From Pyrobaculum oguniense TE7 (GTDB lineage: Archaea > Thermoproteota > Thermoprotei > Thermoproteales > Thermoproteaceae): a stretch of 64,000 nucleotides of DNA. The translations under genes were made by a program, and so were the position numbers. Below the pieces are notes generated by a model. It was not told the DNA's origin. It did no database searches and saw nothing but the letters and a program-made list of their open reading frames with translations. The stretch spans positions 1,087,233 to 1,151,232 of the forward strand of contig CP003316.1 of assembly GCA_000247545.1 (NCBI GenBank). Reading direction: 5' to 3'. Below, in pieces: positions 1 through 64,000 of the stretch. Position 1 is the first letter of the stretch; every line of letters starts with the position of its first letter.

Positions 1-93
1 GGCAGACATCGCGTTGTGGTAGGAGGAGAGAGTGGGGAGTGTGGACTGGGCAACAGCATCTTCATCGGAAGATGGCGTGATCCAGTCTCGATG

Positions 94-274
94 TACTGGA
101 GGACCCGCCGTTGGATAAGGTTTTGGAGGTGGATGTCAGATAGGTTGACCTTCTGCGATGCGAGACTATATGGCGGAGTCTTCGGGTCTCGTCTTTGTGA
201 CGCGAGACCGCGAGTTATTAGCTAAGACGAGAGACACGGTGGATGTCTAGACCTTCTTAAAGGAGTTCAGGTAG
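94..274 (+). pseudogene. Relic of a PIN-domain (VapC-like) toxin, C-terminal part
   Basis: Reading across frames, the stretch recalls the end of a PIN-domain ribonuclease. A piece reading LTFCDARLY resembles the PIN motif around its second acidic residue. It is followed, after a frame change, by LVFVTRDRELLAKTRD, the typical final strand with TRDRELL. A TAG at 248-250 then interrupts VDV-stop-TFLKEF, which fits the usual closing segment. At least one frameshift and one stop make it non-functional. The family is the RNase toxin of VapBC modules. No antitoxin can be recognised inside the window, and the 5' part is probably outside or unrecognisable. The identification rests on short motifs only. 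Confidence 0.5.
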
Positions 275-498
275 CCGGGTAGTCCCGTTGTAGGCCTCCG
301 GTTGTTTCGGCACTTGTCACAGGTGGGTTCACGTCGGCGGTTGCCGGGCGGCTTCCTCTCGGTAACGGCGTGGCTGGTGGGGTGGGGTGGCGTTCGGCGG
401 AGTTCCTGTCGGCGTCGGGTACGGACGTGGATATGGGCATGGGGCGACTTCTTGTGGGCTTGCCTGGGCAAAATATATTAAGCAGTCGTGATGGACAC

Positions 499-1281
499 GT
501 GGGTGGGGGCGCCCTGTCGGCGGTTGCGGCTGTTTCGGATGATGTGGTTTTGGACTACGTGGGACGTGCGGCTTTGTTTAGGCTGGGTGCCTCCGGGCTT
601 TTTGTAGCGCTGGTGATTCTCTGGACGGCTCCGAGGGCTGACCCGCTGTACGTAGTCCACATGTACTTGGTCATTTTCGTCGGGTTTTTCTACTTGGCGA
701 TGTTTGGGCTGTACGTCTGGCATATCTGGCGGGTGTATAGATCTCTGGCCGGGGCCGGGGGCTACTTCTACCTGGCTAAGTGGGGCGTCGCGTGCTACCC
801 CGCGGCGTTTCTCCTATTCGCCGCGGTTGCCATTTGGTGGTCGACGCTGGCGAGGGAGCTTGGCGATCGGATGGTAGTGGTGCCTCGGATGGTGGCGGTG
901 CCCGATCCGTTGACGGATCTTGGGACTCTCTTGATGATGCTGGCTCTCATGTTAGGTCTCCCCGGGGTGGTCGTGATGTCTCTCCCCAACGCATTGCACA
1001 GCTTGTTGTTTGAACCTCTTAGCCCTTTTCTCCCAACGATTATGGGCCTCGTCTTGCTTCTTCTCGGCTTCGTCTTGTTGGACGTAGTTGGCTACTTTGC
1101 GTTGCACAGCCGCTACAGATCGGGGCACTTTTGGACGGCCGCCTTTTTGAACATATTGGCCCCCCTGGTGGTACCGCCGCTTGTCTCGCCCGTATTTCTG
1201 CTCCTAGGCGCTAAAGATGCCATGCACGCGGCGCGGAGAGGCGAGGCTGGCCCCAGTGGGGGCGCCGCCGGCGGAGGATAG
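499..1281 (+). CDS. Multi-pass membrane protein of unknown function
   Basis: About 260 residues with roughly six hydrophobic segments (for example LFRLGASGLFVALVILW near the start and FLNILAPLVVPPLV near the end), so an integral membrane protein. An upstream in-frame start exists at 370, but a TATA-like AAATATATTAA at about 470-480 sits some 25 bases before GTG 499, which suits a leaderless transcript; I therefore choose 499. The C-terminus is basic and glycine-rich. I do not recognise the family. The peptidase gene downstream has its own TATA box and is probably transcribed separately. Confidence 0.55.
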   Translation: MGGGALSAVAAVSDDVVLDYVGRAALFRLGASGLFVALVILWTAPRADPLYVVHMYLVIFVGFFYLAMFGLYVWHIWRVYRSLAGAGGYFYLAKWGVACYPAAFLLFAAVAIWWSTLARELGDRMVVVPRMVAVPDPLTDLGTLLMMLALMLGLPGVVVMSLPNALHSLLFEPLSPFLPTIMGLVLLLLGFVLLDVVGYFALHSRYRSGHFWTAAFLNILAPLVVPPLVSPVFLLLGAKDAMHAARRGEAGPSGGAAGGG

Positions 1282-1387
1282 TACGTATTACATCCCTTCC
1301 CATCGGGGACGACGACGACGCCGTCGCGGCGGTGGGCGTGACCCAAGTCGCGGCGGCAGATTTAAAAGTTGGTTGAAGATCAGCGGC

Positions 1388-2032
1388 GTGGTTAGGGATG
1401 TGTTGCGCCTTGACAACGGGGCGGTTGTGGTGGCGGATCGCTTCGAGGCGTCTACGGCGGCTGTGGTGGTGGCGGTTGGGGTGGGCTCCCTGTACGAGGA
1501 GGCGGGGAAGAGGGGGGTTACCCACCTTTTGGAGCATATGTTGTTCAGGTTGCCGGGGTTTGACGTAGATGAGGCTGTGGAGTCGCTTGGGGGGACTAAC
1601 AACGCCTACACCCAAAGAGATGCCCTTTTTGTCGCCTTTGAGGGGATTTCCGAATCGGCCGCCGGGCTGGCGGAGTTGGCGTATAGGCTGTACTCTAACG
1701 ATAAGTACGCAGAGGAGGACTTGGAGAAGGAGAGGGACGCGGTGCTGTCGGAGCTGAGGCAGACGCGGGAGGACCCGTCGGAGAGGGCTGGGGAGCTGGC
1801 GCTGAGGGCTCTCTTCGGCGACAGCGACTGGGGGGCGCCGGTGGGGGGCACGCCGGAGGCGGTGGAGGGGTTGACCCTCGCCGACTTGCTGGAGCACAAG
1901 AGGGCGTGGTTCACGCCGGACAACACCGTGGTGGTGATCTCGGGCGGCTTTGGCAAAGACGCCGTAGAGAGGGCGGCGCATCTTTTCGGTAAGCTGGAGG
2001 GGCGGGCGCCCGGGAAGAAGGCGCCGTCTTAG
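1388..2032 (+). CDS. M16-family zinc peptidase, N-terminal half (cut by TAG)
   Basis: This is the N-terminal domain of an M16 (insulinase / mitochondrial processing peptidase-like) metalloprotease. The inverted zinc motif HLLEHMLF (HxxEH) is present about 45 residues in, with the downstream acidic helix (EEDLEKERDAVLSEL) that supplies the third zinc ligand. A TTTAAAA box at 1361-1367 places a leaderless start at GTG 1388. Translation stops at TAG 2030-2032 in the linker between the two M16 half-domains. The same frame then continues, stop-free and homologous, into the next feature, so the two parts were one gene of about 390 codons. As it stands the product would be an isolated catalytic half-domain. 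Confidence 0.7.
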   Translation: MVRDVLRLDNGAVVVADRFEASTAAVVVAVGVGSLYEEAGKRGVTHLLEHMLFRLPGFDVDEAVESLGGTNNAYTQRDALFVAFEGISESAAGLAELAYRLYSNDKYAEEDLEKERDAVLSELRQTREDPSERAGELALRALFGDSDWGAPVGGTPEAVEGLTLADLLEHKRAWFTPDNTVVVISGGFGKDAVERAAHLFGKLEGRAPGKKAPS

Positions 2033-2077
2033 GGGCGGAGGCCGCAGTTATTAGAGGAACGGCGCGACGTCGACGGG

Positions 2078-2551
2078 GTGTACTACGCCATGGCCGTGGA
2101 GGTGGCGGCGGGCGAGGCCGCGGCGGCGCACACCCTCCTATACGGCGCCTCGTTCCACCTAGAGGCTGGCACTAAGTCTATTCTTTTCAACTTGGTGAGG
2201 AACAGCGGCGTTGCCTACTCCTACTATGTGGACTACGACGCCGTCGACGACACGGCGTATTTGGCCGTGGTGGTAGAATCGGCGAGATCTCTGGAAGAGG
2301 CGAGGGGAGCTGTGGAGGAGGCGCTTAAGCCGAGGACGCCGCCGGGGTATAGGCTTAGGTTTTTCGAATACCTCTGGCGCACCTCGTGGCGGAGCCCCCT
2401 CAACCGGGCGCTGGCCCTCGCCGAGTATGTCATCAAGGGGGGCGACCCGCTCCGCCTTGAGCAGGCCGTTGAAGGCGCCGTGAAGGCCGGCACCGCCTGG
2501 CTTGAGGGCAGATTAGTCCAGCGGGGGGAGGCGGCGGTGGTCCCCGGCTAG
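2078..2551 (+). CDS. M16-family peptidase, C-terminal half (same frame after TAG)
   Basis: In frame with the preceding half after a single TAG. The codons between 2033 and 2078 read like a typical M16 linker (PQLLEERRDVDGVYYAMAVE), the strand that opens the second domain. The remaining residues fit the non-catalytic C-terminal M16 domain. An independent start at GTG 2078 is possible but has no evident promoter. Either the full protein is made by reading through the TAG, or two separately translated halves associate, or the gene is dead; the sequence alone does not decide. Separate halves do exist in some M16 families as heterodimers, but those normally come from two complete genes. Confidence 0.55.
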   Translation: MYYAMAVEVAAGEAAAAHTLLYGASFHLEAGTKSILFNLVRNSGVAYSYYVDYDAVDDTAYLAVVVESARSLEEARGAVEEALKPRTPPGYRLRFFEYLWRTSWRSPLNRALALAEYVIKGGDPLRLEQAVEGAVKAGTAWLEGRLVQRGEAAVVPG

Positions 2552-2588
2552 CCGTCCTGCCGACGCCTAAGGCCCAGCGGCGGGCCTA

Positions 2589-3032
2589 TCAAGGCGTTGC
2601 TGAGCCGCTTATGAGCCTCTCCGCTTCTCGGATCAGCGGCTCTATTAGGGGGATCCTCGCCTTTACCTGGGAAATGTCTATCCTGACCTCGTGGAAGCCG
2701 TTTACGTGGAGGAAATATGCGGCGTCCCACGCCCGCCACACAACGTCGCCGAGCTTCTGAGCGGCCTTGTCTAGGAGGCTCACGGTCCACCTCCCTCTGT
2801 TCAGCGCCTCTTTGGCCTCGTCAAGCCCCCTCGCAAAGGTCAAGGCCTTGACGGCCTCCTCCACCGCCTTGTACAACCTCTCGCTGACCTGCACCACGTC
2901 GCCCTTTTCGGCCAGCGATAGCCCCTCCCTATACGCCCTCACTGCGATCTCTGCGTGGGCCGCCGAGGCGTCTGGGGGGTCTATCTCGGAGCTCCTCGCC
3001 AAGAGGTCTACCACGTCGCCGATGTCTAGCAA
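2589..3032 (-). CDS. PaREP1-family protein
   Basis: The protein carries the PaREP1/PaREP8 hallmark pattern: a helix with LSLAEKGDVVQVSERLYKA, then EEAVKAL, a tryptophan-rich segment and the closing helix HVNGFHE with IPLIEPLI. This family is multiplied in Pyrobaculum genomes; its helical fold resembles HEPN-like bundles and no function is established. The listed start is TTG 3032. However, the best promoter (TTATATCG at about 3092-3103 on the minus strand) points to GTG 3074, which opens the same frame but meets a TAG at 3054-3056 (codon 7). The original gene therefore probably began at 3074 and now carries a nonsense codon. Confidence 0.75.
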   Translation of the reverse strand: MLDIGDVVDLLARSSEIDPPDASAAHAEIAVRAYREGLSLAEKGDVVQVSERLYKAVEEAVKALTFARGLDEAKEALNRGRWTVSLLDKAAQKLGDVVWRAWDAAYFLHVNGFHEVRIDISQVKARIPLIEPLIREAERLISGSATP

Positions 3033-3184
3033 CCTGCTCCTCAGCGCCTTGAGCTACGCCTCAGGCACTGCCACAGGCGAATAGCGGCGTCGATATAAAT
3101 ACCTTTTGGCCGCGGCGTGGCGCCTTGGCCGGAGCAGAGGCGGACTCTTCTAAAAAGAAGGGGCAACTTATGCGGCTTGCCTGC

Positions 3185-3415
3185 CTAGTCTCTCGTCTTT
3201 CTCTGCTTGAGGATTTTTAGGTATGTCTCCCTGACGCGGGGATCCTCCAGGGCGGCCCATATTGTCCTGTAGGCTGTGTTGATGAAGTTGACGTAGGAGG
3301 CCCAATACCGCTCGTCGCCTGCGGCGGCGAGCTCCGCGTACTTCCTCAGCGCTTCTAGGTTGGCCTTTAGGTTACGCCTCCGCTCCTCATCGATACCCCA
3401 AACCTCCTCAGCCAC
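3185..3415 (-). CDS. Small charged protein, partner of upstream nucleotidyltransferase
   Basis: 76 residues, entirely helical in appearance, rich in Lys/Arg/Glu, starting at GTG 3415 inside the last codons of the upstream nucleotidyltransferase gene (49 bases of overlap). The overlap implies translational coupling and a shared job. I recognise no family. The arrangement of a small helical protein behind a nucleotidyltransferase-like protein resembles toxin-antitoxin modules, but nothing in the sequence proves which component, if either, would be toxic. Confidence 0.55.
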   Translation of the reverse strand: MAEEVWGIDEERRRNLKANLEALRKYAELAAAGDERYWASYVNFINTAYRTIWAALEDPRVRETYLKILKQRKTRD

Positions 3416-3915
3416 GTCTCTAGCTCCTCCTTGTTTATAAAATCTTTAAGCGCGTTGTACAAGAAGTGGGCGTCTTCTACGTCTTTGTCGCTTCCGAGCT
3501 TTAGCTTGTAGGCGATCTGAAGTTCGATGGGGGATATGTATATGATCCCCCCTCCCAGCTTAACCGGGACTCTGTTCTCTAGGGCATATATCTGGGGCGG
3601 TGTCCTAGGCGGCTTGACCTCAAATGTTGGGAGGAGGTTAGGCGGCTTGTAAAACCTAACAGAGGCGGTTGCGTACTCCTCTCTAAGCGCCTCACTTGAT
3701 GTCAGCAACTCGTAGCCGCATTGGCGGCACCTCTCGTAGACCTTGGCTGCGTCTCTTTCCCCAACTATCACGTCTACGTCGTCTGTTGTCCTCGGCCTGC
3801 CAAAGAGAATCGCCACGTAGCCGGACACGATTACGTATCTAAACACCTCTATACACTTGGCGAATTCCAACACCATTTTGTCCAGCTCTGTGAGCGGTCT
3901 CTTAATCTCTAACAT
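3367..3915 (-). CDS. Nucleotidyltransferase-fold protein (AbiEii/DUF6036-like)
   Basis: About 182 residues. Residues 33-52 read SGYVAILFGRPRTTDDVDV, matching the nucleotidyltransferase signature G-G/S-x-hydrophobic...R-x-T-x-D-x-D seen in AbiEii-like and DUF6036 proteins, where the two aspartates bind metal. The later segment SPIELQIAYKLKLGSDKDVEDA resembles the conserved Lys plus D/E region of these enzymes. It overlaps the small downstream gene. Related proteins act as toxins that modify RNA or as antitoxins, but the true substrate cannot be read from sequence. Confidence 0.65.
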   Translation of the reverse strand: MLEIKRPLTELDKMVLEFAKCIEVFRYVIVSGYVAILFGRPRTTDDVDVIVGERDAAKVYERCRQCGYELLTSSEALREEYATASVRFYKPPNLLPTFEVKPPRTPPQIYALENRVPVKLGGGIIYISPIELQIAYKLKLGSDKDVEDAHFLYNALKDFINKEELETWLRRFGVSMRSGGVT

Positions 3916-3934
3916 GTCTACCCGTGAGCGGCCT

Positions 3935-4453
3935 CTATGGCTCTCCCGCCTCGCCGGTGAAGCTCTCCGGCTTCACTAGCCTTATCCCCATCTTGTTGGC
4001 CACCGCCTCGACAAGCGCAGGGTTTCTGTCGTGGATATATACGGCTGTAACGTAGACTGCGTCTGCCCTCTGCACCGCAGCCCTTTCGTATACCTCCGCC
4101 TTCCTCTTCGCCACGGGCAGATCCCCCCTCTTCGGCGTTGACGTGATTTCCAGAGGTACGGCCTTGCCGTTGTGCACCACCACGTCTAGCTCCTCCTCGG
4201 CGGGGTAGCCGTAGACGTAGCTTTCGGCGTCGTAGTAGGCCCACCTCTCCGGGGCAAACCCTTTCTCCAGAGCTTCGACCCTCTCCACCACCGCATCTAG
4301 CCTTGCATCGACGCTGGCTATGTCCTCCTTTGTGGCTAGCCTCTCCCACGGCGCAATTTTAGCGAGAACTTCATACAATACCTGGGCCATGAGAGCATTT
4401 GCAGTTATCTCCGGGTGCTCCATTAACGCCCGCCGCACAAGAGACACTAACAC
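3935..4453 (-). CDS. DUF3782-like protein: coiled coil plus PD-(D/E)XK-type nuclease fold
   Basis: About 172 residues: an N-terminal helical region, a short coiled coil (around residues 40-66, DARLDAVVERVEALEKGF), then a C-terminal domain with ELDVVVHNGKAVPLEITS. The spacing of the acidic residue, the following E and the ITS end matches the PD-(D/E)XK nuclease core of the archaeal DUF3782 family, although a lysine at the last position is not evident. The start is uncertain: GTG 4453 or GTG 4447, because the TTTATAAAC box at about 4464-4473 lies close. Family members are common in Sulfolobales and Pyrobaculum, function unknown. Confidence 0.6.
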   Translation of the reverse strand: MLVSLVRRALMEHPEITANALMAQVLYEVLAKIAPWERLATKEDIASVDARLDAVVERVEALEKGFAPERWAYYDAESYVYGYPAEEELDVVVHNGKAVPLEITSTPKRGDLPVAKRKAEVYERAAVQRADAVYVTAVYIHDRNPALVEAVANKMGIRLVKPESFTGEAGEP

Positions 4454-4589
4454 AATTGCCCTCTAGTTTATAAACCTGCCGGAGGCAACCATTAGCATCG
4501 ACCTTAGCTAATGCGGCGCACGTCGCGCTCTAACGACTTGCTCGTGTGCAATCCGCGCGTTGGGCGTGCGTGGACTCAGCCCACCTTGT

Positions 4590-5543
4590 CTATCCCACCT
4601 CTGCGAGGCTTTCCCTAATAAAGGCCGATATCCTCTCGGCCACTTCACGAGGCGTTTGGTACCTCCTCCTTACAAGGACGTAGTGGTGGCTGTTCCAGTA
4701 GACGGCAGCCGCCTCGGCGGCTTGCGGGAGGATCTCGGCTAGCCTCGCCGCTTCAGATCTTCCCAAGTCGGGGGGGCCGGCCGCCCAAACTGCTCTTAAA
4801 TCCAGCACGGCTTTCAAGACGTCGTGGTCGACCCGCCCCTCTTCGAGGGGGCGGATAACCTTGTGAATTGCCTTCTCCGCCAGTTGCCACCTAATTGAGG
4901 ACACTGTAATCCCCCTGTAGGTATCCACCGGCGGCTCCAGCGCCACCGACACCCCAACCCTCAGGTAGTCGACCCTTGGCGTATCCACGCCTAGTATCTC
5001 CCGCGAGAGGCGTTTGAGCGTGGCCACGTCGCTGTAGGACAAGCGGATTCCGAGCCTTTCAAGATACTTCCAGAGCGGCACGCCGGACCACCTAGCCACC
5101 ACGGGCGCCCTCAGCGGAAGGAGGTAGGGGAGCGCGTCTTTCTCCACGTCGTGTTCCAACGTCCCGAAGTAGACGACCTTACCGCCTAGCTCGGCAGATG
5201 TGGCCACCCCCCGCCTAAACAGCTCGGAGTTAATCTGGGGCACCTTGGCGATCCACTGCGCCTTGGTAGCCCGCCGGGGCGGCGCCGTGTCTAGGTCAAA
5301 GGTAAAGCGAGGCGGCTCCCCGATATCTGCCAAGACGTAGTAGTTTATCACAAACCCCCCTCCAAGCACCAGCCACTGATTAAGCACGCGGGCGTATTTC
5401 TCAAGTATCGCTACCCTTTCGCAGTCCATCTTTACCTGAAAGTCCTGTATCAAGTCAGCCGCGCCGATCCTCGCCGCAACTCCCTCCAACTCGGCGGCCG
5501 TGGGCGCCGTCTCTAATAGTTTTCTAAATTCCGAAGCGCTCAC
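4590..5543 (-). CDS. AbiEii-like nucleotidyltransferase (toxin-like)
   Basis: 317 residues. The segment QWLVLGGGFVINYYVL followed by FTFDLDTAPP matches the AbiEii/AbiGii (DUF1814) pattern of a GG-x-x-hydrophobic turn followed by a D-x-D. The later helix RWQLAEKAIHKVIRP followed by DHDVLKAVLDL corresponds to the family's EK...R-x-x-D-x-x-D-L region. It starts at GTG 5543, within the 3' end of the upstream gene (20 bases of overlap), so the two are coupled. In AbiE systems the second gene encodes the nucleotidyltransferase toxin and the first its antitoxin. The order here is the same, which supports an AbiE-like pair. Confidence 0.6.
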   Translation of the reverse strand: MSASEFRKLLETAPTAAELEGVAARIGAADLIQDFQVKMDCERVAILEKYARVLNQWLVLGGGFVINYYVLADIGEPPRFTFDLDTAPPRRATKAQWIAKVPQINSELFRRGVATSAELGGKVVYFGTLEHDVEKDALPYLLPLRAPVVARWSGVPLWKYLERLGIRLSYSDVATLKRLSREILGVDTPRVDYLRVGVSVALEPPVDTYRGITVSSIRWQLAEKAIHKVIRPLEEGRVDHDVLKAVLDLRAVWAAGPPDLGRSEAARLAEILPQAAEAAAVYWNSHHYVLVRRRYQTPREVAERISAFIRESLAEVG

Positions 5544-5991
5544 GCGCCCCGTCCTCCAGTATGTAGGCGGTGGCCCACTGGGCTACATAGTCGAGCCAGC
5601 CCGAGAAGTCCTCTCTGTACGGGTCGAAGCGGCCCCAGGACACGCTTCTGCCCCTCAAGACGCCGTCCCATATAACCAGCGCCGCCAACACGGCGCGGCC
5701 TCGGGGGCCGGCCAGCTGATACAGCTTATCCACGTCGAGCAGATCCCTCGACCACAAAAGGTCCACCAAGTAGGGCCCCGGCTCCCAAAAAGTCAAAATG
5801 TCGGCGTAGCACTGCTCGACGTCACAGACGTATTCGCCTAAGTCGCCGTCAAAGAAGTACTCCCTTCCGCTGACGTCCACATAGACGGCTGGCTTGTCAA
5901 ACCCGCCGCAACTAGGCTCGGCTACGTAGAACATCCCCTCGTAACCCAGCGCCTTACTCAGCCAAGGGACCACGAGGTAGTAACGGCACAC
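5524..5991 (-). CDS. Upstream partner of the AbiEii-like gene (possible antitoxin)
   Basis: 155 residues, starting at GTG 5991; a TTTTTATAAAAA box at about 6008-6018 lies 25 bases upstream, so the message is leaderless. An upstream ATG at 5995 is out of frame. I see no helix-turn-helix of the kind found at the N-terminus of AbiEi antitoxins. The C-terminal half, with PYLVDLLWSRDLLDVDKL and RAVLAALVIWDG, vaguely recalls the AbiEi C-terminal segment. Its position directly before and overlapping an AbiEii-like gene is the main reason for suggesting an antitoxin role. Confidence 0.5.
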   Translation of the reverse strand: MCRYYLVVPWLSKALGYEGMFYVAEPSCGGFDKPAVYVDVSGREYFFDGDLGEYVCDVEQCYADILTFWEPGPYLVDLLWSRDLLDVDKLYQLAGPRGRAVLAALVIWDGVLRGRSVSWGRFDPYREDFSGWLDYVAQWATAYILEDGARERFGI

Positions 5992-6148
5992 GCATCTACA
6001 CTCGTGTTTTTATAAAAATCCACACGCCTCGATTGGCCAGCAACACGCCGAGCCCACGGCGCTCCACATCTGCCTGTGTGCTTAGATAAAGAATGCCGCT
6101 CGATACACCGAGCATCGCCTTTTTAAAAAGGAGAATTTCAACTGGCTT

Positions 6149-6199
6149 ATGACAGAGGGGCGGCGTGTGGCAGGCTGTATTAGGCTATGGGCGGTCTAA
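6149..6199 (+). other. Possible 16-codon upstream ORF overlapping the cobY start
   Basis: A TATA-like TTTTTAAAAA at 6120-6130 predicts transcription starting near 6149, where an ATG opens a 16-residue frame (MTEGRRVAGCIRLWAV) ending at TAA 6197-6199, 13 bases inside the following cobY frame. Most genes here are leaderless, so the first ATG at the RNA end should be the one used, which would leave cobY to be reached by re-initiation. It may simply be chance; no known peptide matches. Confidence 0.3.
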
Positions 6200-7032
6200 C
6201 CGCTGTGATTATGGCGGGTGGGAGGGGGCGGCGGGCTGGCGACCCAGAGAAGTGCTTGTGGCCGCTGTGCGGCGTTCCGCTCCTCTTCAGGGTCGCCGGC
6301 GCCCTGGCGCAGGTTGCGGATAAAATCGTCGTGCTCACTACGCCTACTCACCGTCGCGTTGCGAAATACGCTGCGGAGTGGGGGCTGGAAGTCGCCTACA
6401 CTCCAGGTGTTGGCTACGAAAGGGATTTCATATACGCAACCCGATATGCCCCCGCCGTCGTGGCGGCGTGCGACTTGGCCAACCTCACCCCAGGCCACGT
6501 GGAGAAGCTCCTGGCGCACGAGGTCTTCGCCACCGCCGTGTCTCAGGGCGGCTACCCAGGCTTGTCCTACTTGCCCACCCCCCGGCTCGACCGCTGGGTG
6601 GACGTCGACGTGGGCGCCGTCGTCGATGTAGATACGCCGGAGGATTTAGAGAGGGCAAAGGAGGATTGCCCAGTGGCGTACCCCCTATACGTGCCCACCT
6701 CCAAGCTGAGGCCCCACGAGGAGGTCCTAGAGGAGAGGACGTACCAGAGGGTGCGGCCCATCGCCGTGGACTACAAGTCTGGAATTATCCTAGACGGCCA
6801 CCACCGCTTCGCCTTCCTCAAGAAGCTGGAAGTCGCCCCCATACTCCTCTTCGACTACGACGTGGTAGACGTCAACGTAGACAAGAAGACGGTGATTGAA
6901 GCCGCGGAGACGGGCCGCCTAATGCCGCCTAAGACTACGTGGCATACCTACAAGGGGCGCCACGTTTCGCAAATACCCACTGTCGAGGTGCCAGTCGATT
7001 ACTTGGCCAAGCTGAGAAGCCGCTTCCGCTGA
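6187..7032 (+). CDS. cobY: CobY-type GTP:adenosylcobinamide-phosphate guanylyltransferase fused to a SerK/ParB-like kinase domain
   Basis: Residues 1-155 form a nucleotidyltransferase domain: it opens with AVIMAGGRGRR, the GTP-binding loop of CobY/MobA-type enzymes, and contains VDVDVGAVVDVDTPEDL near its end. CobY converts adenosylcobinamide phosphate to adenosylcobinamide-GDP in archaea. Residues 165-281 form a second domain with SKLRPHEEV, GIILDGHHRFAFLKKL and GRLMPPKTTWH. These motifs belong to the SerK/SbnI branch of ParB-like proteins, which phosphorylate free serine. In a cobalamin context the parallel substrate would be L-threonine, whose phosphate is used by CobD encoded at 11347. 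The kinase role is inference. The start at ATG 6187 is preceded by a short overlapping upstream ORF. Confidence 0.85.
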   Translation: MGGLTAVIMAGGRGRRAGDPEKCLWPLCGVPLLFRVAGALAQVADKIVVLTTPTHRRVAKYAAEWGLEVAYTPGVGYERDFIYATRYAPAVVAACDLANLTPGHVEKLLAHEVFATAVSQGGYPGLSYLPTPRLDRWVDVDVGAVVDVDTPEDLERAKEDCPVAYPLYVPTSKLRPHEEVLEERTYQRVRPIAVDYKSGIILDGHHRFAFLKKLEVAPILLFDYDVVDVNVDKKTVIEAAETGRLMPPKTTWHTYKGRHVSQIPTVEVPVDYLAKLRSRFR

Positions 7033-7354
7033 CAACGCGCTTTGTCGCAGTTTGCGGCGCGTCTACGGAGGGCAACGGAGAGATCGGTACGCCTCACGGC
7101 GCCCCAAAGTCTAGCCACGCCTAGAGATCCCAATACCGTGGTCATTGAAAAAGTATGTAAAGCCTTAAGCCGTTTCAAATCAGAGCAACGGGGGAGGGGG
7201 CCCCGGCTTGTGTCTTCATCGCACCACGCTCCGAGCCGAGCTATCCCCCCTCTACTTCTCGCGTGTAGCTGAGAAGCTGAGCTTTGCACCAGGAATGGCC
7301 TCTATCATCGAAATCCGCTACAAGCTTAAAACCGTCTATCCAACACCTCGCGGC
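7033..7354. other. Intergenic stretch, no gene seen
   Basis: Between the convergent ends of cobY and cobO. Short open frames are present but have no promoter, conserved motif or protein-like composition that I can support. A GC run around 7191-7205 (GGGGGAGGGGGCCCC) might form local structure or a terminator. Confidence 0.5.
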
Positions 7355-7858
7355 TTACCAGTCCAGCCCCCTTACGGCTACGGCGCCTTTTTCGTAGTAG
7401 TGCTTCTCGGCCTCGACCCTAGTGACGAGGTCGAAAAGCTCTGCGAGCTGCGGCTCCCAGTAGTTCCCAGTCGCCACTAGGTGGGCCTCAACGCCTCTTA
7501 TCTTTACCAAGTCGGCCGGCCTCAGAAACCCCTGCCTAACCGCGTAGAGCACCTCGTCCAGTATCACCACGTCGTAGTTGTCCGCGGCCTCCAGCGCGTA
7601 TTCATACAAAAGCTTAGGGTTTCCGATATCGGTGAGGTAGAGGGTGTGGATGCCCAGCCTTCTCATCGCCTTGTACTCCCCCACCTCCTCCTGTTGGTAG
7701 TACGGAGTTTTCATAACGCCGGCGTACAGCACCCTTAGGCCGTGCCCTGCCGCCCTAAGCGCTATACCCAGAGCGGCTGAGGTTTTCCCCTTCCCACCGC
7801 CGTGGAAAGCAAGCCTCATGGCCCCAGTCCCGTCTCTGCATATATACCCATCGGCCAC
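7355..7858 (-). CDS. cobO: Corrinoid adenosyltransferase CobO/BtuR family
   Basis: The enzyme transfers the adenosyl group of ATP to the cobalt of cob(I)yrinic acid diamide or cobinamide. 167 residues, normal for the family. The P-loop GGGKGKTS at residues 20-27 is the shifted Walker A of CobA/CobO, and YDVVILDEVLYAV is the Walker B-like segment with the conserved Asp-Glu. Start GTG 7858 lies just after the cbiS stop, so it is read as the third gene of a cobT-cbiS-cobO operon; ATG 7819 is an alternative start. Family identity is clear. Confidence 0.92.
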   Translation of the reverse strand: MADGYICRDGTGAMRLAFHGGGKGKTSAALGIALRAAGHGLRVLYAGVMKTPYYQQEEVGEYKAMRRLGIHTLYLTDIGNPKLLYEYALEAADNYDVVILDEVLYAVRQGFLRPADLVKIRGVEAHLVATGNYWEPQLAELFDLVTRVEAEKHYYEKGAVAVRGLDW

Positions 7859-7859
7859 C

Positions 7860-8861
7860 TCAGCCGGGAGAGTACTTCTTCCTGTATAGGCTTAGGTAGA
7901 CGCCAGCTATCAGCGCCGACAACACGTCGTCGCTGAACATGGGCAGTTCGGGAAAGGCCCCCCTCTTCTTTAGCCTCTCCACCCAGTACGTGGCCAACAC
8001 TGCGTTGAAGCCGCCGAGGTAGTCGGCGAGGGCGACCCCCAGCAGTTCGTCTGCAACGACGCGGGCCGTGTCGGCTCTGTACTCCTCCGCGGCGAGGCCC
8101 GGTATCGCGCCGGCGGCTCCCAAGGCGTCTAGCTCCGCGGCGGCGAGGATGAGAGCCCAGACATTTGGGTCCTTCAAGACGTTGTCCAGAGCCTCAGCGA
8201 TTTCTCCATCAGACACGGGGAGGGGCGCCTTCTCCAGCGCCTTCTTGAAGATGCTTATAAACTCCTCCCTCTTGACCAACACCCTCTCGAAGAGGTCGAA
8301 ATTATCCCCCCTCCTCACTAGGCTGTACACCAGCCGTGAGGCTCTTCTCCCAAGCTCCGTGGCGGGGCCGGCGAAGTGCACCTCCTCTGGCTTGTCAGCC
8401 GGCACGAGGACGGCAACGGCGTCTGTGACCGTCCCGCCCGCACGGCGTCCGTTGCACCTAAGTAGCGAGTCCACCGCGGCTACGCACTTGGCCTCCACCG
8501 CCGTCCGCAAGAGGTCAGCCATCCCCCACCTAGAGAGCGGCGCGTTGGCGATGACCGCCACGTTTATTGTGCCTACGCAAGACGGCGGCGTCATGGCCAC
8601 CGTGGCGGCGGCGGCCACGGGCCCCTCCTCCGCGTAGGAAAAGGCCTCGGGAAGTTCCGCCGCTGTGAGGAAGACAACGGCGGGGGCGCCCACCTCCCGC
8701 CCTATGCCCTCTGCGTATTTTAAGTAATCGCCGTCGAAATCCCTCGCCACTTGGGCGAAGGCGACTGCCTCAACAACCGGCGGGGCTGGCAGTGTGGAAA
8801 GCGCCCTGTGAGGGCCGCCCAGCCAAAGCACCGCCCTTCCCCTAGATGTCTCCACCCTCAT
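7860..8861 (-). CDS. cbiS: CbiS: adenosylcobinamide amidohydrolase fused to alpha-ribazole-phosphate phosphatase
   Basis: 333 residues with two parts. Residues 1-180 are CbiZ-like: VGTINVAVIANAPL, VEAKCVAAVDSL and GTVTDAVAV are the conserved blocks of the hydrolase that cuts the aminopropanol arm from adenosylcobinamide so that it can be salvaged as cobyric acid. Residues 200-333 resemble CobZ/PgpA-type phosphatases (DELLGVALADYLGGFNAV, VYLSLY). That phosphatase removes the 5'-phosphate from alpha-ribazole phosphate or the final nucleotide. The same fusion was characterised in Methanopyrus as CbiS. Start ATG 8861 lies 13 bases after the cobT stop; the longer open frame upstream is an artefact overlapping cobT. 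Confidence 0.87.
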   Translation of the reverse strand: MRVETSRGRAVLWLGGPHRALSTLPAPPVVEAVAFAQVARDFDGDYLKYAEGIGREVGAPAVVFLTAAELPEAFSYAEEGPVAAAATVAMTPPSCVGTINVAVIANAPLSRWGMADLLRTAVEAKCVAAVDSLLRCNGRRAGGTVTDAVAVLVPADKPEEVHFAGPATELGRRASRLVYSLVRRGDNFDLFERVLVKREEFISIFKKALEKAPLPVSDGEIAEALDNVLKDPNVWALILAAAELDALGAAGAIPGLAAEEYRADTARVVADELLGVALADYLGGFNAVLATYWVERLKKRGAFPELPMFSDDVLSALIAGVYLSLYRKKYSPG

Positions 8862-8874
8862 CAGCCTCGGAGCC

Positions 8875-9867
8875 TTATCGCGTGGCCGTAACCCTCTCGT
8901 ACTCGGCCTCGACGAGGGGGAGGACGTCTCTCCCCACCAGCTGGGCGTAGAACAAGGCGCCGCCCATCCCCACGCCCTCCTTGACGTAGCCCTCCTCGTA
9001 CGCCCTAAGCCCCGGGTGCTTAGACGCGGCAAAGCTCACGTTAGCCACGTGGACGTTCCTCACCCCTACCTCCTCCATAAGTCCCCAGAAGTCGGCGTTT
9101 TTATCCTCGGCAATCCACCTAGTTGTGACTACATGGAGCTTGGACATCTCACCCCCAAGCGCCTTGTACAGCGCCGCGGCGGCCGCCATCTGGGTGCCGC
9201 CGGCGAGAACAGGCGCCCCACCGCCCTCCGCAACCCCCAGCGCCACCGCCGCCAAGGCGAGGTGGACGGGATCGCCCACTTGTCTCGCCGCCTCGAGGGG
9301 GTCTAAAGGCCGTCCAGCCCTCTCCAGGGCCTTCTTCACCACTGCGGCTTTCAACTCCTTTGGGTTATTGGGCGATGCCGAGCTCGTCCGGCCCCACGCG
9401 TCGTAGCCAAGCGCCACTAGTATCGCCATGGCCGTGGTGGTGCCGCCGGGTATGCTCTCCCCGATGTAAACGACGCCCAGTCTCCCCAGCTCCCTCCCCA
9501 AAATCTGCCCCCTCTTGACGATGTTTCCTGCAGCATCGCGGCTTATCGCGGAGAAGAAGCGGATATCCCTCCCCGGTTCTCCCCCCAGCTCCACATACGG
9601 CACCTTTGGCGCCCACCTGCTCCCCGCGTTTACCACCAGCTTGGGCACGTCATACGCCACCGCCCTAGTGACAAGCGCCGGTGTGGGGATGCCTTGTGGC
9701 GTCACCGGTATCACGTCAAGCGTAAGCGGCCTGCCCGCAATTAGGTACTCCACGTCCAGCGCAGGCGTCAAGTGGGTCAGCTCTGGAGAAGCTCCCGCCA
9801 CTGAGATGCCTGGTATGAGCGACACGTCGGTGGTTCCTATCACCACGACGAATATAGAGGGCCTCAT
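8875..9867 (-). CDS. cobT: Archaeal CobT-like nicotinate-nucleotide phosphoribosyltransferase
   Basis: About 330 residues of the archaeal branch of CobT (TIGR00303/UPF0284 type). The family is thought to make the alpha-ribazole phosphate used for the lower ligand. Recognisable blocks are GAVGSxSPEL-like LIPGISVAGASPELT near the start, IGESIPGGTTTAMAIL, and VLAGGTQMAAAAALY. Two starts are close: GTG 9873 and ATG 9867. The TATA box shared with the opposite operon is centred at about 9892, 25 bases from ATG 9867, so I choose that one. First gene of the cobT-cbiS-cobO operon. The catalytic residues of bacterial CobT are not readily aligned by eye. Confidence 0.85.
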   Translation of the reverse strand: MRPSIFVVVIGTTDVSLIPGISVAGASPELTHLTPALDVEYLIAGRPLTLDVIPVTPQGIPTPALVTRAVAYDVPKLVVNAGSRWAPKVPYVELGGEPGRDIRFFSAISRDAAGNIVKRGQILGRELGRLGVVYIGESIPGGTTTAMAILVALGYDAWGRTSSASPNNPKELKAAVVKKALERAGRPLDPLEAARQVGDPVHLALAAVALGVAEGGGAPVLAGGTQMAAAAALYKALGGEMSKLHVVTTRWIAEDKNADFWGLMEEVGVRNVHVANVSFAASKHPGLRAYEEGYVKEGVGMGGALFYAQLVGRDVLPLVEAEYERVTATR

Positions 9868-9886
9868 GACCACTAAAAACTCGACA

Positions 9887-9897
9887 TTTTTAAATAT
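9887..9897. promoter_or_regulatory. Shared, near-symmetrical TATA box driving two divergent cobalamin operons
   Basis: The only AT-rich element in the 48 bases between the two start codons is TTTTAAATATT. Its centre (9892) is 24 bases from ATG 9916 on the plus strand and 25 bases from ATG 9867 on the minus strand, the normal archaeal leaderless spacing in both directions. Only one transcription direction could be served at a time, which would tie the two operons together. Confidence 0.6.
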
Positions 9898-9915
9898 TGG
9901 CTAGTTCTCCATTTT

Positions 9916-10542
9916 ATGAACCTGAAGAGCGGAGGCCTAAAAGTGGCGATGTACAGCGGGGGGAAAGAGAGCGTTTACGCCGCGTTGCTGGAATGGCCCG
10001 TTGACCTCTTCCTGTTCCTCGTCTACGACTTCCCGAGGCCTTCCCCCCATATAGTGAACATAGGCCCGGCCGTGAGGTTCGGCTCTCTGCTCGCCCCAGT
10101 GCTGGTCAAGAAGCTGACCCGGGGCAGAGAGCTTGAGGAGAAGGCAGAGCTGCTGAGACGGCTCGGCGCCGCTGTGATAGTGGCAGGCGATGTTGACGTA
10201 GAGGAACACCTCAAGTACATGGAGAAGCTCGCCGCGTTGGCCGGCGCCTCTTTAAAAGAGCCGCTCTGGGGCATAGACCACGAGGAGTTGTTATACAAGG
10301 AGGTCGAGGAGCTAGACTTCATCGTGATAGGAGCCTCTAGGAGGGAGCTCCTCTGCCGCCGAGTCGGTAGAGATAACGCAAATGAATTCGCCGAGTTGGC
10401 CAAATCGCTGGGTGTTGACGTGCTAGGGGAGAGGGGGGAATACCACAGCCAAGTCGTAGCGGTGAAGAGGCTTGGCGCTACGGCGGAGCTGTCGTGTAAA
10501 GACGTCGTTGAAGTAGGCGGATACCACATCGCCGTGCTATGA
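9916..10542 (+). CDS. DUF71/COG2102 ATP pyrophosphatase, B12-associated branch
   Basis: 208 residues. The PP-loop SGGKES is at residues 14-19. The C-terminal signature reads GERGEYHS at about 171-178, whereas the diphthamide enzyme encoded at 40571 in this window has GEGGEYES. Comparative genomics of DUF71 predicted a separate subgroup linked to B12 salvage; the divergent motif and the position here, first in an operon with cobD, cobS and cbiB, fit that subgroup. Such enzymes activate a carboxylate as an adenylate for amidation. The exact substrate is unknown. The next gene starts within its stop codon (ATGA). Confidence 0.75.
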   Translation: MNLKSGGLKVAMYSGGKESVYAALLEWPVDLFLFLVYDFPRPSPHIVNIGPAVRFGSLLAPVLVKKLTRGRELEEKAELLRRLGAAVIVAGDVDVEEHLKYMEKLAALAGASLKEPLWGIDHEELLYKEVEELDFIVIGASRRELLCRRVGRDNANEFAELAKSLGVDVLGERGEYHSQVVAVKRLGATAELSCKDVVEVGGYHIAVL

Positions 10543-11363
10543 TCCTTAAGCTTCTCTCTAAATACGCCGACTGCGACTCCATATTACTGTCCGGAGGGGT
10601 TGACTCCTCAGCCGTCGCCGCGGCAACAGTCGCCCGGGGATCTAGGCCCCTTGGCGTAGTGGTCTCGCTCCGGGGGTGTAGGTCGGACCTCCCCTACGCC
10701 GCCGTTGTCTCCAGCAAGCTCTCTATCCCCCTCTCTGCGAGGATTGTGGAGAGGGGCGAGGCTGTGAGGGCAGCCGAGGAGGTAGTGGGGATCCTCAAGG
10801 TGTTTAACCCCATGGAGGTGGTGAACTGCGCCGTCGTGTACCTCGGCCTCTCCCACGCCGCGTCTTTAGGCGCGCACAGGGTGTGCACAGGTGACGGCGG
10901 TGACGAGCTGTTTCTCGGATACGACTTTTTCCGCAGAAGCCGCGATTTGGAGAGGACGAGGCATGATGTAGTTGGGAGGTGGCGCTTTTGTAGCTTCGAT
11001 ATCGGAAAGGCCCTAGGCGTAGAGGTAATCGCCCCCTTCACCCAGAGGGAGGTGGTGGAATACGCACTCTCTATACCCGCCGAGCTGGCCCTCGGAAAGA
11101 GACCGCTTAGGGAGGAGTTATCCGCCATATTGCCCGAGGTTGCGGCTAGAGAGAAGACGCCGTTGGAGAGGGGAAGTTGCTTCGACTTCCTCTACGACGA
11201 GTTTAGGAGGAAGGCAGGAGATGAGGTGGCCTACTTAAAGGCAGTTTTCGAGAGGATTGGGTTGAACTACCCCACGTCGCTTACCGGCTGTCCGCGTTGC
11301 GGATACGCGGGATTTGACGGGAGGTATTGCCCCATGTGCGGCTACTATGCACGGGGGGACTAG
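10539..11363 (+). CDS. Asparagine-synthase-like ATP pyrophosphatase with C-terminal zinc ribbon
   Basis: 274 residues. The synthetase-domain PP-loop LSGGVDSS is at residues 17-24 and the second conserved block GDGGDELFLGY at 118-128, as in asparagine synthetase B. The N-terminal glutaminase domain is absent. The C-terminus carries C251-x2-C254 and C264-x2-C267, a small zinc ribbon. It overlaps the DUF71 gene by 4 bases and cobD by 17, so its product is made together with nucleotide-loop enzymes. An amide-forming or adenylating step in corrinoid assembly or salvage is a reasonable guess; a true asparagine synthetase would be an odd passenger here. Confidence 0.75.
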   Translation: MILKLLSKYADCDSILLSGGVDSSAVAAATVARGSRPLGVVVSLRGCRSDLPYAAVVSSKLSIPLSARIVERGEAVRAAEEVVGILKVFNPMEVVNCAVVYLGLSHAASLGAHRVCTGDGGDELFLGYDFFRRSRDLERTRHDVVGRWRFCSFDIGKALGVEVIAPFTQREVVEYALSIPAELALGKRPLREELSAILPEVAAREKTPLERGSCFDFLYDEFRRKAGDEVAYLKAVFERIGLNYPTSLTGCPRCGYAGFDGRYCPMCGYYARGD

Positions 11364-12252
11364 CTGGAGGGATCCGCCAGTTTTAGATTTCAGCGACAAT
11401 TCAAACCCTCTGGGACCACCCCAAGCGCTCACTGCGCTTATAAAAGAGGCGGTGGAGAGGGGCGTCTACTTAAAATTCCCTGCAAACGCCGCCGAGGAGG
11501 TCTTGGCGGAGTACGAAGGGATCGACGTCGTGGCCTTCAACGGGGCGACTGAGGCGTTGACTGCGCTGATGGCGTACTTAAAGCCTAAGCGCGTGTTGGT
11601 GGAGTGGCCTAACTACACGGACTACAGCCGCATCGCCTCTCTGCTGGGTTTGCAGTGGAGGCACGCACGTGGCCCGGAGGAGGCTACCGCGGGCGACCTC
11701 TACGTAGTGTCAAACCCCAACAACCCCACTGGGCGCTACTTGAAGCGGGGCGAGCTGGCGGAGCTGGCAAAGCGGCTGGCGGCTAGGGGGGCCAAGCTCC
11801 TGGTAGACGAGTCCTTTATAGACTTCGTTGGAGGCGAAACCGCGGCGCCCGACGTCCCCGTGGCTAAGTCCTACGGCAAGCTTCTAGCGGCGCCGGGTCT
11901 GAGGGTGGGCGCAGTGCTTGGGATGAGGGACGAGCGGCTTATGGCTCCGTGGCGCCTAAACTCTATCGCCGATTTCGCCGTATACCACCTAGGCGCTGAT
12001 GGTCTTAGGAAGCACCGCGCCGCCACGGTGGCCTATGTGGCTGAGGAATCGCCGAGGGTGCAGAGGGAGGTGTCAAAATGTGCGGAGGTGAATCCCTCGC
12101 CGGTACACTTCTTCATAGTCAAGGGGCCCACCCCCCGGGGGGTCAAGGTGCGGCCTCTGGAGGACCACGGAATCCCCGGCTACAGGGTGTCCATAAGGAC
12201 GCCCGAGTTGAACAGAATTTTGGTAGAGGCTATCTGCCGTGAGGTGCGTTAA
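11347..12252 (+). CDS. cobD: L-threonine-O-3-phosphate decarboxylase CobD (PLP enzyme)
   Basis: 301 residues from ATG 11347, chosen because CobD proteins begin HGG...LDFSxNxNPLGPP, exactly what follows this ATG (MHGGTSWRDPP, then LDFSDNSNPLGPP). The PLP-binding lysine is K178 in KSYGKLLAAPGLRVG, and SNPNNPTG is the aspartate-aminotransferase fold I signature. The enzyme makes (R)-1-amino-2-propanol phosphate, which CbiB attaches to cobyric acid. Its start overlaps the preceding stop region and its end overlaps cobS. Histidinol-phosphate aminotransferase is the closest alternative but the N-terminus and context favour CobD. Confidence 0.88.
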   Translation: MHGGTSWRDPPVLDFSDNSNPLGPPQALTALIKEAVERGVYLKFPANAAEEVLAEYEGIDVVAFNGATEALTALMAYLKPKRVLVEWPNYTDYSRIASLLGLQWRHARGPEEATAGDLYVVSNPNNPTGRYLKRGELAELAKRLAARGAKLLVDESFIDFVGGETAAPDVPVAKSYGKLLAAPGLRVGAVLGMRDERLMAPWRLNSIADFAVYHLGADGLRKHRAATVAYVAEESPRVQREVSKCAEVNPSPVHFFIVKGPTPRGVKVRPLEDHGIPGYRVSIRTPELNRILVEAICREVR

Positions 12253-12895
12253 GTCACTCATCGCCTTCTTCACCGCATATCCCGTCGGCGGTGGGGAGCT
12301 GAGCTTTAAATGCGTGTGGGCCTTGCCATACCTCGTCGCGCCCCTCGTGGCGGCCCCCTCTGCGCTGCTCCTCTATCTCGGCATTAGCCCCGTCCTCGCT
12401 TACATCGCCCTAGTCGCGGCAACGGGCCTCCACCACCTGGACGGCCTCGCGGACGTTGCCGACGCGCTTATGGTAAGGGATAAGACGAGAGCTAGGGAGG
12501 TTCTGGATGACCCCAGAAAGGGAACTGCTGGCGTTTTCGCCGTGGTCGCCGCGATCGCCGTGGCCTCGTACCACCTCTCGGAGCCGGCGCAGGCGGCGGC
12601 CTCGGAGGTTTTCTCCAAGGCAGCGACGCTCCTCTTCGCCGGCTTCAGTAAGCCCTTTAAGCCGGGGCTCGGCGAGGCCTTTACCTACGTTGCGAGGAGG
12701 CAGTGGCCCGCCGCCATTCCGGCGCTTGTAGCCCTAGCCATCATCAAGCCGGCATCCTTCGCCGCTACGCTTGTGGTGAGCCTCGCGCTGTACTGGGTAG
12801 CGTATAGGCACCTCGGAGGCGCAAACGGCGATGTCTACGGCTACCTCCTCGAAGTGGCCAGGGTATCCTACATAGCTGCATGGAGCCTTGGCTGA
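12239..12895 (+). CDS. cobS: Adenosylcobinamide-GDP ribazoletransferase CobS
   Basis: Integral membrane enzyme that joins adenosylcobinamide-GDP to alpha-ribazole (phosphate), the last assembly step. 218 residues with several hydrophobic helices. The family signature HHLDGLADVADAL is at about residues 65-77, and the closing GGANGDVYGYLLE block is present. GTG 12239 lies inside the end of cobD; the stop overlaps cbiB. Length is slightly under the usual 240-250 but the conserved blocks are all seen. Confidence 0.9.
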   Translation: MRCVKSLIAFFTAYPVGGGELSFKCVWALPYLVAPLVAAPSALLLYLGISPVLAYIALVAATGLHHLDGLADVADALMVRDKTRAREVLDDPRKGTAGVFAVVAAIAVASYHLSEPAQAAASEVFSKAATLLFAGFSKPFKPGLGEAFTYVARRQWPAAIPALVALAIIKPASFAATLVVSLALYWVAYRHLGGANGDVYGYLLEVARVSYIAAWSLG

Positions 12896-13854
12896 AAGCC
12901 GTCGCGGAAGCCTATCTGTGGCTAGCGACTTGTGCGCTCGTTCTGGCAATGCCTAGTCACAGCCCGCTCCTCTCGCCAGACCCAACAGCGTTATTATTTG
13001 CGCTGGTGCTGGAGGCGGCGGACTTTCCCGCGAAATGGGACAACTACCTTGTCTCCAGACTTATCCCCCCGCGAGTCCATCCGGTGGCGTTGATATACGC
13101 GCTGGGCGCCTTCGTCATGCGGAGGTCGAGAGGTGTCCTAGGCGGCGTGGTCGTGTTGGCCGCAGTAACGCTTCCAATGACTACGGCGGCGATCGCCTTC
13201 AGGCTTGTGAGAGGCGACGAGATATACTGGTCCCTAGCCGAGGGCTACCTCCTCAAGCTATCCTTCTCCATTACCCACGTCACGTATGGATGTGCTTTGG
13301 GATACATCAAAGGCGAGGCATGTTGGGCTGTATCCCAGTTCGTGCGGCGAGACCTATCCGCGTGTAGACGAGAATTGGTCAACAGCGCGTGTATCGAGGC
13401 AGCGGCAGAGTCGTTGGTAGACTCCTACGTCTCTACGCTGTTCTGGTACGGCGTGTTGGGGCTTCCCGGCGCGTGGCTCCAGCGCTCCGTCAACACAGCA
13501 GATGGCCTAGCCGGCTTTAGGCACCACGGCCCCCTAGGCGCCCCGTCGGCGTATGCCGACACGGCGTTGAACTGGGCCCCGGCGAGAGCGACGGCCGCGC
13601 TACTGCTGGCTACATCGCTTAAGGCTCCTGGCGCGTTGCTATACATGTCCGCGTTGCCTAGCCCAAATGCGAGGTGGCCCATATCAGCGGCGGCGGCCGC
13701 CGTAGGCGCAGGAGTAGAAAAGGAGGGGGCGTACCGAATCCCGGGCCCCCGCCCCCACGAAGTCGATGTGATTAACGCGTTGGGAGTAGCCCACGCCGCG
13801 GCCGCTCTGTGGGCCTTGTTGATGGCCGTCAGCCTGCCGCTAAAGTTTATATGA
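12880..13854 (+). CDS. cbiB: Adenosylcobinamide-phosphate synthase CbiB
   Basis: 324-residue membrane protein. Family blocks: AAAESLVDSYVSTLFWYGVLG, then VNTADGLAGFRHHGP and LNWAPARATA. These correspond to the conserved N-x-x-D, NTxDxMxG and LNxxPAR motifs of CbiB. The enzyme condenses adenosylcobyric acid with aminopropanol phosphate. Last gene of the five-gene overlapping operon that begins at 9916. Start ATG 12880 overlaps the end of cobS by 16 bases. Confidence 0.88.
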   Translation: MEPWLKAVAEAYLWLATCALVLAMPSHSPLLSPDPTALLFALVLEAADFPAKWDNYLVSRLIPPRVHPVALIYALGAFVMRRSRGVLGGVVVLAAVTLPMTTAAIAFRLVRGDEIYWSLAEGYLLKLSFSITHVTYGCALGYIKGEACWAVSQFVRRDLSACRRELVNSACIEAAAESLVDSYVSTLFWYGVLGLPGAWLQRSVNTADGLAGFRHHGPLGAPSAYADTALNWAPARATAALLLATSLKAPGALLYMSALPSPNARWPISAAAAAVGAGVEKEGAYRIPGPRPHEVDVINALGVAHAAAALWALLMAVSLPLKFI

Positions 13855-14429
13855 GATGTTGCATACATAGGCGCGGGGCAGCCGGGATGGGAAGTACCGA
13901 GCCTTTACACAGGCCCAGTGGTATGAATAGGTCGCACCTGCGGCGTGACGATACTGTGTGTAGACAAATCCTAACAGCGGACTGCGGATGCGCTTCAATT
14001 TAGGGTCTGTGATAGGGCCCTCGCGGCAACCGTAATGGCCTTAGGTATCGGCGACTAACACGCAGGTCCCAGGCCGAGAAGGGCGAGGCTTTGTTCAATG
14101 GGAGGCCGATCGTTTTCATAACATATGTAGATATATAGATATTGTAGTTACCTTGTGAGATTTCGGTCTTGTCGCTGACTGGGTATCCCAGTCTCTCCGC
14201 CAGCCCCTCGGTATCTCGAGCCGCGGGCCTCTCATCCAGCCCTGGTGCTGGCTGTGGGTTGGCGTCCAGGAGGTAAAGTCCTAGCCGGGCTCCATCCTAC
14301 TTTTCAGATAGTCGTAAGCCATGAAGAAGGTCTCAACGACGCAGGCTGGCACTTGAAGGGGACCGGAGGCGCCGCTACCCCTACGTTGCCTCCTTTAAAG
14401 CTCGGGACTTGATCAGCGTAGGCTATGGC

Positions 14430-14545
14430 GGTGCCAGGCGTGTAGGGGTGGTACAAGACGTAAGCCAGCAGTGGATGTTCTAAGAGGAACGACGTCAAGT
14501 TGTACTTTCCAGTTCAAATGTCATGCACTGCCTCGGGTAAAAATC
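14430..14545 (-). pseudogene. HEPN-domain gene relic
   Basis: The minus strand reads PEAVHDI, a TGA, then TGKYNLTSFLLEHPLLAYVLY. The intact HEPN protein encoded at 23761-24135 has AEAEHDIRSGKYNLALFHLEQ followed by LALKYVLF at the corresponding place. The TGA replaces an arginine codon and the following frame diverges. The relic is non-functional; its value is as evidence for an old duplication with the neighbouring acyl-CoA synthetase relic. Confidence 0.65.
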
Positions 14546-14639
14546 TTTCTCTTTAAATGCTCAAGTCACGGCTGTGTTGACCACTATAAATCTTATAACT
14601 CCCCTTCCTTGTAGAATTAGCTACTGGCTGTGATTGCTT

Positions 14640-14820
14640 GCCTCTGATTTTTAGCCTGAGCCATGCTTTCTTGGTCTTCTAGGGTGGAAAAGTCGCCGAG
14701 CAACCGGCCCGCCATGGCCCTGGGCACCAGTCTCATGACTTTTCCCGTTCTTGTCTTTGGTAGTTTTTCTACCATGGCTATCTCGCCAAATACGGCTACT
14801 GGGCCGAGGAATTTGCGGAG
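14640..14820 (-). pseudogene. Acyl-CoA synthetase (AMP-forming) relic, C-terminal end
   Basis: About 60 codons on the minus strand read [28 protein letters not shown] and [12 protein letters not shown] in one frame. The intact ligase at 24293-26182 ends [29 protein letters not shown] and LGDLSTLEDEES. The catalytic lysine motif (TRTGK) is preserved. Upstream, fragments such as TEVEDIV around 15035 suggest more of the gene persists in broken frames up to about 15.1 kb. The rest is lost. Confidence 0.75.
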
Positions 14821-15199
14821 TTCACCTCACGGGATCTGGCAGGCTCCTTATAGCCGCCATCCCCGCCACACTGGTGCAGTGGGTCCCCAATACTAATCGG
14901 GGGGTTTGGGGAGTACGAGATGGCCTCCGTTATCTGACCCTCGGATAGGCTCACGAAGCGGAGTCAGCCTGTAACGGCGAGGACCCTGTCGGTTCCCGTT
15001 ACTTTTAGGCCGTGCTATACTATGTCCTCCACTTCTGTGTGACCTCAACTTGTGATCACAATGAGGCCCTAGGGGTGTCTGATACACAACGCCATGTCGT
15101 TCGGCAATCCCCCACTCCCATAATCCTAAGCCTAAGCGCCGTAAAAGTAGCTATCAATGAGGTTAGCCATCCGCACACTTAGCTCCCGAATTTCATATG

Positions 15200-15976
15200 T
15201 TACATTTTCCTAGGCCTGTAGCTGTGGGCGTGGCTTGGGTCGTAGACAGAGGACCTGGGCACTTCCCTCGGCCCGGCTGATTCGCCGACTACTATCACGG
15301 CGTCTCTTACTATCCTCTCCTCCTTCACCCTCTGGGCTATATCGCTGAGAGTCCCCTTGACCACCTTCTGATCTGGCCAAGTTGCCTTGTACACAACGGC
15401 GACGGGAGTGTCGGGGGGTAGTCCGCCTTCTGAGAGCTCCCTTACCACCTTGTCGATTACGTGGACGCCCGTGTATATAACGGCCACTGCCCCCGTCGAG
15501 AGCATGAACTTTGCCACGTCTCTCAGATCACCCCTCATGGGCACCCTTGCCGAGGCCCTGGTTATGACCACGTGTTGCGCCCTCTTGGGCACTGTCAGCT
15601 CTATTCGTAGCTGAGCCGCGGCGGCCAGCGCCGCGGTGACGCCCGGCACAATTTCGTAGGGTATGCCCGCCGCCTCCAGCGGGATCAATTCCTCCCACAA
15701 AGCGCCGTATATGGAGGGGTCGCCCGACTTCAGACGCGCCACGAGCTTCCCCTCCAACGCCCTGCTAATCAATATCTCCACGATCTCCTCGGTTGTGAGC
15801 GATGCGCTGTTGTGGATCTCGGCGTCTGGCCTCGCCCATTTCAGAATTTCAGGATTGACGAGAGATCCGGCATAGACCACTACATCCGCTTGTTGTAAGT
15901 AGCGCATTCCTTTAACGGTGATGAGCTCAGGATCGCCGGGTCCTGCGCCTATGAAGACCACTTTGCCTACCGCCAT
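15200..15976 (-). CDS. cbiF: Cobalt-precorrin-4 C11-methyltransferase CbiF
   Basis: SAM-dependent methylase of the corrin ring. Starts AVGKVVFIGAGPGDPELITV, the family's N-terminal SAM-binding loop, with VVYAGSLVNPEIL, RLKSGDPSIYGAL and VPGVTAALAAAA following, the specific CbiF/CobM pattern. Start ATG 15976 overlaps cbiL by 10 bases; a longer open frame to 16006 is unlikely. Last gene of the eight-gene corrin operon. 258 residues, normal length. Confidence 0.92.
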   Translation of the reverse strand: MAVGKVVFIGAGPGDPELITVKGMRYLQQADVVVYAGSLVNPEILKWARPDAEIHNSASLTTEEIVEILISRALEGKLVARLKSGDPSIYGALWEELIPLEAAGIPYEIVPGVTAALAAAAQLRIELTVPKRAQHVVITRASARVPMRGDLRDVAKFMLSTGAVAVIYTGVHVIDKVVRELSEGGLPPDTPVAVVYKATWPDQKVVKGTLSDIAQRVKEERIVRDAVIVVGESAGPREVPRSSVYDPSHAHSYRPRKM

Positions 15977-16587
15977 ATATACGCCGTGGTGAAGTAGTCC
16001 TCCCATTGGACGGATCCCGAAATCGCCTCCTCACTCATGTAACACCTCCTAACGGCTACCCCCCTCCCAGCCATTAGCTTATTGACGAGGTCTAAGTTCC
16101 GGTTGGCCTTAACCACGACGACCACGTCAAATAGCTCAGCCGCCTTTATTAAAAGGTCTGGCCTAGTGGCTGGGACTATGGCCACCGCATCGTCGCCAGT
16201 GGCCAGCTCCTTTCCGGCCCGTAAGGCGCATGACAATATTGCAGATACCCCCGGTATGTACTCCACCGGCTCTTTGACATACGGCCTTATCTTGGCGAAG
16301 GTGCTGTAGAGGGAGGGGTCGCCCAGGACTGCGAAGACCCTCCTCCCACCTGCCGCTTCCACCGCCTTGGCGTTCTTCTTGACCTCCTCGGCGCTTGAGG
16401 CGCCCATGGTGAATTCGAGTTCCACCACCTCGCCGGCGGCGTAGCGCTTCACTAGCCTCTTCGCAATGCTGGACTCGGATCTGCTGGACCTCGGCACAAA
16501 GACTATATCTGCCTCCCTCAACGCCTTAACCGCAGCTAGAGTCAACAGATCTGGGTGCCCCGGCCCCAAACCCACTACTTTAAGCAT
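15967..16587 (-). CDS. cbiL: Cobalt-factor-II / precorrin-2 C20-methyltransferase CbiL
   Basis: 206 residues with the methylase blocks VVGLGPGHPDLLTL at the N-terminus, VFVPRSSRSESSIA (the CbiL/CobI-specific segment), VFAVLGDPSLYSTF and YIPGVSAILSCA. It methylates C20 in the first ring-specific step after precorrin-2. Its start lies within the end of cbiT and its end within cbiF. Slightly shorter than the usual 220-240 residues. Confidence 0.88.
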   Translation of the reverse strand: MLKVVGLGPGHPDLLTLAAVKALREADIVFVPRSSRSESSIAKRLVKRYAAGEVVELEFTMGASSAEEVKKNAKAVEAAGGRRVFAVLGDPSLYSTFAKIRPYVKEPVEYIPGVSAILSCALRAGKELATGDDAVAIVPATRPDLLIKAAELFDVVVVVKANRNLDLVNKLMAGRGVAVRRCYMSEEAISGSVQWEDYFTTAYIWR

Positions 16588-17170
16588 AGGCCGTTACCAC
16601 GTATACAGGATTCAAGGCCGTCATGACCGTGTAGCCCCCCCGCCTTTCCCCCCTCGCCACCCAGATCTGTACTACTTCGTACTTAACGCCTAGCCCCTCC
16701 AGCGCCTCTAGCGCGGTTCTCAACGACTCAAGAGTCACAACGTCTATAACCACCACGCCATTCCCCTCCAGCCGGCTGAAGACGGCCCTAATGATCTCCC
16801 CAAGACGCCTCCCCCCGCCCCCGATAAAATAGCGGTCAGATCGGGGACATTTCTCCAACGCCTCGGGCGCCTCGCCTTCGACTACAGCCACTCTATTAGC
16901 TACGCCGAACTTCTCCGTATTCTTCCTCGTTAGAGCGGCGGCCCTTGGATCCTTCTCCACGGCGCATACGTATCCCTCTTCGCCCATTAGGAGAGCCGCC
17001 TCGACTGTCACCGTGCCCGTTCCCGACCCCACGTCTACCAAAACGCCGCCACGCCTCAGTCTCAGCTTGGACAAAACCACCGCCCTGACCTCGGCCTTAG
17101 TCATGGGCACGCCCTCCTCTCGGTAAAAGAGGTCGTCCGGTATCCCCGGAGTTGCATAGGGCCACGTCAT
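16580..17170 (-). CDS. cbiT: Cobalt-precorrin-6B C15-methyltransferase (decarboxylating) CbiT
   Basis: 196-residue class I SAM methyltransferase. GIPDDLFYREEGVPMTKAEVRA is the CbiT N-terminal pattern and VDVGSGTGTVTVEAA the SAM-binding motif I; YFIGGGGRRLGEII is the conserved GG block. It adds the C15 methyl group and decarboxylates the C12 acetate, working with CbiE (20748). Start ATG 17170 overlaps cbiD by 4 bases. Confidence 0.92.
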   Translation of the reverse strand: MTWPYATPGIPDDLFYREEGVPMTKAEVRAVVLSKLRLRRGGVLVDVGSGTGTVTVEAALLMGEEGYVCAVEKDPRAAALTRKNTEKFGVANRVAVVEGEAPEALEKCPRSDRYFIGGGGRRLGEIIRAVFSRLEGNGVVVIDVVTLESLRTALEALEGLGVKYEVVQIWVARGERRGGYTVMTALNPVYVVTAYA

Positions 17171-18195
17171 GGTTCTAGCAATGCCATGAGTCTCCCTCCT
17201 CTGTCAAACACCACTATACCCACGTTTACGTTAGTGGCCGCCCTCACGGCGGATTTCGCCCGCGCGGCCATATCCCTGACTACAGCCCCCTTGTAATCCC
17301 CCAAGTATGTAAGTGCCTCCTCGACCGATAGGGCCCCGGCGGCTTTGGCTAACAACTCGTGGGGAACGCCGACTCTAAGCGCCGAATAGATCAGGGAGGC
17401 TAACCTGCAGTCGCAGTATTTGTGGTGGGTGTTCAACGCCCCGCAGGCCAGCTTGGCGAGCTTCCCCGGCATCGTGGCCACGTATATCTTGCCGAATCCC
17501 ATCTCAGCCGCGGCCCTTACGGCGTCGCCTACTAGATCCCCTATCTTCACTACAGCGTTTCCGAAAAGCCGCCGCGATCCCTCCGCGCTTTGGTTGCCTT
17601 GCGCCAGCGCCACCGAGTCTGACGTAGCCCTCAACGCCTTCAGCTCAGCCTTGACGTGCTCAATATATCCCTCATCGCTGACTGGGTACTCAATCCCCGT
17701 AGTGCCAAGTATTGAGATGCCCCCGACGATGCCCAACTCGGGGTTCATGGTCTTAGCCGCCAGCTCCTCTCCGCCGGGCACCTCAATAATTACCTCTCCA
17801 CTCTCTGCCACCTCCCTCAACGCCTGTTCTATCATCATCCTGGGGACGGGGTTTATGGCCGGTTCCCCAGGCGGCACCGGCAAGCCCGGCCTTGTTACGA
17901 CGCCGACGCCTCTCCCGCCTATTATTCTCACACCTTGTCCGCCTAGTTTTACACACGCCTTTATCACCACGCCGTCTAGGACGTCTGGGTTGTCGCCGGA
18001 GAACTTCCTGACCTCGGCGCAGTGGCGGTCCCCCTCTGCGTATGTCCTCTCCACCGGCACCTCTATCCTCAGCCCTATTGGAGTCGGCACCACCACCGCC
18101 TTGGCCTCCACCCCAAGCGCGGCGAGGGCCGCGGCCTTCGCGGCGGCCGCGGCGGCAAGGCCAGTGGTTATGCCGAAGCGGAGTAGGGGCATCAT
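17167..18195 (-). CDS. cbiD: Cobalt-precorrin-5B C1-methyltransferase CbiD
   Basis: 342 residues. RFGITTGLAAAAAAKAA at the start and GVVTRPGLPVPPGEPAINPVP, LGTTGIEYPVSDEGYIEH and NTHHKY blocks are diagnostic for CbiD, the anaerobic-pathway enzyme that methylates C1 after ring contraction. It is embedded between cbiH and cbiT with 4-base overlaps on both sides. Full length. Confidence 0.93.
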   Translation of the reverse strand: MMPLLRFGITTGLAAAAAAKAAALAALGVEAKAVVVPTPIGLRIEVPVERTYAEGDRHCAEVRKFSGDNPDVLDGVVIKACVKLGGQGVRIIGGRGVGVVTRPGLPVPPGEPAINPVPRMMIEQALREVAESGEVIIEVPGGEELAAKTMNPELGIVGGISILGTTGIEYPVSDEGYIEHVKAELKALRATSDSVALAQGNQSAEGSRRLFGNAVVKIGDLVGDAVRAAAEMGFGKIYVATMPGKLAKLACGALNTHHKYCDCRLASLIYSALRVGVPHELLAKAAGALSVEEALTYLGDYKGAVVRDMAARAKSAVRAATNVNVGIVVFDRGGRLMALLEP

Positions 18196-18929
18196 AGCCT
18201 ATACTTCCTAGAATAGCCTCTAGGAGTTATCATCATCCCCCGCCAGGTGAAGGTCTCGGAGTTGCCTATAATCGCTATAGTGCGCATATCTAGCTGATGC
18301 CCCTTAACCTCGCCCAGTCTCAAGACGTGGACCTCCTCGCCGTCTCTATACGCGTTTTTCACCACGCCAATCGGCGCCTCGGGGCCGCGGACCCTTTCAA
18401 TAGCCCTTAGCACCTCCTCGGTTAGGCCTGGGTCTATGGGGTTGTAGAGGGCGATGACGAAATCGGCCTCAGCCGCCTTGACGGCCCTTTTTAATATAAC
18501 CTCGCGGGGGGTGAGCAGATCGCTGAGGTTTATGAAAGCCACGTCGTTGCCCAGAGGCGCCCCTAGCCTAGCCCCTGCGGCCAACGCGGCGGTGACGCCG
18601 GGAATCACCTCCACGTCCACCGCCATGTCTCGGATCGCCATTAGCTCCAAGAGGAGTGGCGCCATGCCGTATATTTGCGGATCGCCGTCGGAAATAAGGG
18701 CGACTACCTCGCCCTGCCTTGCCCTCTCCAGCGCGGTCTCCGCCCTGAAGATCTCCTGCCTCATCTTAGCGGAAATCACCTCTTTGCCCTCTAGGAGATC
18801 CCCCGCCAGCTTTATATACGTCTCGTAGCCCACTACCACAGAGCTTTTCCTAATCGCCTCGACCGCGGCGTAGGTACGAAGGGGCGGCCTGCCGGGCCCA
18901 ATTCCAACTACGTATATCCTACCCGCCAT
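18192..18929 (-). CDS. cbiH: Cobalt-precorrin-3 C17-methyltransferase CbiH (ring contraction)
   Basis: 245 residues: IYVVGIGPGRPPLRTYAAV at the N-terminus, VVVGYETYIKL (the CbiH/CobJ-specific segment), ALISDGDPQIYGMA and EVIPGVTAALAAGA. It methylates C17 with ring contraction. Starts inside the end of the cbiX-cbiC fusion and ends overlapping cbiD. Full length, no anomalies. Confidence 0.92.
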   Translation of the reverse strand: MAGRIYVVGIGPGRPPLRTYAAVEAIRKSSVVVGYETYIKLAGDLLEGKEVISAKMRQEIFRAETALERARQGEVVALISDGDPQIYGMAPLLLELMAIRDMAVDVEVIPGVTAALAAGARLGAPLGNDVAFINLSDLLTPREVILKRAVKAAEADFVIALYNPIDPGLTEEVLRAIERVRGPEAPIGVVKNAYRDGEEVHVLRLGEVKGHQLDMRTIAIIGNSETFTWRGMMITPRGYSRKYRL

Positions 18930-19875
18930 AAGCCCTCCTCACAAGTTCGTTAAACACAGCCGCCGCGACTCCCGAGCCGCCCATCGTCCCCCTAACTATA
19001 AAAGCCGGCAACCCGGATGAGGCCACCTCCTCCTTCACCGCCTCCGCATTGGTAAAGCCCACAGCCGCCGCGACCACAAACGCCAGCTCCGCCTCGCCCC
19101 TACGCCACGCGTCTAGACCCGCCCTCAGCGCAGTGGGCGCGTTCCCGACCACGAGAGCCGCCGCTCCTAGCTCTTTGAGGAGCTTCTCCGTGCCGCAATA
19201 CGACTTGGTGGTTCTGCAACCGGCGGGCGCCTCCTCCACCGCCACTCTCACTCTGCTGTACCTAAGCCCAGCCGCCACCATCTTCACATCGGCAACCGCC
19301 CAAACCTCCCCCGTAATTGCCTCCTCGGCGGCTTTGCAGAAATCGCTAGTTATGTATATGCTCTTCGCCATATCTAAGTTCCCCGACGCGTACACGGCTC
19401 TGGCCACAAGCGCGTGTTCGCACTTCTCAACATTGAGGCCCAGCGCCTTTGCGATGTAGGCCATGGACGTCTCCTCTATCTCCTCGGGGTTTTCCACAAT
19501 CTTGGCCCCTCCCTTGTCGAAAGCCTTGATAATCCTGGCGATTAGGGCTGAGAGAACTAGGGGGGAATCCCCTAGAGGTCTCGTGACGTATACCAGGCGC
19601 CCAAACCTGGACATCTCCCACTGCTCAAAGCCAGATACGCCAAGCTCCTCCACTATGTCCCTAGCCACGTGGTTGCCCTCGCCTAGGAACGCCAGTGCGA
19701 TGACAGCTGGCCCCTCACCCTCCTTCAAGACCCGGCGCCAGTTAGGCTCGGCGTATTCGTTATAGCCAACCACAGCCCTTACCCCCAGCCTCCTGCTTAT
19801 CTCCGCAGCCCAGCCCTCCATCAACTGGTTAAACACCTGCCTCCTCGAGCCGTGGTTTACGAGAATTACCTCCAT
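18919..19875 (-). CDS. Fusion of CbiX cobaltochelatase and CbiC precorrin-8X methylmutase
   Basis: 318 residues from ATG 19875. Residues 1-118 are a small CbiX: VNHGSRRQVFN with H8, and GEGNHVARDI with H69, the two metal-binding histidines that insert cobalt into sirohydrochlorin. Residues 125-318 are CbiC: VGNAPTALRAGLDA, VVAAAVGFTNAEAVKEE and MGGSGVAAAVFN, the enzyme that moves a methyl from C11 to C12. The block that normally reads RVIH, with the catalytic histidine, is RAVY here (Y162), so the key histidine appears replaced. The longer upstream frame overlapping cbtA is discarded. The fused pair catalyses the first and a late step of the same pathway. Confidence 0.87.
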   Translation of the reverse strand: MEVILVNHGSRRQVFNQLMEGWAAEISRRLGVRAVVGYNEYAEPNWRRVLKEGEGPAVIALAFLGEGNHVARDIVEELGVSGFEQWEMSRFGRLVYVTRPLGDSPLVLSALIARIIKAFDKGGAKIVENPEEIEETSMAYIAKALGLNVEKCEHALVARAVYASGNLDMAKSIYITSDFCKAAEEAITGEVWAVADVKMVAAGLRYSRVRVAVEEAPAGCRTTKSYCGTEKLLKELGAAALVVGNAPTALRAGLDAWRRGEAELAFVVAAAVGFTNAEAVKEEVASSGLPAFIVRGTMGGSGVAAAVFNELVRRAYGG

Positions 19876-20462
19876 ACCCTCTTTACGGGCGACAACAAGT
19901 TCACAACGCCGGCTGTGGTGGCCCAGTACACCGCCCACGAGAAGAGGGCTATCCCCTGAAGGGCTTTGAGCTCGGGGACGTAGGGGAGGTATGTCTGAGG
20001 CAGTGTGAATCCAGGAAAGGCGTAGAACCCCGCCACCAGCGCCGCGGCGCCGGCCAAGGCCCAGTGGGCCGTCCTCCTGGTGGCGATAAGCCACAGCACA
20101 ACTCCGTTGTACAACATGTACAGCCCGTGGACAGCCTCCCGCCACTCCACGGGCTCGGCGTATGAAACCCCGTGCGGAGTCGGCAACCACTTCAGCAAAG
20201 GCAGTAAGGAAAATCCAACAAAGCACAGCGCCGTCCCAGCCGCAATGCCTAATCTGCTTGCGAAAAAGGCGAGGACCACCCCCCAAAGCCCCCCGGCAAC
20301 CGCCGCCGCCAATACCTGAGCCCACGTCGCGTACTCCTCCACCTCGCCGGCTACAAGCTCGTCGTGGAGCTTCTCCGCAATAGGCGCGGCGAAGTGCACT
20401 AAAAGCGCCAGTTGCAAAAGCCCAGCTAAGACGCCCGCTACGAAAAACGGCTTTAGTGACAC
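19866..20462 (-). CDS. cbtA: Predicted cobalt transporter subunit CbtA
   Basis: 198-residue membrane protein with about five hydrophobic helices. The N-terminal pattern FFVAGVLAGLLQLALLVHF, a DE-rich loop (EKLHDELVAGEVEEY) and LLPLLKWLPTPHGV with its histidine are typical of CbtA. CbtA/CbtB importers were predicted from their cobalamin-controlled gene neighbourhoods. Overlaps cbtB upstream and cbiX-cbiC downstream by about 10 bases each, so it is cotranslated with the corrin operon. Confidence 0.82.
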   Translation of the reverse strand: MSLKPFFVAGVLAGLLQLALLVHFAAPIAEKLHDELVAGEVEEYATWAQVLAAAVAGGLWGVVLAFFASRLGIAAGTALCFVGFSLLPLLKWLPTPHGVSYAEPVEWREAVHGLYMLYNGVVLWLIATRRTAHWALAGAAALVAGFYAFPGFTLPQTYLPYVPELKALQGIALFSWAVYWATTAGVVNLLSPVKRVWR

Positions 20463-20677
20463 GGCATCCCCCAGAGATGCCTAAGCTCGTGCACCGCGTT
20501 GTAAATAGGACCCGGGATGAGCCTCTCTAACAAACCTCCCAGCGCGGTGTTCCACAGGCCGGGGTATAGTATTAGGGATAAGGCCCCAGCCGCGATGGCT
20601 ATGGCTACGTATTTAGCCATTGGCATAGCCCCGATAACCTCCACCGTTTTTGCCAACACCTTGTGCTTAATCTTCAT
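20453..20677 (-). CDS. cbtB: Predicted cobalt transporter subunit CbtB
   Basis: 74 residues: one transmembrane helix (YVAIAIAAGALSLILYPGLW) and a C-terminal histidine cluster ELRHLWGMPCH, the CbtB metal-binding tail. A CTTAAATATA box at about 20697-20706 lies 25 bases before ATG 20677, giving a leaderless message. It is the first gene of the eight-gene corrin operon, so cobalt uptake and ring synthesis share one transcript. Confidence 0.85.
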   Translation of the reverse strand: MKIKHKVLAKTVEVIGAMPMAKYVAIAIAAGALSLILYPGLWNTALGGLLERLIPGPIYNAVHELRHLWGMPCH

Positions 20678-20747
20678 AAATTGGACAAATATCCCATATA
20701 TTTAAGCTTTTCTTAAGAACTTATAATAAGGACAAAATCCATGTCAT
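20678..20747. promoter_or_regulatory. Divergent promoter region between cbtB and cbiE
   Basis: Two separate TATA boxes face outward: CTTAAATATA (minus strand, about 20697-20706) for cbtB and ACTTATAATAAGG (plus strand, about 20719-20731) for cbiE. Each is near 25 bases from its start codon. The close back-to-back arrangement allows shared control of the two corrin operons. I see no clear operator repeat. Confidence 0.6.
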
Positions 20748-21401
20748 GTGCTTTATGTAGTTGGAGTAGGTCCGGGAGATCCCGAGCATATGTCGATAAA
20801 GGCCGTAAAGACGTTGGAGAGGTGCGATGTCATAGCGGGGTGGAGAAGTGTGTTGGAGAGAGTTCTCCAGCACCACCCCCAGCTGGGGGTCAAAGAGCTG
20901 GTGTTCCTATCGTACAAAAACCAGGACGACGAATTGCGCCGTCTCGCCGAGAAATCTAAAAGAAGGGATGTATGCGTCCTCGCCCATGGGGACCCCACAG
21001 TGTCGGATTGGGAGTTCTTAGAACGGATTAGAGAAGCGGCTGGCGACTTCGCCATAGTGCACAGCGTCTCTTCCATAAACGTCGCGCTTGGGAAGCTCGG
21101 CTTAGATCTGGCCCACGTCTTGTTCGTATCAATGCATGCATCGTCGCCCCAAGATCCGCTGGAGGCCGCCAGGCTCGCGGCGAGAAAAAGGGCCTTGGTC
21201 ATATTCCCGCCGCCTCGGCCGGACGGCCCCGTGGAGGTGGCTAAGCGCCTAGCCCCGGAATTCGCGAAGTGCAGGGCATGGGTGTTGGAAGAACTCACCA
21301 TTGCCGACCGCATATGGAGGGGGACCGTCGAGGAGCTGACAAACGCCGAAGGCCACTTCAGCGATTTGTCCATCGTCGTTGTCGACTGCAGAGATGCTTA
21401 G
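20748..21401 (+). CDS. cbiE: Cobalt-precorrin-7 C5-methyltransferase CbiE
   Basis: 217 residues. LYVVGVGPGDPEHMSIKAV is the SAM-binding N-terminus of this methylase group; VIAGWRSVL and VCVLAHGDPTVSDWEFL and HSVSSINVALGKLGLDL are the CbiE-type blocks. It methylates C5 in concert with CbiT. The GTG at 20748 is 24 bases after a TATA box and is the expected leaderless start. The following gene begins in its last codons. Confidence 0.88.
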   Translation: MLYVVGVGPGDPEHMSIKAVKTLERCDVIAGWRSVLERVLQHHPQLGVKELVFLSYKNQDDELRRLAEKSKRRDVCVLAHGDPTVSDWEFLERIREAAGDFAIVHSVSSINVALGKLGLDLAHVLFVSMHASSPQDPLEAARLAARKRALVIFPPPRPDGPVEVAKRLAPEFAKCRAWVLEELTIADRIWRGTVEELTNAEGHFSDLSIVVVDCRDA

Positions 21402-22329
21402 GCTCTGGCTTGGGGTGGCCGTTGTGTACTCCTCCGACGCCGGCAAGCCCGGCGCCGAGGCCGTGGCGAATGCGTTGAGGAGAATGAGGCTCCCAGCCGC
21501 CGTTTTCCATTACAAGGACTTAGACGCGGCATGGGGCTGCTACGATGCATATGTATTCGTCATGGCTATGGGGGGCGTGGTGAGGACTCTCTGCAAGAGG
21601 CTGAGGGATAAGGCAAAAGATCCTCCAGTTGTCGTGGTAAGCCACGACTTGAAATACATCGTGCCCCTCCTCGGGATGCACAGAGGGGCTAACGAGTTAT
21701 CGCAAAGGCTTGCTGAGGCTCTAGGCGGCGTGGCCGTGGTAACCACTGTAGCGGAGCAAAGAGGCTTCGCGCCGCTGGAGGAGGTAGAGCGGCTTCTCCT
21801 ATGTAGTCTCCAGCAGGAAGACAAATTAGAAATTTACAGAAGACTGATAAAGGGGGAAGAGGTTTGCATAGACGCCGAGGTTTCTGAAAGGCTACCGGGC
21901 TACCGGGTGGGCAGTGGTTGCCCCGTGGCTATTAAGCTTGGCTGTGAAGGGAGGTTCTGTTGCAAGAGGTGGAAGATTTATGCAGGCTTCGGCGCGACGT
22001 CTAGGGCCACCGCCATGGAGATAGCCGAGGCGATTAAGATGGCGCTTAAGGAGGTGGGAGCTAGCGGCGTCGAGACAGTCGCCTCAGTCAAGGAGATTGT
22101 GGACGAAGTGGCGCGTATTCTCGGCGTCCGCGGCGTATTGCTCCGGCCTTCCGATTTGCCAAAGGCGAGGTGCCTATCGCCGCCGTCCCCGCTAGCTGTG
22201 GAGAGATTGGGGGTGGGCAACGTGGCGGAGGCGAGCGCCCTCGCGGCGGCCGGCGCGGGGGGCTGGCTTATCTACAGGAAAAGGGGCTTTGAGCGGAGAG
22301 TCACCGTGGCGCTTGCGGCTAATATCTAG
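21394..22329 (+). CDS. cbiG: Cobalt-precorrin-5A hydrolase CbiG
   Basis: 311 residues from ATG 21394, which overlaps the cbiE stop. Diagnostic blocks: VFVMAMGGVVRTL, VVVVSHDLKYIVPLLGMHRGAN, LAEALGGVAVVTTVAE, and the C-terminal domain KIYAGFGATSRATAMEIAEAI. CbiG opens the lactone ring of cobalt-precorrin-5A and releases acetaldehyde, a step specific to the anaerobic pathway. The middle and C-terminal domains are both present, so it is full length. Confidence 0.92.
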   Translation: MLRLWLGVAVVYSSDAGKPGAEAVANALRRMRLPAAVFHYKDLDAAWGCYDAYVFVMAMGGVVRTLCKRLRDKAKDPPVVVVSHDLKYIVPLLGMHRGANELSQRLAEALGGVAVVTTVAEQRGFAPLEEVERLLLCSLQQEDKLEIYRRLIKGEEVCIDAEVSERLPGYRVGSGCPVAIKLGCEGRFCCKRWKIYAGFGATSRATAMEIAEAIKMALKEVGASGVETVASVKEIVDEVARILGVRGVLLRPSDLPKARCLSPPSPLAVERLGVGNVAEASALAAAGAGGWLIYRKRGFERRVTVALAANI

Positions 22330-22821
22330 CGCTGTTGCGCCTCCCCACGCGGCTGGGTTGGCTCTGTGTGGGAAATTATTCTCTAGCTTTTACGCCAACG
22401 CCAGAAGAGTAAACAGCATCTGCTGTCGCCCTAGCCACCTCAATCATGGCAATGGGAATTGCGGCGCTTGCCTTGGGGCAGATATCCTCGTCGATAAATG
22501 CGCCTAAGGGCGGTATTTTACTGTAGACTAAGCAACTTGGAGAGGGGGTGGGCGAGCTTTAGCAAAGGCTGAGCACAGCCGCGGCGGTGCAGTTGGGGCA
22601 AAACCCAGTTAAATACGCCAGCTTTAACTTGATATACGACAGAGGGGCCGTGCTTACAGAGTCCATTTGCAGAAGCTCCTCCCAAGGGCGCCGGTCTAGC
22701 CAGTACGTCGTACCTTAAATATACAAGCCCGACGCCGTGGTCCATTATCCAGCGGAGAGGGCGGTGTTCATGGCCTCCACCCAGGTGGCGATGGTCTACC
22801 GGCTACACAACGAGGCGGGAT

Positions 22822-22834
22822 CCCCCCCCCCCCC
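22822..22834 (+). repeat. Poly-C tract of 13 bases
   Basis: Homopolymer within a broken frame of unknown origin (MASTQVAMVYRLHNEAG leads into it). One of five long G/C tracts in this window. It lies in non-functional-looking sequence, so a length change here would probably have no effect. Confidence 0.95.
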
Positions 22835-22988
22835 TTTTGAGGGCGATTGCCGGCGTTATATGGGAGGGGGAGTACGAGCGGTACACCCTGAGGTAAAGGC
22901 TGTGTTTAAAACGGTGCTATAAGAGACGTCAGCCTCGCCCATTCGCCCAGTTACGAAGCCGTTTGGCCCTTGTAGAGGGCGAAAACCT

Positions 22989-23002
22989 CGCCCTTAAGGG
23001 CG
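22989..23002. repeat. Palindrome CGCCCTTAAGGGCG, probable transposon end
   Basis: A perfect 14-base palindrome preceded by GAAAACCT and located about 70 bases before a TnpB-like fragment. Subterminal hairpins of this kind mark IS200/IS605-type elements, whose TnpB genes are common in Thermoproteales. Similar CCTCGCCCTT words occur on the minus strand at about 33294-33309 and 14083-14094. Confidence 0.5.
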
Positions 23003-23070
23003 GGAGTGGGGGTTTAAAACGTAGTCGAAGGTATCTCTGTGGGGCGCCGCGGCGGTGAGGGGTTCTGGCC

Positions 23071-23235
23071 TTGACTGTCGCGGTGAGGGTCAGCCCCGAT
23101 CCCGGCGCTCTGGAGTTCCTTAGGCGCTATCGCAAAGCCGTAAACTTCGCCGTTGGCGTAACACTGGCAAGGAATCTACTGTTTCAGAAGTACACAGAGA
23201 GCTGTCGCCAACCGAATAGCAAAGAGGTGATATGA
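23071..23235 (+). pseudogene. Fragment resembling the N-terminus of a TnpB (IS200/IS605) protein
   Basis: From TTG 23071 the frame reads LTVAVRVSPDPGALEFLRRYRKAVNF and ends at a stop after about 54 codons. The segment with LLEFLRRYRxAVNFA is typical of archaeal TnpB N-termini. No RuvC or zinc-finger part follows, so this is a remnant. The adjacent palindrome supports the mobile-element reading. Confidence 0.5.
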
Positions 23236-23450
23236 AGTAGGGGTGTCCCACCGTGAGTAAAGACACATGATATCCTCGTCTGGGGCCTCCACGAGGCCAG
23301 ACAGAGAGCTGAAGATGTAGAAGATGCGTTGCTGGTCGTGAAGTGTCTCGTGGAATATGCCAAAGGGACGTCGGCGTAGCTTTGTGGGAAGATGCCGCCG
23401 GATAATTGGCATGGCCCGGATCCTCCGCCGGTGGGCCTGCCGCGCCTTGC

Positions 23451-23783
23451 CTAAAACTCTTCGTAGACGTCAATAAGCTTTTTGTACCACTCCTCGTAAA
23501 TTTTAGGCGTGACTATGTGCAACTCTATGGGGTCGCCGAACCCTAGCCTTTCTTGGATTTTTAAGGCTATTTCGGCTCTTTTCCAGATGTCTTCCGCCAG
23601 CTCCGTGATTATTAAAACATCGACGTCGCTGTCGACTCTGAAGTCCCCCCTAGCCACAGAGCCGAAGAGCACAACTCTGCAATTTCTGTCAAACTCCTCT
23701 ACACATATCCTCTTTATCTCCCGGACATAATCCCGGGCGCGGGCCAAGATCGCCTTCCTCCTATTCCACCACTCCGAGCTCAT
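23451..23783 (-). CDS. MNT-domain nucleotidyltransferase (MntA-type antitoxin)
   Basis: 110 residues with VVLFGSVARGDFRVDSDVDVLII (GS-x10-D-x-D), the signature of minimal nucleotidyltransferases. In HEPN/MNT modules the MNT protein AMPylates and silences the HEPN RNase. It overlaps the HEPN gene (23761-24135) by 23 bases and lies downstream of it. The active-site motif is intact. Confidence 0.82.
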   Translation of the reverse strand: MSSEWWNRRKAILARARDYVREIKRICVEEFDRNCRVVLFGSVARGDFRVDSDVDVLIITELAEDIWKRAEIALKIQERLGFGDPIELHIVTPKIYEEWYKKLIDVYEEF

Positions 23784-24135
23784 GCAGAATCGCCTTTACC
23801 ACGTTTAGAGCCTTGTCCACTACATACTTATCAGCGTTGAAGGGGAAATACCTAGCTGTAATATATGCCTCTCTCACCACTGTGAGAACAGCCGCCTCGT
23901 CGACTCTTATCCTTCTCAGTTTATCGTTACTGGTCAGCTCTATAATCTCGTCGAGAAGTAGCAGGATGTCATGTGTCTTTTTAAAACTCCCGCTGAGTTG
24001 GAATAAGACGTATTTTAAGGCGAGTTGCAAGGCCTGCTCTAGGTGGAAGAGCGCCAGGTTGTACTTTCCGCTTCTAATATCGTGCTCTGCCTCGGCTAGG
24101 AAGTCCAAGGCGTTTCTCTTCAAGTGGTCAGCCAC
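23761..24135 (-). CDS. HEPN-domain protein (toxin partner of MNT)
   Basis: 124 residues, all helical: FLAEAEHDIRSGKYNLALFHLEQALQ and LREAYITARYFPF-like segments are those of archaeal HEPN proteins paired with MNT nucleotidyltransferases. A classical R-x4-6-H ribonuclease motif is not obvious, so catalytic activity is uncertain. A frame-broken relative lies at 14.43-14.55 kb. Confidence 0.78.
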   Translation of the reverse strand: MADHLKRNALDFLAEAEHDIRSGKYNLALFHLEQALQLALKYVLFQLSGSFKKTHDILLLLDEIIELTSNDKLRRIRVDEAAVLTVVREAYITARYFPFNADKYVVDKALNVVKAILHELGVVE

Positions 24136-24292
24136 GCCACTAACTGCGCCACGGTAAATAAATTTCGTGCCCTTTGTCTCATGCTTGGCCTAATGCCGGC
24201 AGGGGAGGTGTGGGACGCCTAAACGCCAGAGAACTCACTTGAACTTAAGACCAACTGGCTGGCCAGGGCTTAAAAAGGCTAAGGACCGACGA

Positions 24293-26182
24293 TTAAGTGC
24301 CCCCTATTTTTGCCCTCAACTCTTCTATGCTCTCCTCGTCTTCCAGCGTGCTGAGATCGCCGAGGGGTTGGCCCATGGCCATTGCCCGCAGGACACGTCT
24401 CATGACCTTGCCAGTGCGGGTTTTGGGCAATTTTTCCACAACCACCACTTTGCCCACCACGGCGACGGGGCCTAGGCTTTTTCTTAGGTGGGACATCACC
24501 TCCTCCTCTGTGATGTACCTACCGGCTCTGGGGACGACGAAGACTGCCAGTACGTCTCCTCTAACGGGATCCGGCACGCTGACCACCGCCGCCTCGGCCA
24601 CCGCTGGATGTGCCGCCACGATGTCCTCCACCTCCCTTGTGGAGAGGCGGTGTCCCGCCACCTTTATCACGTCGTCGGAGCGGCCAAGTATGTGGAGGTG
24701 CCCCTCCTCGTCTATATAGCCGAGGTCCCCGGTAAGGTAGTACCCCTTAAACCTCGACCAGTAGCTGTCGACGTATCTTTTGGGGTCCTTCCAGAGGGTG
24801 TGGAGGAAGGCCGGCGGCAGTGGCGGCTTCACAGCAACGTGGCCCTTCTGGCCGCGGGGTAGCTCCCTCCCCTCGTCGTCGAGTATTACCAGATTCAGGG
24901 TGGGGTAGGGGAGGCCGACGGAGCCGTATTTGTACCGGAAGCCGCCTAGGTTCATCGATCCCGGGGCGGTTACGAAACACGCCGTCTCTGTCTGGCCCCA
25001 GATGTCCGCAATTTGGCACGGCGCTTTGCAGATATAGGTTTTCAGCCACTTGTAGGCCTCTTCGTTGAGGACCTCGCCCGTTGGGTATACGGCCATCAGC
25101 GTGTCCAGCCGGTACCTCCTGGGCCACTCGTCGCCGTATTTCATCAACAGGCGAATTGCCGTAGGGGAGAAGAGGATGTGGGTCACCTTGTAGGCGTCCA
25201 CAATCTCCCACCAGATGCCGGGGTGCGGGTAGTCCGGCGCGTCGTCGTACCACAGCACGGTTAGGCCGTTGAGGAGCGGCCCGTGAACGCCGTAGTGGTA
25301 GCCGGATATCCAGCCTATGTCGGCTGTGGAGAAGAACACAATGTCGTCTCTGAACTCCCTCTCTGCGCCGACGAGGTGGTTGAAGGCGTACCAGATCCAC
25401 ACCATGTACGCGCCGTGGAGGTGCAGTATGCCCTTAGGCTTCCCAGTGGTGCCTGAGGTGTAGAGAATGAAGAGCGGCTCGTCGCCGGGCACCCACTCCG
25501 GCTCCGCGTAGGCGTTCAGCGGCACGGACTTCATCTCCTCTTGCCACCAGAAGTCCCTCCCCTCCCTCATGGGCACCCCTGTCCCGACGTGCCTGTAGAC
25601 GAGGACCTCCGCGTCGATCCCGGCAAGGGCCAGCGCTTCGTCCACCGTCGGCTTGAGCGGTATGATTTTGCCACGCCGCGTCATGGCATCTGCCGTGATC
25701 ACCATTTTGGCCTTAGCGTCTTTTATCCTATCGGCAAGGGCCTGGGCGCCAAAGCCGGAAAAGACCGCGGTGTGTACCGCCCCTACCCTGTTCACGGCCA
25801 GCATGGCTATCATGGCCTCAGGAATCATGGGCATGTAAATCGCCACCCTGTCTCCCCTCTCCACACCCCTCATCCTTAGCAACACCGCCAGCCTGTTCAC
25901 CTCCCTGTAGAGATCCCAGTACCGCAAGACCCTGCTCTGGCCGCTGGACGACACCCAGATCAGCGCCGCCTTGTTCGCCCGGCCGTTTTTCACGTGGCGG
26001 TCAAGGGCGTTGTAGGCTATGTTGGTCTCGCCTCCTACAAACCACTTGTAGAAGGGCGGGTTGGAGTCGTCGTATGTCTTCTCCCACTTCGCCCGCCAGT
26101 AAAGCTGAGAAGCCTGCCGCTCCCAGAAGCCTATTGGATCCCTAATCGATTCCTCGTATACTTTCAGAAATTCCTGCGACAT
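24293..26182 (-). CDS. AMP-forming acyl-CoA synthetase, probable 4-hydroxybutyrate-CoA ligase
   Basis: 629 residues from ATG 26182, directly after the stop of the reductase gene upstream. The adenylate motif YTSGTTGKPKG, the GETETAC-like DIWGQTETACF, YYLTGDLGYIDEEG and the catalytic lysine motif [12 protein letters not shown] are intact. By fold it is an acetyl-CoA synthetase relative. Its operon partner (succinyl-CoA reductase-like) and the divergent 4-hydroxybutyryl-CoA dehydratase point to activation of 4-hydroxybutyrate, as shown for the homologous cluster of Thermoproteus neutrophilus. Substrate choice is inferred from context; acetate or propionate activity is possible. Confidence 0.85.
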   Translation of the reverse strand: MSQEFLKVYEESIRDPIGFWERQASQLYWRAKWEKTYDDSNPPFYKWFVGGETNIAYNALDRHVKNGRANKAALIWVSSSGQSRVLRYWDLYREVNRLAVLLRMRGVERGDRVAIYMPMIPEAMIAMLAVNRVGAVHTAVFSGFGAQALADRIKDAKAKMVITADAMTRRGKIIPLKPTVDEALALAGIDAEVLVYRHVGTGVPMREGRDFWWQEEMKSVPLNAYAEPEWVPGDEPLFILYTSGTTGKPKGILHLHGAYMVWIWYAFNHLVGAEREFRDDIVFFSTADIGWISGYHYGVHGPLLNGLTVLWYDDAPDYPHPGIWWEIVDAYKVTHILFSPTAIRLLMKYGDEWPRRYRLDTLMAVYPTGEVLNEEAYKWLKTYICKAPCQIADIWGQTETACFVTAPGSMNLGGFRYKYGSVGLPYPTLNLVILDDEGRELPRGQKGHVAVKPPLPPAFLHTLWKDPKRYVDSYWSRFKGYYLTGDLGYIDEEGHLHILGRSDDVIKVAGHRLSTREVEDIVAAHPAVAEAAVVSVPDPVRGDVLAVFVVPRAGRYITEEEVMSHLRKSLGPVAVVGKVVVVEKLPKTRTGKVMRRVLRAMAMGQPLGDLSTLEDEESIEELRAKIGGT

Positions 26183-26183
26183 A

Positions 26184-27599
26184 CTACATCCCAATCACTA
26201 AATATTTAGGCTCTGTAAAGTAATACATCGTAGATCTAACCCCCTCGCGCCAGCCGAAGCCCGAGTTCTTCACCCCGCCGTACGGCAAGGCGTCGAACCT
26301 CACCCTCGTGGAGTCGTTTATCATTACGGAGCCGGCCTTAATTCCCGACGCCACCCTCAACGCCTTTTTATAATCGGCGGTAAACACGGCGGCTTGGAGG
26401 CCGTAGGGCGTAGAGTTGGCGAGCTCCACCGCTTCCTCCTCCGTGTCGAAGGGCACTATGGGGAGGACTGGGCCGAAGACCTCCTCCTTCAACGCCCTGA
26501 TTTCGGCGCGGCCGTCGTCCACTCTTAATAGGGTGGGCTCGAAGAAGAAGCCCTTTCTGTCCATCCTCCTCCCGCCGTGGAGGACAACCGCCCCTTTCGA
26601 TACGGCGTCTGAGACAAATCCCTCCATGGCCTTGACCATTTTGTCCGAGATTAGGGGGCCCATGTCTGTTGTCTCGTCCATCGGGTCGCCTACTTTTAAA
26701 GAGGCTGTCCTCTCCAACATCAATTTCATAAACTTGTCGTAGACCTCCCTCTCCACGTAGAGCCTCTTGGTGGCGTTGCAGTTCTGCCCAGCGTTTTCGA
26801 ACCTCGCCCTAACCACGGTGGCGGCGGCTCTTTCCAAATCGGCGTCTTTGAACACGATGGCGGGATCGGAGCCGCTGGGGGCTATCATGTACTTCTTCCC
26901 CCTCCCAGCCGCCTTTGCCGCAACTTGCAACCCCACGGCGGTGTTGCCGGTGAAGGTTATGCCGGCCACCTTGGGGTTTTCTAAAAGCTCGTCGAACACC
27001 TCCTCGCCGCTCCCCACCACCACGTTTACCACCCCGTCAGGGAAGCCCGCCTTTCTGAATATCTCAAACAGCCTCAGCGCGGTGAGAGGGGTGTGGGTGG
27101 AGGGCTTCACCACGACGGTGTTACCCGCGGCTATCACGGGGGCGACCTTGTGGGCAAAGGTCGACGCGGGGTTGTTATAGCTGAGGGCCCCTCCCACCAC
27201 CCCCACGGGCTCCCTCCTCTCGACGACTAGCCTCGACTCGTTGTCGGGGGGGTAGTCGTAGGCGTCTACCCTCGGCGCGTGGCCCTCTAAGACGTGGCGC
27301 GCCTCGTAGGCGCTGGCGCGGATAATCTCAATCGCCCTCCGCAATTCCGCCGCGGCGTCTCTTATAGGCTTGCCCGACTCTGTGACGAGGGTTTTCAAAA
27401 CCTCATCAAAAGAGGCCTCCACGTAGTCCGCCGCCTTCAGCAACAGCTTAGCCCTTACCTTCAGCGGTTGCGCTGACCATTTCAAGAAGGCCTCGTAGGC
27501 CTCGTCTACTGCAAGCCTTACGTCTTCTCTCGAAGCGGATTTTAGAGTAGCCACCACCTCGCCGGTGGCTGGGTTGAAGACCACAACTTCCTTGGACAT
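26184..27599 (-). CDS. Aldehyde-dehydrogenase-family enzyme, probable succinyl-CoA reductase
   Basis: 471 residues. The catalytic cysteine is C274 in ENAGQNCNATK. At the position where hydrolytic aldehyde dehydrogenases carry the glutamate of the LELGG motif the sequence reads KKYMIAPSGSDP, so the general base is alanine (A240). Loss of that glutamate is expected in CoA-acylating enzymes, which must not hydrolyse the thioester. With the CoA ligase downstream and 4-hydroxybutyryl-CoA dehydratase upstream, reduction of succinyl-CoA to succinic semialdehyde is the best assignment. TATA box TTAATATA at about 27620-27630 gives a leaderless start at ATG 27599. Confidence 0.82.
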   Translation of the reverse strand: MSKEVVVFNPATGEVVATLKSASREDVRLAVDEAYEAFLKWSAQPLKVRAKLLLKAADYVEASFDEVLKTLVTESGKPIRDAAAELRRAIEIIRASAYEARHVLEGHAPRVDAYDYPPDNESRLVVERREPVGVVGGALSYNNPASTFAHKVAPVIAAGNTVVVKPSTHTPLTALRLFEIFRKAGFPDGVVNVVVGSGEEVFDELLENPKVAGITFTGNTAVGLQVAAKAAGRGKKYMIAPSGSDPAIVFKDADLERAAATVVRARFENAGQNCNATKRLYVEREVYDKFMKLMLERTASLKVGDPMDETTDMGPLISDKMVKAMEGFVSDAVSKGAVVLHGGRRMDRKGFFFEPTLLRVDDGRAEIRALKEEVFGPVLPIVPFDTEEEAVELANSTPYGLQAAVFTADYKKALRVASGIKAGSVMINDSTRVRFDALPYGGVKNSGFGWREGVRSTMYYFTEPKYLVIGM

Positions 27600-27736
27600 A
27601 AGGATGCAAGCCTAGAGGTATATTAAGATTTCTTATATGTATGTAAATGTTTTAATTATGTAATTATTTAAAATGATAATAATCGACTGGAAATTCTGTT
27701 AGAGAAATACTTATATAGAAATGAGGGAAGCTTCTT
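27600..27736. promoter_or_regulatory. AT-rich divergent promoter of the 4-hydroxybutyrate genes
   Basis: 137 bases, markedly AT-rich, between the reductase/ligase operon (minus) and the dehydratase (plus). Minus TATA: CTTAATATACC (about 27620-27630). Plus TATA: ACTTATATAGA (about 27707-27718), 24 bases before ATG 27737. The middle (ATGTAAATGTTTTAATT, then TTATTTAAAATGATAATAA) could hold regulator sites, but I see no firm repeat. Confidence 0.65.
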
Positions 27737-29239
27737 ATGGGCCTAAGAACTGGGCAACAGTACGTCGAGGGAATCCGCCACAGACAACACGCCAGCATTT
27801 ACGTAATGGGCAAAAGAGTAACAGATGTCACAACTAACCTTTTCCTCAAGCCGTCTGTCCTTGCGTTTAAAGCCACCTTTGACGCCGCCTTTGAGGAGGA
27901 TACGAGGGATTTGGCGCGGGTCTACAGCCCAATCGTCGGCGAGGAGGTAAACCGCTTTAACTCCCTCCACACAAGCCCTCAAGATTTGGTGGCGAAGGTC
28001 AAGCTTTTGAGGAAGCTCAGCCACAAAACTGGGACGTGTTTCCAGCGATGTGTGGGGTGGGACGCCCTAAACACCCTGTACATCGTAACTAGGAGGATGG
28101 CGGATAAGGGGAAGAAGATATACTACGATAACTTCATAAAGTATGTAGCCGACGTGCAGAAGAAGGACTTAGCCCTCGCTGGCGCCATGACAGATGTAAA
28201 GGGTGTAAGAACCTTGAGACCAAGCGAGCAGCCAAACCCCGACGCCTATGTCAGGGTGGTGGAGGAGCGCGACGACGGCATAATCGTGAGGGGGGCTAAG
28301 GCCAATATAACCGGCATCGCCGTGGTGGACGAGGTGGTGGTTATGCCCACCCGCGCCATGTCTGAAAACGACGCCGCGTACGCCATCTCCTTCGCCATAC
28401 CCCTCGACTCTCCTGGGGTGAAGATAGTTGTAGGTCGCCAGCTGAATGATGCAAGGAGGCTAGAGGGAGGGGAAGTTGACGGGCTTCCCTACATGTTCAA
28501 CCATGAAGGACTGTTAATACTCGACGATGTCTTCGTGCCCTGGGAAAGAGTTTTCCTATACAAGGAGTGGAAAGAGGCGGGCGTATTGGTGGAGATCTTC
28601 TCCTCATATCACAGACAGGGATATGCTGGGTGCAAGTCAGGACTTGGCGACGTCATTATTGGCGCCACTCATAACTTAGCTAAGCAGATCGGCGTCGTCG
28701 ATAAGTCCCACGTACAGGAGAAGCTGACGGAGATGGTGTTTCTAAACGAGACCATGTACTCCGCCGGGCTGGCGGCGAGCTGGGAGGGGAGGAAGCTGGT
28801 GGACGGGCCAGGAGGCTTCTGGGTCAACCCCATGTATGCCAACGTGACGAAGCACCTGGTGACTAGGTTCCCCTATGAAATAGCCAAGCTTTCCCACGAC
28901 ATCGCCGGCGGTCTCTTGGGCACGGCCCCCAGCGAGTTCGATTTGAAGAATCCAGAGATCAAGGCTTTGATCGAGAAGTACCTCCAGGGCGTGCCGGAGT
29001 TCACCGCGGAGACTAGGTTGCGGATGATACGTCTTCTGGAAAACACGAGCTTAAGCGTAGCTTACTTAGTGGAATCTGTGCACGGAGCGGGGAGTCCCCA
29101 GGCCCAGAGAATCTCAATGCAACGGCTCTACGACGTGGATGCGGCTGAGAAAATCGCCAAGTTCCTCGCCGGAATGGGCAACCGCCCTGTGGATTTCAGA
29201 GTGGAACCGCACAAGAAGAGCGAGGCAGAGAAAACATGA
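27737..29239 (+). CDS. abfD: 4-hydroxybutyryl-CoA dehydratase
   Basis: 500 residues, normal length. This [4Fe-4S]/FAD radical enzyme dehydrates 4-hydroxybutyryl-CoA to crotonyl-CoA, the hallmark reaction of the archaeal 4-hydroxybutyrate cycles. The cluster ligands are all visible: C101 and C105 (GTCFQRC), H292 and C299 ([10 protein letters not shown]), matching the known C-x3-C and H-x6-C pattern of the Clostridium enzyme. Leaderless from ATG 27737. It overlaps the following CBS gene by 4 bases. Confidence 0.95.
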
Positions 29240-29661
29240 AGGTGAAAAGCCTAGCAAGCACGCCAGCCGTCACCGCTCCCCCGGAAACTCCGATAAGGGA
29301 AATAGCCGCCATTATGGTCCGACGGAGGATCGGGTTGGTAGTGTTGACGAGGTCAGAGGAGCTGGTTGGTGTGATTTCCGAGAGGGACATCGTGAGGGCT
29401 GTGGCCCAGGATATTGACATGGCTAAGCCCGCCGAGACCATAGCTACTAGGCACGTGGTGACCATCGACGCAGAGGCTGACATAAAAGAGGCAGTCGCCC
29501 TTTTCCGGAGACACAACATCCGCCACCTAGTAGTGGTCAACAAGGGGCAGATCTACGGCGTTTTGTCAATAAGAGATCTAGTAAGAGAGAAGGAGCTTCT
29601 AGCCGGCTTAGAGGAGTACGCAACAGTCCAAGCTGATGCTTTATGGATTGTCGGTGATTAA
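29236..29661 (+). CDS. CBS-domain-pair protein
   Basis: 141 residues comprising two CBS motifs: [20 protein letters not shown] through [12 protein letters not shown], and [17 protein letters not shown] through [12 protein letters not shown]. Such pairs bind adenine nucleotides and act as sensors. The gene starts in the last codons of 4-hydroxybutyryl-CoA dehydratase (ATGA), so it may sense energy state for that pathway. Followed by a T-rich stretch (29677-29690) that may terminate transcription. Confidence 0.85.
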
Positions 29662-29728
29662 TAATTATAATTTTTATCTTTTTTAATCATTCGAAAAAAC
29701 CTTTTAATATAAATCTACATTTTGAAAT

Positions 29729-31473
29729 GTGGAGGTTGTCTTATGTGATGTAATTATCGTGGGTCAGGTCTAGCAGGACTCAGGGCGGCCACCGCCGCCG
29801 CTACTGTGAGCGACAAGCTAGATATATGCGTCGTGACTAAGGTTGCCGGACCGAGGTCGCACAGCATATCGGCAGAGGGGGGGGGGCATGGCCGCTGTGA
29901 TATACCCTGACAAGACCGGCGACTCCCCGCTGCTTCATGCATACGACACAGTTAAGGGAGGCGACTTCTTGGTGGATCAAGATGCGGCAGTTCTTCTGGC
30001 AGAAGAAGCCCCCCGAGAGGTGTTGTTTCTAGAAAAAATAGGCGTCCCCTGGACGAGAGAGCCTGACGGCTCCCTGGCACTGAGGAAGTTCGGCGGCATG
30101 ACCAAGCCTAGGACAGTGTTTGCCAAGGACAAAACCGGCTTCTACATCATGACCACGTTGTACAGATATGCCAAGGGCTTCCCCAACATAAAGTTCTACG
30201 AGGAGCACTTGGTGTCGAAGATTGTAATTAAACATGGGCGGTTCTACGGCGTCGTAGCCATGGATATTAGGAGGGGCGAGTTGAGGTTTTTCAAAGCCCC
30301 GGCGGGGGTAATTGCGGCTGGAGGCGGGGGGAGGATGTTCCAGCTAACCACAATGGGCCACCTCAACACCGGCGAAGTTCTCGGCTTCGCCTTAAGGGAG
30401 GGGATACCGCTTAAAACATGGAGTTCGTACAGTGGCACCCCACCGCCCTAATTCCCAGCGGCATACTCATAAGCGAAGCGGCTAGGGCCGAAGGAGCCTA
30501 CCTAGTGAATAGGGAGGGAGAGAGGTTTATGAAGAGATATGCGCCGCAACAAATGGAGCTGGCGCCGCGAGACGTGGTGTCCAGAGCCATCGCCATGGAG
30601 TGCAAGGCAGGTAGAGGATTCATGTGGAAGGGCAAGCTGTGCTACGTGGGGCTTGATATTAGGCACTTGGACCCCTCAAGGGTGAAGGAGAGGCTTCCGC
30701 TTCTCCTTGAGACGGTCAAGACATACGCCGGCATTGACCCCTTCTCTGAGCTAATCCCCGTGGCGCCGGCTGTCCACTACTTCATGGGTGTGATTCATAC
30801 AGACCTCCACGGCCGCGTTTTAGACCCCTATGGAAACTGGATCAAGGGGCTATGGGCGGCAGGAGAGGTAGCCGCGGTGAGCGTCCACGGGGCTAATAGG
30901 CTGGGCTCCAACTCGCTTAGCGAGTGCGCCGTCTGGGGCAGAATTGCCGGCGAAGCCGCGGCGAAGTACGCCTTGGAAAACCGGAGCGGTGCTGTTGAAG
31001 AGTATATTAGGGCTATAGCTGAAGAGGAAGAGAGGAGAATTTTATATGTTTTGGGCCGGCGGGAAACCGGGGGGATACCTGCGGCGCATGTCAAGTCAGC
31101 TTCGCAGAAAGTCGTGACGAAAGGGGCTGGAATATTTAGAAATGCTGAATCAACTGCCGAGGCCATAGCCGAGTTGGTCAAGCTGATGAATAACTTCAGG
31201 AATATCAACATCAACGACACAAGCCGCATCTACAACATGGAACTGAGAGAGGTGATAGAACTAGACGGCATGTTGCAGGCGGCGTACGCCTTGTTACTCG
31301 GCGCTTACCTAAGAACTGAGTCAAGAGGCGCCCACTACAGGATCGACTATCCAAAGCGGGATGACAAGCATTGGCTACGCCACACCATAGTGTACAAATA
31401 CGGCGACAGCTTCATAGCGGCTTACCAACCTGTGAAGATAGAAGGGTGGCCCCCAGAGATGCGGCAGTACTAA
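29729..31473 (+). pseudogene. Fumarate reductase / succinate dehydrogenase flavoprotein, three frameshifts
   Basis: Pieces in three frames rebuild a complete FrdA/SdhA-type protein of about 580 residues: CDVIIVG then SGLAGLRAATAAA (FAD loop), SHSISAEGG, then MAAVIYPDKTGDS, FVQWHPTALIPSG and AVHYFMGVIHTD, ANRLGSNSLSECAVWG. Frame changes occur near 29764 (one base missing in the FAD loop), in a 10-base poly-G tract (29877-29886, one base too many) and in an A4 run at 30413-30416 (one base missing). A TATA box at about 29702-29712 and GTG 29729 remain. The intact gene would reduce fumarate in the carbon-fixation cycle. Three lesions suggest true decay rather than one sequencing slip. Confidence 0.8.
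29877..29886 (+). repeat. Poly-G tract of 10 bases inside the frdA pseudogene
   Basis: The tract codes the EGG of the FAD-linked SAEGG motif. Nine G would keep the frame into MAAV; ten break it. Confidence 0.9.
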
Positions 31474-31474
31474 T

Positions 31475-31780
31475 ATGAAGTATAAGATATCAGTTAGGAG
31501 ATTTAGAGATGGCGTCCAGTTCGTTCAGACATATATCATAGAGGCGCCGCCCACTACAACGGTGTTAGATGCCCTCATCAACATTAGGGAGGACCTAGAT
31601 GGCACAGTCGCATTTAGATATGCTTGCAGGATGGGCGTCTGCGGGGTCTGTGCGGTTAAGGTAAACGGAAGGCCGGTCTTGGCGTGCACCACAAAACTCG
31701 GCGACTTGGGTAGTCATGAAATTTATATAGAGCCTATTCAAGATAAAAATATAATTAAAGATCTTGTAGTTGATATCTAA
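31475..31780 (+). CDS. Truncated fumarate reductase iron-sulfur subunit (2Fe-2S domain only)
   Basis: 101 residues equal to the N-terminal plant-type ferredoxin domain of FrdB/SdhB: CRMGVCGVCAVKVNGRPVLAC supplies the 2Fe-2S cysteines. Translation ends after DLVVDI, where a complete subunit would enter the domain holding the 4Fe-4S and 3Fe-4S clusters. The next gene begins 50 bases later, so the C-terminal half is deleted. It starts one base after the frdA stop. It might still make a small 2Fe-2S protein but cannot be a complete FrdB. Confidence 0.75.
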   Translation: MKYKISVRRFRDGVQFVQTYIIEAPPTTTVLDALINIREDLDGTVAFRYACRMGVCGVCAVKVNGRPVLACTTKLGDLGSHEIYIEPIQDKNIIKDLVVDI

Positions 31781-31830
31781 TAAAGTATTATGACAAATAA
31801 AATTATATAACAGTCAAAAATTTATACACA

Positions 31831-33142
31831 ATGAGGCAAATCGTCGTTGTGGGGGGCGGCACAGCTGGAGCGACGGCCGCCTCTAAGGCCAAGAGGGTAA
31901 ACCCCTCCGCCCGGGTCGTCTTAGTGGAGGTACGGTCCTACATCACCCACGCCCCTTGCGCAGTGCCCTACGCGTTGAAATACGGGACAAGGCTTTACCT
32001 CTACACAGCCGAGGAATTCGCCAAGCAGAGGGGGGTTGAGGTATACGCCAACACCAAGGCAGAGCCTGGCGAGGGGAACAAGCTTAAGCTTACCGGGGCG
32101 CATGGCGGGATTATAGAGTGGGACGTATTAATTATCGCCACGGGGGCCTCGCCGAGGATTCCGCCAGTGGAAGGCGTGGACTTAAGGGGGGTTCACGTAG
32201 TTAGGCACCCCGCAGAGGTGTGGGAGATGAGAGACTCCTTGGAAAAGGCGACGAGGGTGGTAGTGGTGGGGGGCGGCTACATAGGCGTGGAGATGGCCGA
32301 GGTGTTGCTGGAGATGGGGAAGAGGGTGACCCTTGTGGAGTCTGGCAGGTGGGTTTTGAACAAAATGGTGGATGAGGAGTTGGGGAGGTGGGTAACTGAA
32401 TACATGCAAGCGATGGGCGCAGATCTAAGGCTGGGGGAAAGCGTGGTGAGAATTCTCGGCAAGGACGGCGTCGTGCATGGGGTTGAGATAACAAGGGGGA
32501 CGGTGGAGGCTGACGCGGTGGTGTTGGCGACGGGCGTCAGGCCAAACGTTGAGTTGGCCAAGGCGCTTGGAGCCCGGCTAGGAGAGACGGGGGCTGTCTG
32601 GACAGATCCTTACATGGAGACTTCAGTGCCCGGAGTCTACGCCGCTGGTGACGTGGCCGAGGCTATAAGCGCCGTCACCGGCAGGCCCGTTTGGCTTCCC
32701 CTTGCCCCCTATGCAAACAAGATGGGATACGTCGCCGGGGTGAACGCCGCAACGGGGGACAAGGTCTTGAGGTTCCCGCCGGTTGTGGGGGCCACCGTGA
32801 CTAAGTTCTTCGACATGTATATAGGCAAGGCAGGTATCAGCGAGGTAGAGGCAAAAGAGCTGGGGTGGCAAGCGCGTACGGCCTTAGTCAACATGAGGGA
32901 TAGGGCCCCCTTCATACCGGGGGGGGGGGGGGAAGATAAAAATAAAGGCAGTAGCCGTGGGAGATGTCCTCGTTGGCGTCCAGGTGGTGGGCTACACCCC
33001 CTACGTCGCCGGTGTGGTGGACCTAGTTGCGCAACTTATAGGGAAGCCCCTCACCTCGGTTATACTCGCAGAGTTTTCCTACATGCCCCATACAGGACCT
33101 GTGTGGCACCCTCTAGTAGCTGTCGCTAGGCTTCTCGACTAG
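31831..33142 (+). CDS. FAD/NAD-dependent CoA-disulfide reductase / NADH oxidase family, frameshifted at poly-G
   Basis: Motifs: VVVGGGTAGATAASKAKR (FAD), HAPCAVPYAL with the redox cysteine near residue 43, VVVVGGGYIGVEMAEVL (NAD), and YAAGDVAEA. At 32919-32932 a run of 14 G shifts the frame so that the protein would end at 33129 with an unrelated tail. With 13 G the frame continues as KIKIKAVAVGDVLVG and ends at 33142 in the normal dimerisation domain (YMPHTGPVWHPLVAVA). A TATA box at about 31799-31808 precedes the leaderless ATG 31831. Likely a length-variable gene, off in this copy. Exact substrate unknown. Confidence 0.75.
32919..32932 (+). repeat. Poly-G tract of 14 bases in the CoA-disulfide-reductase-like gene
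   Basis: The tract falls within the codons for P-GGGG. Thirteen (or 10, or 16) G would restore the conserved C-terminal frame. Confidence 0.95.
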
Positions 33143-33600
33143 TTCATCTATGTACCATTTTTACACAGGCTACTAGCCAAAACCACTACCTTGTATTGCT
33201 GTAGGCGACTACTGCCCAGCCGCCATTACGCAACTCCACATTTTGTGAGTCGTTGTTCTGGGAATGTTGACTTTAATAATCTGAGTTCCTCACCTACCTA
33301 AAGGGCGAGGCTTTCAGCGCTTAAGATCTTGGCGAGCCTGGATAAATTGGCTACCTCTCAATCAAAGCTGAGGAGACTCCATTTCTGGAGGGCATGGGTT
33401 GGCGGAAGATTTGCGCCAGGTCCCGGCCTTTCTAGTTGGCCAAGTACTAACTGGGTTGGGACTACACTGGTGAGACGAAGCAGGTGTGGAGGCTGATGCC
33501 CGAACGGCGCAAGGGTATTGCCCTAGTACTTCTCATCTCATGTATGGCGTACTGACCACAAAACTGGTTATTCTATTTATAAACTGCATTATTAAGACTC
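33143..33600. other. Intergenic stretch with a possible mobile-element end
   Basis: No intact gene. At about 33294-33309 the minus strand reads AAAGCCTCGCCCTTTAGG, resembling the transposon-end word at 22981-22995. The remainder is frame-broken. The last 30 bases hold the TATA box (TATTTATAAAC, about 33573-33583) of the MoaD-like gene. Confidence 0.45.
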
Positions 33601-33888
33601 GTGGCTAGGATTGTTGTGAAGATATTTGGGCCGAAGTATTTTGGCTTAAACCAGTACGATGTCATAACGCTTGTGCTAGATATTAGAGATGGCGTATCAG
33701 TGGGGGATGTAATTGACGAATTGGAAAAGAGATATCCAGGACTGAGGCGAAGGTTGTTGAGGGGGGAGGAGATTATACCTATGCACGATATTTGGGTAAA
33801 CGGCCGATCGATCACATTTCTCCAGGGGCTTAAAACCCCATTAAGAGAAGGCGATGTGGTCCAGATTATACCGCCGTTCGGCGGCTAA
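33601..33888 (+). CDS. MoaD/ThiS-family ubiquitin-like sulfur carrier
   Basis: 95 residues with a beta-grasp pattern and the C-terminal diglycine PPFGG that becomes thiocarboxylated or conjugated. The segment DVIDELEKRYPGLRRRLLRG fits MoaD. GTG 33601 is 25 bases after a TATA box. It could supply sulfur to molybdopterin/tungstopterin (tungsten enzymes are common in Pyrobaculum) or act as a SAMP modifier. Its end overlaps the convergent metallo-hydrolase gene by 23 bases. Confidence 0.8.
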   Translation: MARIVVKIFGPKYFGLNQYDVITLVLDIRDGVSVGDVIDELEKRYPGLRRRLLRGEEIIPMHDIWVNGRSITFLQGLKTPLREGDVVQIIPPFGG

Positions 33889-34828
33889 CCCGTCTCCAGC
33901 GTATTACTTCTCCGTCAATTTTCTCAACGAGGCCCACGTCTTCTAGGTACATTAAGTGGCTGTAGGCCTCGCCTATGGCGAAGATTTTGTTATACACATC
34001 GAACTGGTCGAAGGGCCCGGCGTCCCAGGTAATTTTCTTAGCCACCTCGTAGGTGGTCATAGGCACGCTTAGCACTGAAAGTACTTCTTCCAGCCTCTCA
34101 TGGTGGTGTTTTAAAAGCTCATCAACCCTAGTCGTTAAATTAGCAATTTCTTCCCCATGTGCTGGAAAGCCTCTTGTGTCGATGCGAATTTTCCCAAGAC
34201 TGTTTAAGTACTCTTTCAGCGGGTTAAAGCCCGGGAGGGGGTACCACGATATGTTGGGGGTGATTCTCGGAAGGACGTGGTCGCCGGTGAATACGCCCTC
34301 TTCAATAACATATACCGTGTGGCCGGGCGTGTGGCCCGGGGTTGACACAGCCTTGAGCCCGCAGTCTAGTTTTTCGCCGTCTCTAACCTGTCTCCAAGAA
34401 ATCTTCCACACATCCTCAAATGCTTTTCTATACCTCGACATGGGGTGTATCTTGAGAAAGGCCTCGGCCACATCGGCGGGGGCGCCGTGCTTCTTGTACT
34501 CCTCAGCGTACATCTTTGCCAGTTCCTCAAAAGAGGAGGCCACGTGTCTTAGCTCCCCCTCGCCTATGTGGAAATCCGGCGAGGCGACCTCGGCGAGGAA
34601 TTGGGCAAGGGTAATGTGGTCAGCGTGGTAGTGTGTGACATATACCTTAGTCACGTCGCTTGGCTTTATGCCCAGAGCCTTTAACCCCCTCAACAACGAG
34701 AGGGCGGCCTCGTAGGTGGCGAGGCCGATGTCTATCAGCCCGTAGCCGTCACTGCACTTAACCACGTAGACGTTGACATGCCCAAGCTCCATGCCGGGGA
34801 GCGGCAACCTCAGCCGCGAAAACGTCAT
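33866..34828 (-). CDS. Metallo-beta-lactamase-fold hydrolase
   Basis: 320 residues from ATG 34828. Metal motifs: THYHADH (HxHxDH), [13 protein letters not shown] and PAHGEE, so both zinc sites look complete. A C-terminal region of about 80 residues ([27 protein letters not shown]) resembles the winged-helix tail of LACTB2-like hydrolases. Substrate unknown. The start is only a few bases from the sfsA region on the other strand; a weak TATA-like TACATAAAT lies at about 34847-34855. Confidence 0.75.
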
Positions 34829-34852
34829 ATGTTCCGCACCACTCCCAGATTT

Positions 34853-35551
34853 ATGTATTTTCCCATTCAGGAGCCAGACGCCGATGGGATCTTCGTGAAG
34901 AGGGTTAACAGATTTGCCGGTATCGCCGTCATAGGTGGGAGGGAGGCCAAGATACACATACACGACCCCGGCCGTTTGCAGGAGTTGCTCTTCCCGGGTG
35001 CCAAGATCTGGGCGAGGAGGAGGGCCGGGGGCAAGACTGAGTACTACCTAACCGCCGTGGAGCTGGAGGACGAGCTCGTGCTGGTAGACTCCTCTCTCCA
35101 CAACAAAATCGCCGCGTGGCTCGTGGAGTCAGGGGTGGTTTTTCCAGGTTACAGAGTGGCTAAGAAGGAGCCGGCATTCGGCAGGGGGCGGTTTGACCTG
35201 TTGCTGGAGTCGCATGCCGGGGGCCGCGCGCTCGTCGAGGTCAAGGGCGTCACGCTTGAGGCGAGCGGGCGGGCCCTATTCCCAGATGCCCCCACTGCGA
35301 GGGGGGCTCGGCACATGGAAGAGCTCGCGCGCGCAACGGCAGAGGGCTACGAGGCGTATGTGCTCTTTCTAGTTTTCAGGAAGAGAGCGGCATCTGTCTC
35401 GCCTAACTGGGATATGGATAAGAAATTCGCCGAGAGTCTCCTCCGCGCGCACAACGCTGGCGTGGGAGTACGCGCGGTGAAGCTGGAGATGTCTAAATGG
35501 GGGCTGAGATACGTGGGTGAGCTACCGGTGGACTTGACGCCCCCTCTCTAA
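34853..35551 (+). CDS. sfsA: SfsA-family protein (predicted DNA/RNA-binding nuclease)
   Basis: 232 residues from ATG 34853: [27 protein letters not shown] and FDLLLES...[26 protein letters not shown]. These are all the SfsA blocks, including the PD-(D/E)XK residues in FDL and VEVKG. Known from E. coli as a sugar-fermentation stimulator; the biochemical role in archaea is not established. Upstream in-frame ATG 34829 and 34778 are possible but extend beyond the family's usual N-terminus and overlap the divergent gene. Confidence 0.85.
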
Positions 35552-36382
35552 AAGATACCGGTATACCGATCCCCATATCTTGTCGTCGTCTCTGATCTTG
35601 TTCTCGAAGTTTTCGAAGCCTGCCCACTCCCTAAACGCCGCCTCGGTCTCCTCGTCCCACACCCCGGTGGGTTCCTTTCTGTAAAACCCCAGCCTCCTGA
35701 GTGCCTCTTGCACCTCGCCTGCCACGTCCTTCTTCGACACCACGTCAGTAGGGTCATCCCTCTGCAACAGCGTCAGCTCCCATATCCTAAAGATGCGTCT
35801 AAGCTCGGCGACGGGCTCTGGGTGGTCGTCTACTCTTATGTCCACATATACGTCTGTGAGACCTAGGTAGCCGCCGCGTGGTCTAAGGACGACGAGGGCG
35901 GCCGACTGTTTCCCACGCCTATCGCCGCCGGCCTTCTCCCCCGCCTCCAAGGCGGCTAGGAGCTTGTCCAACAGTTCGCCCCGTTGCGCCTCAAAGGCCT
36001 TTGCCATCGCCTCCACCACCTCCGGCCCCGCCAAGATGTTTCCCTGAGCCGCGTAGCCACTACCCACGACGTGCCCCGCGTATTCTGGACAAGCCCTCCC
36101 CGTAAAGGCGTAGGCGTTCCCCCTGATGTCCACGGCGCCAATCTGCCTCTGCTCTCTATCTGGATCTGGGGCAAGGGCCCTTCTCACAGCTTCCTCTGCT
36201 ATTGACCCGCCTTTCATCGCCGAGAGGATGATCCTCCCAAGGGAGGGGTTCGCGTAGCACTGGGTGGCCACCGCGCCTACTGAGGCCTCCGCGTGGGGGA
36301 CGAAGGCACCCACAGCGACGAACTTAGACGCGACAGCCACCCCCACGTCAACCCCATCTGTTGCCACTATGGAAAATGTCAT
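35522..36382 (-). CDS. DUF1028 Ntn-hydrolase-like protein with C-terminal peptidoglycan-binding-like domain
   Basis: 286 residues. The start [29 protein letters not shown] and the segment [21 protein letters not shown] plus [13 protein letters not shown] are typical of DUF1028, proposed to be an N-terminal nucleophile hydrolase. The last 70 residues ([30 protein letters not shown]) look like the small helical peptidoglycan-binding domain often fused to this family. Substrate unknown. Its end overlaps sfsA by 30 bases. Confidence 0.78.
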
Positions 36383-36429
36383 ATCCTACACAACTGTGAA
36401 ATTTATAAGTTGTGCATGAGATAAGTGGA

Positions 36430-37254
36430 ATGGAGCTGAAGAGAGGGGTTAAGCTGTTGAGGGGTTCCCCCAACACGCTTATAGTTGATAAATATGCTGT
36501 CGACCCGGGGCAACCGGCCGAGAGGGCCGGGGAAATTGTAGCCGCAACAACGCCCAGACCAGTGGTTTTGCTGACGCACTTCCACGCCGACCACCTCGCG
36601 GCGGTGCCTGAAGGAGCCGTTGTCTACGCCCCTTGGGGGGGGGGGGGGGAGCTGTTGGTACAAAGCACAAGGGCCCGCCTGTTTTTCACTCATGGCGTCT
36701 ACACCGAGGGCGCTATCTACAAGGGCCGCGATCTAGACGTGGCTGGGGTGGTGAAGCCCGGTGACAAGATAGGCCCCTTCGAGGTGGTGCCTCTTCCTGG
36801 CCACACCTTTGGCCATGTTGGTTATTTCGTTGAGGGGGTGCTCTACGCGGGGGATGCCCTCTTCGGCGAGAAGGTGCTGGAGAAGTACGGCGTGCCGTAT
36901 CTCATGGATGTTGACATGTTCCTCTCGTCTCTTGACAAGATCCAGGCGCTGGAGCCTGAGGTGTTGGTGTTTGGCCACGGCCCAGTGGCTGGTAGCAGGA
37001 AGAGGATTAGGGAATTGGTGGATGCCAATAGGTCGTCGGTGGAGCGGGCTGTCAGGTTGGTGGAGTCTGCGTTGCCGGCTGATTTAACTACGCTGGCTAT
37101 CAAGGTTTTAAAAGAGGCTGGAGGCGAGCGTGGTTGGGAGAATGTGCTGCTCACCATGACGACGGTACGTGCCGTTCTCTCTAAACTTTCTAGAGAGGGC
37201 CGCGTTTACTTAGATGAGGCTGGCTCCTGGACTAAGAATTATAATGATAGATAA
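36430..37254 (+). CDS. Metallo-beta-lactamase-fold hydrolase containing a 15-base poly-G tract
   Basis: 274 residues from ATG 36430, 25 bases after TTTATAAG (36402-36409). Metal motifs: THFHADH, PGHTFGH, YAGDALFG and FGHGP. The tract at 36635-36649 encodes PWGGGGE between the first metal loop and the next strand; in this copy it is in frame. A one-base change would truncate the protein at about one quarter of its length. It is distinct from the MBL protein at 33866. Substrate unknown. Confidence 0.78.
   Translation: MELKRGVKLLRGSPNTLIVDKYAVDPGQPAERAGEIVAATTPRPVVLLTHFHADHLAAVPEGAVVYAPWGGGGELLVQSTRARLFFTHGVYTEGAIYKGRDLDVAGVVKPGDKIGPFEVVPLPGHTFGHVGYFVEGVLYAGDALFGEKVLEKYGVPYLMDVDMFLSSLDKIQALEPEVLVFGHGPVAGSRKRIRELVDANRSSVERAVRLVESALPADLTTLAIKVLKEAGGERGWENVLLTMTTVRAVLSKLSREGRVYLDEAGSWTKNYNDR
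36635..36649 (+). repeat. Poly-G tract of 15 bases, in frame
   Basis: Longest homopolymer of the window, in the coding part of an otherwise intact metallo-hydrolase gene. Lengths of 12, 15 or 18 keep the frame. Confidence 0.97.
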
Positions 37255-37363
37255 TTATCGAATTTTGGTTTTTAAAAATATATAGGTTTATCTTTAAATA
37301 GCGATAAAAAAGCTAAGTGTAGACATTGAGAAAAATTTAAAAAAGAAATTAATTTATTGCTTT

Positions 37364-40114
37364 ATGGTCAAGTACGTTTTCAGCTTCAAAGAGGCTGATT
37401 ACAGAAATAAGAAGCTTTTCGGGGGGAAGGGGGCAAGTCTCATCCAGATGACCCAGCTTGGCCTCAGAGTACCGCCGGGGTTTATAATCACCACAGAGGC
37501 GTGTAAGAAGTTCTACGAGCCCAGGCGGTTAGAAATAACAGAACTAGAGGCGATTCTGCTCAAGAACCCGCCTCCCGAGGTGAGAGACGAGGTGTTGAAA
37601 AAACTACACGGCATCATAGACAGCCTCGACCTCCCCGACGAGATTTGGTCTCAGGCTGTGGAGTATATGAAGCGGCTCGAGGCAGAGGCTGGGAGGAGGT
37701 TCGGCGACCCGGAAAACCCATTGCTCGTCTCTGTGAGGAGCGGCGCCGCCGTGTCGATGCCTGGGATGATGGACACAGTGCTCAACCTCGGCCTCAACGA
37801 CGAGACGGTGAAAGGCCTAGCAAAGCAGACGGGGAATGAGTGGTTTGCATACGACGCGTATAGGCGGTTTTTGCAGATGTTCGGCAAGATCGTCTTGGGG
37901 ATAGAAGAAAAGCTTTTCTCGACGACGTGGGAGGAGATTAAGAAGAAGTACGGCGTGAAGGATGACCCGGATGTGCCGCTTGAGGGGCTTAAGGAGGCTG
38001 TGGAGCGGTTCAAGGAAATTATTAGAAAGGAGCGCGGAGGCTTTCCGCAAGATCCGTGGGAGCAGCTGAGGCTCGCGATAAAGGCCGTGTTTAGGTCGTG
38101 GATGTCTCCACGCGCAATTTTCTACCGCATCATTGAGAAGATTACTCCTGACATAGCCGACTGCACCGCAGTCAACGTGGTGACTATGGTGTTCGGCAAT
38201 GTGGGGTGGGACTCCGGCACAGGGGTGGTTTTCAGCAGAGACGTGGCGACTGGGGAAAACAAGCTGTACGGGGAATTCCTCCCAGTGGCCCAGGGAGAGG
38301 ACGTAGTGGCTGGCATCAGGACGCCGATGGATATCGAGGAGTTTAGGAAGAGGTTCCCCCACCTCTACGAGGAGCTCTACCAGGGGGTTAAGTTGCTGGA
38401 GAAGGTGAATAAGGATGTGCAAGATGTGGAGTTCACAGTGGAGAGGGGGAAGCTATTCTTCTTGCAGGCGAGAAACGCGAAGATGACGGCCTTGGCTAGG
38501 GTGAAGACCGCAGTGGATATGGCAAAGGAGGGCATAATCACTAAGGAGGAGGCTTTGCTGTATGTGAGCCCCGACCACGTGCTACAGCTCCTCTACCCCC
38601 GGATTGACCCCAAGGCAAAGGCTAAGCCCGTGGCGCAGGGCCTTCCTGCTAGCCCGGGCGCGGTTTCTGGACAAGTGGTGTTCCACCCAGACGACGCTGT
38701 GCGCTGGGCAGCCCAGGGCAAGAGGGTGATACTCGTCAGGGTGGAGACTAAGCCGGACGACGTGCATGGGTTCTACGCCGCAGTGGGCGTTTTGACTAGC
38801 CGCGGGGGCATGACCAGCCACGCGGCTGTGGTGGCGCGTGCTATTGGCAAGCCAGCGGTGGTGGGGGCTGAGGCTGTGGAGATAGACGAGGAGGAGAAAT
38901 ACTTCAAGGTTGGTGGGCAGTTGGTTCGTGAGGGCGATTGGATTACGATAGATGGCCACACGGGCAATATCTATATCGGCGTGGTGCCCACGGTCGAGGC
39001 CGAGCTCATACCTGAACTTGAGGAGCTTTTGAAATGGGCTGATGAGCACAGGCGTCTGGGGGTCAGGGCCAATGCGGACCTGCCTGAGGACGCTGCTATT
39101 GCGCGTAAATTCGGCGCACAAGGAATAGGGCTTCTCAGAATAGAGAGGATGTTCAGAAAGCCTGAGCGCCTCGAGTTGCTGAGGAGTATAATACTGGCTG
39201 AGACGCCCGAGGAGAGGAGGCCCTATTTGGAAAAACTGTACAAGATGCTGAAGGCGGATTTCAAGGAGGTGTTCAAGATTATGGATGGGCTACCCGTCGT
39301 GGTGAGGCTGATAGACCCGCCTTTGCACGAGTTCTTGCCTAAGCCCGAGGAGGTCTTGGAGCAGGTATACCAGAAGAAGATGCGCGGCGAGGACGCATCC
39401 GATGTGGAGAAGCTCTACCGGCGTATTAAGGCGTTGCAGGAGGCCAACCCCATGCTGGGTCACAGGGGGGTGAGGGTGGGGGTGACGCACCCAGACTTCT
39501 ACTACTACTTAAACAAGGCCATCCTTGAAGCGACCGCTGAGCTGAAGAAGGAGGGGTACAACCCTGTAGTGGAAATTATGATACCGCAAGTATCCGATGT
39601 AAGGGAGATAATCTACGTAAAAGAGAAGGCAATCCTCCCTGCAATTAGAGATGTTGAGAATAGCTTCGGCGTTAAGTTAGACGCCAAGATTGGCACAATG
39701 GTGGAAACGGTTAGGGCTTGTCTAACAATTGACGAAATAGCTAAGCACGTAGATTTCATAAGCTTCGGGACAAACGACTTGACCCAGGCGGTTTTTAGCT
39801 TCAGCCGCGACGACGCTGAGAATAAGTTTATTCCGCAGTACCTAGATCTCAAGATACTAGACGCCAATCCGTTTGAGACCATCGACGTGAAGGGCGTAGG
39901 GAAGCTCGTGGACTACGCCGCGGCTACCGCTAAACAGGTGAACCCAGCCGTGGAGGTAGGCGTATGCGGAGAGCACGGAGGTGATCCAAGATCAATACAG
40001 TTCTTCCACAAAACCAAGGTGGACTACGTCAGCGCGTCTCCGTTTAGAGTCCCTCTGGCGAGGCTGGCCGCAGCTCAGGCCGCTGTTTCAAATAGGCAAA
40101 ATAAGCACACTTAG
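37364..40114 (+). CDS. ppdK: Pyruvate, phosphate dikinase
   Basis: 916 residues, PPDK length. N-terminal nucleotide-binding domain (FGGKGASLIQMTQLGLRVPPG); phospho-histidine H486 in RGGMTSHAAVVARAIGKPAV; C-terminal PEP/pyruvate barrel with GLLRIERMF, LGHRGVR, FGTNDLTQ and catalytic C868 in GVCGEHGGDP. Converts pyruvate, ATP and phosphate to PEP, AMP and PPi, supplying PEP carboxylase (44442) in carbon fixation and gluconeogenesis. Leaderless: AATTTAAAAAAG lies 25 bases before ATG 37364. The N-terminal pattern and length favour PPDK over PEP synthase. Confidence 0.93.
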   Translation: MVKYVFSFKEADYRNKKLFGGKGASLIQMTQLGLRVPPGFIITTEACKKFYEPRRLEITELEAILLKNPPPEVRDEVLKKLHGIIDSLDLPDEIWSQAVEYMKRLEAEAGRRFGDPENPLLVSVRSGAAVSMPGMMDTVLNLGLNDETVKGLAKQTGNEWFAYDAYRRFLQMFGKIVLGIEEKLFSTTWEEIKKKYGVKDDPDVPLEGLKEAVERFKEIIRKERGGFPQDPWEQLRLAIKAVFRSWMSPRAIFYRIIEKITPDIADCTAVNVVTMVFGNVGWDSGTGVVFSRDVATGENKLYGEFLPVAQGEDVVAGIRTPMDIEEFRKRFPHLYEELYQGVKLLEKVNKDVQDVEFTVERGKLFFLQARNAKMTALARVKTAVDMAKEGIITKEEALLYVSPDHVLQLLYPRIDPKAKAKPVAQGLPASPGAVSGQVVFHPDDAVRWAAQGKRVILVRVETKPDDVHGFYAAVGVLTSRGGMTSHAAVVARAIGKPAVVGAEAVEIDEEEKYFKVGGQLVREGDWITIDGHTGNIYIGVVPTVEAELIPELEELLKWADEHRRLGVRANADLPEDAAIARKFGAQGIGLLRIERMFRKPERLELLRSIILAETPEERRPYLEKLYKMLKADFKEVFKIMDGLPVVVRLIDPPLHEFLPKPEEVLEQVYQKKMRGEDASDVEKLYRRIKALQEANPMLGHRGVRVGVTHPDFYYYLNKAILEATAELKKEGYNPVVEIMIPQVSDVREIIYVKEKAILPAIRDVENSFGVKLDAKIGTMVETVRACLTIDEIAKHVDFISFGTNDLTQAVFSFSRDDAENKFIPQYLDLKILDANPFETIDVKGVGKLVDYAAATAKQVNPAVEVGVCGEHGGDPRSIQFFHKTKVDYVSASPFRVPLARLAAAQAAVSNRQNKHT

Positions 40115-40147
40115 CTACCTTTTTAAAAAGCGGAGTACTCTATAGAC

Positions 40148-40288
40148 ATGTGGACGAAGCTGAAGAACTTTATCAATAGCATGTGCCTAATACTGGCCCC
40201 GTATTTAGACGTATGTAAATTCGGAGCCCCCATGGAGAGGAGCCAGCTGAGGGAGAGGCGCGATAGTAGATGTAGCAAAATTAAATAA
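40148..40288 (+). CDS. Possible 46-residue small protein
   Basis: A TATA box (TTTTTAAAAAG, about 40120-40130) lies 24 bases before ATG 40148, which opens a 46-codon frame ending TAA 40288. Composition: a hydrophobic middle (MCLILAPYLDVC) and a very basic end with three cysteines overall. The promoter spacing is the main support; no family is recognised. The next gene has its own TATA overlapping the stop. Confidence 0.4.
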   Translation: MWTKLKNFINSMCLILAPYLDVCKFGAPMERSQLRERRDSRCSKIK

Positions 40289-40304
40289 GTTTTTCATCAC
40301 CCCA

Positions 40305-40574
40305 GTGAACCTCCTGAACTTCATAGGTGCTTTCCACGTGGAGGTATCTAGGTTGCTGGACATTGTTGAAAGCGCAGGCGAGGCATCTGGCTACATGGAG
40401 TGGGCCACGGGCAAGGTTGGGGACGTGGAGGTGTTTTTCCTATGGTTTCCAAAGACGAGGCGTCTCGTTTACGCTATTCAGGGCCGTCAGAGAAATTACG
40501 GCGAGGTAGAGGTGAAAGGGGTGCTGGAGGCCATAGCATATGTCGAGCGGTTGCTGAAGCAGCTGAGGAGATGA
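40305..40574 (+). CDS. Small conserved-looking protein upstream of dph6
   Basis: 89 residues starting at GTG 40305, 25 bases after AAATTAAATAAG (about 40278-40289). Mixed alpha/beta composition (VEVFFLWFPKTRRLVYAIQ) and a basic final helix. Its stop overlaps the start of dph6 (ATGAG), so it is co-translated with the diphthamide enzyme. Family not recognised; a role in translation-factor modification is only suggested by position. Confidence 0.65.
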   Translation: MNLLNFIGAFHVEVSRLLDIVESAGEASGYMEWATGKVGDVEVFFLWFPKTRRLVYAIQGRQRNYGEVEVKGVLEAIAYVERLLKQLRR

Positions 40575-41314
40575 GAGTCTGCGTGTTATATACAGGGGGA
40601 AAGGACAGCCACTACGCCTTATTAAAAGTCCTTGAGACAGGTCACGAGGTTGTATGTCTTGCCACAGCCGCGCCGAGAAGGGGGGACTCCTACATGTTCC
40701 ACTCAGTGAATGTGAAGTGGAGTCTTCTGCACGGAGAGGCTATGGGGTTGCCGCAACATTTAGTGGAGACTAGTGGAGAGAAAGAGGTAGAGGTTGAGGA
40801 GTTCTACCGGGAGCTGAAACCTCTTGTTATGCGATATGGGGTGGAGGGGTTAGTGTCTGGTGCGGTGTCATCAGTGTACCAGAAAAGCCGACTTGACAAG
40901 ATGGCCGAGGCGCTGGGCGTTAGGCACCTGGCTCCTCTGTGGGGGCGCGACCACGTGGAGCTTCTGCGAGAGGAAGTTGCCAAGATCCGCTTTGTTATAA
41001 CAGCTACTATGGCGCTGGGGCTGTCGGAGAGGCATCTATGCGCCGTGGTTGACGAAAAAATGGCTGAGGAGATAATAGCCCTGGCTAGGCGCTATGGCTT
41101 TTCGCCGGTGGGGGAGGGGGGCGAGTACGAGAGCTATGTGGTGGAGAGTCCGCTGTTTGCGATTGACATAGTAGCCGAGCCACGGTGGCGCCCCAGCGGC
41201 TGGGGCGTATGTGAGATAAAAGAGGCTAAGATCCGCAGAGGGCAGAGGGCTGGTTCGAGTTTTCCGGGGAGGGGGAACTCGATGTCGGCATCTAGTTGGG
41301 CCCCTCGGCATTGA
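40571..41314 (+). CDS. dph6: Diphthine-ammonia ligase Dph6 (DUF71)
   Basis: 247 residues from ATG 40571. PP-loop YTGGKDSHYAL near the N-terminus and the Dph6-type GEGGEYESYVV block near residue 180; SVYQKSRLDKMAEALGVRHLAPLWGRD-like segments are also family hallmarks. The enzyme adenylates diphthine on elongation factor 2 and amidates it to diphthamide. A second DUF71 protein, B12-linked, is encoded at 9916. The last 24 residues (serine- and arginine-rich) extend past the usual end. Confidence 0.85.
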   Translation: MRVCVLYTGGKDSHYALLKVLETGHEVVCLATAAPRRGDSYMFHSVNVKWSLLHGEAMGLPQHLVETSGEKEVEVEEFYRELKPLVMRYGVEGLVSGAVSSVYQKSRLDKMAEALGVRHLAPLWGRDHVELLREEVAKIRFVITATMALGLSERHLCAVVDEKMAEEIIALARRYGFSPVGEGGEYESYVVESPLFAIDIVAEPRWRPSGWGVCEIKEAKIRRGQRAGSSFPGRGNSMSASSWAPRH

Positions 41315-41355
41315 TGAATAGACGGGTTGACTATAAAATTCACGGAAAGCGGGCA

Positions 41356-41574
41356 GTGAAGCACTCCGTAGGCGGGGCCCTAAAGGTGGGCTTAAGTATT
41401 GAACATTATGTGAAGGTGGTTGAGGAGTCTTTATACCTCGTCGCCGTGGGCGCCGCGGTGGCTGTCCTATTTGCTGTGTTTTTTACTGTAATATCGTGGG
41501 ACAAGGTTGCGGCGGTCATTAGAGAAGTAGTCAGAGACATAGAGGCAATGTGGAGATTTGCCGAGGCGCTATGA
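41356..41574 (+). CDS. Tiny membrane protein A of a three-gene coupled set
   Basis: About 72 residues from GTG 41356; GTG 41416 is an alternative start because a TTAAGTATT element lies at about 41390-41398. One clear transmembrane helix (YLVAVGAAVAVLFAVFFTVI) and a charged C-terminal helix (VAAVIREVVRDIEAMWRF). Its stop overlaps the next start (ATGA). No family recognised. Confidence 0.55.
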   Translation: MKHSVGGALKVGLSIEHYVKVVEESLYLVAVGAAVAVLFAVFFTVISWDKVAAVIREVVRDIEAMWRFAEAL

Positions 41575-41681
41575 GACCCCTCTACCACCTCATAATGCTG
41601 GTACTGGCATGGGCGTTGATTTACATAGCGTCTAACCTGTCGCTGTACGTTGAGTTGCTCTACAAGGCATTTGTGCCATGA
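41571..41681 (+). CDS. Tiny membrane protein B (36 residues)
   Basis: ATG 41571 overlaps the previous stop and TGA 41679-41681 overlaps the next start, both as ATGA. The product, starting MRPLYHLIMLVLAWALIY, is almost entirely one hydrophobic helix. Such precise double overlap argues that it is translated despite its size. Unknown function, perhaps a subunit of a small membrane complex with its neighbours. Confidence 0.5.
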   Translation: MRPLYHLIMLVLAWALIYIASNLSLYVELLYKAFVP

Positions 41682-41923
41682 ACCTACTTGAAGGTTTCCT
41701 CGCTGTTGCGCTTTTCCTAGTATCTACGGCGCTTGTGCTGTATTTCGGCCACCTAACCGGCGAAATGATCAAGTTGAAATATGTCTATGAGGCCACAAAA
41801 AACGGGAGCTGTGGCAATAAGACATCACAGATAGGCGGGATAGTGGTGGCCATGTGTGTCACGGTGAGTTTCAACTCCACATTCAACATAGAACTCTACA
41901 ACGTCACGGTGCCGACTAGGTGA
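41678..41923 (+). CDS. Tiny membrane protein C with possible exterior domain
   Basis: 81 residues: one N-terminal transmembrane helix (GFLAVALFLVSTALVLYFG) followed by a domain with several N-x-S/T sites (NGS, NKT, NST, NVT) suggestive of N-glycosylation on the outside. Two cysteines could form a disulfide. It resembles the layout of small pilin-like or anchored proteins but lacks a recognised class III signal. Confidence 0.55.
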   Translation: MNLLEGFLAVALFLVSTALVLYFGHLTGEMIKLKYVYEATKNGSCGNKTSQIGGIVVAMCVTVSFNSTFNIELYNVTVPTR

Positions 41924-42104
41924 ATAGCCACTATTGCTAGCCCAAACCGCGCCGTTTTAATGTAAAATGGCATCGCATATTTCTGCGAGTTGTTCAACCG
42001 CCGCAAATATAGCTTTTGCAAATAGCCGGGATCGGCGTTCGATGCAATGCGGGCGTTAATCAACGTTAAGTACTGGACAAAGTAGTGGCATGAAGTCTTC
42101 ATAC

Positions 42105-42312
42105 GCTCCCCACCCCGGCTCGGGCAAGGAGGGGCGGACCTACGGCACGGGCCTAAGGCCGGGGAAGACCCCTCGGGGCTAAGCCCCGGCCGAGGGGGTC
42201 ACCAACCCTCCGGGCGCGGCCCGCCCGCGCAAACGATGAGCCGCGGGCACCGTGTCCCCCGGGACGCCCGAAGAGCAGAAAGGGGGCGCCTCGCCGCGGG
42301 ACGTGAGAGGAT
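42105..42312 (+). ncRNA. rnpB: GC-rich structured RNA, candidate minimal (type T) RNase P RNA
   Basis: About 200 bases of unusually GC-rich, ORF-free DNA that folds well by eye: ends pair (CCCCGGC near 42112 with GCCGCGGG near 42292), with hairpins CCCCTCGG/CCGAGGGG (about 42169-42197), GCGCGG/CCGCGC (about 42214-42230) and CGGGC/GCCCG with an inner GTCC/GGAC (about 42243-42270). GGGGAAGACCCC and AGCAGAAAGGGGGC resemble the two conserved P4 strands of RNase P RNA (GGAAAGUCC and ACAGAA). Pyrobaculum is known to have a reduced RNase P RNA of this size. Ends are approximate. It lies just upstream of the map gene, which has its own TATA box. Confidence 0.6.
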
Positions 42313-42365
42313 TTTAGACAATCACAGCCACGTCAAAAATATAAACTGGCGGACATGGCTGGGTG

Positions 42366-43241
42366 ATGCTACGCACGTTGAGACTTGTGGGAGATGTTGT
42401 GCACAAGGCGTTGAAATACGCCTTGGATCTGGCGCAACCTGACATGCCTGTTTTGGAGCTCTGCGAGAAAGTAGAGGCCTTTATAAGGGCGAACGACGTC
42501 AAACCTGCTTTCCCCGTAAATGTAAGCATAAACAACGTTGCGGCCCACTACACAGCGAAGCGGGGCGATGCTCTCGCCATACCGAAAAGCGGCGTCGTGA
42601 AAATCGATGTGGGAGCTCAAAGAGAGGGGTACATCGTCGATGCGGCGGTTACCGTAGTAGTGGGCCCAGTCTTCTCTAACCTCCAGAAGGCGGCAAGGTC
42701 TGCGCTTGAATCAGCGCTTGCCGCGGCTAAGCCCGGCGTAAAGGCTTGGCAGATAGGCGAGGCTATAGAAAAAGCCATAAAGAGCTACGGCTTCACGCCT
42801 GTATTCAACCTCACAGGCCACAAAATAGAAAGATACCTCCTACATGCCGGTAGCGTTATACCGAACTACCCAGACAAAACAGCCTCGCAACCGCTGGTGC
42901 CCGGCGACGTCTACGCTATAGAGCCATTTGCCACAAACGGCGAAGGCTACGTAGTAGATGGGCGAGAAATAACCATATACCGCCTCGCCAAAATGAGACA
43001 CAAGGTCTACCAGCCGCTCATAGACATAGTCAACGCAGAGGCTGGCCCACTGCCTTTTACCCCCAGATGGTTCCCCCAGCTAGACGAGACGACAATAAAA
43101 GCCGCACTCAATGCCGGCGTCTTACAAGGCTACGAGGTTTTGGTAGAGAAGAGCGGGGGCTTCGTGGCGCAGTTCGAAGACACCATATATGTAGGAGAAA
43201 ACGAAGTAATACCACTGGCACATACGCTGGAGCTAGTGTAG
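42366..43241 (+). CDS. map: Methionine aminopeptidase type 2
   Basis: 291 residues. Metal ligands: D81 (KIDVGAQ), D92 (YIVDAAVTV), H152 (LTGHKIERY), E186 (AIEPFAT) and a final glutamate in QFEDTIYV; H61 is the conserved pocket histidine. The insertion before the last helix marks the archaeal/eukaryotic type 2. Removes initiator methionine. TATA box AAATATAAAC (about 42337-42346) sits 25 bases before ATG 42366, preferred over GTG 42363. Confidence 0.93.
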   Translation: MLRTLRLVGDVVHKALKYALDLAQPDMPVLELCEKVEAFIRANDVKPAFPVNVSINNVAAHYTAKRGDALAIPKSGVVKIDVGAQREGYIVDAAVTVVVGPVFSNLQKAARSALESALAAAKPGVKAWQIGEAIEKAIKSYGFTPVFNLTGHKIERYLLHAGSVIPNYPDKTASQPLVPGDVYAIEPFATNGEGYVVDGREITIYRLAKMRHKVYQPLIDIVNAEAGPLPFTPRWFPQLDETTIKAALNAGVLQGYEVLVEKSGGFVAQFEDTIYVGENEVIPLAHTLELV

Positions 43242-43688
43242 AAGTGATATCGACAACCTATATGAGATATCCCGCTCTCGGCCCCTTCGCCACACCGACC
43301 TAAACCGCCCTCATCCACCCCCTGCGATGGAAAGCTGAGGCACATGGAGAAAAGGCAAGGTTGTGCCCATGCTTGCTTCAAAAGACAGAGCACTGAGTTG
43401 AGCTCAAGGCAAAGATAGGCAGAATAGTCGTGGCCTCTCACCTGACGGCGGTGGCGATGTTTACGGCGAACGACTGTGGGCTTAATGAACGACGCGATGC
43501 AGAGCTGTGGCGAGTTGATAACCTCTTCGAGCCATATAACTGCCTAGGGAGGACAAAGTTAAATGTTTCTAGAACTTGGTGGCGTGAGGTACGGCCTCGC
43601 GCCACACTAGCCGTGTTCTCGGAGATGTCTAAGCACTCTGGGGTTTATGAGGTCTCTAATTGAGGTTATCCCTATTGCCCTCCCGCCC
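43242..43688. other. Intergenic stretch, no gene seen
   Basis: About 450 bases between convergent map and the CBS genes. One frame from about 43400 to 43663 is open for 77 codons but has no promoter or recognisable motif. Nothing else is supported. Confidence 0.45.
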
Positions 43689-44012
43689 TCAAACCACGAC
43701 TAGGTGACGGATGTTGTATATCCACATGAGTTTTGCCGCCTTTTCGACACTGTCGTCTGCGTTTACGGTTGTTGTGGACATAAAGGCCTCGACAGGCGTG
43801 GAGAGGGGTATCCGCATACTAATGGCCTTAACGATGTCTCTTTCCGAAAGCACCGCCGCGGGGCTCCCCGTACTGTCTGCAACTAGAAGTGCGCCTATAT
43901 CATTCTTAGCCACGACGTAAGCCGCCTCCAAGATGCTGGCATTCTGCGGAATGGTAATAGGGGGTCTCTTGACCAAGTCCCGTATTTTTAATCCTCGGGC
44001 GGGGGCCACCAT
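43689..44012 (-). CDS. CBS-domain protein, apparently truncated at its C-terminus
   Basis: 107 residues with one and most of a second CBS motif: VKRPPITIPQNASI through AVLSERDIVKAI, then STTTVNADDSVEKAA ending IRHLVVV. Intact relatives here continue with DxDGxLxGVxSIRDL after VVV, so about 15-30 residues are missing, cut by TGA. It starts inside the end of the upstream CBS gene. Probably a damaged AMP-binding pair. Confidence 0.65.
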   Translation of the reverse strand: MVAPARGLKIRDLVKRPPITIPQNASILEAAYVVAKNDIGALLVADSTGSPAAVLSERDIVKAISMRIPLSTPVEAFMSTTTVNADDSVEKAAKLMWIYNIRHLVVV

Positions 44013-44395
44013 ACCTTCTCCCCCAGAGCTTTCAGGGCTTGGTCCTCAAGGAGATCCCTTATGGATATGACGCCCCTTAGAAGTCCATCTTTATCCACTA
44101 CAATTAGGTGTCTCACCCGCCGCTCCCTCATTTTCTTGAAAACCTCGTACACATCGTCCTCAGGATAGGCGGTTAAGAGGTTGCTTCTCGTACCCAACTC
44201 GATGGCTTTAGCGTTTAGTCTCCTCGCCGCTATAGCCCTAACGAGGTCACGCTCTGTGACTATAGCCATGGGTCTCCCCGCCGCGTCCACAACGACGACA
44301 GAGCCGACGTTCTTCTCAGCCGTAATCCGTGCAACCTACTCGGCAGAGGCGTCCGGCCCCACCGTAATGGGCGGCCCTTTTACGTACTCCCTCAC
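43988..44395 (-). pseudogene. CBS-domain-pair gene interrupted by an in-frame TAG
   Basis: From GTG 44395 the frame reads VREYVKGPPITVGPDASAE, TAG (44336-44338), then VARITAEKNVGSVVVVDAAG and a complete second CBS motif (DVYEVFKKMRERRVRHLIVV, GVISIRDLLED). Without the TAG it is a standard two-CBS protein of about 135 residues. A shorter product could start at ATG 44290 inside the first domain. TATA-like CTTAATAAATC at about 44420-44430 supports the upstream start. It lies just downstream of PEP carboxylase on the same strand. Confidence 0.65.
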
Positions 44396-44441
44396 CTTAG
44401 ACCTGTGCTAATACGCAGTCGATTTATTAAGATTTCCATTT

Positions 44442-45821
44442 TTACCCAAGGAATTTGCGGTACTTGCTAAGCGCTATAATATTCGGCTCGCTCCTTGGCA
44501 TCCTAAGCAACGCGGCGTAGGTGGGGCTAGGCCTAGCCTCTACGCCCAGATAGTCGGCGAGCTCCACAGCGGCGTTTACCAGCTCTTCGCCAAGGTACCT
44601 CCTCGCCGTCTGAGGGTCAAAAAATTCGTAGTCATATTCCAGCTCTCTCCTATAGGCGGGTAGTAGATTAAACACGGCATCGAGCCTACCAGACTTTGCC
44701 AACTCTAGGAGGAACGGCGCATCAATTAGCGTCGGCGGGAATCCCACGGCGTACCATGTCGATGTGTAGACAATGGCGCGGGGCATATGCACGACGCGTT
44801 CCCCGTCAAGGAGAGACCTTCCATACTCCTTCCAGCTCACCCTATCCCTCGTGCTTGGCACGAGACGTGCAACCTCCACGACTTTATCCACGTGCTTCAA
44901 AACTTGCGACCTATACTTAGAGGATGCCTCTTGTATTAGGGGTAGCACCTCGTCGCTTACTGAGCTCCTCACGCCACAACAGGCGTTTATAATAGACTCC
45001 CTCACCTTTATGTATTCATCGAGCGACGTGTCGTACCTGACAGCAGACTGTATAGTAGCTGTGTAGTAGCCGGCGTATTGCACCACCTCAAGGTGAACCA
45101 GCCGCGGGTTGTTTATAGCTCCTCTGAAAGGCGGCGAGCCCATGCCAAGAATTAGTCGTACCCTTATCCCGGACTCGACCTCAAATTCTTTTAGCTTCGA
45201 CATGGCGTAGAGTATAGCCAGCGCAGATGCCAAGTGGCCGTGTTTCACAGCGGAGTCGGACTTGCCCAAGAATACCCTCACCTCCCTCGCCTCCTCGCCC
45301 TTAAAAACCTCGCCCACAATAGCCTTAGCCTTTGTCTGTACAAAGGCATCTTCAATTAATGGAACCACCTCAATATCCCCCACATCGATTCCAGTCTCCG
45401 ACTTGTAGACCTCGGCCTTGCGCTTTAGCATCTTCCTCACCAGCATCACCGTGTCTAAGTCCTCTACCATAGGCAGAATCACCCACCTAACTGCTTGCAC
45501 ATCTGCATATTTTCGAGAGAAGTAGTTCGCCAAAAACGCCGCCTCAAGGGAGAGCATAGCCCTGTCAAACTCCTCCAGCTTAGGGTTAGGCATCCTCACA
45601 GTGATGAAGAACCGATCGCCCAGCGGAATTCCGCCCCTAATTGCCTTCATTACGATCTCCTTAGGTTGCCCATAAGGCGTCATCTTACCCTCGTAGTCAA
45701 CCATAACCTCATCACATCCATATGCGGTGTAAGCAACGATAGCCTCGTCAACCTCCTCAGACGCCGTGATCTTAACCGTGGTGTCAGGGTGCTGGGTGCA
45801 CATCAAACGAGGTAACTGCAT
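44442..45821 (-). CDS. ppcA: Archaeal-type phosphoenolpyruvate carboxylase
   Basis: 459 residues, far shorter than bacterial PEPC but normal for the archaeal family. Diagnostic blocks: RLMCTQHPDTTVKI, VDYEGKMTPYGQP, IPLIEDAFVQTKA, FLGKSDSAVKHGHLAS and GMGSPPFRGAINNP. Carboxylates PEP to oxaloacetate, one of the two CO2-fixing steps of the dicarboxylate/4-hydroxybutyrate cycle. TATA box CTTATAAAG (about 45840-45848) gives a leaderless start at ATG 45821. Confidence 0.95.
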   Translation of the reverse strand: MQLPRLMCTQHPDTTVKITASEEVDEAIVAYTAYGCDEVMVDYEGKMTPYGQPKEIVMKAIRGGIPLGDRFFITVRMPNPKLEEFDRAMLSLEAAFLANYFSRKYADVQAVRWVILPMVEDLDTVMLVRKMLKRKAEVYKSETGIDVGDIEVVPLIEDAFVQTKAKAIVGEVFKGEEAREVRVFLGKSDSAVKHGHLASALAILYAMSKLKEFEVESGIRVRLILGMGSPPFRGAINNPRLVHLEVVQYAGYYTATIQSAVRYDTSLDEYIKVRESIINACCGVRSSVSDEVLPLIQEASSKYRSQVLKHVDKVVEVARLVPSTRDRVSWKEYGRSLLDGERVVHMPRAIVYTSTWYAVGFPPTLIDAPFLLELAKSGRLDAVFNLLPAYRRELEYDYEFFDPQTARRYLGEELVNAAVELADYLGVEARPSPTYAALLRMPRSEPNIIALSKYRKFLG

Positions 45822-45921
45822 TGTTGTGGTGACTCAACTGCTTTATAAGCATTTAACCTCTCTAAATTCATAAAGATATTTATAAAATTCATTATTATTC
45901 GATATCTAATTTACAATTTTT

Positions 45922-45934
45922 GGGGGGGGGGGGG
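45922..45934 (+). repeat. Poly-G tract of 13 bases between TATA element and start of an alcohol dehydrogenase gene
   Basis: An AT-rich element (CTAATTTACAATTTTT, 45907-45921) is followed at once by 13 G and then GTG 45946. The distance from the element to the start (about 34 bases) exceeds the usual 25, as if the tract had lengthened. Changes would alter the promoter-to-start spacing. Confidence 0.9.
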
Positions 45935-45945
45935 ATCTGCAACCC

Positions 45946-47033
45946 GTGCGGGCGGCAGTTCTTCACAAGTACAACCAGCCGCTAACGGTAGAGGAAGTGG
46001 AAATAGCAAAGCCTCACGAGGGAGAAGTTCTGCTCAAGATTAAGGCAGCTGGCGTATGCCACAGCGACTTGTACGTACTAGAGGGATCCACGCCGGTCCC
46101 TCCGCCGCTCATACCGGGCCACGAAGCGGTTGCTGTGGTGGAAGAGGTGGGGCCGGCTGTCTCCGGCCTAGCGCCAGGTGACGCTGTGGTTACCTCCTTC
46201 ATTTGGCCATGCGGGCGGTGCCGTAACTGCGCCAGGGGGATGGAAAACTTGTGCGAGAGATTCGCCGATGTGAGGCTCAGGGGATCCTCCTCGATGGAGA
46301 GCACCACGTATACCTGAAGGGCCAACCGCTTAGGGTCTTCCTAGGAGGCGTCTGGGCAGAAATGGCCGTGGTCCCCGCCACGGCGGTGGCCAAGTTGCCT
46401 ATGGCGCTGGCAAATAGGCCAGAAACCGCCATGCTGGGCTGCGCGTTTCTAACCGCTTACGGAGCGGTGGTGAATTCGGGAGCCGTCTCCCCTGGTGACA
46501 CGGTGGCGGTCGTGGGGACCGGCGGCGTCGGGTTGGCAACTGTGCAGGCAGCGCGGGCAACAGGGGCTGGGGTAATAGCCGTGGGGAGAAATCCTGAGAA
46601 GCTCAAGCTTGCGAAGAACCACGGCGCCGAGGTAGTGGATGTGAGGGAGGGCGACCCCGTTAAGGCCGTGAGGGATCTCACTGGCGGGAGGGGGGCTGAC
46701 GTGGTGATAGAGGCAGTCGGCTCCGAGGAGGCCGTGGACATGTCAGTGGAGATGGCGGCGGCTGGCGGCAGAGTCGTATTAGTCGGCTTAATGGCGGTGG
46801 GGAAGAAGGCCCCCATCCACATAGCAAGAGTTGTAAGGGCAGGTATAACGATCGTCGGTAGCTACGGCGCGAGGCCCAGGGTGGACCTACCAAAGGTGAT
46901 TTCGCTGGTGGGAAGGGGTCTTCTAAAACCTGAAACACTCGCCGGGCCTTTCTACAGTCTCTCCCAAGTAAACGAAGCAGTGGAGACTTTGCGGTTGGGA
47001 AAGGCGGTAAGGCCAATAATTGTGCAGTCTTGA
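45946..47033 (+). pseudogene. Zinc-dependent medium-chain alcohol dehydrogenase, one frameshift
   Basis: Two frames join into a full protein of about 362 residues. First part (45946-46290): AGVCHSDLYVL, PGHEAVAVVEEVG and the structural zinc cysteines CGRCRNCARGMENLC. Second part (to 47033): LLDGEHHVYLKG, VVGTGGVGLATVQAA (NAD fold), GGRGADVVIEAVG. The shift is at an AGGGGA run near 46288, where one extra G would restore VRLRGILLDG. Otherwise uninjured. It could have been the succinic semialdehyde reductase of the nearby carbon-fixation genes, but that is inference; general alcohol oxidation is equally possible. Confidence 0.75.
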
Positions 47034-47190
47034 ATCACTCCGGCCTTTCCGTTAGGGGGAGCAAACCACCAAAAAAGCCCCCCGCTAGGCCCAAAAACTG
47101 AGCCTAGTACATCTCCCACAGGACGTCTCTTTGTCTTAACCAATATTTCCCACAATGGCGCTTGTGGCAATGTATGAATGGATAAAAACA

Positions 47191-47281
47191 TGCGGCGGCC
47201 GGGATTCGAACCCGGGATCAACGGCTTTCCTCGCAGTCGCGTGGAAGGCCGCCATCCTAAACCAGGCTAGACTACCGCCGC
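47191..47281 (-). tRNA. tRNA-Gly (anticodon TCC) with intron
   Basis: Acceptor GCGGCGG pairs with CCGCCGC followed by discriminator A; T arm GGGTTCGAATCCC is standard. The anticodon arm is GCGGC-CTTCCA...GCCGT, anticodon TCC, interrupted after the base following the anticodon by an insert of about 15-16 bases (CGCGACTGCGAGGAA) that can form a bulge-helix-bulge (CTTCC with GGAAAG). CCA is not encoded. A T/A-rich promoter (TTTTTTTAAC, about 47291-47300 on the minus strand) lies upstream. Confidence 0.9.
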
Positions 47282-47385
47282 CATCTACATGTTAAAAAAA
47301 CGGTATTAAAGTCTTCTGTTAGGAGCTTTTAAAGCGGGGCTCACGTCAGGTAGGATTGGCGTGAACTGTAGTGGGTAGTGCAAGG

Positions 47386-47574
47386 ATGTCGCTAGCGCTG
47401 AAGATACTGCCACTATTTGGGAGGCACATAGTTTCAATTGCGGTGGCGTCAGCGTTGACCTAGCTAGTCTTTACTTGGCAGGCCTGGAGTTTTGTTGTGC
47501 CTCAGTGGCCGCCTCGTATCATTGACGAGAATTGCTTGCCGCCGATGTTTGGTATGCGCATGCCGTGCAATTAG
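47386..47574 (+). other. Possible small membrane-protein frame with in-frame TAG
   Basis: From ATG 47386 the frame reads MSLALKILPLFGRHIV and SIAVASALT, then TAG (47461-47463), then LVFTWQAWSFVVPQWPP and MFGMRMPCN before a second TAG. Reading through the first TAG would give one transmembrane helix in a 62-residue protein. The composition is protein-like, but no promoter is well placed and no family is recognised. Confidence 0.25.
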
Positions 47575-47625
47575 CCGCGGTTCTGCACGTCTCCTAGTTT
47601 AAAAACACCCTTCTATTTTGAGAGC

Positions 47626-48579
47626 ATGGAAAAGATTAGGTTGGGCAGAACCGATATGCGTGTGTCGAGGCTAGGCATGGGAGCCTGGCAGTTTTCCGGC
47701 GATGCGTGGGGGGCCTTTTCCTACGAGCAGGCAAAGGCCGTGGTGGCCAAGGCGCTGGAGGTGGGGATAAACTTCTTCGACACTGCGGCGGTTTACGGCA
47801 GGGGGAGGAGCGAGGAGTTTCTCGGTAGGGCGATAAGGGAGCTGGGGGCTAGGGACCAAGTGTACATCGCCACGAAGATTCACGGCGATTGGCTAAGGCG
47901 GGTTGACATCCTCGCCTCTGTAGAGAACCAGAGGAGAAGGCTCGGCGTTGACGCTATTGACCTCTACCAAGTTCATTGGCCAGCCTGCTGGCACAACACC
48001 CCGATTTGCGAGACTATGAAGACGCTGGAGGAGCTAGTGGACAGGGGGCTGGTGAGGTATATTGGCATTAGCAACTTCCCCCTGGCGCTTCTCGAACACG
48101 CCAGGTCGTGCCTCTCAAGGACGGACATTGTAACCTCGCAGAACCGGTACAACCTCATCGAGCGGGAGGCCGACAAGGAGCTTCTCCCCTACTTAAGAAG
48201 AGAGGGTATTGTGCTAATTGCCTGGAGCCCCTTGGCGAAGGGCGTTCTCACGGGTAAGTACACTCCAGAGAACTTGCCGCAGTTCGAGGACGTGAGGCGG
48301 AACGACCCCCTCTTTACGCCGGGTAATCTCAAGACCGCGGCCCCGGTGGTGGAGGAGTTGAAGCGCATAGCGGCTAAGTACGGGAAAACCCCGGCGCAAG
48401 TGGCGCTGAATTGGCTTATCAGGGACCCATGGATCTACCCAATCCCTGGCGCCAAGACGCCGGAACAGGTGACGGAGAACGCAGGCGCTGTTGGCTGGCT
48501 TATGTCAGACGACGAGTGGAGGACGCTGGATAGGCTGGGCTGGGACATCTCCCAGAGAATTCTCTACGTGACTTGGTAG
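47626..48579 (+). CDS. Aldo-keto reductase
   Basis: 317 residues of the (beta/alpha)8 AKR family: RLGRTDMRVSRLGMG at the N-terminus, FDTAAVYGRGRSEEFLG (catalytic Asp and Tyr), IATKIHGDW (Lys), DLYQVHWPA (His) and the C-terminal NADPH segment IPIPGAKTPEQVTENA. TATA box GTTTAAAAAC (about 47597-47606) precedes ATG 47626. Substrate not deducible; among candidates is succinic semialdehyde. A second, more divergent AKR is encoded at 56829. Confidence 0.9.
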   Translation: MEKIRLGRTDMRVSRLGMGAWQFSGDAWGAFSYEQAKAVVAKALEVGINFFDTAAVYGRGRSEEFLGRAIRELGARDQVYIATKIHGDWLRRVDILASVENQRRRLGVDAIDLYQVHWPACWHNTPICETMKTLEELVDRGLVRYIGISNFPLALLEHARSCLSRTDIVTSQNRYNLIEREADKELLPYLRREGIVLIAWSPLAKGVLTGKYTPENLPQFEDVRRNDPLFTPGNLKTAAPVVEELKRIAAKYGKTPAQVALNWLIRDPWIYPIPGAKTPEQVTENAGAVGWLMSDDEWRTLDRLGWDISQRILYVTW

Positions 48580-48984
48580 TCCTTGTGTAGGGCTTTTCGT
48601 CACTAATCCGCGCCGGATCCTCCAGTCATCCTATTAGGTCGTCTTTCCACCTTATTAACCTTCCGCCAAAAATACGCCCTCTGCTCTGCAGTGAAGAGCC
48701 GAGCTAGAGGTAAATAGAGGACGACAACGAGGAAGCGTCATGAAGAAACTGCCGTAAACACGGTATTTATGAGGAGGAAAGGCGTAATTTGCGCCGTAAA
48801 GGCGGACTGCATATTCGACATGATGGCTAATTGCGTAAAACAAAGTTGAGGATTGTGACGCCTTCAGAGGCCCATTTGCCGTAGGTGGTACATGACGCGT
48901 GAGGCCACGTGCGGCGGCAAGAGCTAGTAAGTGCCGTTAATTCAAACTACTCAACGTATATAAATGGATAAACCCACCACATCT
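48580..48984. other. Intergenic stretch with the nuoB promoter
   Basis: About 400 bases without a convincing gene. A TATA box GTATATAAATG (about 48955-48965) lies near its right end. The short frame from 48769 (MRRKGVICAVKADCIF) lacks other support. Confidence 0.5.
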
Positions 48985-49554
48985 ATGTCTCAGGCATTAA
49001 GAGAGTTTTTGTTAAAGAAGGCGAAGCTGGAAAAGATCTTTAACTGGGGGGTGAGGTGGTCGCTGTGGCCTGTCCACCTCGTCACGTCGTGTTGCGGAGT
49101 TGAAGTTGCCCACACCTCGGGCCCCGGGTTTGACGCCGAGCGCTGGGGCGTGTTGCCGTTTCACACAATGAGGCAGTCAAATGTAATACTAGTAGAGGGC
49201 ACAGTTACTAGGAAAATGGCCAAAGTGTTGAAAATGGTCTACGAGCAGATGCCGGAGCCCAAGTTCGTGCTTGCCATGGGAGCGTGTGCAGTGAGAGGAG
49301 GGCTTTTCTGGAACTCCTACCACGTGGTGCAAGTCGACACAGTTGTCCCCGTAGATGTGTACATTGCAGGTTGTCCGCCGACGCCGGAGGCTGTGGTTAG
49401 GGCTTTCATGATGCTTCACAACAAGATAAAGGGCAAGCCCGGGCCCTTTATAGAACCGTCAAAGGTAGACTTAACGCCGTACCTCCCACCGCCGCCAAAA
49501 CCTGCCGCGCCTAGGCCCGCCCCGCAACAGACAGCACAGCCCGCCTCTGGGTAA
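48985..49554 (+). CDS. nuoB: NADH dehydrogenase-like subunit NuoB
   Basis: 189 residues from ATG 48985, 27 bases after the TATA box; ATG 48964 lies within or beside the box and is unlikely. The four N2 [4Fe-4S] ligands are present: C36 and C37 (TSCCGVE), C101 (GACAVRGG) and C130 (AGCPPTPEAV). A proline/alanine-rich tail follows the family's normal end. Part of complex I or a related hydrogenase-like module. Followed one base later by nuoC, but no other subunit genes are adjacent. Confidence 0.9.
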   Translation: MSQALREFLLKKAKLEKIFNWGVRWSLWPVHLVTSCCGVEVAHTSGPGFDAERWGVLPFHTMRQSNVILVEGTVTRKMAKVLKMVYEQMPEPKFVLAMGACAVRGGLFWNSYHVVQVDTVVPVDVYIAGCPPTPEAVVRAFMMLHNKIKGKPGPFIEPSKVDLTPYLPPPPKPAAPRPAPQQTAQPASG

Positions 49555-49555
49555 T

Positions 49556-50089
49556 ATGTCGGCCAAGACCCCGCCGAAGTGTCCGCCCGAAGGCGACCAC
49601 TTGCTACTCGCAAAGATAAAACAGGCAATTGGACCTGCATACTTGGCCCACGGCGTCACGCCTGAGGGCCACCTCTGCGTCATGGTCCAAGCCGACAAGA
49701 TAAGGGAGGTCGCCTCTGCGGTTAAGTCCATGGGCTTCGACCACGTCCTCTCCCTCAGCGCCATTGATTACATGGCCGAGAAGAAGTTCGTCGTCACATA
49801 CATCTTCGCCTCGTACCTCTCGCCAGAACTCAAGGGCCAGCTCCTCCACGTCCGCGCAGAGATCCCGCGGGACAACCCTAAGATAGCGTCTATCGCCGAC
49901 ATTTTCCCCTCAGCCGACTACGAGGAGAGAGAGTGCCACGAGATGTTCGGCATATGGTTTGAGGGGAACCCCCACATGGGCAAGCGGTTCCTGCTAGACC
50001 CAGACTGCTGCATCGACGAGAAGACCGGTAAGCCGCTGTACCCCCTGCGCAAAGACTTCAAAGTCCCCGACTGGGGATTAATGGGCTGA
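49556..50089 (+). CDS. nuoC: NADH dehydrogenase-like subunit NuoC
   Basis: 177 residues. The 30-kDa subunit signature ERECHEMFGIWFEGNP and RFLLDPDCC, followed by PLRKDFKVP, is intact. It forms the peripheral arm with NuoB and NuoD. No nuoD or membrane subunits follow; the next gene is convergent. The rest of the complex must be elsewhere or lost. Confidence 0.9.
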   Translation: MSAKTPPKCPPEGDHLLLAKIKQAIGPAYLAHGVTPEGHLCVMVQADKIREVASAVKSMGFDHVLSLSAIDYMAEKKFVVTYIFASYLSPELKGQLLHVRAEIPRDNPKIASIADIFPSADYEERECHEMFGIWFEGNPHMGKRFLLDPDCCIDEKTGKPLYPLRKDFKVPDWGLMG

Positions 50090-50346
50090 CTGCAGCGCGC
50101 CCTGTAGATCTGGGTCTTGTTTTGCCTCCGCTTTTCACCGCAACGCCTCTCATAAGCGAAAAGTACATGTAGCTTCAAAGAGCAAGCACAGTGACTCTCG
50201 GCGCACTGCCCCGCTAGGCCAATAATCCGGTGCTCCTTCTGGGTAATATCCTCCTAGCCGCTAAGATGTCCACGGCTACCGTGTACTTATTTCAGATATC
50301 CCCTTTCTATTCTCCGGGCGTTCCGGGGACATGTGGTGCCCGCGGC

Positions 50347-51639
50347 TCATCGTTTGCGCGGGCGGCTCCCTGCCTGGACGAGTGAGAGAGCCAGCGTTGC
50401 AAGCGATACGTAGGCTAAGAAGGCCAATACCGACGAGGCTCCAGCCGTTATGTTCGGCACATTTTTCATGATTTGCCCAGCCGCCGCGTTGCTTAGCGCC
50501 ATCCCCACCACTCTTGCCTCAGCTATCAGTGCTGAGGCTGTGCCTCTCCTCTCCGGCGGCGCCGCGGAGAGTATAATGGTGGTATTTGGTACAATGAACA
50601 GCGCAAACCCAGCGCCTAATAAGAAAAGCGCTAGCGGCGCAGTGGCGGGGCTGGGCGCGGCGGAGTAGGCGAAGAGCGTGGCCGCTAGGATGGCAGACCC
50701 CGCGGCGGCGAGGGCGGCTAGGGGAAGGCGGTTGCCCGCCCTGCCAGCTATCGGCGAGAATAAGGCCATGGCCGCCGCTTGGGCGCTCAGTAGGAGGCCC
50801 GCGTAGTGAGGAGGCATGGCAAAGGCCTTTTGGAAGAGGAGGCTAAGCGATGGTTGTAGCGCCGAGGTGGCCAAGTAGTTGAGGAGGGCCGCCGCCAGCG
50901 AGGCGGTAAATACGTAATTGCGAAAAAGCCTAACGTCAAGCACGGGCGAGGGCGACCTCCACTCCACTAAGACAGCCGCGGCGAGGAGTAGAAGGCCGGG
51001 GATTGCCAAGCTGGGGGAACCTGCATAGACGCCTACCACTACTAGCGCTGTGGAAGCAGCTAGGAGGGCCGAGCCTAGCACGTCGAAACGCCCGCCGCCC
51101 GCGGGGCGTGGCGACTTCCTAACCATTACGTAGGGCAGCGCGGCGAGGGCTACTCCTATGGCCAAGATGAGCCTCCATGATAGCTGAGCCACGACGCCCC
51201 CCAGCACGGGGCCGACCACTAGGCCAAGATAGACCGACATGGAGTTGAGCCCCACGGCCTCAGCCCTCTTCTCCGGCGGGACGAGGCGGAAGATCAATGC
51301 GTTGTTGCTTCCAAACACCGCGGCAAGCCCCACCCCGGCGACTAGCAACGAAGCGTAGAAGAAGCCGATTGTTGGGGATAAAGCGGCGAGAAGAAAGCCG
51401 ACCCCCGTCACTCCCAGCCCAGCTCTGAAAACCACATGGGGGCCCCACATGTCGGCAAGGCGCCCAAAAGGAAGCACCCACATGGCCACTGCCAGGTTAA
51501 GCAGAACGAAGATTGCCATGGCCTCCGCAGACCCCACTGAGAAGTCGCTTGCAATTATTGGCAGAGCTACGCTCAACCCACTTGTTATAAATGGAGTTAT
51601 AAAAGACGATAAGAAGACGGCGAACAAGGCCCTCCTCAC
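50347..51639 (-). CDS. Major facilitator superfamily transporter
   Basis: 430 residues, about 12 hydrophobic helices. ALPIIASDFSVGSAEAMAIF and LPFGRLADMWGPHVVFRAGLG (the G-x3-D-x2-G-x2 loop between helices 2 and 3) and PPEKRAEAVGLNSMSVYLG match drug/H+ antiporters of the DHA group. Substrate unknown. It stands alone; a TTTTAACA element at about 51655-51662 (minus strand) may be its promoter. Confidence 0.85.
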   Translation of the reverse strand: MRRALFAVFLSSFITPFITSGLSVALPIIASDFSVGSAEAMAIFVLLNLAVAMWVLPFGRLADMWGPHVVFRAGLGVTGVGFLLAALSPTIGFFYASLLVAGVGLAAVFGSNNALIFRLVPPEKRAEAVGLNSMSVYLGLVVGPVLGGVVAQLSWRLILAIGVALAALPYVMVRKSPRPAGGGRFDVLGSALLAASTALVVVGVYAGSPSLAIPGLLLLAAAVLVEWRSPSPVLDVRLFRNYVFTASLAAALLNYLATSALQPSLSLLFQKAFAMPPHYAGLLLSAQAAAMALFSPIAGRAGNRLPLAALAAAGSAILAATLFAYSAAPSPATAPLALFLLGAGFALFIVPNTTIILSAAPPERRGTASALIAEARVVGMALSNAAAGQIMKNVPNITAGASSVLAFLAYVSLATLALSLVQAGSRPRKR

Positions 51640-51727
51640 TACGAGAAGGAACTACGTGTTAAAATGCGTACGTTGCCTCCTGAGAGGAGCTAGATAAGCT
51701 AAGGAAAAAAGGTGGGGAGTCTTGAAT

Positions 51728-52648
51728 TTAACCGCCTTGTGACCTGGCTATCTGCTCTGCCGCTTCTCTAAGAACTTCTAGGTAGCCCTTTGAGAAGTCC
51801 GCTACTATAACCTTCGCGTTGATGCCTGCCTCCTCTGCCTTATTCTTGAACATATCAACAACACGTAGAGCCTCACCACTTACCACAGTTGCCAGCACTG
51901 GGGCTCCCTCTTTCGCGTATTGAAGCGCCTTTGCCACGTCTTCTTGTGAAGGGGGCACCCCGGGCTCTTTTATAAACACCGCGATGTCTCTGTAGCCTAG
52001 CCAGTATAATATGTACTGGGCCGCGGGGGTCAGTGCAACAGCCTTGCCGCTGAGTTTCCCGGCGTACTTGTCCTGTAGCTGCCTAAGCCCATTGACAAAT
52101 GTGGCGTTTGGAGTAAGCCCTGAGGCACTGGACACAGCGTCAATTAGCTTCAACACGTCTGGGGGGTAGAGCCCGTGGCTGTGCATATTCACGCCTCCCT
52201 GCTCTTGTCCGTAGCTGGTTAGCTTAACCTCTTTCCCGTCCCAGGTAAGGTACGTCTCGAAGTCGGGCGTCTTTATCACCTTTGCCTTTATCTCGCCCCT
52301 CTGGGCCATCTCCGCTATCTTCAGCTCAAAGGATGCGTGCATAGTATTCACCACGACGTCCTTATCTGTAAGGCTTCTTAGCAATTGAAGATCTTGGGGA
52401 GTCAGCTGGTATTCGTGGGGGTCGGAGATCCCTTTTGTCAAGAGGACGACTTCAGCCTCTGGAAATGCTTGGGCTAAAATCTTATCATATGCAGGAAAGC
52501 TGACTATAATCTTGGGCCTTGCCGGGATCTGAGAATCAACAGGCGGCTGAGTCTGTGGCTGAGATGCTAAGATGGCTACCATAGCCGCCACCGCTAACGC
52601 TACGACCAACACAGACCACAAAAGGGCCTTGCTCCACTGCATGAGCAT
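51728..52648 (-). CDS. Metal-binding substrate-binding protein (ZnuA/TroA family)
   Basis: 306 residues from ATG 52648. An N-terminal membrane anchor (ALLWSVLVVALAVAAMVAILA) and a Q/P-rich linker precede the cluster A-I metal-binding fold. Candidate ligands are His in SDPHEYQL, His in NTMHASFE and His in NMHSHGL, plus an acidic residue in VVSGEALRV. A TATA box AATTTAAAAATG (about 52661-52672) favours this start over the longer frame. Captures zinc or manganese outside the cell. No ABC permease or ATPase genes lie next to it. Confidence 0.82.
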   Translation of the reverse strand: MLMQWSKALLWSVLVVALAVAAMVAILASQPQTQPPVDSQIPARPKIIVSFPAYDKILAQAFPEAEVVLLTKGISDPHEYQLTPQDLQLLRSLTDKDVVVNTMHASFELKIAEMAQRGEIKAKVIKTPDFETYLTWDGKEVKLTSYGQEQGGVNMHSHGLYPPDVLKLIDAVSSASGLTPNATFVNGLRQLQDKYAGKLSGKAVALTPAAQYILYWLGYRDIAVFIKEPGVPPSQEDVAKALQYAKEGAPVLATVVSGEALRVVDMFKNKAEEAGINAKVIVADFSKGYLEVLREAAEQIARSQGG

Positions 52649-52973
52649 TATGGCTATGTACATTTTTAAATTTTGTGCACAACGACGGTTAATATACGCG
52701 GGACTAATTCCGACGCCGTGCACGACGTATGGATACGCCGTTTAGTATAACACAGCCTCCCACAAGGGAAGTGGGCTTGGATCACCACAAACATAGGCTT
52801 TACGACTTTACAAGGTCCGCAACTCGACAACCTCTTGATCAGCTACTCGCCTGCCCTTGGGCGCTAGCTACTGGGGCTACCCCTGTACAAAACCAGCTGG
52901 GTCTTAACTTCGTTATTGACTGGGTGGGGCAAAAAACTTAAAAACATGGGCAAGCAACTACTTGACTAAGTAG
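52649..52973. other. Intergenic stretch before tRNA-Phe
   Basis: About 325 bases between divergent znuA-like and tRNA-Phe genes. One 70-codon frame (52729-52941) has no promoter or motif. ACTTAAAAAC (about 52936-52945) is the probable tRNA promoter. Confidence 0.45.
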
Positions 52974-53048
52974 GCGGCCGTAGCTCAGCGGGAGAGCGCC
53001 CGGCTGAAGACCGGGCGGTCCCGGGTTCAAATCCCGGCGGCCGCACCA
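52974..53048 (+). tRNA. tRNA-Phe (anticodon GAA), CCA encoded
   Basis: GCGGCCG acceptor pairs with CGGCCGC; anticodon arm CCCGG-CTGAAGA-CCGGG gives anticodon GAA; T arm GGGTTCAAATCCC. Discriminator A is followed by CCA in the DNA. No intron. Its G37 is the target of wybutosine modification, whose enzyme Taw3 is encoded at 59696. Confidence 0.96.
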
Positions 53049-53149
53049 CCTTCTATCTACCCTCACTTAGAAACCTACTTCTCATATTACAGATTCTTTA
53101 CTGCACGAAAACCTCAAGCAAGTAGTTAAAGCAACTATATTGCGTTACT

Positions 53150-53300
53150 AGGACCGGGAGGCTAGGCCCATGGTCTTCTGCTGGAGGCGCGGAGGGAGGC
53201 CGGCACATCTCTCCAGCTACGAGGCGGCGTGGGTAAAGATGGTAATCGCAAGACTGCGACCAGCTAAGGATAACCCCGCCCTATAGGGCGGGGGTCAGAG
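53150..53300 (+). mobile_element. Probable 3' end remnant of an IS200/IS605 TnpB element with hairpin
   Basis: A perfect 20-base palindrome CCCCGCCCTATAGGGCGGGG (53274-53293) lies after a frame-broken stretch, in the way TnpB genes of archaeal IS605 elements end with a strong hairpin (right end/guide RNA region). No intact TnpB frame remains. The creatininase promoter begins right after the palindrome. Confidence 0.4.
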
Positions 53301-53335
53301 GCGGGTTTTTTAAATAAGTACTCTAGCTTCGTGGC

Positions 53336-54059
53336 ATGAGGTGGGCTGAACTTACTTGGCCCGAGTTTGAGAGAGTTGATAAAAAGTCGCTGTATTGCCT
53401 GTAGGTGTGATTGAGGCTCACGGCCCTCACCTGCCGCTAGGCACAGACGCCCTCATGGCTATCTACGTGGCTGAGAAAGCCGCCGAAGAGGCGGGCGTAT
53501 TGCTCCTCCCACCTATTTGGTATGGGACTACATATGTGTTGGAAAAATTCCCCGGGACCATATCGATATCCGGGGAGACGCTATATCGGTTGTACAAGGA
53601 GGTTTTTATGGAGGTTGCAAGAAACGGGGTTCGATACCTCGTAGTAGTAAACGGGCACGGGGGCAATATAGACGCTCTGAAAATGGCCACCAAGGACGTG
53701 GCGAAGTCAACAGACTTAACCATTATCTTTCAACTGGTGGATGGACCTAGCTAAAGAAACGAGGCACAAGGTGCTTGAGACCCCCGAGGGGCACGCAGCC
53801 GAGGACGAGACAAGCGAGGTCATGGCCGCCTATCCCCATTTAGTTAAGGAGATCCCCCGCGACGCCGATGAGTGGGCGGAGGCTAAATACGCCGTGTACG
53901 GCGCAAGGGTATACGCGATGATGTACAAAAAAAGCAGTACAGGGCTACCCCTCTAGGGCGTCAAGAGAAAAAGGCGAGGCTATACTGAAAGCCGCCGTGG
54001 AGGAGCTGAAATCGCTCCTAGAAGATCTAAAAAGAAGGACGTCTTGCCTGTTTCAGTAA
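53336..54059 (+). pseudogene. Creatininase-family amidohydrolase, about three frameshifts
   Basis: Start ATG 53336 follows a TATA box (TTTTTTAAATAAG, about 53307-53319): MRWAELTWPEFERVDKKS, then a frame change near 53385 into LPVGVIEAHGPHLPLGTDAL (the E-x-HGPHLP metal motif), VVVNGHGGNIDALKMA, a second change near 53730 into MDLAKETRHKVLETPEGHAAEDETS, and a third near 53935 into a helical C-terminus. Together they cover the whole family (creatininase / formamidopyrimidine hydrolase MptE- or ArfB-like). Non-functional as it stands. Confidence 0.78.
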
Positions 54060-54081
54060 AGTAAGGGATCAGCCCCCTTTC

Positions 54082-55365
54082 TTATGTAGTTATTCCGATG
54101 TTTTTCAACACGGCGTATGGCGCATGGACAGGCGTGGGCATATCCCACCAGTAGACTTGGCTTATCTCTTTCGAGAGAACGGCAATGTTCTTCACCACGT
54201 TTTCAAGAGTGTCCGCTATTCTTACGAACTTCACAAAGGCCACGGGCTTGCCGTCTTTTATCTCCAGCAGCACGTCTCGGCCGACGGTGGAGAACTGCCC
54301 CGTCTTCACGTTCTGGAAGCGGGTGTACCAGTTGTTGTGTATGTAGTAGCCGTTTTTCAGCTCTCTGAAAAGCTCCTCTGCGTCTGCCGGGCCGTCAGCC
54401 GGGGCGATATATATGTGGCCGGGGCTTGGCATTGCCCAGTTCCGTAAGGCGTGTCCCGTTGGCTCCATCCCAAGCGCATGCGCCGTCCTTCTAGTGTGTA
54501 GAACGCCGGCGAAGATGCCCTTTCGGTATATTTCAATGGGACGTGTGGGCACCCCCTCGAGATCGAAGGGCGTGAAGCCATAGGCGGCTTTATCGGAAGT
54601 AATATCTAACACGGTGAGGATGGGAGAGGCCACCTCTTTCCCCAAGTCGTCCTTTGTATAACGTGAGGAGCCGGCCAGTATTTCGGAGCCCGACGCCCAG
54701 CTAGACGCCAACTCGCCTATGAGGTGGCCGAAGACTAGCGGAGACAGCAACACGTCTGCTCTGCGAGGCTCAATTTTAACCTGAGGAAGTCCCTTGGCCG
54801 CGTGGAGGATTTGGGCATTGCGTTTTCCAACCTCCTCAGCCTTTATGTCTGCCAACTTCCTCCCCGCCGAGGTGCTCGTCGCCGAGAGGTCGCCGATGAA
54901 CGATCTCATGGCTAAGTACACCCTGTTTGCGGAATAACTCCCCGATCTCCCTGCTGTATCTCGGTACTCTACCACGATGTAGGTCATGTGGACAACGCCG
55001 GCGCTACGCTCCACGCCCTCAGCTGCGTCTATAGCGGCTTTTACCAGATCTGGAATTTTTTCAAAACCCTCTGCAGGCTCGCTGTAGTTCGCCGGTTGCG
55101 GCCCTCCCAGCGGCACGTAGAGCGGATCCTCCGGCACCATGACCAGCCTCTTCGCCGCCTCTTCGATCTTATCCAGCGTGGGCGGGCCGGTCATCCCAAC
55201 AAAGGCGGCTCTTTTGCCCTTTGCCAAATAAAGGTATGTGGCCTCTTCTGACCAATGCTTGAACACTGTAATCTCGTCGTTGGCAAAGCGGGCCATGTAA
55301 TGCTCAGCCTTCGTCTTCACAACAGCCGCCTCGTCTACGAGACCGGTTAGTATCTTGAATATCAT
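54082..55365 (-). CDS. pmbA: TldE/PmbA-family metallopeptidase subunit
   Basis: 427 residues from ATG 55365, which overlaps the tldD stop. It shows the U62 family's inactive-subunit pattern (no HExxxH), with FDLEGVPTRPIEIYRKGIFAGVLHTRRTA and TGHALRNW, GVLHTRRTAHALG blocks. TldD/TldE form a heterodimeric zinc protease that degrades unfolded or short peptides. The longer frame to 55449 overlaps tldD and is unlikely. Confidence 0.85.
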   Translation of the reverse strand: MIFKILTGLVDEAAVVKTKAEHYMARFANDEITVFKHWSEEATYLYLAKGKRAAFVGMTGPPTLDKIEEAAKRLVMVPEDPLYVPLGGPQPANYSEPAEGFEKIPDLVKAAIDAAEGVERSAGVVHMTYIVVEYRDTAGRSGSYSANRVYLAMRSFIGDLSATSTSAGRKLADIKAEEVGKRNAQILHAAKGLPQVKIEPRRADVLLSPLVFGHLIGELASSWASGSEILAGSSRYTKDDLGKEVASPILTVLDITSDKAAYGFTPFDLEGVPTRPIEIYRKGIFAGVLHTRRTAHALGMEPTGHALRNWAMPSPGHIYIAPADGPADAEELFRELKNGYYIHNNWYTRFQNVKTGQFSTVGRDVLLEIKDGKPVAFVKFVRIADTLENVVKNIAVLSKEISQVYWWDMPTPVHAPYAVLKNIGITT

Positions 55366-56738
55366 GGTACCACTTTTAGGTTTCTGCTTCTGAAAGTAGG
55401 TCCTCCCATCGTCACCGGCACGCCTTGCGATGGGTTTCCCTTGCCGCATGTACCCACGTATAGCTTGAAGTCGCGTCCCACCGCGTCAACATTCCCCCAC
55501 AGCTCAGGCGTCTCCACTTCTATAAAACCCCTAATGGGGTGTTTCAACTCCCCATTTTCTATTAGGTATCCTTCGAGTATTCCGTACCGCCCGGAGTATC
55601 GCGTGTCGTTGATATTCCACTCGGTATACGACACCACGTAGACTCCACGTCTTGTATCCTTTATTATCTCGTCGGGCTTCCAGTCGCCAGGTTCTAGGTA
55701 AGTGTTGGACATCCTCGGGATTGGCTCACGGCTGTAGAGAGAGGCCCTCGCTCCGCCGTTGCTGTGGACGCCTATAACAGCGGCGTATTGCCTATTCGTA
55801 ATAAACTCTGTAGCCACGCCGTTGCGCACCAGCTGCTTCGGCCTCGCCACGACGCCTTCGTCATCTACGAGGTAGAAGCCATAGGTTCCTGGAACTGCTG
55901 GGTAGTCCGTAATGTTTACGTATTCGCTTCCTATTCTGATCCTGAGGTTGCCTGGCCTTATATATGATTCGCCTGCCTCAGCCCCCTCTCTTCCGTATAT
56001 CCGGTCGAGCTCGAAGGGGTGGCCTATAGATTCGTGTACTAATATGCCCGTCATCTCTGGGGCGAACACCACGTCGTATCTCCCCGGCGATATGGGCTTC
56101 GCCTTCTCGAGGAGAAGAGACAGCTTTTTTGATTCCTCCTCCACAACTTTCTCAGCCCCCTCCACAGAGTCGCGGCTCGTTCCGCCGAAGAAGAGGTCTC
56201 GTTGCAGACTTCCTAGAGAAGGCTCGTGGCGTATCAGCATAGCGTAAATATAGATCCTTGGTATTTTGCTAAACACATCTGCGCCGTCGCTTGTGACCAC
56301 TCTCTTCTCAGTAGTCCAAACGTTGGCCACGAGCCTCCTGACGTTTACCATTTTGTCTACGCTTTCGTCCAGCACCTTTAACAAATCCACAGGTTCTAGG
56401 TCTATTGCAGGCACAGTGTAGCTGAAATTTGCCATGTGCTCCTCGCTAAGCGTCACAGGGCTTTTCCTCAACTTACCCGCGGCCTTTGCAAGCCTGACCG
56501 CTTGCTCCACCGCGTTTAAAACCTCTTCGAGACTGATGTTTGTGGTCGATGCGAATCCCATCCCGCCCCCCGCCACGGCCCTCACTGCTATCCCCTCTGA
56601 GAAGTACGTCGTGGAGAACTCCAGTTGCCCGTTTCGCAACCCGGCGGCGGTTCCCGCGTCCCTCTGCCACCTCACCTCCACGTAGGAAGCGCCAAGGGCC
56701 AAGCCGTAGTCTAGGGCTTTATAAATAAGCGTTTCCAT
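55362..56738 (-). CDS. tldD: TldD-family zinc metallopeptidase subunit
   Basis: 458 residues. The zinc motif HESIGHPFELD (HExxxH) is present in the middle, and the cysteine block VGTCGKGNPSQGVPVTMGGP near the end supplies the further ligand. It is the catalytic partner of the TldE-type protein encoded immediately downstream with a 4-base overlap. Full length. Confidence 0.9.
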   Translation of the reverse strand: METLIYKALDYGLALGASYVEVRWQRDAGTAAGLRNGQLEFSTTYFSEGIAVRAVAGGGMGFASTTNISLEEVLNAVEQAVRLAKAAGKLRKSPVTLSEEHMANFSYTVPAIDLEPVDLLKVLDESVDKMVNVRRLVANVWTTEKRVVTSDGADVFSKIPRIYIYAMLIRHEPSLGSLQRDLFFGGTSRDSVEGAEKVVEEESKKLSLLLEKAKPISPGRYDVVFAPEMTGILVHESIGHPFELDRIYGREGAEAGESYIRPGNLRIRIGSEYVNITDYPAVPGTYGFYLVDDEGVVARPKQLVRNGVATEFITNRQYAAVIGVHSNGGARASLYSREPIPRMSNTYLEPGDWKPDEIIKDTRRGVYVVSYTEWNINDTRYSGRYGILEGYLIENGELKHPIRGFIEVETPELWGNVDAVGRDFKLYVGTCGKGNPSQGVPVTMGGPTFRSRNLKVVP

Positions 56739-56828
56739 GGATATGAGGGTTTTTGTTTTAATAACAGTTACGCAGTAGGTCGCAGAATTTAAATAACTAA
56801 AAAAATATATAGTTGATTAATTTTGTAT

Positions 56829-57659
56829 ATGATGAAGTGCGCGAAAAATGCGGGGTGCGTCTCTGAGCTGGCCCTTGGCACATTCGGTGTCGGCGGCGAT
56901 TTCTGGACTGCAGATACTTCCAGAGATTACCAATGGATCCAGGCGCTGCGCAAGGGTTTTGAGCTGGGCATTAAACTAGTGGACACGTCCGAGCTGTATG
57001 GGCGGGGGCATGCAGAGGAATTGGTGAGAATAGCCGCCTCCGACATAGACGACGTGCTCGTTATTACGAAGATTCATCCATCGGCGGCTACTGAGGACGA
57101 GGTGGCTAAGAGAGTAGCCGCCTCTGCAGAGAGGCTTGGCCGCACGCCGTGGGGAGTAGCGTTGCACTGGATGCCCATAAGGGGACACATATGCGATGTG
57201 GTTAGGGCCCTCGAGGCGGTTGTGGAGAGGGGCTTAGCCGAGCGTTACGGCCTAAGCAACGTCACAGCGTCGCAACTCCAACAAGCCTTGACCTGCTTCA
57301 AGAGGCACCCACCTGCCTTTGTGGAGAACAAGTACAGTCTGCTATACAGGAGAGATGAGCTAGACGTTTTGCCGCTGGCTCAAAGGGAGGGTTTGATCTA
57401 CCTCGCCTACTCGCCGCTGGAAAGGGGCGCCCTTGCATTGGATCCCTTCCTCAGCCAAATCGCGTCGAAGTATGGAAAAACCGCGGCTCAAATAGCACTG
57501 GCGTGGTACGTCAAAATACCTGGACTAGTCCCAGTAGTCAAGGCAGCGAGAGTAGAGCACGTTTTAGAGAACGCCGAGGCCCTAAGGATAAGGCTTAGCG
57601 ACACAGACTGGGAGGCAATCGATAGACAATTCTACACTTACCGCCACGAAACGCGTTAG
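56829..57659 (+). CDS. Aldo-keto reductase (divergent)
   Basis: 276 residues from ATG 56829 (or 56832), about 25 bases after AAAAAATATATAG. AKR blocks: VDTSELYGRGHAEELV (Asp, Tyr), VITKIHP (Lys), VALHWMP (His) and VPVVKAARVEHVLENA. It is shorter than the usual 310-330 because loops are trimmed. Starts with two cysteines near the N-terminus. Substrate unknown. Confidence 0.85.
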   Translation: MMKCAKNAGCVSELALGTFGVGGDFWTADTSRDYQWIQALRKGFELGIKLVDTSELYGRGHAEELVRIAASDIDDVLVITKIHPSAATEDEVAKRVAASAERLGRTPWGVALHWMPIRGHICDVVRALEAVVERGLAERYGLSNVTASQLQQALTCFKRHPPAFVENKYSLLYRRDELDVLPLAQREGLIYLAYSPLERGALALDPFLSQIASKYGKTAAQIALAWYVKIPGLVPVVKAARVEHVLENAEALRIRLSDTDWEAIDRQFYTYRHETR

Positions 57660-57785
57660 ACAACTATAGGCCACAACGCATCAAATGGTTTTTCGCAAAC
57701 GTCATGGAGGGGGCTATGTCCATAAGTCGACTTATCTAGCGCCACCGCATAGCCGAACCTTTTTTATGGACGATCTACAAACTTC

Positions 57786-58736
57786 GTGGTTGTTTGGCAC
57801 GTCATAGGGAAGTCGGAACCTCTGGCTTTCTACAAAGCAACTGTTGATCTCGTAAAGTCCACCCAGATGGCGCTTTTCATGTCCGCGTTCTTTTTCTTAG
57901 CCGGAGTGGCAGTGCCTTCAAATATTCACGGGTATCTCATGACGCTTGGCCTACTTTCGTTCTACCACGCAGTTATGTACGTCCAGCTGCCAGGATTTAT
58001 CAACGCCATGCCGCACAGAGCGGCTACATGGGGGCTCTCCACCTCCTTCATCGTAGGTGCGGTTGGGTTTTTCGCGGTGGGCTACGCCGCCTTTCTGCCA
58101 TACGCCGTGTTGCACGCCTTTATTTACTATAGAGGGCTTAGGGGCGCCCCCACCTACTACCCCAACTGGGTCACGGTAACCGGCTTGTTGTTGTTGCCGC
58201 TCTCTGCAAACCACCTAGAAGCTATATTCAGCTTCCCCTTGGCGTCGGTCTACTCGCTTCTGTACCGAATAGACTCCTCCCGTGCCAGGAGGAAATTCAC
58301 AGCGAGAAACGCGGCGGTACTCACAGCGCTTTACGCCGCCGCTTTTATTGGCGTAAAGCTGGGGTATTTGTGGGCTATGCTGGCGCCTTCACTGTTTCTC
58401 ACGTTGGCCGCCCCTCCCAAGGTAAACGACAAATACGGCGCCGGTTCGTTTTTCTTCCGGTGGGCCGTCGCCTTAGCCCCATTCGGCCACCACTTCGCCT
58501 ACACGGCATTCGCCGTGATTATGTCTGTGCTTTGCGTGCCATATTTCATCGGCGCAATACTCTTCAGACAGATACCGACCTACGGAATTGAGCTAATCGC
58601 CACGGCCGCCCTTGCATATGTGAGCAGAATTCTCGGAGCCCTGCCCGTTTCGGCGCTGGCAGTCGTCGCGTTGGTGATATACACGGCTGTAAGAACTTTC
58701 AGGGAAAAGTACTATCCGCCGACCCCGCCGTCGTAG
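57786..58736 (+). CDS. Multi-pass membrane protein of unknown function
   Basis: 316 residues with about nine hydrophobic segments. GTG 57786 is 25 bases after CTTTTTTATGG (about 57758-57768). Notable histidine/tyrosine-rich loops (SFYHAVMYVQLPGF, LHAFIYYRGLRGAP, GHHFAYTAF) might bind a cofactor or metal. I do not recognise the family. It stands alone between the AKR and the aldolase. Confidence 0.7.
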   Translation: MVVWHVIGKSEPLAFYKATVDLVKSTQMALFMSAFFFLAGVAVPSNIHGYLMTLGLLSFYHAVMYVQLPGFINAMPHRAATWGLSTSFIVGAVGFFAVGYAAFLPYAVLHAFIYYRGLRGAPTYYPNWVTVTGLLLLPLSANHLEAIFSFPLASVYSLLYRIDSSRARRKFTARNAAVLTALYAAAFIGVKLGYLWAMLAPSLFLTLAAPPKVNDKYGAGSFFFRWAVALAPFGHHFAYTAFAVIMSVLCVPYFIGAILFRQIPTYGIELIATAALAYVSRILGALPVSALAVVALVIYTAVRTFREKYYPPTPPS

Positions 58737-58781
58737 AGATAGGGGAAATAGAATTATAAAATAGGAACGTCTTTTTCTTCC

Positions 58782-59687
58782 ATGAAACTAGAAGGGGTCA
58801 TCGCGGCTACCGTAACTCCCTTTACAAAAGACGGGGTCAACTACGAGGGGCTCAGACTCCTCTTGTCTAGGATAGTCGAGGCGGGCTACCACGGGGTTTT
58901 CCCCACATCCTCCACCGGCGAGGTGACTAAGCTCACGCCGGAGGAAAGGGTAAAAGTTATGGAGGTGGCCAAGGAGGTGGCGGGTGGGAAGGCCCTAGTC
59001 GTCGCGGGGACTGGGACAGGCGATCATCTATCTACAATCGATATGGTCAGGAGGTACAAGGACGTGGGGGTGGACGTCGTCCTCATCACCCCGCCGTACT
59101 ACATACAGTACGACTGGGCCGCCATATACGCCTTCTACAAGAAAGTCCTCGACAAAACGGATGTCCCCGTTATCCTCTACACAATCCCCCTAGCCACGGG
59201 GTACAACATCCCCGTCGAGGTGTTCGAGCTTGTGGCCAGCGAGTACAGCCAAGTCGTCGGAGTGAAGGACAGCTCTGGCGACTTCCGCTACCACCTCGAC
59301 CTCATCCACCTCCTCGGGAGGCGGCTGTCTGTGCTCCAGGGGCTGGACATGCTCTTCGTGCCCTCACTCATAATGGGCGCCCACGGCGGCATCCTTGCGG
59401 GGCCCAACTTCTTAGGCAAAACAACGCTGGAGCAGTACCGCCTCGTTAAGGAGGGGAGGGTAGCCGAGGCCGTGGCCCTCCACAACAAGCTTATGCCCCT
59501 ATGGCGCTTCATGGGCGGTTGCGGCTTGGTGGGGAAGCTAGGAGGCAAGTGGCCCACGCTGTACAAGCTCGCAACCCAGCTCGTCCACGGCATAGACATG
59601 GGGCCGCCGAGGGAGCCCCTTCCGCCGGTGGAGGATAAGGACAGGAAAGAGCTGGAAAAAATCTTGAAGGAGCTCGTCCTAGTATAG
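58782..59687 (+). CDS. DapA/NAL-superfamily class I aldolase
   Basis: 301 residues. The Schiff-base lysine is in VVGVKDSSGDF and the proton-relay tyrosine in ILYTIPLATGYNIP; GTGTGDHLSTID and FPTSSTGEVTKLT complete the family pattern. The tyrosine segment differs from the NVPGRT of true dihydrodipicolinate synthases, so a 2-keto-3-deoxygluconate-type or other pyruvate aldolase is likelier. The next gene starts 8 bases downstream. Confidence 0.82.
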   Translation: MKLEGVIAATVTPFTKDGVNYEGLRLLLSRIVEAGYHGVFPTSSTGEVTKLTPEERVKVMEVAKEVAGGKALVVAGTGTGDHLSTIDMVRRYKDVGVDVVLITPPYYIQYDWAAIYAFYKKVLDKTDVPVILYTIPLATGYNIPVEVFELVASEYSQVVGVKDSSGDFRYHLDLIHLLGRRLSVLQGLDMLFVPSLIMGAHGGILAGPNFLGKTTLEQYRLVKEGRVAEAVALHNKLMPLWRFMGGCGLVGKLGGKWPTLYKLATQLVHGIDMGPPREPLPPVEDKDRKELEKILKELVLV

Positions 59688-59695
59688 GGTCTCAC

Positions 59696-60346
59696 GTGGG
59701 CGTAGTAAATAGACGGGTTTTCGAGGCTAGGAAAAAGGCCTTTGTGGAGAGGTTGGAGAGGGAGGCTCTGCAAGACAGGGTAGACGGCGATATCCTCCCC
59801 CTCCTCAGGTTGCTAAACACTCATCCGGACATCTACACCACGTCCTCCTGTAGCGGCAGGATTATGGTGGCGGAGGCAGTTAGGCCTAGCTATAGCAAGG
59901 GGAGGGGCTTCCGCCCAGTGGCTAAGTGGCACCACCCAGTCCCCCCTGAGCTGGTAGCACACGCAGTGGAGGGCCTCGACAACGCGTGGCTAATGGTGAG
60001 GGGGGCTATCCTACACGTCGCCGCCGCCGACGCGAAGACGGCGTACAGGCTCGTGGAGATAGGGCGGGAGACGGGCCACAAGCACAGCGGCATAATTGCC
60101 ATGAACAGAGGGGGCATCTTCGTGGAGATCCTGGGCGAGGAGAGGCTGGACATCCCGCTGAAGAGGGGCGGGAACCCCCTCGCCGACTTAAAGGCGGCTG
60201 TGGAGGAGGCGAACAAGGTCTTGGCACTGGCCAAGCTTCGCCTCTACTGGCTGGCCGCCAGACTTGAGGCTGAACTGTTCGGCGTAGAGGGGCCCACCAG
60301 CGAGGAGATCAGGCGCACCATCCGCGACTTTCTGCGCTGTCTTTAA
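59696..60346 (+). CDS. taw3: tRNA-Phe wybutosine-pathway N4-methyltransferase Taw3
   Basis: 216 residues. TYW3/Taw3 signature TSSCSGRIMV, then AKWHHPVP, RGAILHVAAAD, GHKHSGIIAM and VEILGEERLDIPL. The enzyme methylates N4 of the wyosine precursor at position 37 of tRNA-Phe, encoded at 52974. GTG 59696 follows the aldolase stop closely. Full length. Confidence 0.88.
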   Translation: MGVVNRRVFEARKKAFVERLEREALQDRVDGDILPLLRLLNTHPDIYTTSSCSGRIMVAEAVRPSYSKGRGFRPVAKWHHPVPPELVAHAVEGLDNAWLMVRGAILHVAAADAKTAYRLVEIGRETGHKHSGIIAMNRGGIFVEILGEERLDIPLKRGGNPLADLKAAVEEANKVLALAKLRLYWLAARLEAELFGVEGPTSEEIRRTIRDFLRCL

Positions 60347-60391
60347 CACGTCGCTACGCAAGATTTTTTAAATTGGATGTACGGCGTGGCC

Positions 60392-60628
60392 ATGGCGAGA
60401 GCGAAGACCGCAACTTCAACCTCCGACCCAAGGAGGGTCCTCCTTCTGAAATTACTAGAAGAAAAGGGAATGCTTACCCAGGGACAGCTGGCGAAACTTA
60501 CAGGTTTCAGCTGGGGGCAACTACAGTGGCACCTCTACGTCCTCGAACGCGAAGGAAGAGTAAAACGGGTTGTTAAAGACGGCGTTGTCTACTACGTCCC
60601 GGCGATTAGCCAATTTTTACTAGAGTAA
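60392..60628 (+). CDS. Small winged-helix DNA-binding protein
   Basis: 78 residues from ATG 60392, about 25 bases after TTTTTTAAATTGG. RRVLLLKLLEEKGMLTQGQLAKLTGFSWGQLQWHLYVLEREGRVKR is a MarR/ArsR-type winged helix with the recognition helix around SWGQLQWHLY and a wing VVKDGVVYYV. A likely local regulator; target unknown. Its end overlaps the convergent secreted-protein gene by 23 bases. Confidence 0.75.
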   Translation: MARAKTATSTSDPRRVLLLKLLEEKGMLTQGQLAKLTGFSWGQLQWHLYVLEREGRVKRVVKDGVVYYVPAISQFLLE

Positions 60629-61433
60629 TGTTAAGCGGATCGAAAACCACGGCCTTGTTTAACAGCTCTATCTCTATTCTTGCGCCGCCTTCGCCTACGG
60701 TGATCTCGGGCGGGGCCTTCACCTCCGGCGGCGTTGATACTCTATACTGGCCTTTTTCTAGTTGCGGGATTGCGATGGTGTAGGTTTTGCCTGCTGGGAG
60801 GAGGCCGAGCCGGCCCGGAGCCGGCGGTGATGGAAGTGTGGTGTTGCCTAGCTTCACCACGATTTTCTTAATGCACGACACATACGTCGTCGTGGTTATT
60901 CCGTACGTCTCGTCTAGGTACTTCACCCCGGTGATGTTAAGCGGCTTGTCGCTCGTAATTTCTAGGTAGATGTTGAGGAGGCCGAGCCTACGCGTGACGT
61001 TGAAATCGAAAGGCTTGAAGTAGTCTCTTTCAATAGAGAGGATAGACGCCGCATTCATTTGTACTGTGCCGTTGGGGGTCACTGCGCTGAAGGCGTAGTG
61101 GCCTGCTGGGTCCTCCTCCCTAGCTCTATCCAGCGTCACGTTGAAGTAGTATAAGTAGTAGCTGCCCAACCCGGCGCATTTAGAGACGTCTGCTGGTAGC
61201 ACATAAACAGCAACGCTTACCACGCTAGACTGCCTCGGCGGCATCTGAGTGGTGGTAGGGCTTTGCGCCGTCTGGGTAGGCGTCGTGGCCGAGGTGGGCG
61301 TAGTCGCTGTGACAGATGTCGGTGTTGGGCTTGGCGCAGAGAGGTGGCTGTATAATACGTATATCAGCAGAGCCCCCGCCGTTATTACAAGGGCCAGGGC
61401 TATTATTATTATGTAGTTCACTATCGAGGTCAT
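60606..61433 (-). CDS. Membrane-anchored extracytoplasmic protein
   Basis: 275 residues: an N-terminal transmembrane anchor ([22 protein letters not shown]), a Thr/Pro-rich stalk (residues 33-70, many TTP/TPT repeats, probably glycosylated) and a beta-rich outer domain with several N-x-T sites. Two cysteines may pair. It overlaps the surE stop (ATGA) and is therefore co-expressed with surE. No family recognised. Confidence 0.65.
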
Positions 61434-62230
61434 ATTGCCTCATTGATGTAGCGGGCTAGTTTTGCTAAGGCTTCGGCGTCTAGTTTCCTGTCGGTGTTGA
61501 GGGCGTTTAGGTCAAGCGTCAGCGGCGTCACAGCTATTTGTCCCTCTACTAACACTGTGTACACGTCTGTATCTGGCTCGGGGGCGAGGTCTGTGCCGTA
61601 TAGCCAGTAGTAGCTAGATCCGCGGGGGTCGACTCGCCTGTCTACTTTCTGCGCAAAGCGGAATTTGGCCGCCCGGACCAGTTTGGCCTTGACTCCCCTC
61701 TTCATGTTTCTGGGGAAGTTGATACTGACCACATCGACGCCGTGGGGGAGTCCACGCTTCAGCACGAATTCCGCCGATTTCTGAACCACCGCCTTCATTA
61801 TCTCTAGGGCCTCCCTATTTTTTAAGACCTCCTCCCAGTCTTGTGCGTGTAGGGAGTAGGCAACTGCCGGTATGCCCAACAAGGCGGCTTGGAAGGCAGC
61901 GCCAAGAGTCCCCGAAGAGAGGATGACTTGGAGCGAGGTGTTGTCGCCGAGGTTTATCCCCGACAGAACTAAGTCGTATCTCCTGCCGAGGCCGTAGGCG
62001 GCTAGGTATATCGTATCTGAAGGCGTGCCCGACGTGGCCATTGCCCTAAAGCCGCATAGGTCTGTCTCGTACATCCTAAGCGGCTTGTGGAGGGTGATGC
62101 CGAGCCCTGTGGCCGACTTGGGTGACTCCGGCGCAACGACCTCTACAGTGCCGAGGGGGGATGCGAATTCGTAGAGTAGTCTCAGCCCCGGGCTGTGCAC
62201 GCCGTCGTCATTTGTAATTAAGATTCTCAC
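61430..62230 (-). CDS. surE: 5'/3'-nucleotidase SurE
   Basis: 266 residues from GTG 62230. [18 protein letters not shown] carries the two metal-binding Asp; [29 protein letters not shown] and [26 protein letters not shown] are the remaining SurE blocks. Removes phosphate from nucleoside monophosphates. The longer frame to 62593 is antisense to rps10 and is discarded. Confidence 0.93.
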
Positions 62231-62294
62231 ACCGATGGGCTGGCGCGTGTTTTTTAAAGCTTTAAGGTTTATAAACACACCAGTACCAGCGCCT

Positions 62295-62615
62295 ATGGCC
62301 CTTGCGGCTAGGAGGAAAGTAAGGATAAGGCTATACGGCACAAACCCCGCAGATGTAGACCAAGTAGCTAGAGAGATAGTCGACTTGGCAAAGAAGATGG
62401 GCGTACAGGTAAGAGGACCAATCCCGCTCCCCACCAGGAGGCTAGTGGTAACAGTGAGGAGAGCCCCGTCTGGGCAGGGATACCACACATATGACCACTG
62501 GGAAATGCGCATTTCAAAACGCCTAATAGACATAGAGGCGTCTGAGAGGGTATTGAGGCGTTTGATGACGATAAGGGTGCCGGACACCGTCAAGATAGAA
62601 CTCCAGCTTATTTAG
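62295..62615 (+). CDS. rps10: Ribosomal protein uS10 (S10P)
   Basis: 106 residues from ATG 62295, 25 bases after TTTATAAAC (about 62266-62274). [61 protein letters not shown] are the S10 core. Terminates with TAG, so TAG works as stop in an essential gene. Confidence 0.95.
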
Positions 62616-62707
62616 TCCCACGGCAGGCTTTTGCCGAGATTTTCGCCTATAAGCTGGGTGTAGCGTCTTAGTTAACTTTATAAAGAGACCTCGCGGTTTT
62701 TAAGCCT

Positions 62708-63877
62708 ATGAGCTTTAATAGGCCGCCTAATGGCGTTTACTACATAAAGACCGCCACGGAGCTGAGGGCGTTTGTGAATGTCTTGAAAAAGTTCCGGGGC
62801 TACGCCACTACCCTCATCACTTTGTACATCAACTCGGAGCGTCCTATCCCCGATGTGTTGAATCTGCTAAGATCGGAGTGGTCCACCGCGGCTAACATTA
62901 AAGACAAGACGACTAGGACGCACGTCCAGGACACCTTGGAGAGGATTATCAACAACCTCAAGGGCGAGGCGAAGGCTCCTGAAAACGGCATGGCCATCTT
63001 CGCGGGGTTCCACATGATAAACCAGGGCAACTACGAGTGGGTGTACTACGTCGTGGTTCCGCCCCAGCCTATCTACACGTTTAAATACATCTGCGATACT
63101 GCTTTCCACACGGAGATCCTCGAGGAGCAGCTACACGCCGGCGTCACCTACGGCATAGTGGTAGTGGAGAGGGGAGAGGCGGTGATCGCGTTGCTAAAAG
63201 GCGGGCAGTGGGAAGTTGTTAAGACTGTTGAGTTCTTCGTGCCGGGGAAGCACCACGCAGGAGGACAGTCCGCCAACCGCTTTAAGCGCCAGACAGAGCA
63301 CTTAGCCGAGACTTTTTACAAGGTACTGGCTGAGGAGGTCAACAAGATATTCTTACAGATCCCCACGCTGAAGGGGATCATCGTGGCGGGGCCTGGGCCC
63401 ACGAAGGAGGACTTCTTAGAAGAGGGGGGCTTGGACTACCGCCTTAAGGACAAGGTTCTGGCCGTTGTACCTGCGTGCTGCGCCAACGAGTACGGTGTGG
63501 TGGAGGCTATTAGAAACGCCCAGGACCAGCTCAAGGAGAGCGAATACGTCAAGGCAAAGGAGGTTATGGACAAGGTCATGTTCTACGCCGTTAAGAAAAG
63601 CGACTACATTGTATATGGGAGGGACCGAACGCTTAAGGCTCTTCAGATGGGAATGGCGGAGCTGGTGGTAATCGCCGAGGAACTCGGCGAAGACGTAGTT
63701 CTCGACGTAGTAATGAAGGCGGAGGAGAAGGGAATTAAAGTAGAAGTTATACCAAAGGGTGTGGAGGAGTCCAAGACGCTGATGCAGGCATTTGGAGGAT
63801 ACGTGGCGCTTCTTTCAACCCCCGTTTGGGTTCTTGAGCAACAAATTGCGGCAGAAGCCGCCACAACAACGTCATAA
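62708..63877 (+). CDS. prf1: Translation release factor aRF1
   Basis: 389 residues, full length. GGQ at 185-187 (HHAGGQSANRF) triggers peptide release. The stop-codon-reading motif normally NIKS reads NIKD at 63-66 (TAANIKDKTTR). The C-terminal domain that contacts aRF3/aEF1A is present (GVEESKTLMQAFGG). TATA box CTTTATAAAG (about 62673-62682) lies 30 bases before ATG 62708. Confidence 0.95.
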   Translation: MSFNRPPNGVYYIKTATELRAFVNVLKKFRGYATTLITLYINSERPIPDVLNLLRSEWSTAANIKDKTTRTHVQDTLERIINNLKGEAKAPENGMAIFAGFHMINQGNYEWVYYVVVPPQPIYTFKYICDTAFHTEILEEQLHAGVTYGIVVVERGEAVIALLKGGQWEVVKTVEFFVPGKHHAGGQSANRFKRQTEHLAETFYKVLAEEVNKIFLQIPTLKGIIVAGPGPTKEDFLEEGGLDYRLKDKVLAVVPACCANEYGVVEAIRNAQDQLKESEYVKAKEVMDKVMFYAVKKSDYIVYGRDRTLKALQMGMAELVVIAEELGEDVVLDVVMKAEEKGIKVEVIPKGVEESKTLMQAFGGYVALLSTPVWVLEQQIAAEAATTTS

Positions 63878-64000
63878 AGAGATAACCCAGAAACTCCTCA
63901 AATAGAGACACCTTGCCGACTTAAGTGCGTCTTTCTGTGTGGGTTATAGATGGATAATGTTGTCGGCGACTTCTTCGAATTCGCCTAGGTGAGAGGTGAC

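Follow-up and report, generated by a model that had tools for sequence, protein, structure and literature searches.

A SerK-like kinase domain fused to CobY in Pyrobaculum oguniense

Pyrobaculum oguniense TE7 encodes a protein in which a CobY-like guanylyltransferase is joined to a shortened relative of the free serine kinase SerK. The best reading of the SerK-like half, to which we give about an even chance, is that of an L-threonine kinase for cobalamin (B12) synthesis. The gene lies in a 64,000-nucleotide stretch of the genome (the window, to which positions given without a locus label refer). It is a single open frame of 281 codons that starts at an ATG and occupies exactly 6187-7032 on the plus strand. 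A preliminary description had placed a CobY and a SerK/ParB-like domain with the motifs PHEEV, LDGHHR and PPKTTWH in one protein. Profile and fold matches agree on both domains, and all three motifs are found in the 281-aa product. The CobY-like (AdoCbi-P guanylyltransferase) domain covers residues 1-160 (6187..6666, plus strand) with an AGGRGRR motif, followed by the SerK-like, ParB/Srx-fold kinase domain of ~119 aa at residues 163-281 (6673..7029, plus strand). The AlphaFold model of the full-length protein reaches a pLDDT of 95.3 and a pTM of 0.93. The fusion is not a chance event, because 14 genomes share this architecture in a single reading frame uninterrupted by stops. The kinship with SerK, the two-domain architecture and the cobalamin context are all firmly supported.

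The N-terminal half resembles archaeal CobY. Residues 6-123 match Pfam NTP_transf_3 (1.3e-15), and this was the only Pfam match to the protein; neither a CobU nor a GHMP domain was matched. CobY of Methanocaldococcus jannaschii (PDB 3rsb) ranks first among PDB entries by sequence (1.8e-05) and also by fold, with the full-length model as query. The AGG-G-R residues are invariant in the 14 fusions. Against NF045495, a model built for methanogen CobY, this half scores 29 bits and thus falls below the curated cut-off of 250. The fusion shares with CobY (3rsb, 2mzb) the fold, the N-terminal nucleotide motif and the location in a cobalamin cluster, but it has an extra C-terminal kinase domain. In the genome scan and the loci, the fused CobY half occurs only in the company of nucleotide-loop genes.

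The C-terminal half has the fold and the active-site motifs of SerK

Searched alone, the C-terminal half gives a weak match to the SerK equivalog model NF053625 (E = 0.003; 16.7 bits against a cut-off of 380, with just 34 model positions aligned rather than the full length). Residues 199-231 also weakly match the free serine kinase structure 5x0b (E = 0.014). A profile that combined the C-terminal halves with stand-alone relatives reached 3.3e-21 against SerK structures and 1.3e-10 against SbnI. When the domain was modeled by itself (pLDDT 96.1), its best PDB fold match was the free serine kinase 5x0g. The six top-ranking fold matches comprise free serine kinase structures and 1vk1, the P. furiosus homolog, with a best query TM of 0.70; SbnI and ParB rank behind them. 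The family-profile and fold matches rule out a chance resemblance to SerK. A ParB DNA-partition protein is likewise ruled out, since no helix-turn-helix or ParA partner was seen and the SerK active-site motifs are there.

Three motifs were compared with SerK. In the PHEE motif (6712..6723, plus strand), E178 aligns with the SerK active-site residue Glu30; structures of SerK E30A and E30Q mutants are deposited, judging by PDB titles, which indicates that those who solved SerK took E30 as an active-site residue. The DGHHR motif (6793..6807, plus strand; D203-R207) corresponds to SerK D69-R73. The PPKTTWH motif (6925..6945, plus strand; residues 247-253) has SPKTTRH as its SerK counterpart. PHE (E178) and DGHHR are invariant across the 14 fusions at identities down to ~40%. 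The third motif is PPKTTWH in eight fusions and of an LGxRxTRH type in six, with its T and H invariant. The R of SerK PKTTRH is therefore W in 8/14 and R in 6/14. We had considered this tryptophan as a threonine signature and dropped it, since the residue is R in six fusions and W also occurs in one unfused relative.

The SerK used for these comparisons is the ADP-dependent enzyme of Thermococcus kodakarensis (TK0378; 5x0b, 5x0e, 5x0g, 5x0j and 5x0k), with which the fused domain shares the ParB/Srx fold, PHE including the Glu30 equivalent, DGHHR and, in the eight fusions with PPKTTWH, PKTT-x-H. Unlike SerK, the fused domain sits in a cob cluster next to a CobY half, is only ~119 aa long and has no long middle insertion. 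Two further elements of SerK and of stand-alone relatives are missing from it, namely the helix that follows PHE and the segment at the SerK W102 position, so its pocket differs from theirs. SbnI, the SerK-related free serine kinase of Staphylococcus (5ujd, 6nr6), which was found by both family profile and fold, differs in being a long form with a regulatory part that serves a siderophore pathway.

The fusion lies in a cobalamin cluster that has a CobD-like enzyme

Beside the fusion gene, on the minus strand, are genes for a CobA/BtuR ATP:corrinoid adenosyltransferase (7355..7858; PF02572, 8.6e-30), for CbiS, a fusion of CbiZ (AdoCbi amidohydrolase) and CobZ (alpha-ribazole phosphatase) (7860..9032; NF038002, 9.4e-133, above cut-off; PF01955), and for an archaeal CobT phosphoribosyltransferase (8875..9873; TIGR00303, 2.5e-93). 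The true start of cbiS is probably near 8867. On the plus strand follow a CobD-like threonine-phosphate decarboxylase (11314..12252), CobS (12239..12895; PF02654, 1.8e-32) and the AdoCbi-P synthase CbiB (12880..13854; PF03186, 1.6e-40), and then genes that by eye resemble corrin-ring genes. The CobD-like protein has 312 aa and matches positions 14-304 of the 331 in TIGR01140 (5.4e-43, below the equivalog cut-off). The preliminary description put cobD at 11347, and an ATG of this frame indeed lies there. The CobD-like enzyme is the expected consumer of threonine phosphate. With cobA, cbiS, cobT, cobD, cobS, cbiB and cobY all present, the L-threonine kinase is the sole nucleotide-loop activity without a gene. 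Several of cobA, cobT, cobD, cobS and cbiB also lie within ~12 kb of the fusion in the loci of ten relatives.

Just before cobD, a TTX_0299-family (DUF71-like) ATP pyrophosphatase gene and an asparagine-synthase-like gene stand in tandem (9916-11363). The asparagine-synthase-like protein has no glutaminase domain and carries a zinc-ribbon-like C-terminal tail. This pair recurs in related cob clusters (L061, L062 and L065).

The fusion is kept or lost together with CobD and CbiB

We scanned 81 genomes of the class for the fusion. The full-length form is encoded by 14, all within genera g1 and g2, where it is found in 14 of the 17 sampled genomes; a named scan identifies the two genera as Pyrobaculum and Thermoproteus. 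Its carriers in the named scan are Pyrobaculum sp. WP30, one Thermoproteaceae bin and three Thermoproteus genomes. CbiB was found in 13/14 fusion genomes and a close CobD in 13/14. The exceptions are one incomplete (G074) and one fragmented (G069) genome, each of which has the other of the two genes. In the three g1 genomes without the fusion (G065, complete; G072, 96%; G070, 74%), neither CbiB nor a close CobD was found. CobD and/or CbiB is thus present in 14/14 genomes with the fusion and 0/3 without it, which would arise by chance in 1 of 680 cases if kinship is ignored, although these genomes are not phylogenetically independent. A fusion in genomes without cobD had been named as evidence against the threonine kinase role, and no fusion was found in a genome lacking both cobD and cbiB.

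A tree of 54 SerK-like domains groups the kinase halves in a single clade (support 100/99), and so the sequences indicate that the fusion most likely arose once. A degraded version of the CobY-SerK-like gene, in which each domain survives as a remnant in a different reading frame, was seen at ~2900-3900 on the minus strand of locus L240 in an incomplete draft genome of genus g3 (G079, 80%). The search of this draft revealed neither CbiB nor a close CobD.

Searches for another threonine kinase

A second dedicated threonine kinase gene had also been named as evidence against the proposed role. PduX is a GHMP kinase. As the preliminary description had proposed from the window, no PduX-type threonine kinase was found, here in the whole genome. 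Four GHMP proteins were found, and all are assigned to other substrates, being galactokinase-like, mevalonate (MvaK), shikimate (AroK) and homoserine (ThrB) kinases; they were rejected as dedicated threonine kinases. No SerK-family domain other than the fused one was found in the genome.

A missing threonine kinase is not informative alone, because sister genera g5, g7 and g8 encode CobY, CobD and CbiB and also have neither a SerK-like domain nor a PduX-type kinase. These sister genera belong to family f3, of which five genomes (G038, G049, G051, G055 and G062) have CobY, CobD, CobS or CbiB, and neither a SerK-like domain nor a PduX-type kinase was found in them. An extra GHMP protein in the sister genera was rejected as the threonine kinase: it is encoded beside panB-like genes and is a probable pantoate kinase. 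A similar protein beside panB-like genes in G065 and G078 was set aside on the same grounds.

SerK-like relatives outside the fusion

SerK-like domains are present in 277/397 genomes of the phylum and also in marine Poseidoniales. In many loci, a short stand-alone SerK-like gene lies directly upstream of a cysteine-synthase-like or cystathionine beta-synthase gene. The PLP family of the partner was confirmed in four such pairs (L071, 7904-9267; L073, 7472-9129; L077, 6673-8692; L080, 2794-4469), and similar pairs were recognized by eye in three loci (L120, 7007-8749; L128, 6986-8585; and L118). A serine-kinase form shorter than SerK appears to be common in Thermoproteota. Three genomes, all from one family of the phylum, encode SerK-like and cysteine-synthase-like PLP domains within one protein (L121, 5610-7367; L122, 7428-9221; L123, 5948-7690). 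These proteins of 581-598 aa have a second, degenerate ParB-like repeat and are probable Ser-to-Cys fusion enzymes. The published role of SerK is to provide O-phosphoserine for cysteine (PMC5120207). The cysteine-synthase-like neighbors and fusion partners would use O-phosphoserine, and therefore the precedent in this family is phosphorylation of a free amino acid.

Among the SerK-like groups, the CobY-fused clade alone is clearly tied to cobalamin. Many unfused loci in other archaea were read, and no convincing linkage to cob genes was seen except in L131 (Sulfolobales), where a CbiT-like gene lies a few genes from the SerK-like gene. L131 is one of six loci from one family, probably of Sulfolobales (with L113, L114, L116, L117 and L132), in which a SerK-like gene of ~200 aa has a conserved neighborhood of seemingly endonuclease III-like, glycosyltransferase and helicase genes; no amino-acid or cofactor context was seen in that neighborhood. 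Small SerK-like proteins (~130-160 aa) are widespread in marine Euryarchaeota, mostly Poseidoniales (Marine Group II; L138-L204), and no cob or cysteine-synthase genes were found near them.

Proposed function of the fusion and alternatives

We propose that the fusion is a bifunctional enzyme in the assembly of the B12 nucleotide loop. The C-terminal half would be a small-molecule kinase of a shortened SerK type; its most likely substrate is L-threonine and its presumed donor ADP or ATP. E178 would be its catalytic-site residue, and DGHHR would occupy the phosphate-binding position. The CobD-like enzyme would then decarboxylate threonine phosphate, and CbiB would join the aminopropanol phosphate so formed to cobyric acid. 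The CobY half is expected to transfer GMP to the resulting adenosylcobinamide phosphate. Threonine is the favored substrate because relatives set the precedent of acting on a free hydroxy-amino acid, and because the pathway is without a source of threonine phosphate. The characterized SerK rejects threonine (PMC5120207).

The threonine kinase and CobY steps are not consecutive, and so the logic of fusing them is indirect. The main alternative, which we consider unlikely but somewhat ahead of the others below, would do better on this point: if the kinase half phosphorylated adenosylcobinamide, the CobY half would guanylate the product in the next step, in the same order as in CobU. The fusion would then be an unrelated CobU equivalent for cobinamide salvage. 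The phosphate would be placed on the same secondary alcohol, CH(OH)CH3 of the aminopropanol arm, and the domain, having lost a helix and a loop close to its active site relative to stand-alone forms, could have room for a large substrate. CobU/CobP likewise combine a kinase and a guanylyltransferase of one pathway in one chain, but as one P-loop domain rather than two unrelated folds. However, 13/14 fusion genomes encode CbiZ, and so cobinamide can be salvaged without a kinase and the activity would be redundant. Moreover, free serine is the substrate of the members of this kinase family that are known, and CobD would still need threonine phosphate.

A source of that threonine phosphate could be CobD itself. 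Methanosarcina mazei MM2060 is reportedly a bifunctional archaeal CobD with L-threonine kinase activity. Bifunctional CobD is kept as an alternative because sister genera g5, g7 and g8 manage with CobD and no SerK-like domain, and the SerK-like half would then have another role or a regulatory, nucleotide-sensing one. We judge this somewhat less probable than adenosylcobinamide phosphorylation. MM2060 is said to carry a C-terminal extension, and the 312-aa CobD of the window is without it. Nucleotide binding by a ParB-fold domain need not involve catalysis (PMC12704722), but a purely structural or sensing role would not obviously require PHE and DGHHR to be invariant in 14 divergent fusions.

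Least probable is an ordinary free-serine kinase that makes O-phosphoserine and was accidentally fused to CobY, as family precedent and the cysteine-synthase-like neighbors of stand-alone relatives might suggest: presence or absence of the fusion follows that of the cobalamin pathway, the fusion sits in a cob cluster with no adjoining cysteine-synthase gene seen, and G065, a genome without any SerK-like domain, has a similarly distant cysteine-synthase-like gene.

The L-threonine kinase reading can be set against known enzymes. PduX, BluE and the M. mazei CobD (MmCobD, MM2060) are L-threonine kinases for cobamides, and the reaction proposed for the fusion is the same. The fusion differs from PduX in having no match to GHMP kinases, and from MmCobD in that the kinase is joined to CobY rather than to a decarboxylase. 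A 2020 review names PduX and BluE as the only sources of threonine phosphate (PMC7242693). We found no description of a CobY-SerK-like fusion in the literature searched, and the main text of a 2025 survey of ParB-fold fusions makes no mention of CobY, cobalamin or nucleotidyltransferase fusions. The parts are known; the union of CobY with a SerK-like kinase and the role that it implies appear to be new. An archaeal equivalent of the bifunctional CobU, if the adenosylcobinamide reading were true, would likewise be new.

The source of threonine phosphate lacks an assignment in many archaea that make B12, and the fusion offers a small (281 aa) thermophilic protein for testing. It also suggests that cofactor synthesis recruited the SerK family, whose known substrate until now was free serine. 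With just short of even confidence, we propose that Thermoproteaceae have a fourth, unrelated class of B12 L-threonine kinase, after PduX, BluE and bifunctional CobD, that arose within the SerK family and joined CobY in a single fusion event. Such a protein would phosphorylate threonine and later guanylate the same phosphate on the aminopropanol arm.

Follow-up and report, generated by a model that had tools for sequence, protein, structure and literature searches.

A synthetase-only asparagine-synthase-like protein of archaeal B12 loci as a possible ammonia-dependent replacement for CbiP in Thermoproteota

The described proteins closest to the one studied here, which we call AsnL, are the asparagine synthetases AsnB/ASNS (TIGR01536; PDB 1ct9) and beta-lactam synthetase (1mc1). 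All share with AsnL a PP-loop synthetase fold, an SGGxDS motif, a G-[DEQ]-x-x-DE block and an invariant lysine. However, AsnL has no glutaminase domain, carries Asp in place of Gln or Glu, has its own residues E93 and N96, bears a zinc ribbon, occurs in a B12 context and forms a separate clade. CbiP/CobQ (TIGR00313) is the system whose job we propose for AsnL; the two are found at matching operon positions and are nearly mutually exclusive in distribution, but their folds and chemistry are unrelated, and AsnL gives no match to TIGR00313. CbiP is an ADP-forming enzyme. Proteins of the DUF71-B12 subgroup are, like AsnL, B12-linked PP-loop ATPases and are its usual neighbours, yet they belong to a different PP-loop family, that of diphthine-ammonia ligase. 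This ligase, Dph6, carries out ammonia-dependent amidation of a carboxylate by a PP-loop enzyme, which is the chemistry proposed below for AsnL, although its substrate is EF-2. A second DUF71 copy in the window (i.e., the whole 64,000-nt stretch of Pyrobaculum oguniense TE7 DNA that was analysed), at positions 40370 to 41311 on the + strand, has the Dph6-type signature EGGEYE. Adenylation, attack by ammonia and release of AMP are standard for both AsnB-type and Dph6-type enzymes.

In DUF71-B12 proteins the motif E-x-G-E-[FY]-H replaces EGGE/DXE (de Crécy-Lagard et al. 2012, PMC3541065), and the portion of that paper dealing with B12 predicts a CbiZ-like salvage role for them while leaving the matter open. 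Its section on the ammonia source of Dph6 ties AsnB domains to DUF71 as fusions, not to B12 loci. The passage of PMC3189178 on Thermoproteus tenax describes cbiA genes as a repeated pair. In the relevant sections of PMC4303638, TIGR00313 is used as a marker, thaumarchaeal pathways are treated as complete and ammonia-oxidising archaea are proposed as important aquatic B12 makers. An asparagine synthase is mentioned in a passage of PMC2667541 that concerns a predicted B12-dependent enzyme. In the open-licence literature, we found no report in which corrin amidation is linked to a protein resembling asparagine synthase.

The AsnL gene (10539 to 11363, + strand) encodes 274 residues and is clearly not a chance ORF. 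An earlier note on this DNA had taken it for a relative of AsnB reduced to the synthetase part and extended by a C-terminal zinc ribbon, and profile searches bore this out. PF00733 matched with an E value of 1.4e-23 and 84.6 bits (gathering score, 21), the best stretch pairing residues 15-140 with profile positions 22-147, and the curated AsnB model TIGR01536 gave 68.7 bits, missing its cut-off of 267.1. The domain-profile libraries yielded no match to a glutaminase domain, and the PP-loop begins at residue 18, leaving no room for an N-terminal one. The protein thus has the PP-loop synthetase fold and catalytic block of AsnB and lacks its N-terminal glutamine amidotransferase domain. Conservation was counted over 53 full-length AsnL sequences, two others being set aside, one at a contig end (L217) and one short with a stop (L228), both without the ribbon. 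In the PP-loop SGGVDSS (residues 18-24; 10590 to 10610, +), S18, G20 and D22 are invariant in all 53 and G19 is found in 49. Residues 117-125 read TGDGGDELF, and within TGDGGDE (residues 117-123; 10887 to 10907, +) the residues G118, D119, D122 and E123 are invariant; across these sequences the block takes the form TGD(G/A)xDE. So is Lys206 (11154 to 11156, +), which aligns with the conserved lysine of canonical AsnB and is present in all six AsnB sequences compared; K187, R191, R204 and G212 are likewise invariant in AsnL. The ribbon, CPRC-x9-CPMC (residues 251-267; 11289 to 11339, +), has four cysteines kept in 53/53 AsnL and in 0/6 canonical AsnB sequences, and its library matches, to L32-like zinc ribbons, fall below threshold. 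An AlphaFold2 model built from seven aligned sequences (the window's and those of six other loci) had a mean pLDDT of 89.4, with AsnB (1ct9), human ASNS and beta-lactam synthetase as its top fold matches in the PDB.

AsnL overlaps the genes on both sides, as the earlier note had observed: by 4 nt (ATGA, 10539 to 10542) with DUF71, and by at least 17 nt with cobD, whose start is uncertain (17 nt with ATG at 11347; 50 nt with TTG at 11314). The DUF71 gene (9916 to 10542, +) encodes a PP-loop ATPase of the TTX_0299 family (NF052347, 306 bits; cut-off 250) with the DUF71-B12 signature ERGEYH, and we regard it as the partner gene. Downstream on the same strand follow cobD, threonine-phosphate decarboxylase-like (11347 to 12252; PF00155, and TIGR01140 at 147 bits, under its cut-off), cobS (12239 to 12895; PF02654, 113.6 bits) and a divergent cbiB for adenosylcobinamide-phosphate synthase (12880 to 13854; PF03186, 139.6 bits). 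The - strand carries cobT (8875 to 9873; TIGR00303, 313 bits, cut-off 240), cbiS, combining CbiZ amidohydrolase and CobZ phosphatase (7860 to 9032; NF038002, 442.7 bits, cut-off 250), and a cobA/cobO adenosyltransferase gene (7355 to 7858; PF02572, 104.6 bits). With its listed TTG start, cbiS runs into cobT, and the true start may lie further downstream.

In a tree of 55 AsnL and six canonical AsnB sequences from the same phylum, AsnL was monophyletic with support of 100/100. At the column of D119, canonical AsnB has Q (5/6) or E (1/6), and F89, E93 and N96 are kept in at least 48 of the 53 AsnL sequences and in none of the AsnB ones. The missing glutaminase together with this altered substrate region argues against ordinary asparagine synthesis. 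It could still be supposed that AsnL is an ordinary ammonia-dependent asparagine synthetase placed in B12 loci by chance, as its fold matches AsnB and it is the sole Asn_synthase match above cut-off in its own genome. We consider this very improbable: other genomes have both AsnL and canonical AsnB, the latter as a separate clade; E93, N96 and D119 set AsnL apart from it; the closed genome used as a genus control (G065), which has neither CbiB nor DUF71-B12, lives with only an AsnL fragment missing the PP-loop; and the B12 linkage, CobY fusions and DUF71-B12 pairing described below would be left to chance. Near relatives that serve as ordinary asparagine synthetases away from B12 loci would have spoken against the earlier note; none were found, although in 15 of the 55 AsnL loci the fetched stretch contains no B12 or DUF71-B12 gene. 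A division of AsnL into DUF71-linked and unlinked classes was dropped, as the linked sequences are scattered across the tree. Four loci of thaumarchaeal-type genomes (L256, L257, L258 and L259) encode another AsnB-like single-domain protein of about 263-283 residues, with ANGxDELFCGY and without a zinc ribbon.

At the other 40 of the 55 loci, searched with home-made HMMs, a B12 or DUF71-B12 gene lies within the fetched stretch, a count that includes one locus (L052) with a generic aminotransferase only, which may not be CobD. DUF71 adjoins AsnL in 26 of 56 loci (the 55 plus L198), with DUF71 first in 15, AsnL first in eight and the two on opposite strands in three; 25 of these 26 DUF71 copies have E-x-G-E-[FY]-H, and the remaining one is cut by a contig end. 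In three genomes (G037, G009 and G301), AsnL forms the C-terminal part of a fusion with a CobY-like domain. G037 and G009 are sisters and G301 lies elsewhere, so that the fusions occupy two places in the tree. The tie of AsnL to DUF71 and corrinoid genes, seen by the earlier note in one operon, therefore extends to many archaeal families and several gene orders, and a B12 link of the family well beyond this window is well supported by context. A plasmid search returned two weak bacterial matches only. Near the fusion gene of G037, which has cobS, cobT and cobZ around it, an ECF-type transporter set was read by eye (L049, 3703 to 7168); it is possibly a corrinoid or cobalt importer.

The CobY fusions fit a late step of the pathway as well as a ring step, and taken with the three genomes that have AsnL and no CbiB match (G037, G009 and G002) they favour a late one. 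AsnL might then act on the f-propionate arm, joining cobyric acid to aminopropanol (or its phosphate), either in place of CbiB, which makes the substrate of CobY, or in support of it; the position of AsnL beside cobD, cbiB or cobS in many loci would agree with this. However, among 81 genomes of the class, 24 matched AsnL and 16 of these have CbiB, as does the fusion-bearing G301. Moreover, the f32 and f3 genomes complete the arm with CbiB and without AsnL, having CbiP instead, and the DUF71-AsnL pair at the end of a ring operon (G068, see below) would be left unexplained. A role on the f-arm is thus rather unlikely in our judgement, and we return to amidation of the ring.

AsnL, CbiP and the ring-pathway marker CbiD were compared in the same 398 Thermoproteota genomes, with presence lists compiled by hand. 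The AsnL profile matched 248 of these at E≤1e-20, canonical AsnB included. In a follow-up of 35 genomes, true AsnL scored about 148-330 bits, whereas AsnB and further PP-loop proteins did not exceed 118 bits, the exception to this gap being the AsnL of G138, split over contig ends into pieces of about 100 bits. Presence was counted at E≤1e-60, a cut-off that takes in the G065 fragment and misses lower scorers such as that of G302 (200 bits), which also lie in B12 clusters. CbiD was present in 137 genomes. AsnL was found in 1/26 of those with full-length CbiP (G047, a draft of 470 contigs) and in 107/111 of those without it; among all genomes with full CbiP, it was found in 1/41. Four CbiD-positive genomes had neither full CbiP nor a counted AsnL. 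One is G138, with its AsnL on two contigs, and another, G233, has a short, stop-bearing AsnL adjoining DUF71-B12. G069 (a 130-contig draft) has neither AsnL nor full CbiP, and G319 has no AsnL. Two draft MAGs, G047 and G045, carry both AsnL and CbiP, G045 having been searched in the class set only. A Fisher test of the exclusion gave p = 4e-22 with kinship ignored, a value to which we attach little weight. A tree of CbiB from 33 genomes offered just five independent, supported pairs with a difference in AsnL; CbiP was opposite in four and undecided in one (sign test p = 0.125). The pattern is striking but lineage-clumped, and it is weak after correction for the tree.

CbiD is lacking in 50 of the 158 AsnL genomes, which look like salvagers. 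This would suit AsnL and DUF71-B12 acting together in the salvage or remodelling of foreign corrinoids (pseudo-B12, for example), an idea proposed in 2012 for DUF71-B12 alone. The relevant part of PMC3541065 connects DUF71-B12 with cbiB and with genes for B12 transport and puts forward the CbiZ-like role, and AsnL lies near cbiS in the f15 loci. However, its presence in nearly all of the CbiD-positive genomes without full CbiP would be unexpected for a function confined to salvage, and a hydrolase would hardly be expected to have a ligase fold that splits ATP. Full CbiP is itself kept in 15 CbiD-negative genomes; occurrence in salvagers is thus not special to AsnL and is no argument against its equivalence to CbiP. 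We consider the salvage pair distinctly unlikely. AsnL as a CbiZ accessory was also rejected: CbiZ occurs with CbiP and without AsnL in G180 and G269, which shows that the distribution of AsnL is not simply that of CbiZ. Restoration of side-chain amides after spontaneous hydrolysis would fit the presence of AsnL in makers, salvagers and hot organisms alike. Such corrin repair would, however, explain neither the exclusion of CbiP nor the enzyme gap in the two genomes described next, and AsnL also occurs in lineages that we take to be mesophilic ammonia oxidisers, making repair improbable.

A gap in the pathway that replacement of CbiP would fill is seen in G068 and G076, two closed (single-contig), 99% complete genomes with CbiD and AsnL. 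Genome profile searches of both found nothing for CbiP at E≤1e-40 or for GATase_3 at E≤1e-12, the weak matches (5.5e-8 and 1.9e-9) being read as other amidotransferases; CbiA and CbiP are both absent. The G068 ring operon, cobJ-cbiD-cbiT-cbiL-cobM, leads without a change of strand into DUF71-AsnL, successive matches being no more than about 36 nt apart, and in G235 ring methylases lie beside DUF71-AsnL. In nucleotide-loop operons (L139 and L201), DUF71-AsnL adjoins cobD/cbiB, where cbiP is found at the matching position in other genomes: cobD-cbiP-cbiB-cbiS in G180, cobD-cbiP-cbiB in G266 and cbiP-cbiB-cbiS in G269.

CbiP is also missing from the genome to which the window belongs, where the sole TIGR00313 match is one of 19 bits to a CbiA-like dsr gene. 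This one intact CbiA-like (GATase_3) gene lies between dsrAB-like and dsrK-like genes and is accompanied by a uroporphyrinogen methylase, the arrangement expected for DsrN (the gene names are our reading of the sequences). It was set aside as a B12 enzyme on account of this location, although it could serve both pathways; a second copy is broken. The genome has two sulfite-reductase regions (L089, 4531 to 5700; L088, 5650 to 7017), with the CbiA-like gene intact in one and interrupted by five stops in the other. The f15 genomes have one CbiA/CbiP-like protein near CbiD, with the domain order swapped in the one aligned, and hence are not altogether without a glutamine-dependent amidase. In G232, such a protein (L220, 7166 to 8749) has its amidotransferase part first and its ATPase part last and stands beside ring-pathway genes; in other f15 genomes, GATase_3 matches fall in ORFs of 520-560 residues.

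We propose that AsnL works with DUF71-B12 as a corrin amidase that uses ammonia, forms AMP and replaces CbiP, a reading to which we give slightly less than an even chance. The earlier note had suggested an undescribed amidation or activation step; the phylogenetic profile points less to such a step than to a known one for which these genomes lack the usual enzyme, CbiP. AsnL would be an amide synthetase of the ATP-pyrophosphatase type in corrinoid assembly: its PP-loop would adenylate a side-chain carboxylate of a corrin at the cobyrinic acid level, and free ammonia, in keeping with the lack of a glutaminase, would displace AMP to give the amide. AsnL and DUF71-B12, dividing the work between them in some way, would supply the peripheral amides made elsewhere by the glutamine- and ATP-dependent CbiP, and in a few genomes perhaps also those made by CbiA. 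In its widest form the proposal, which we put forward more tentatively, is that in most B12-making or B12-salvaging Thermoproteota the pair stands in for glutamine-dependent CbiP as a so far unrecognised cobyric acid synthase that depends on ammonia and forms AMP, and makes all six ring amides in some Pyrobaculum/Thermoproteus-type genomes. If this is correct: a hole in B12 synthesis would be filled for a large part of the Archaea; glutamine-fed corrin amidation would there have been replaced by an unrelated type of enzyme; DUF71-B12, open since 2012, would gain a function; the absence of cbiA and cbiP would not be a sign that an archaeon is unable to make B12; and ammonia-oxidising archaea would carry the AsnL enzyme too.

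A CbiP synthetase domain without glutaminase (CbiP', about 290 residues) occurs in 72 of the 398 genomes (f17, f52 and f54), its key motifs being intact in 3/3 aligned sequences. The order cobD-cbiP'-cbiB-cobS-cobY was found in all four loci inspected (L210, L211, L212 and L255, from G164, G248, G263 and G319). AsnL is present alongside CbiP' in 71 of the 72 genomes, G319 being the one without it. This speaks against the proposal: in those genomes AsnL and CbiP' would have to share the work, or AsnL may do something else. The f17/f54 AsnL loci inspected (L137, L145, L146, L206 and L207) showed no B12 neighbours.

The cobY-like guanylyltransferase gene of the window (6187 to 7032, +; PF12804, 58.4 bits) encodes an extra C-terminal domain that starts at about position 6619 and bears DGHHR. 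This domain resembles the free serine kinase SerK (5x0b, E = 3e-4; NF053625, E = 0.003); a CobY model from a single sequence, with a pLDDT of 32.6, was of no use. The domain might be a candidate L-threonine kinase (EC 2.7.1.177), an activity listed as a pathway gap in Haloferax in the section concerned of PMC8305020. The same SerK-like domain is common to the CobY proteins of four other loci (L034, L035, L040 and L234).
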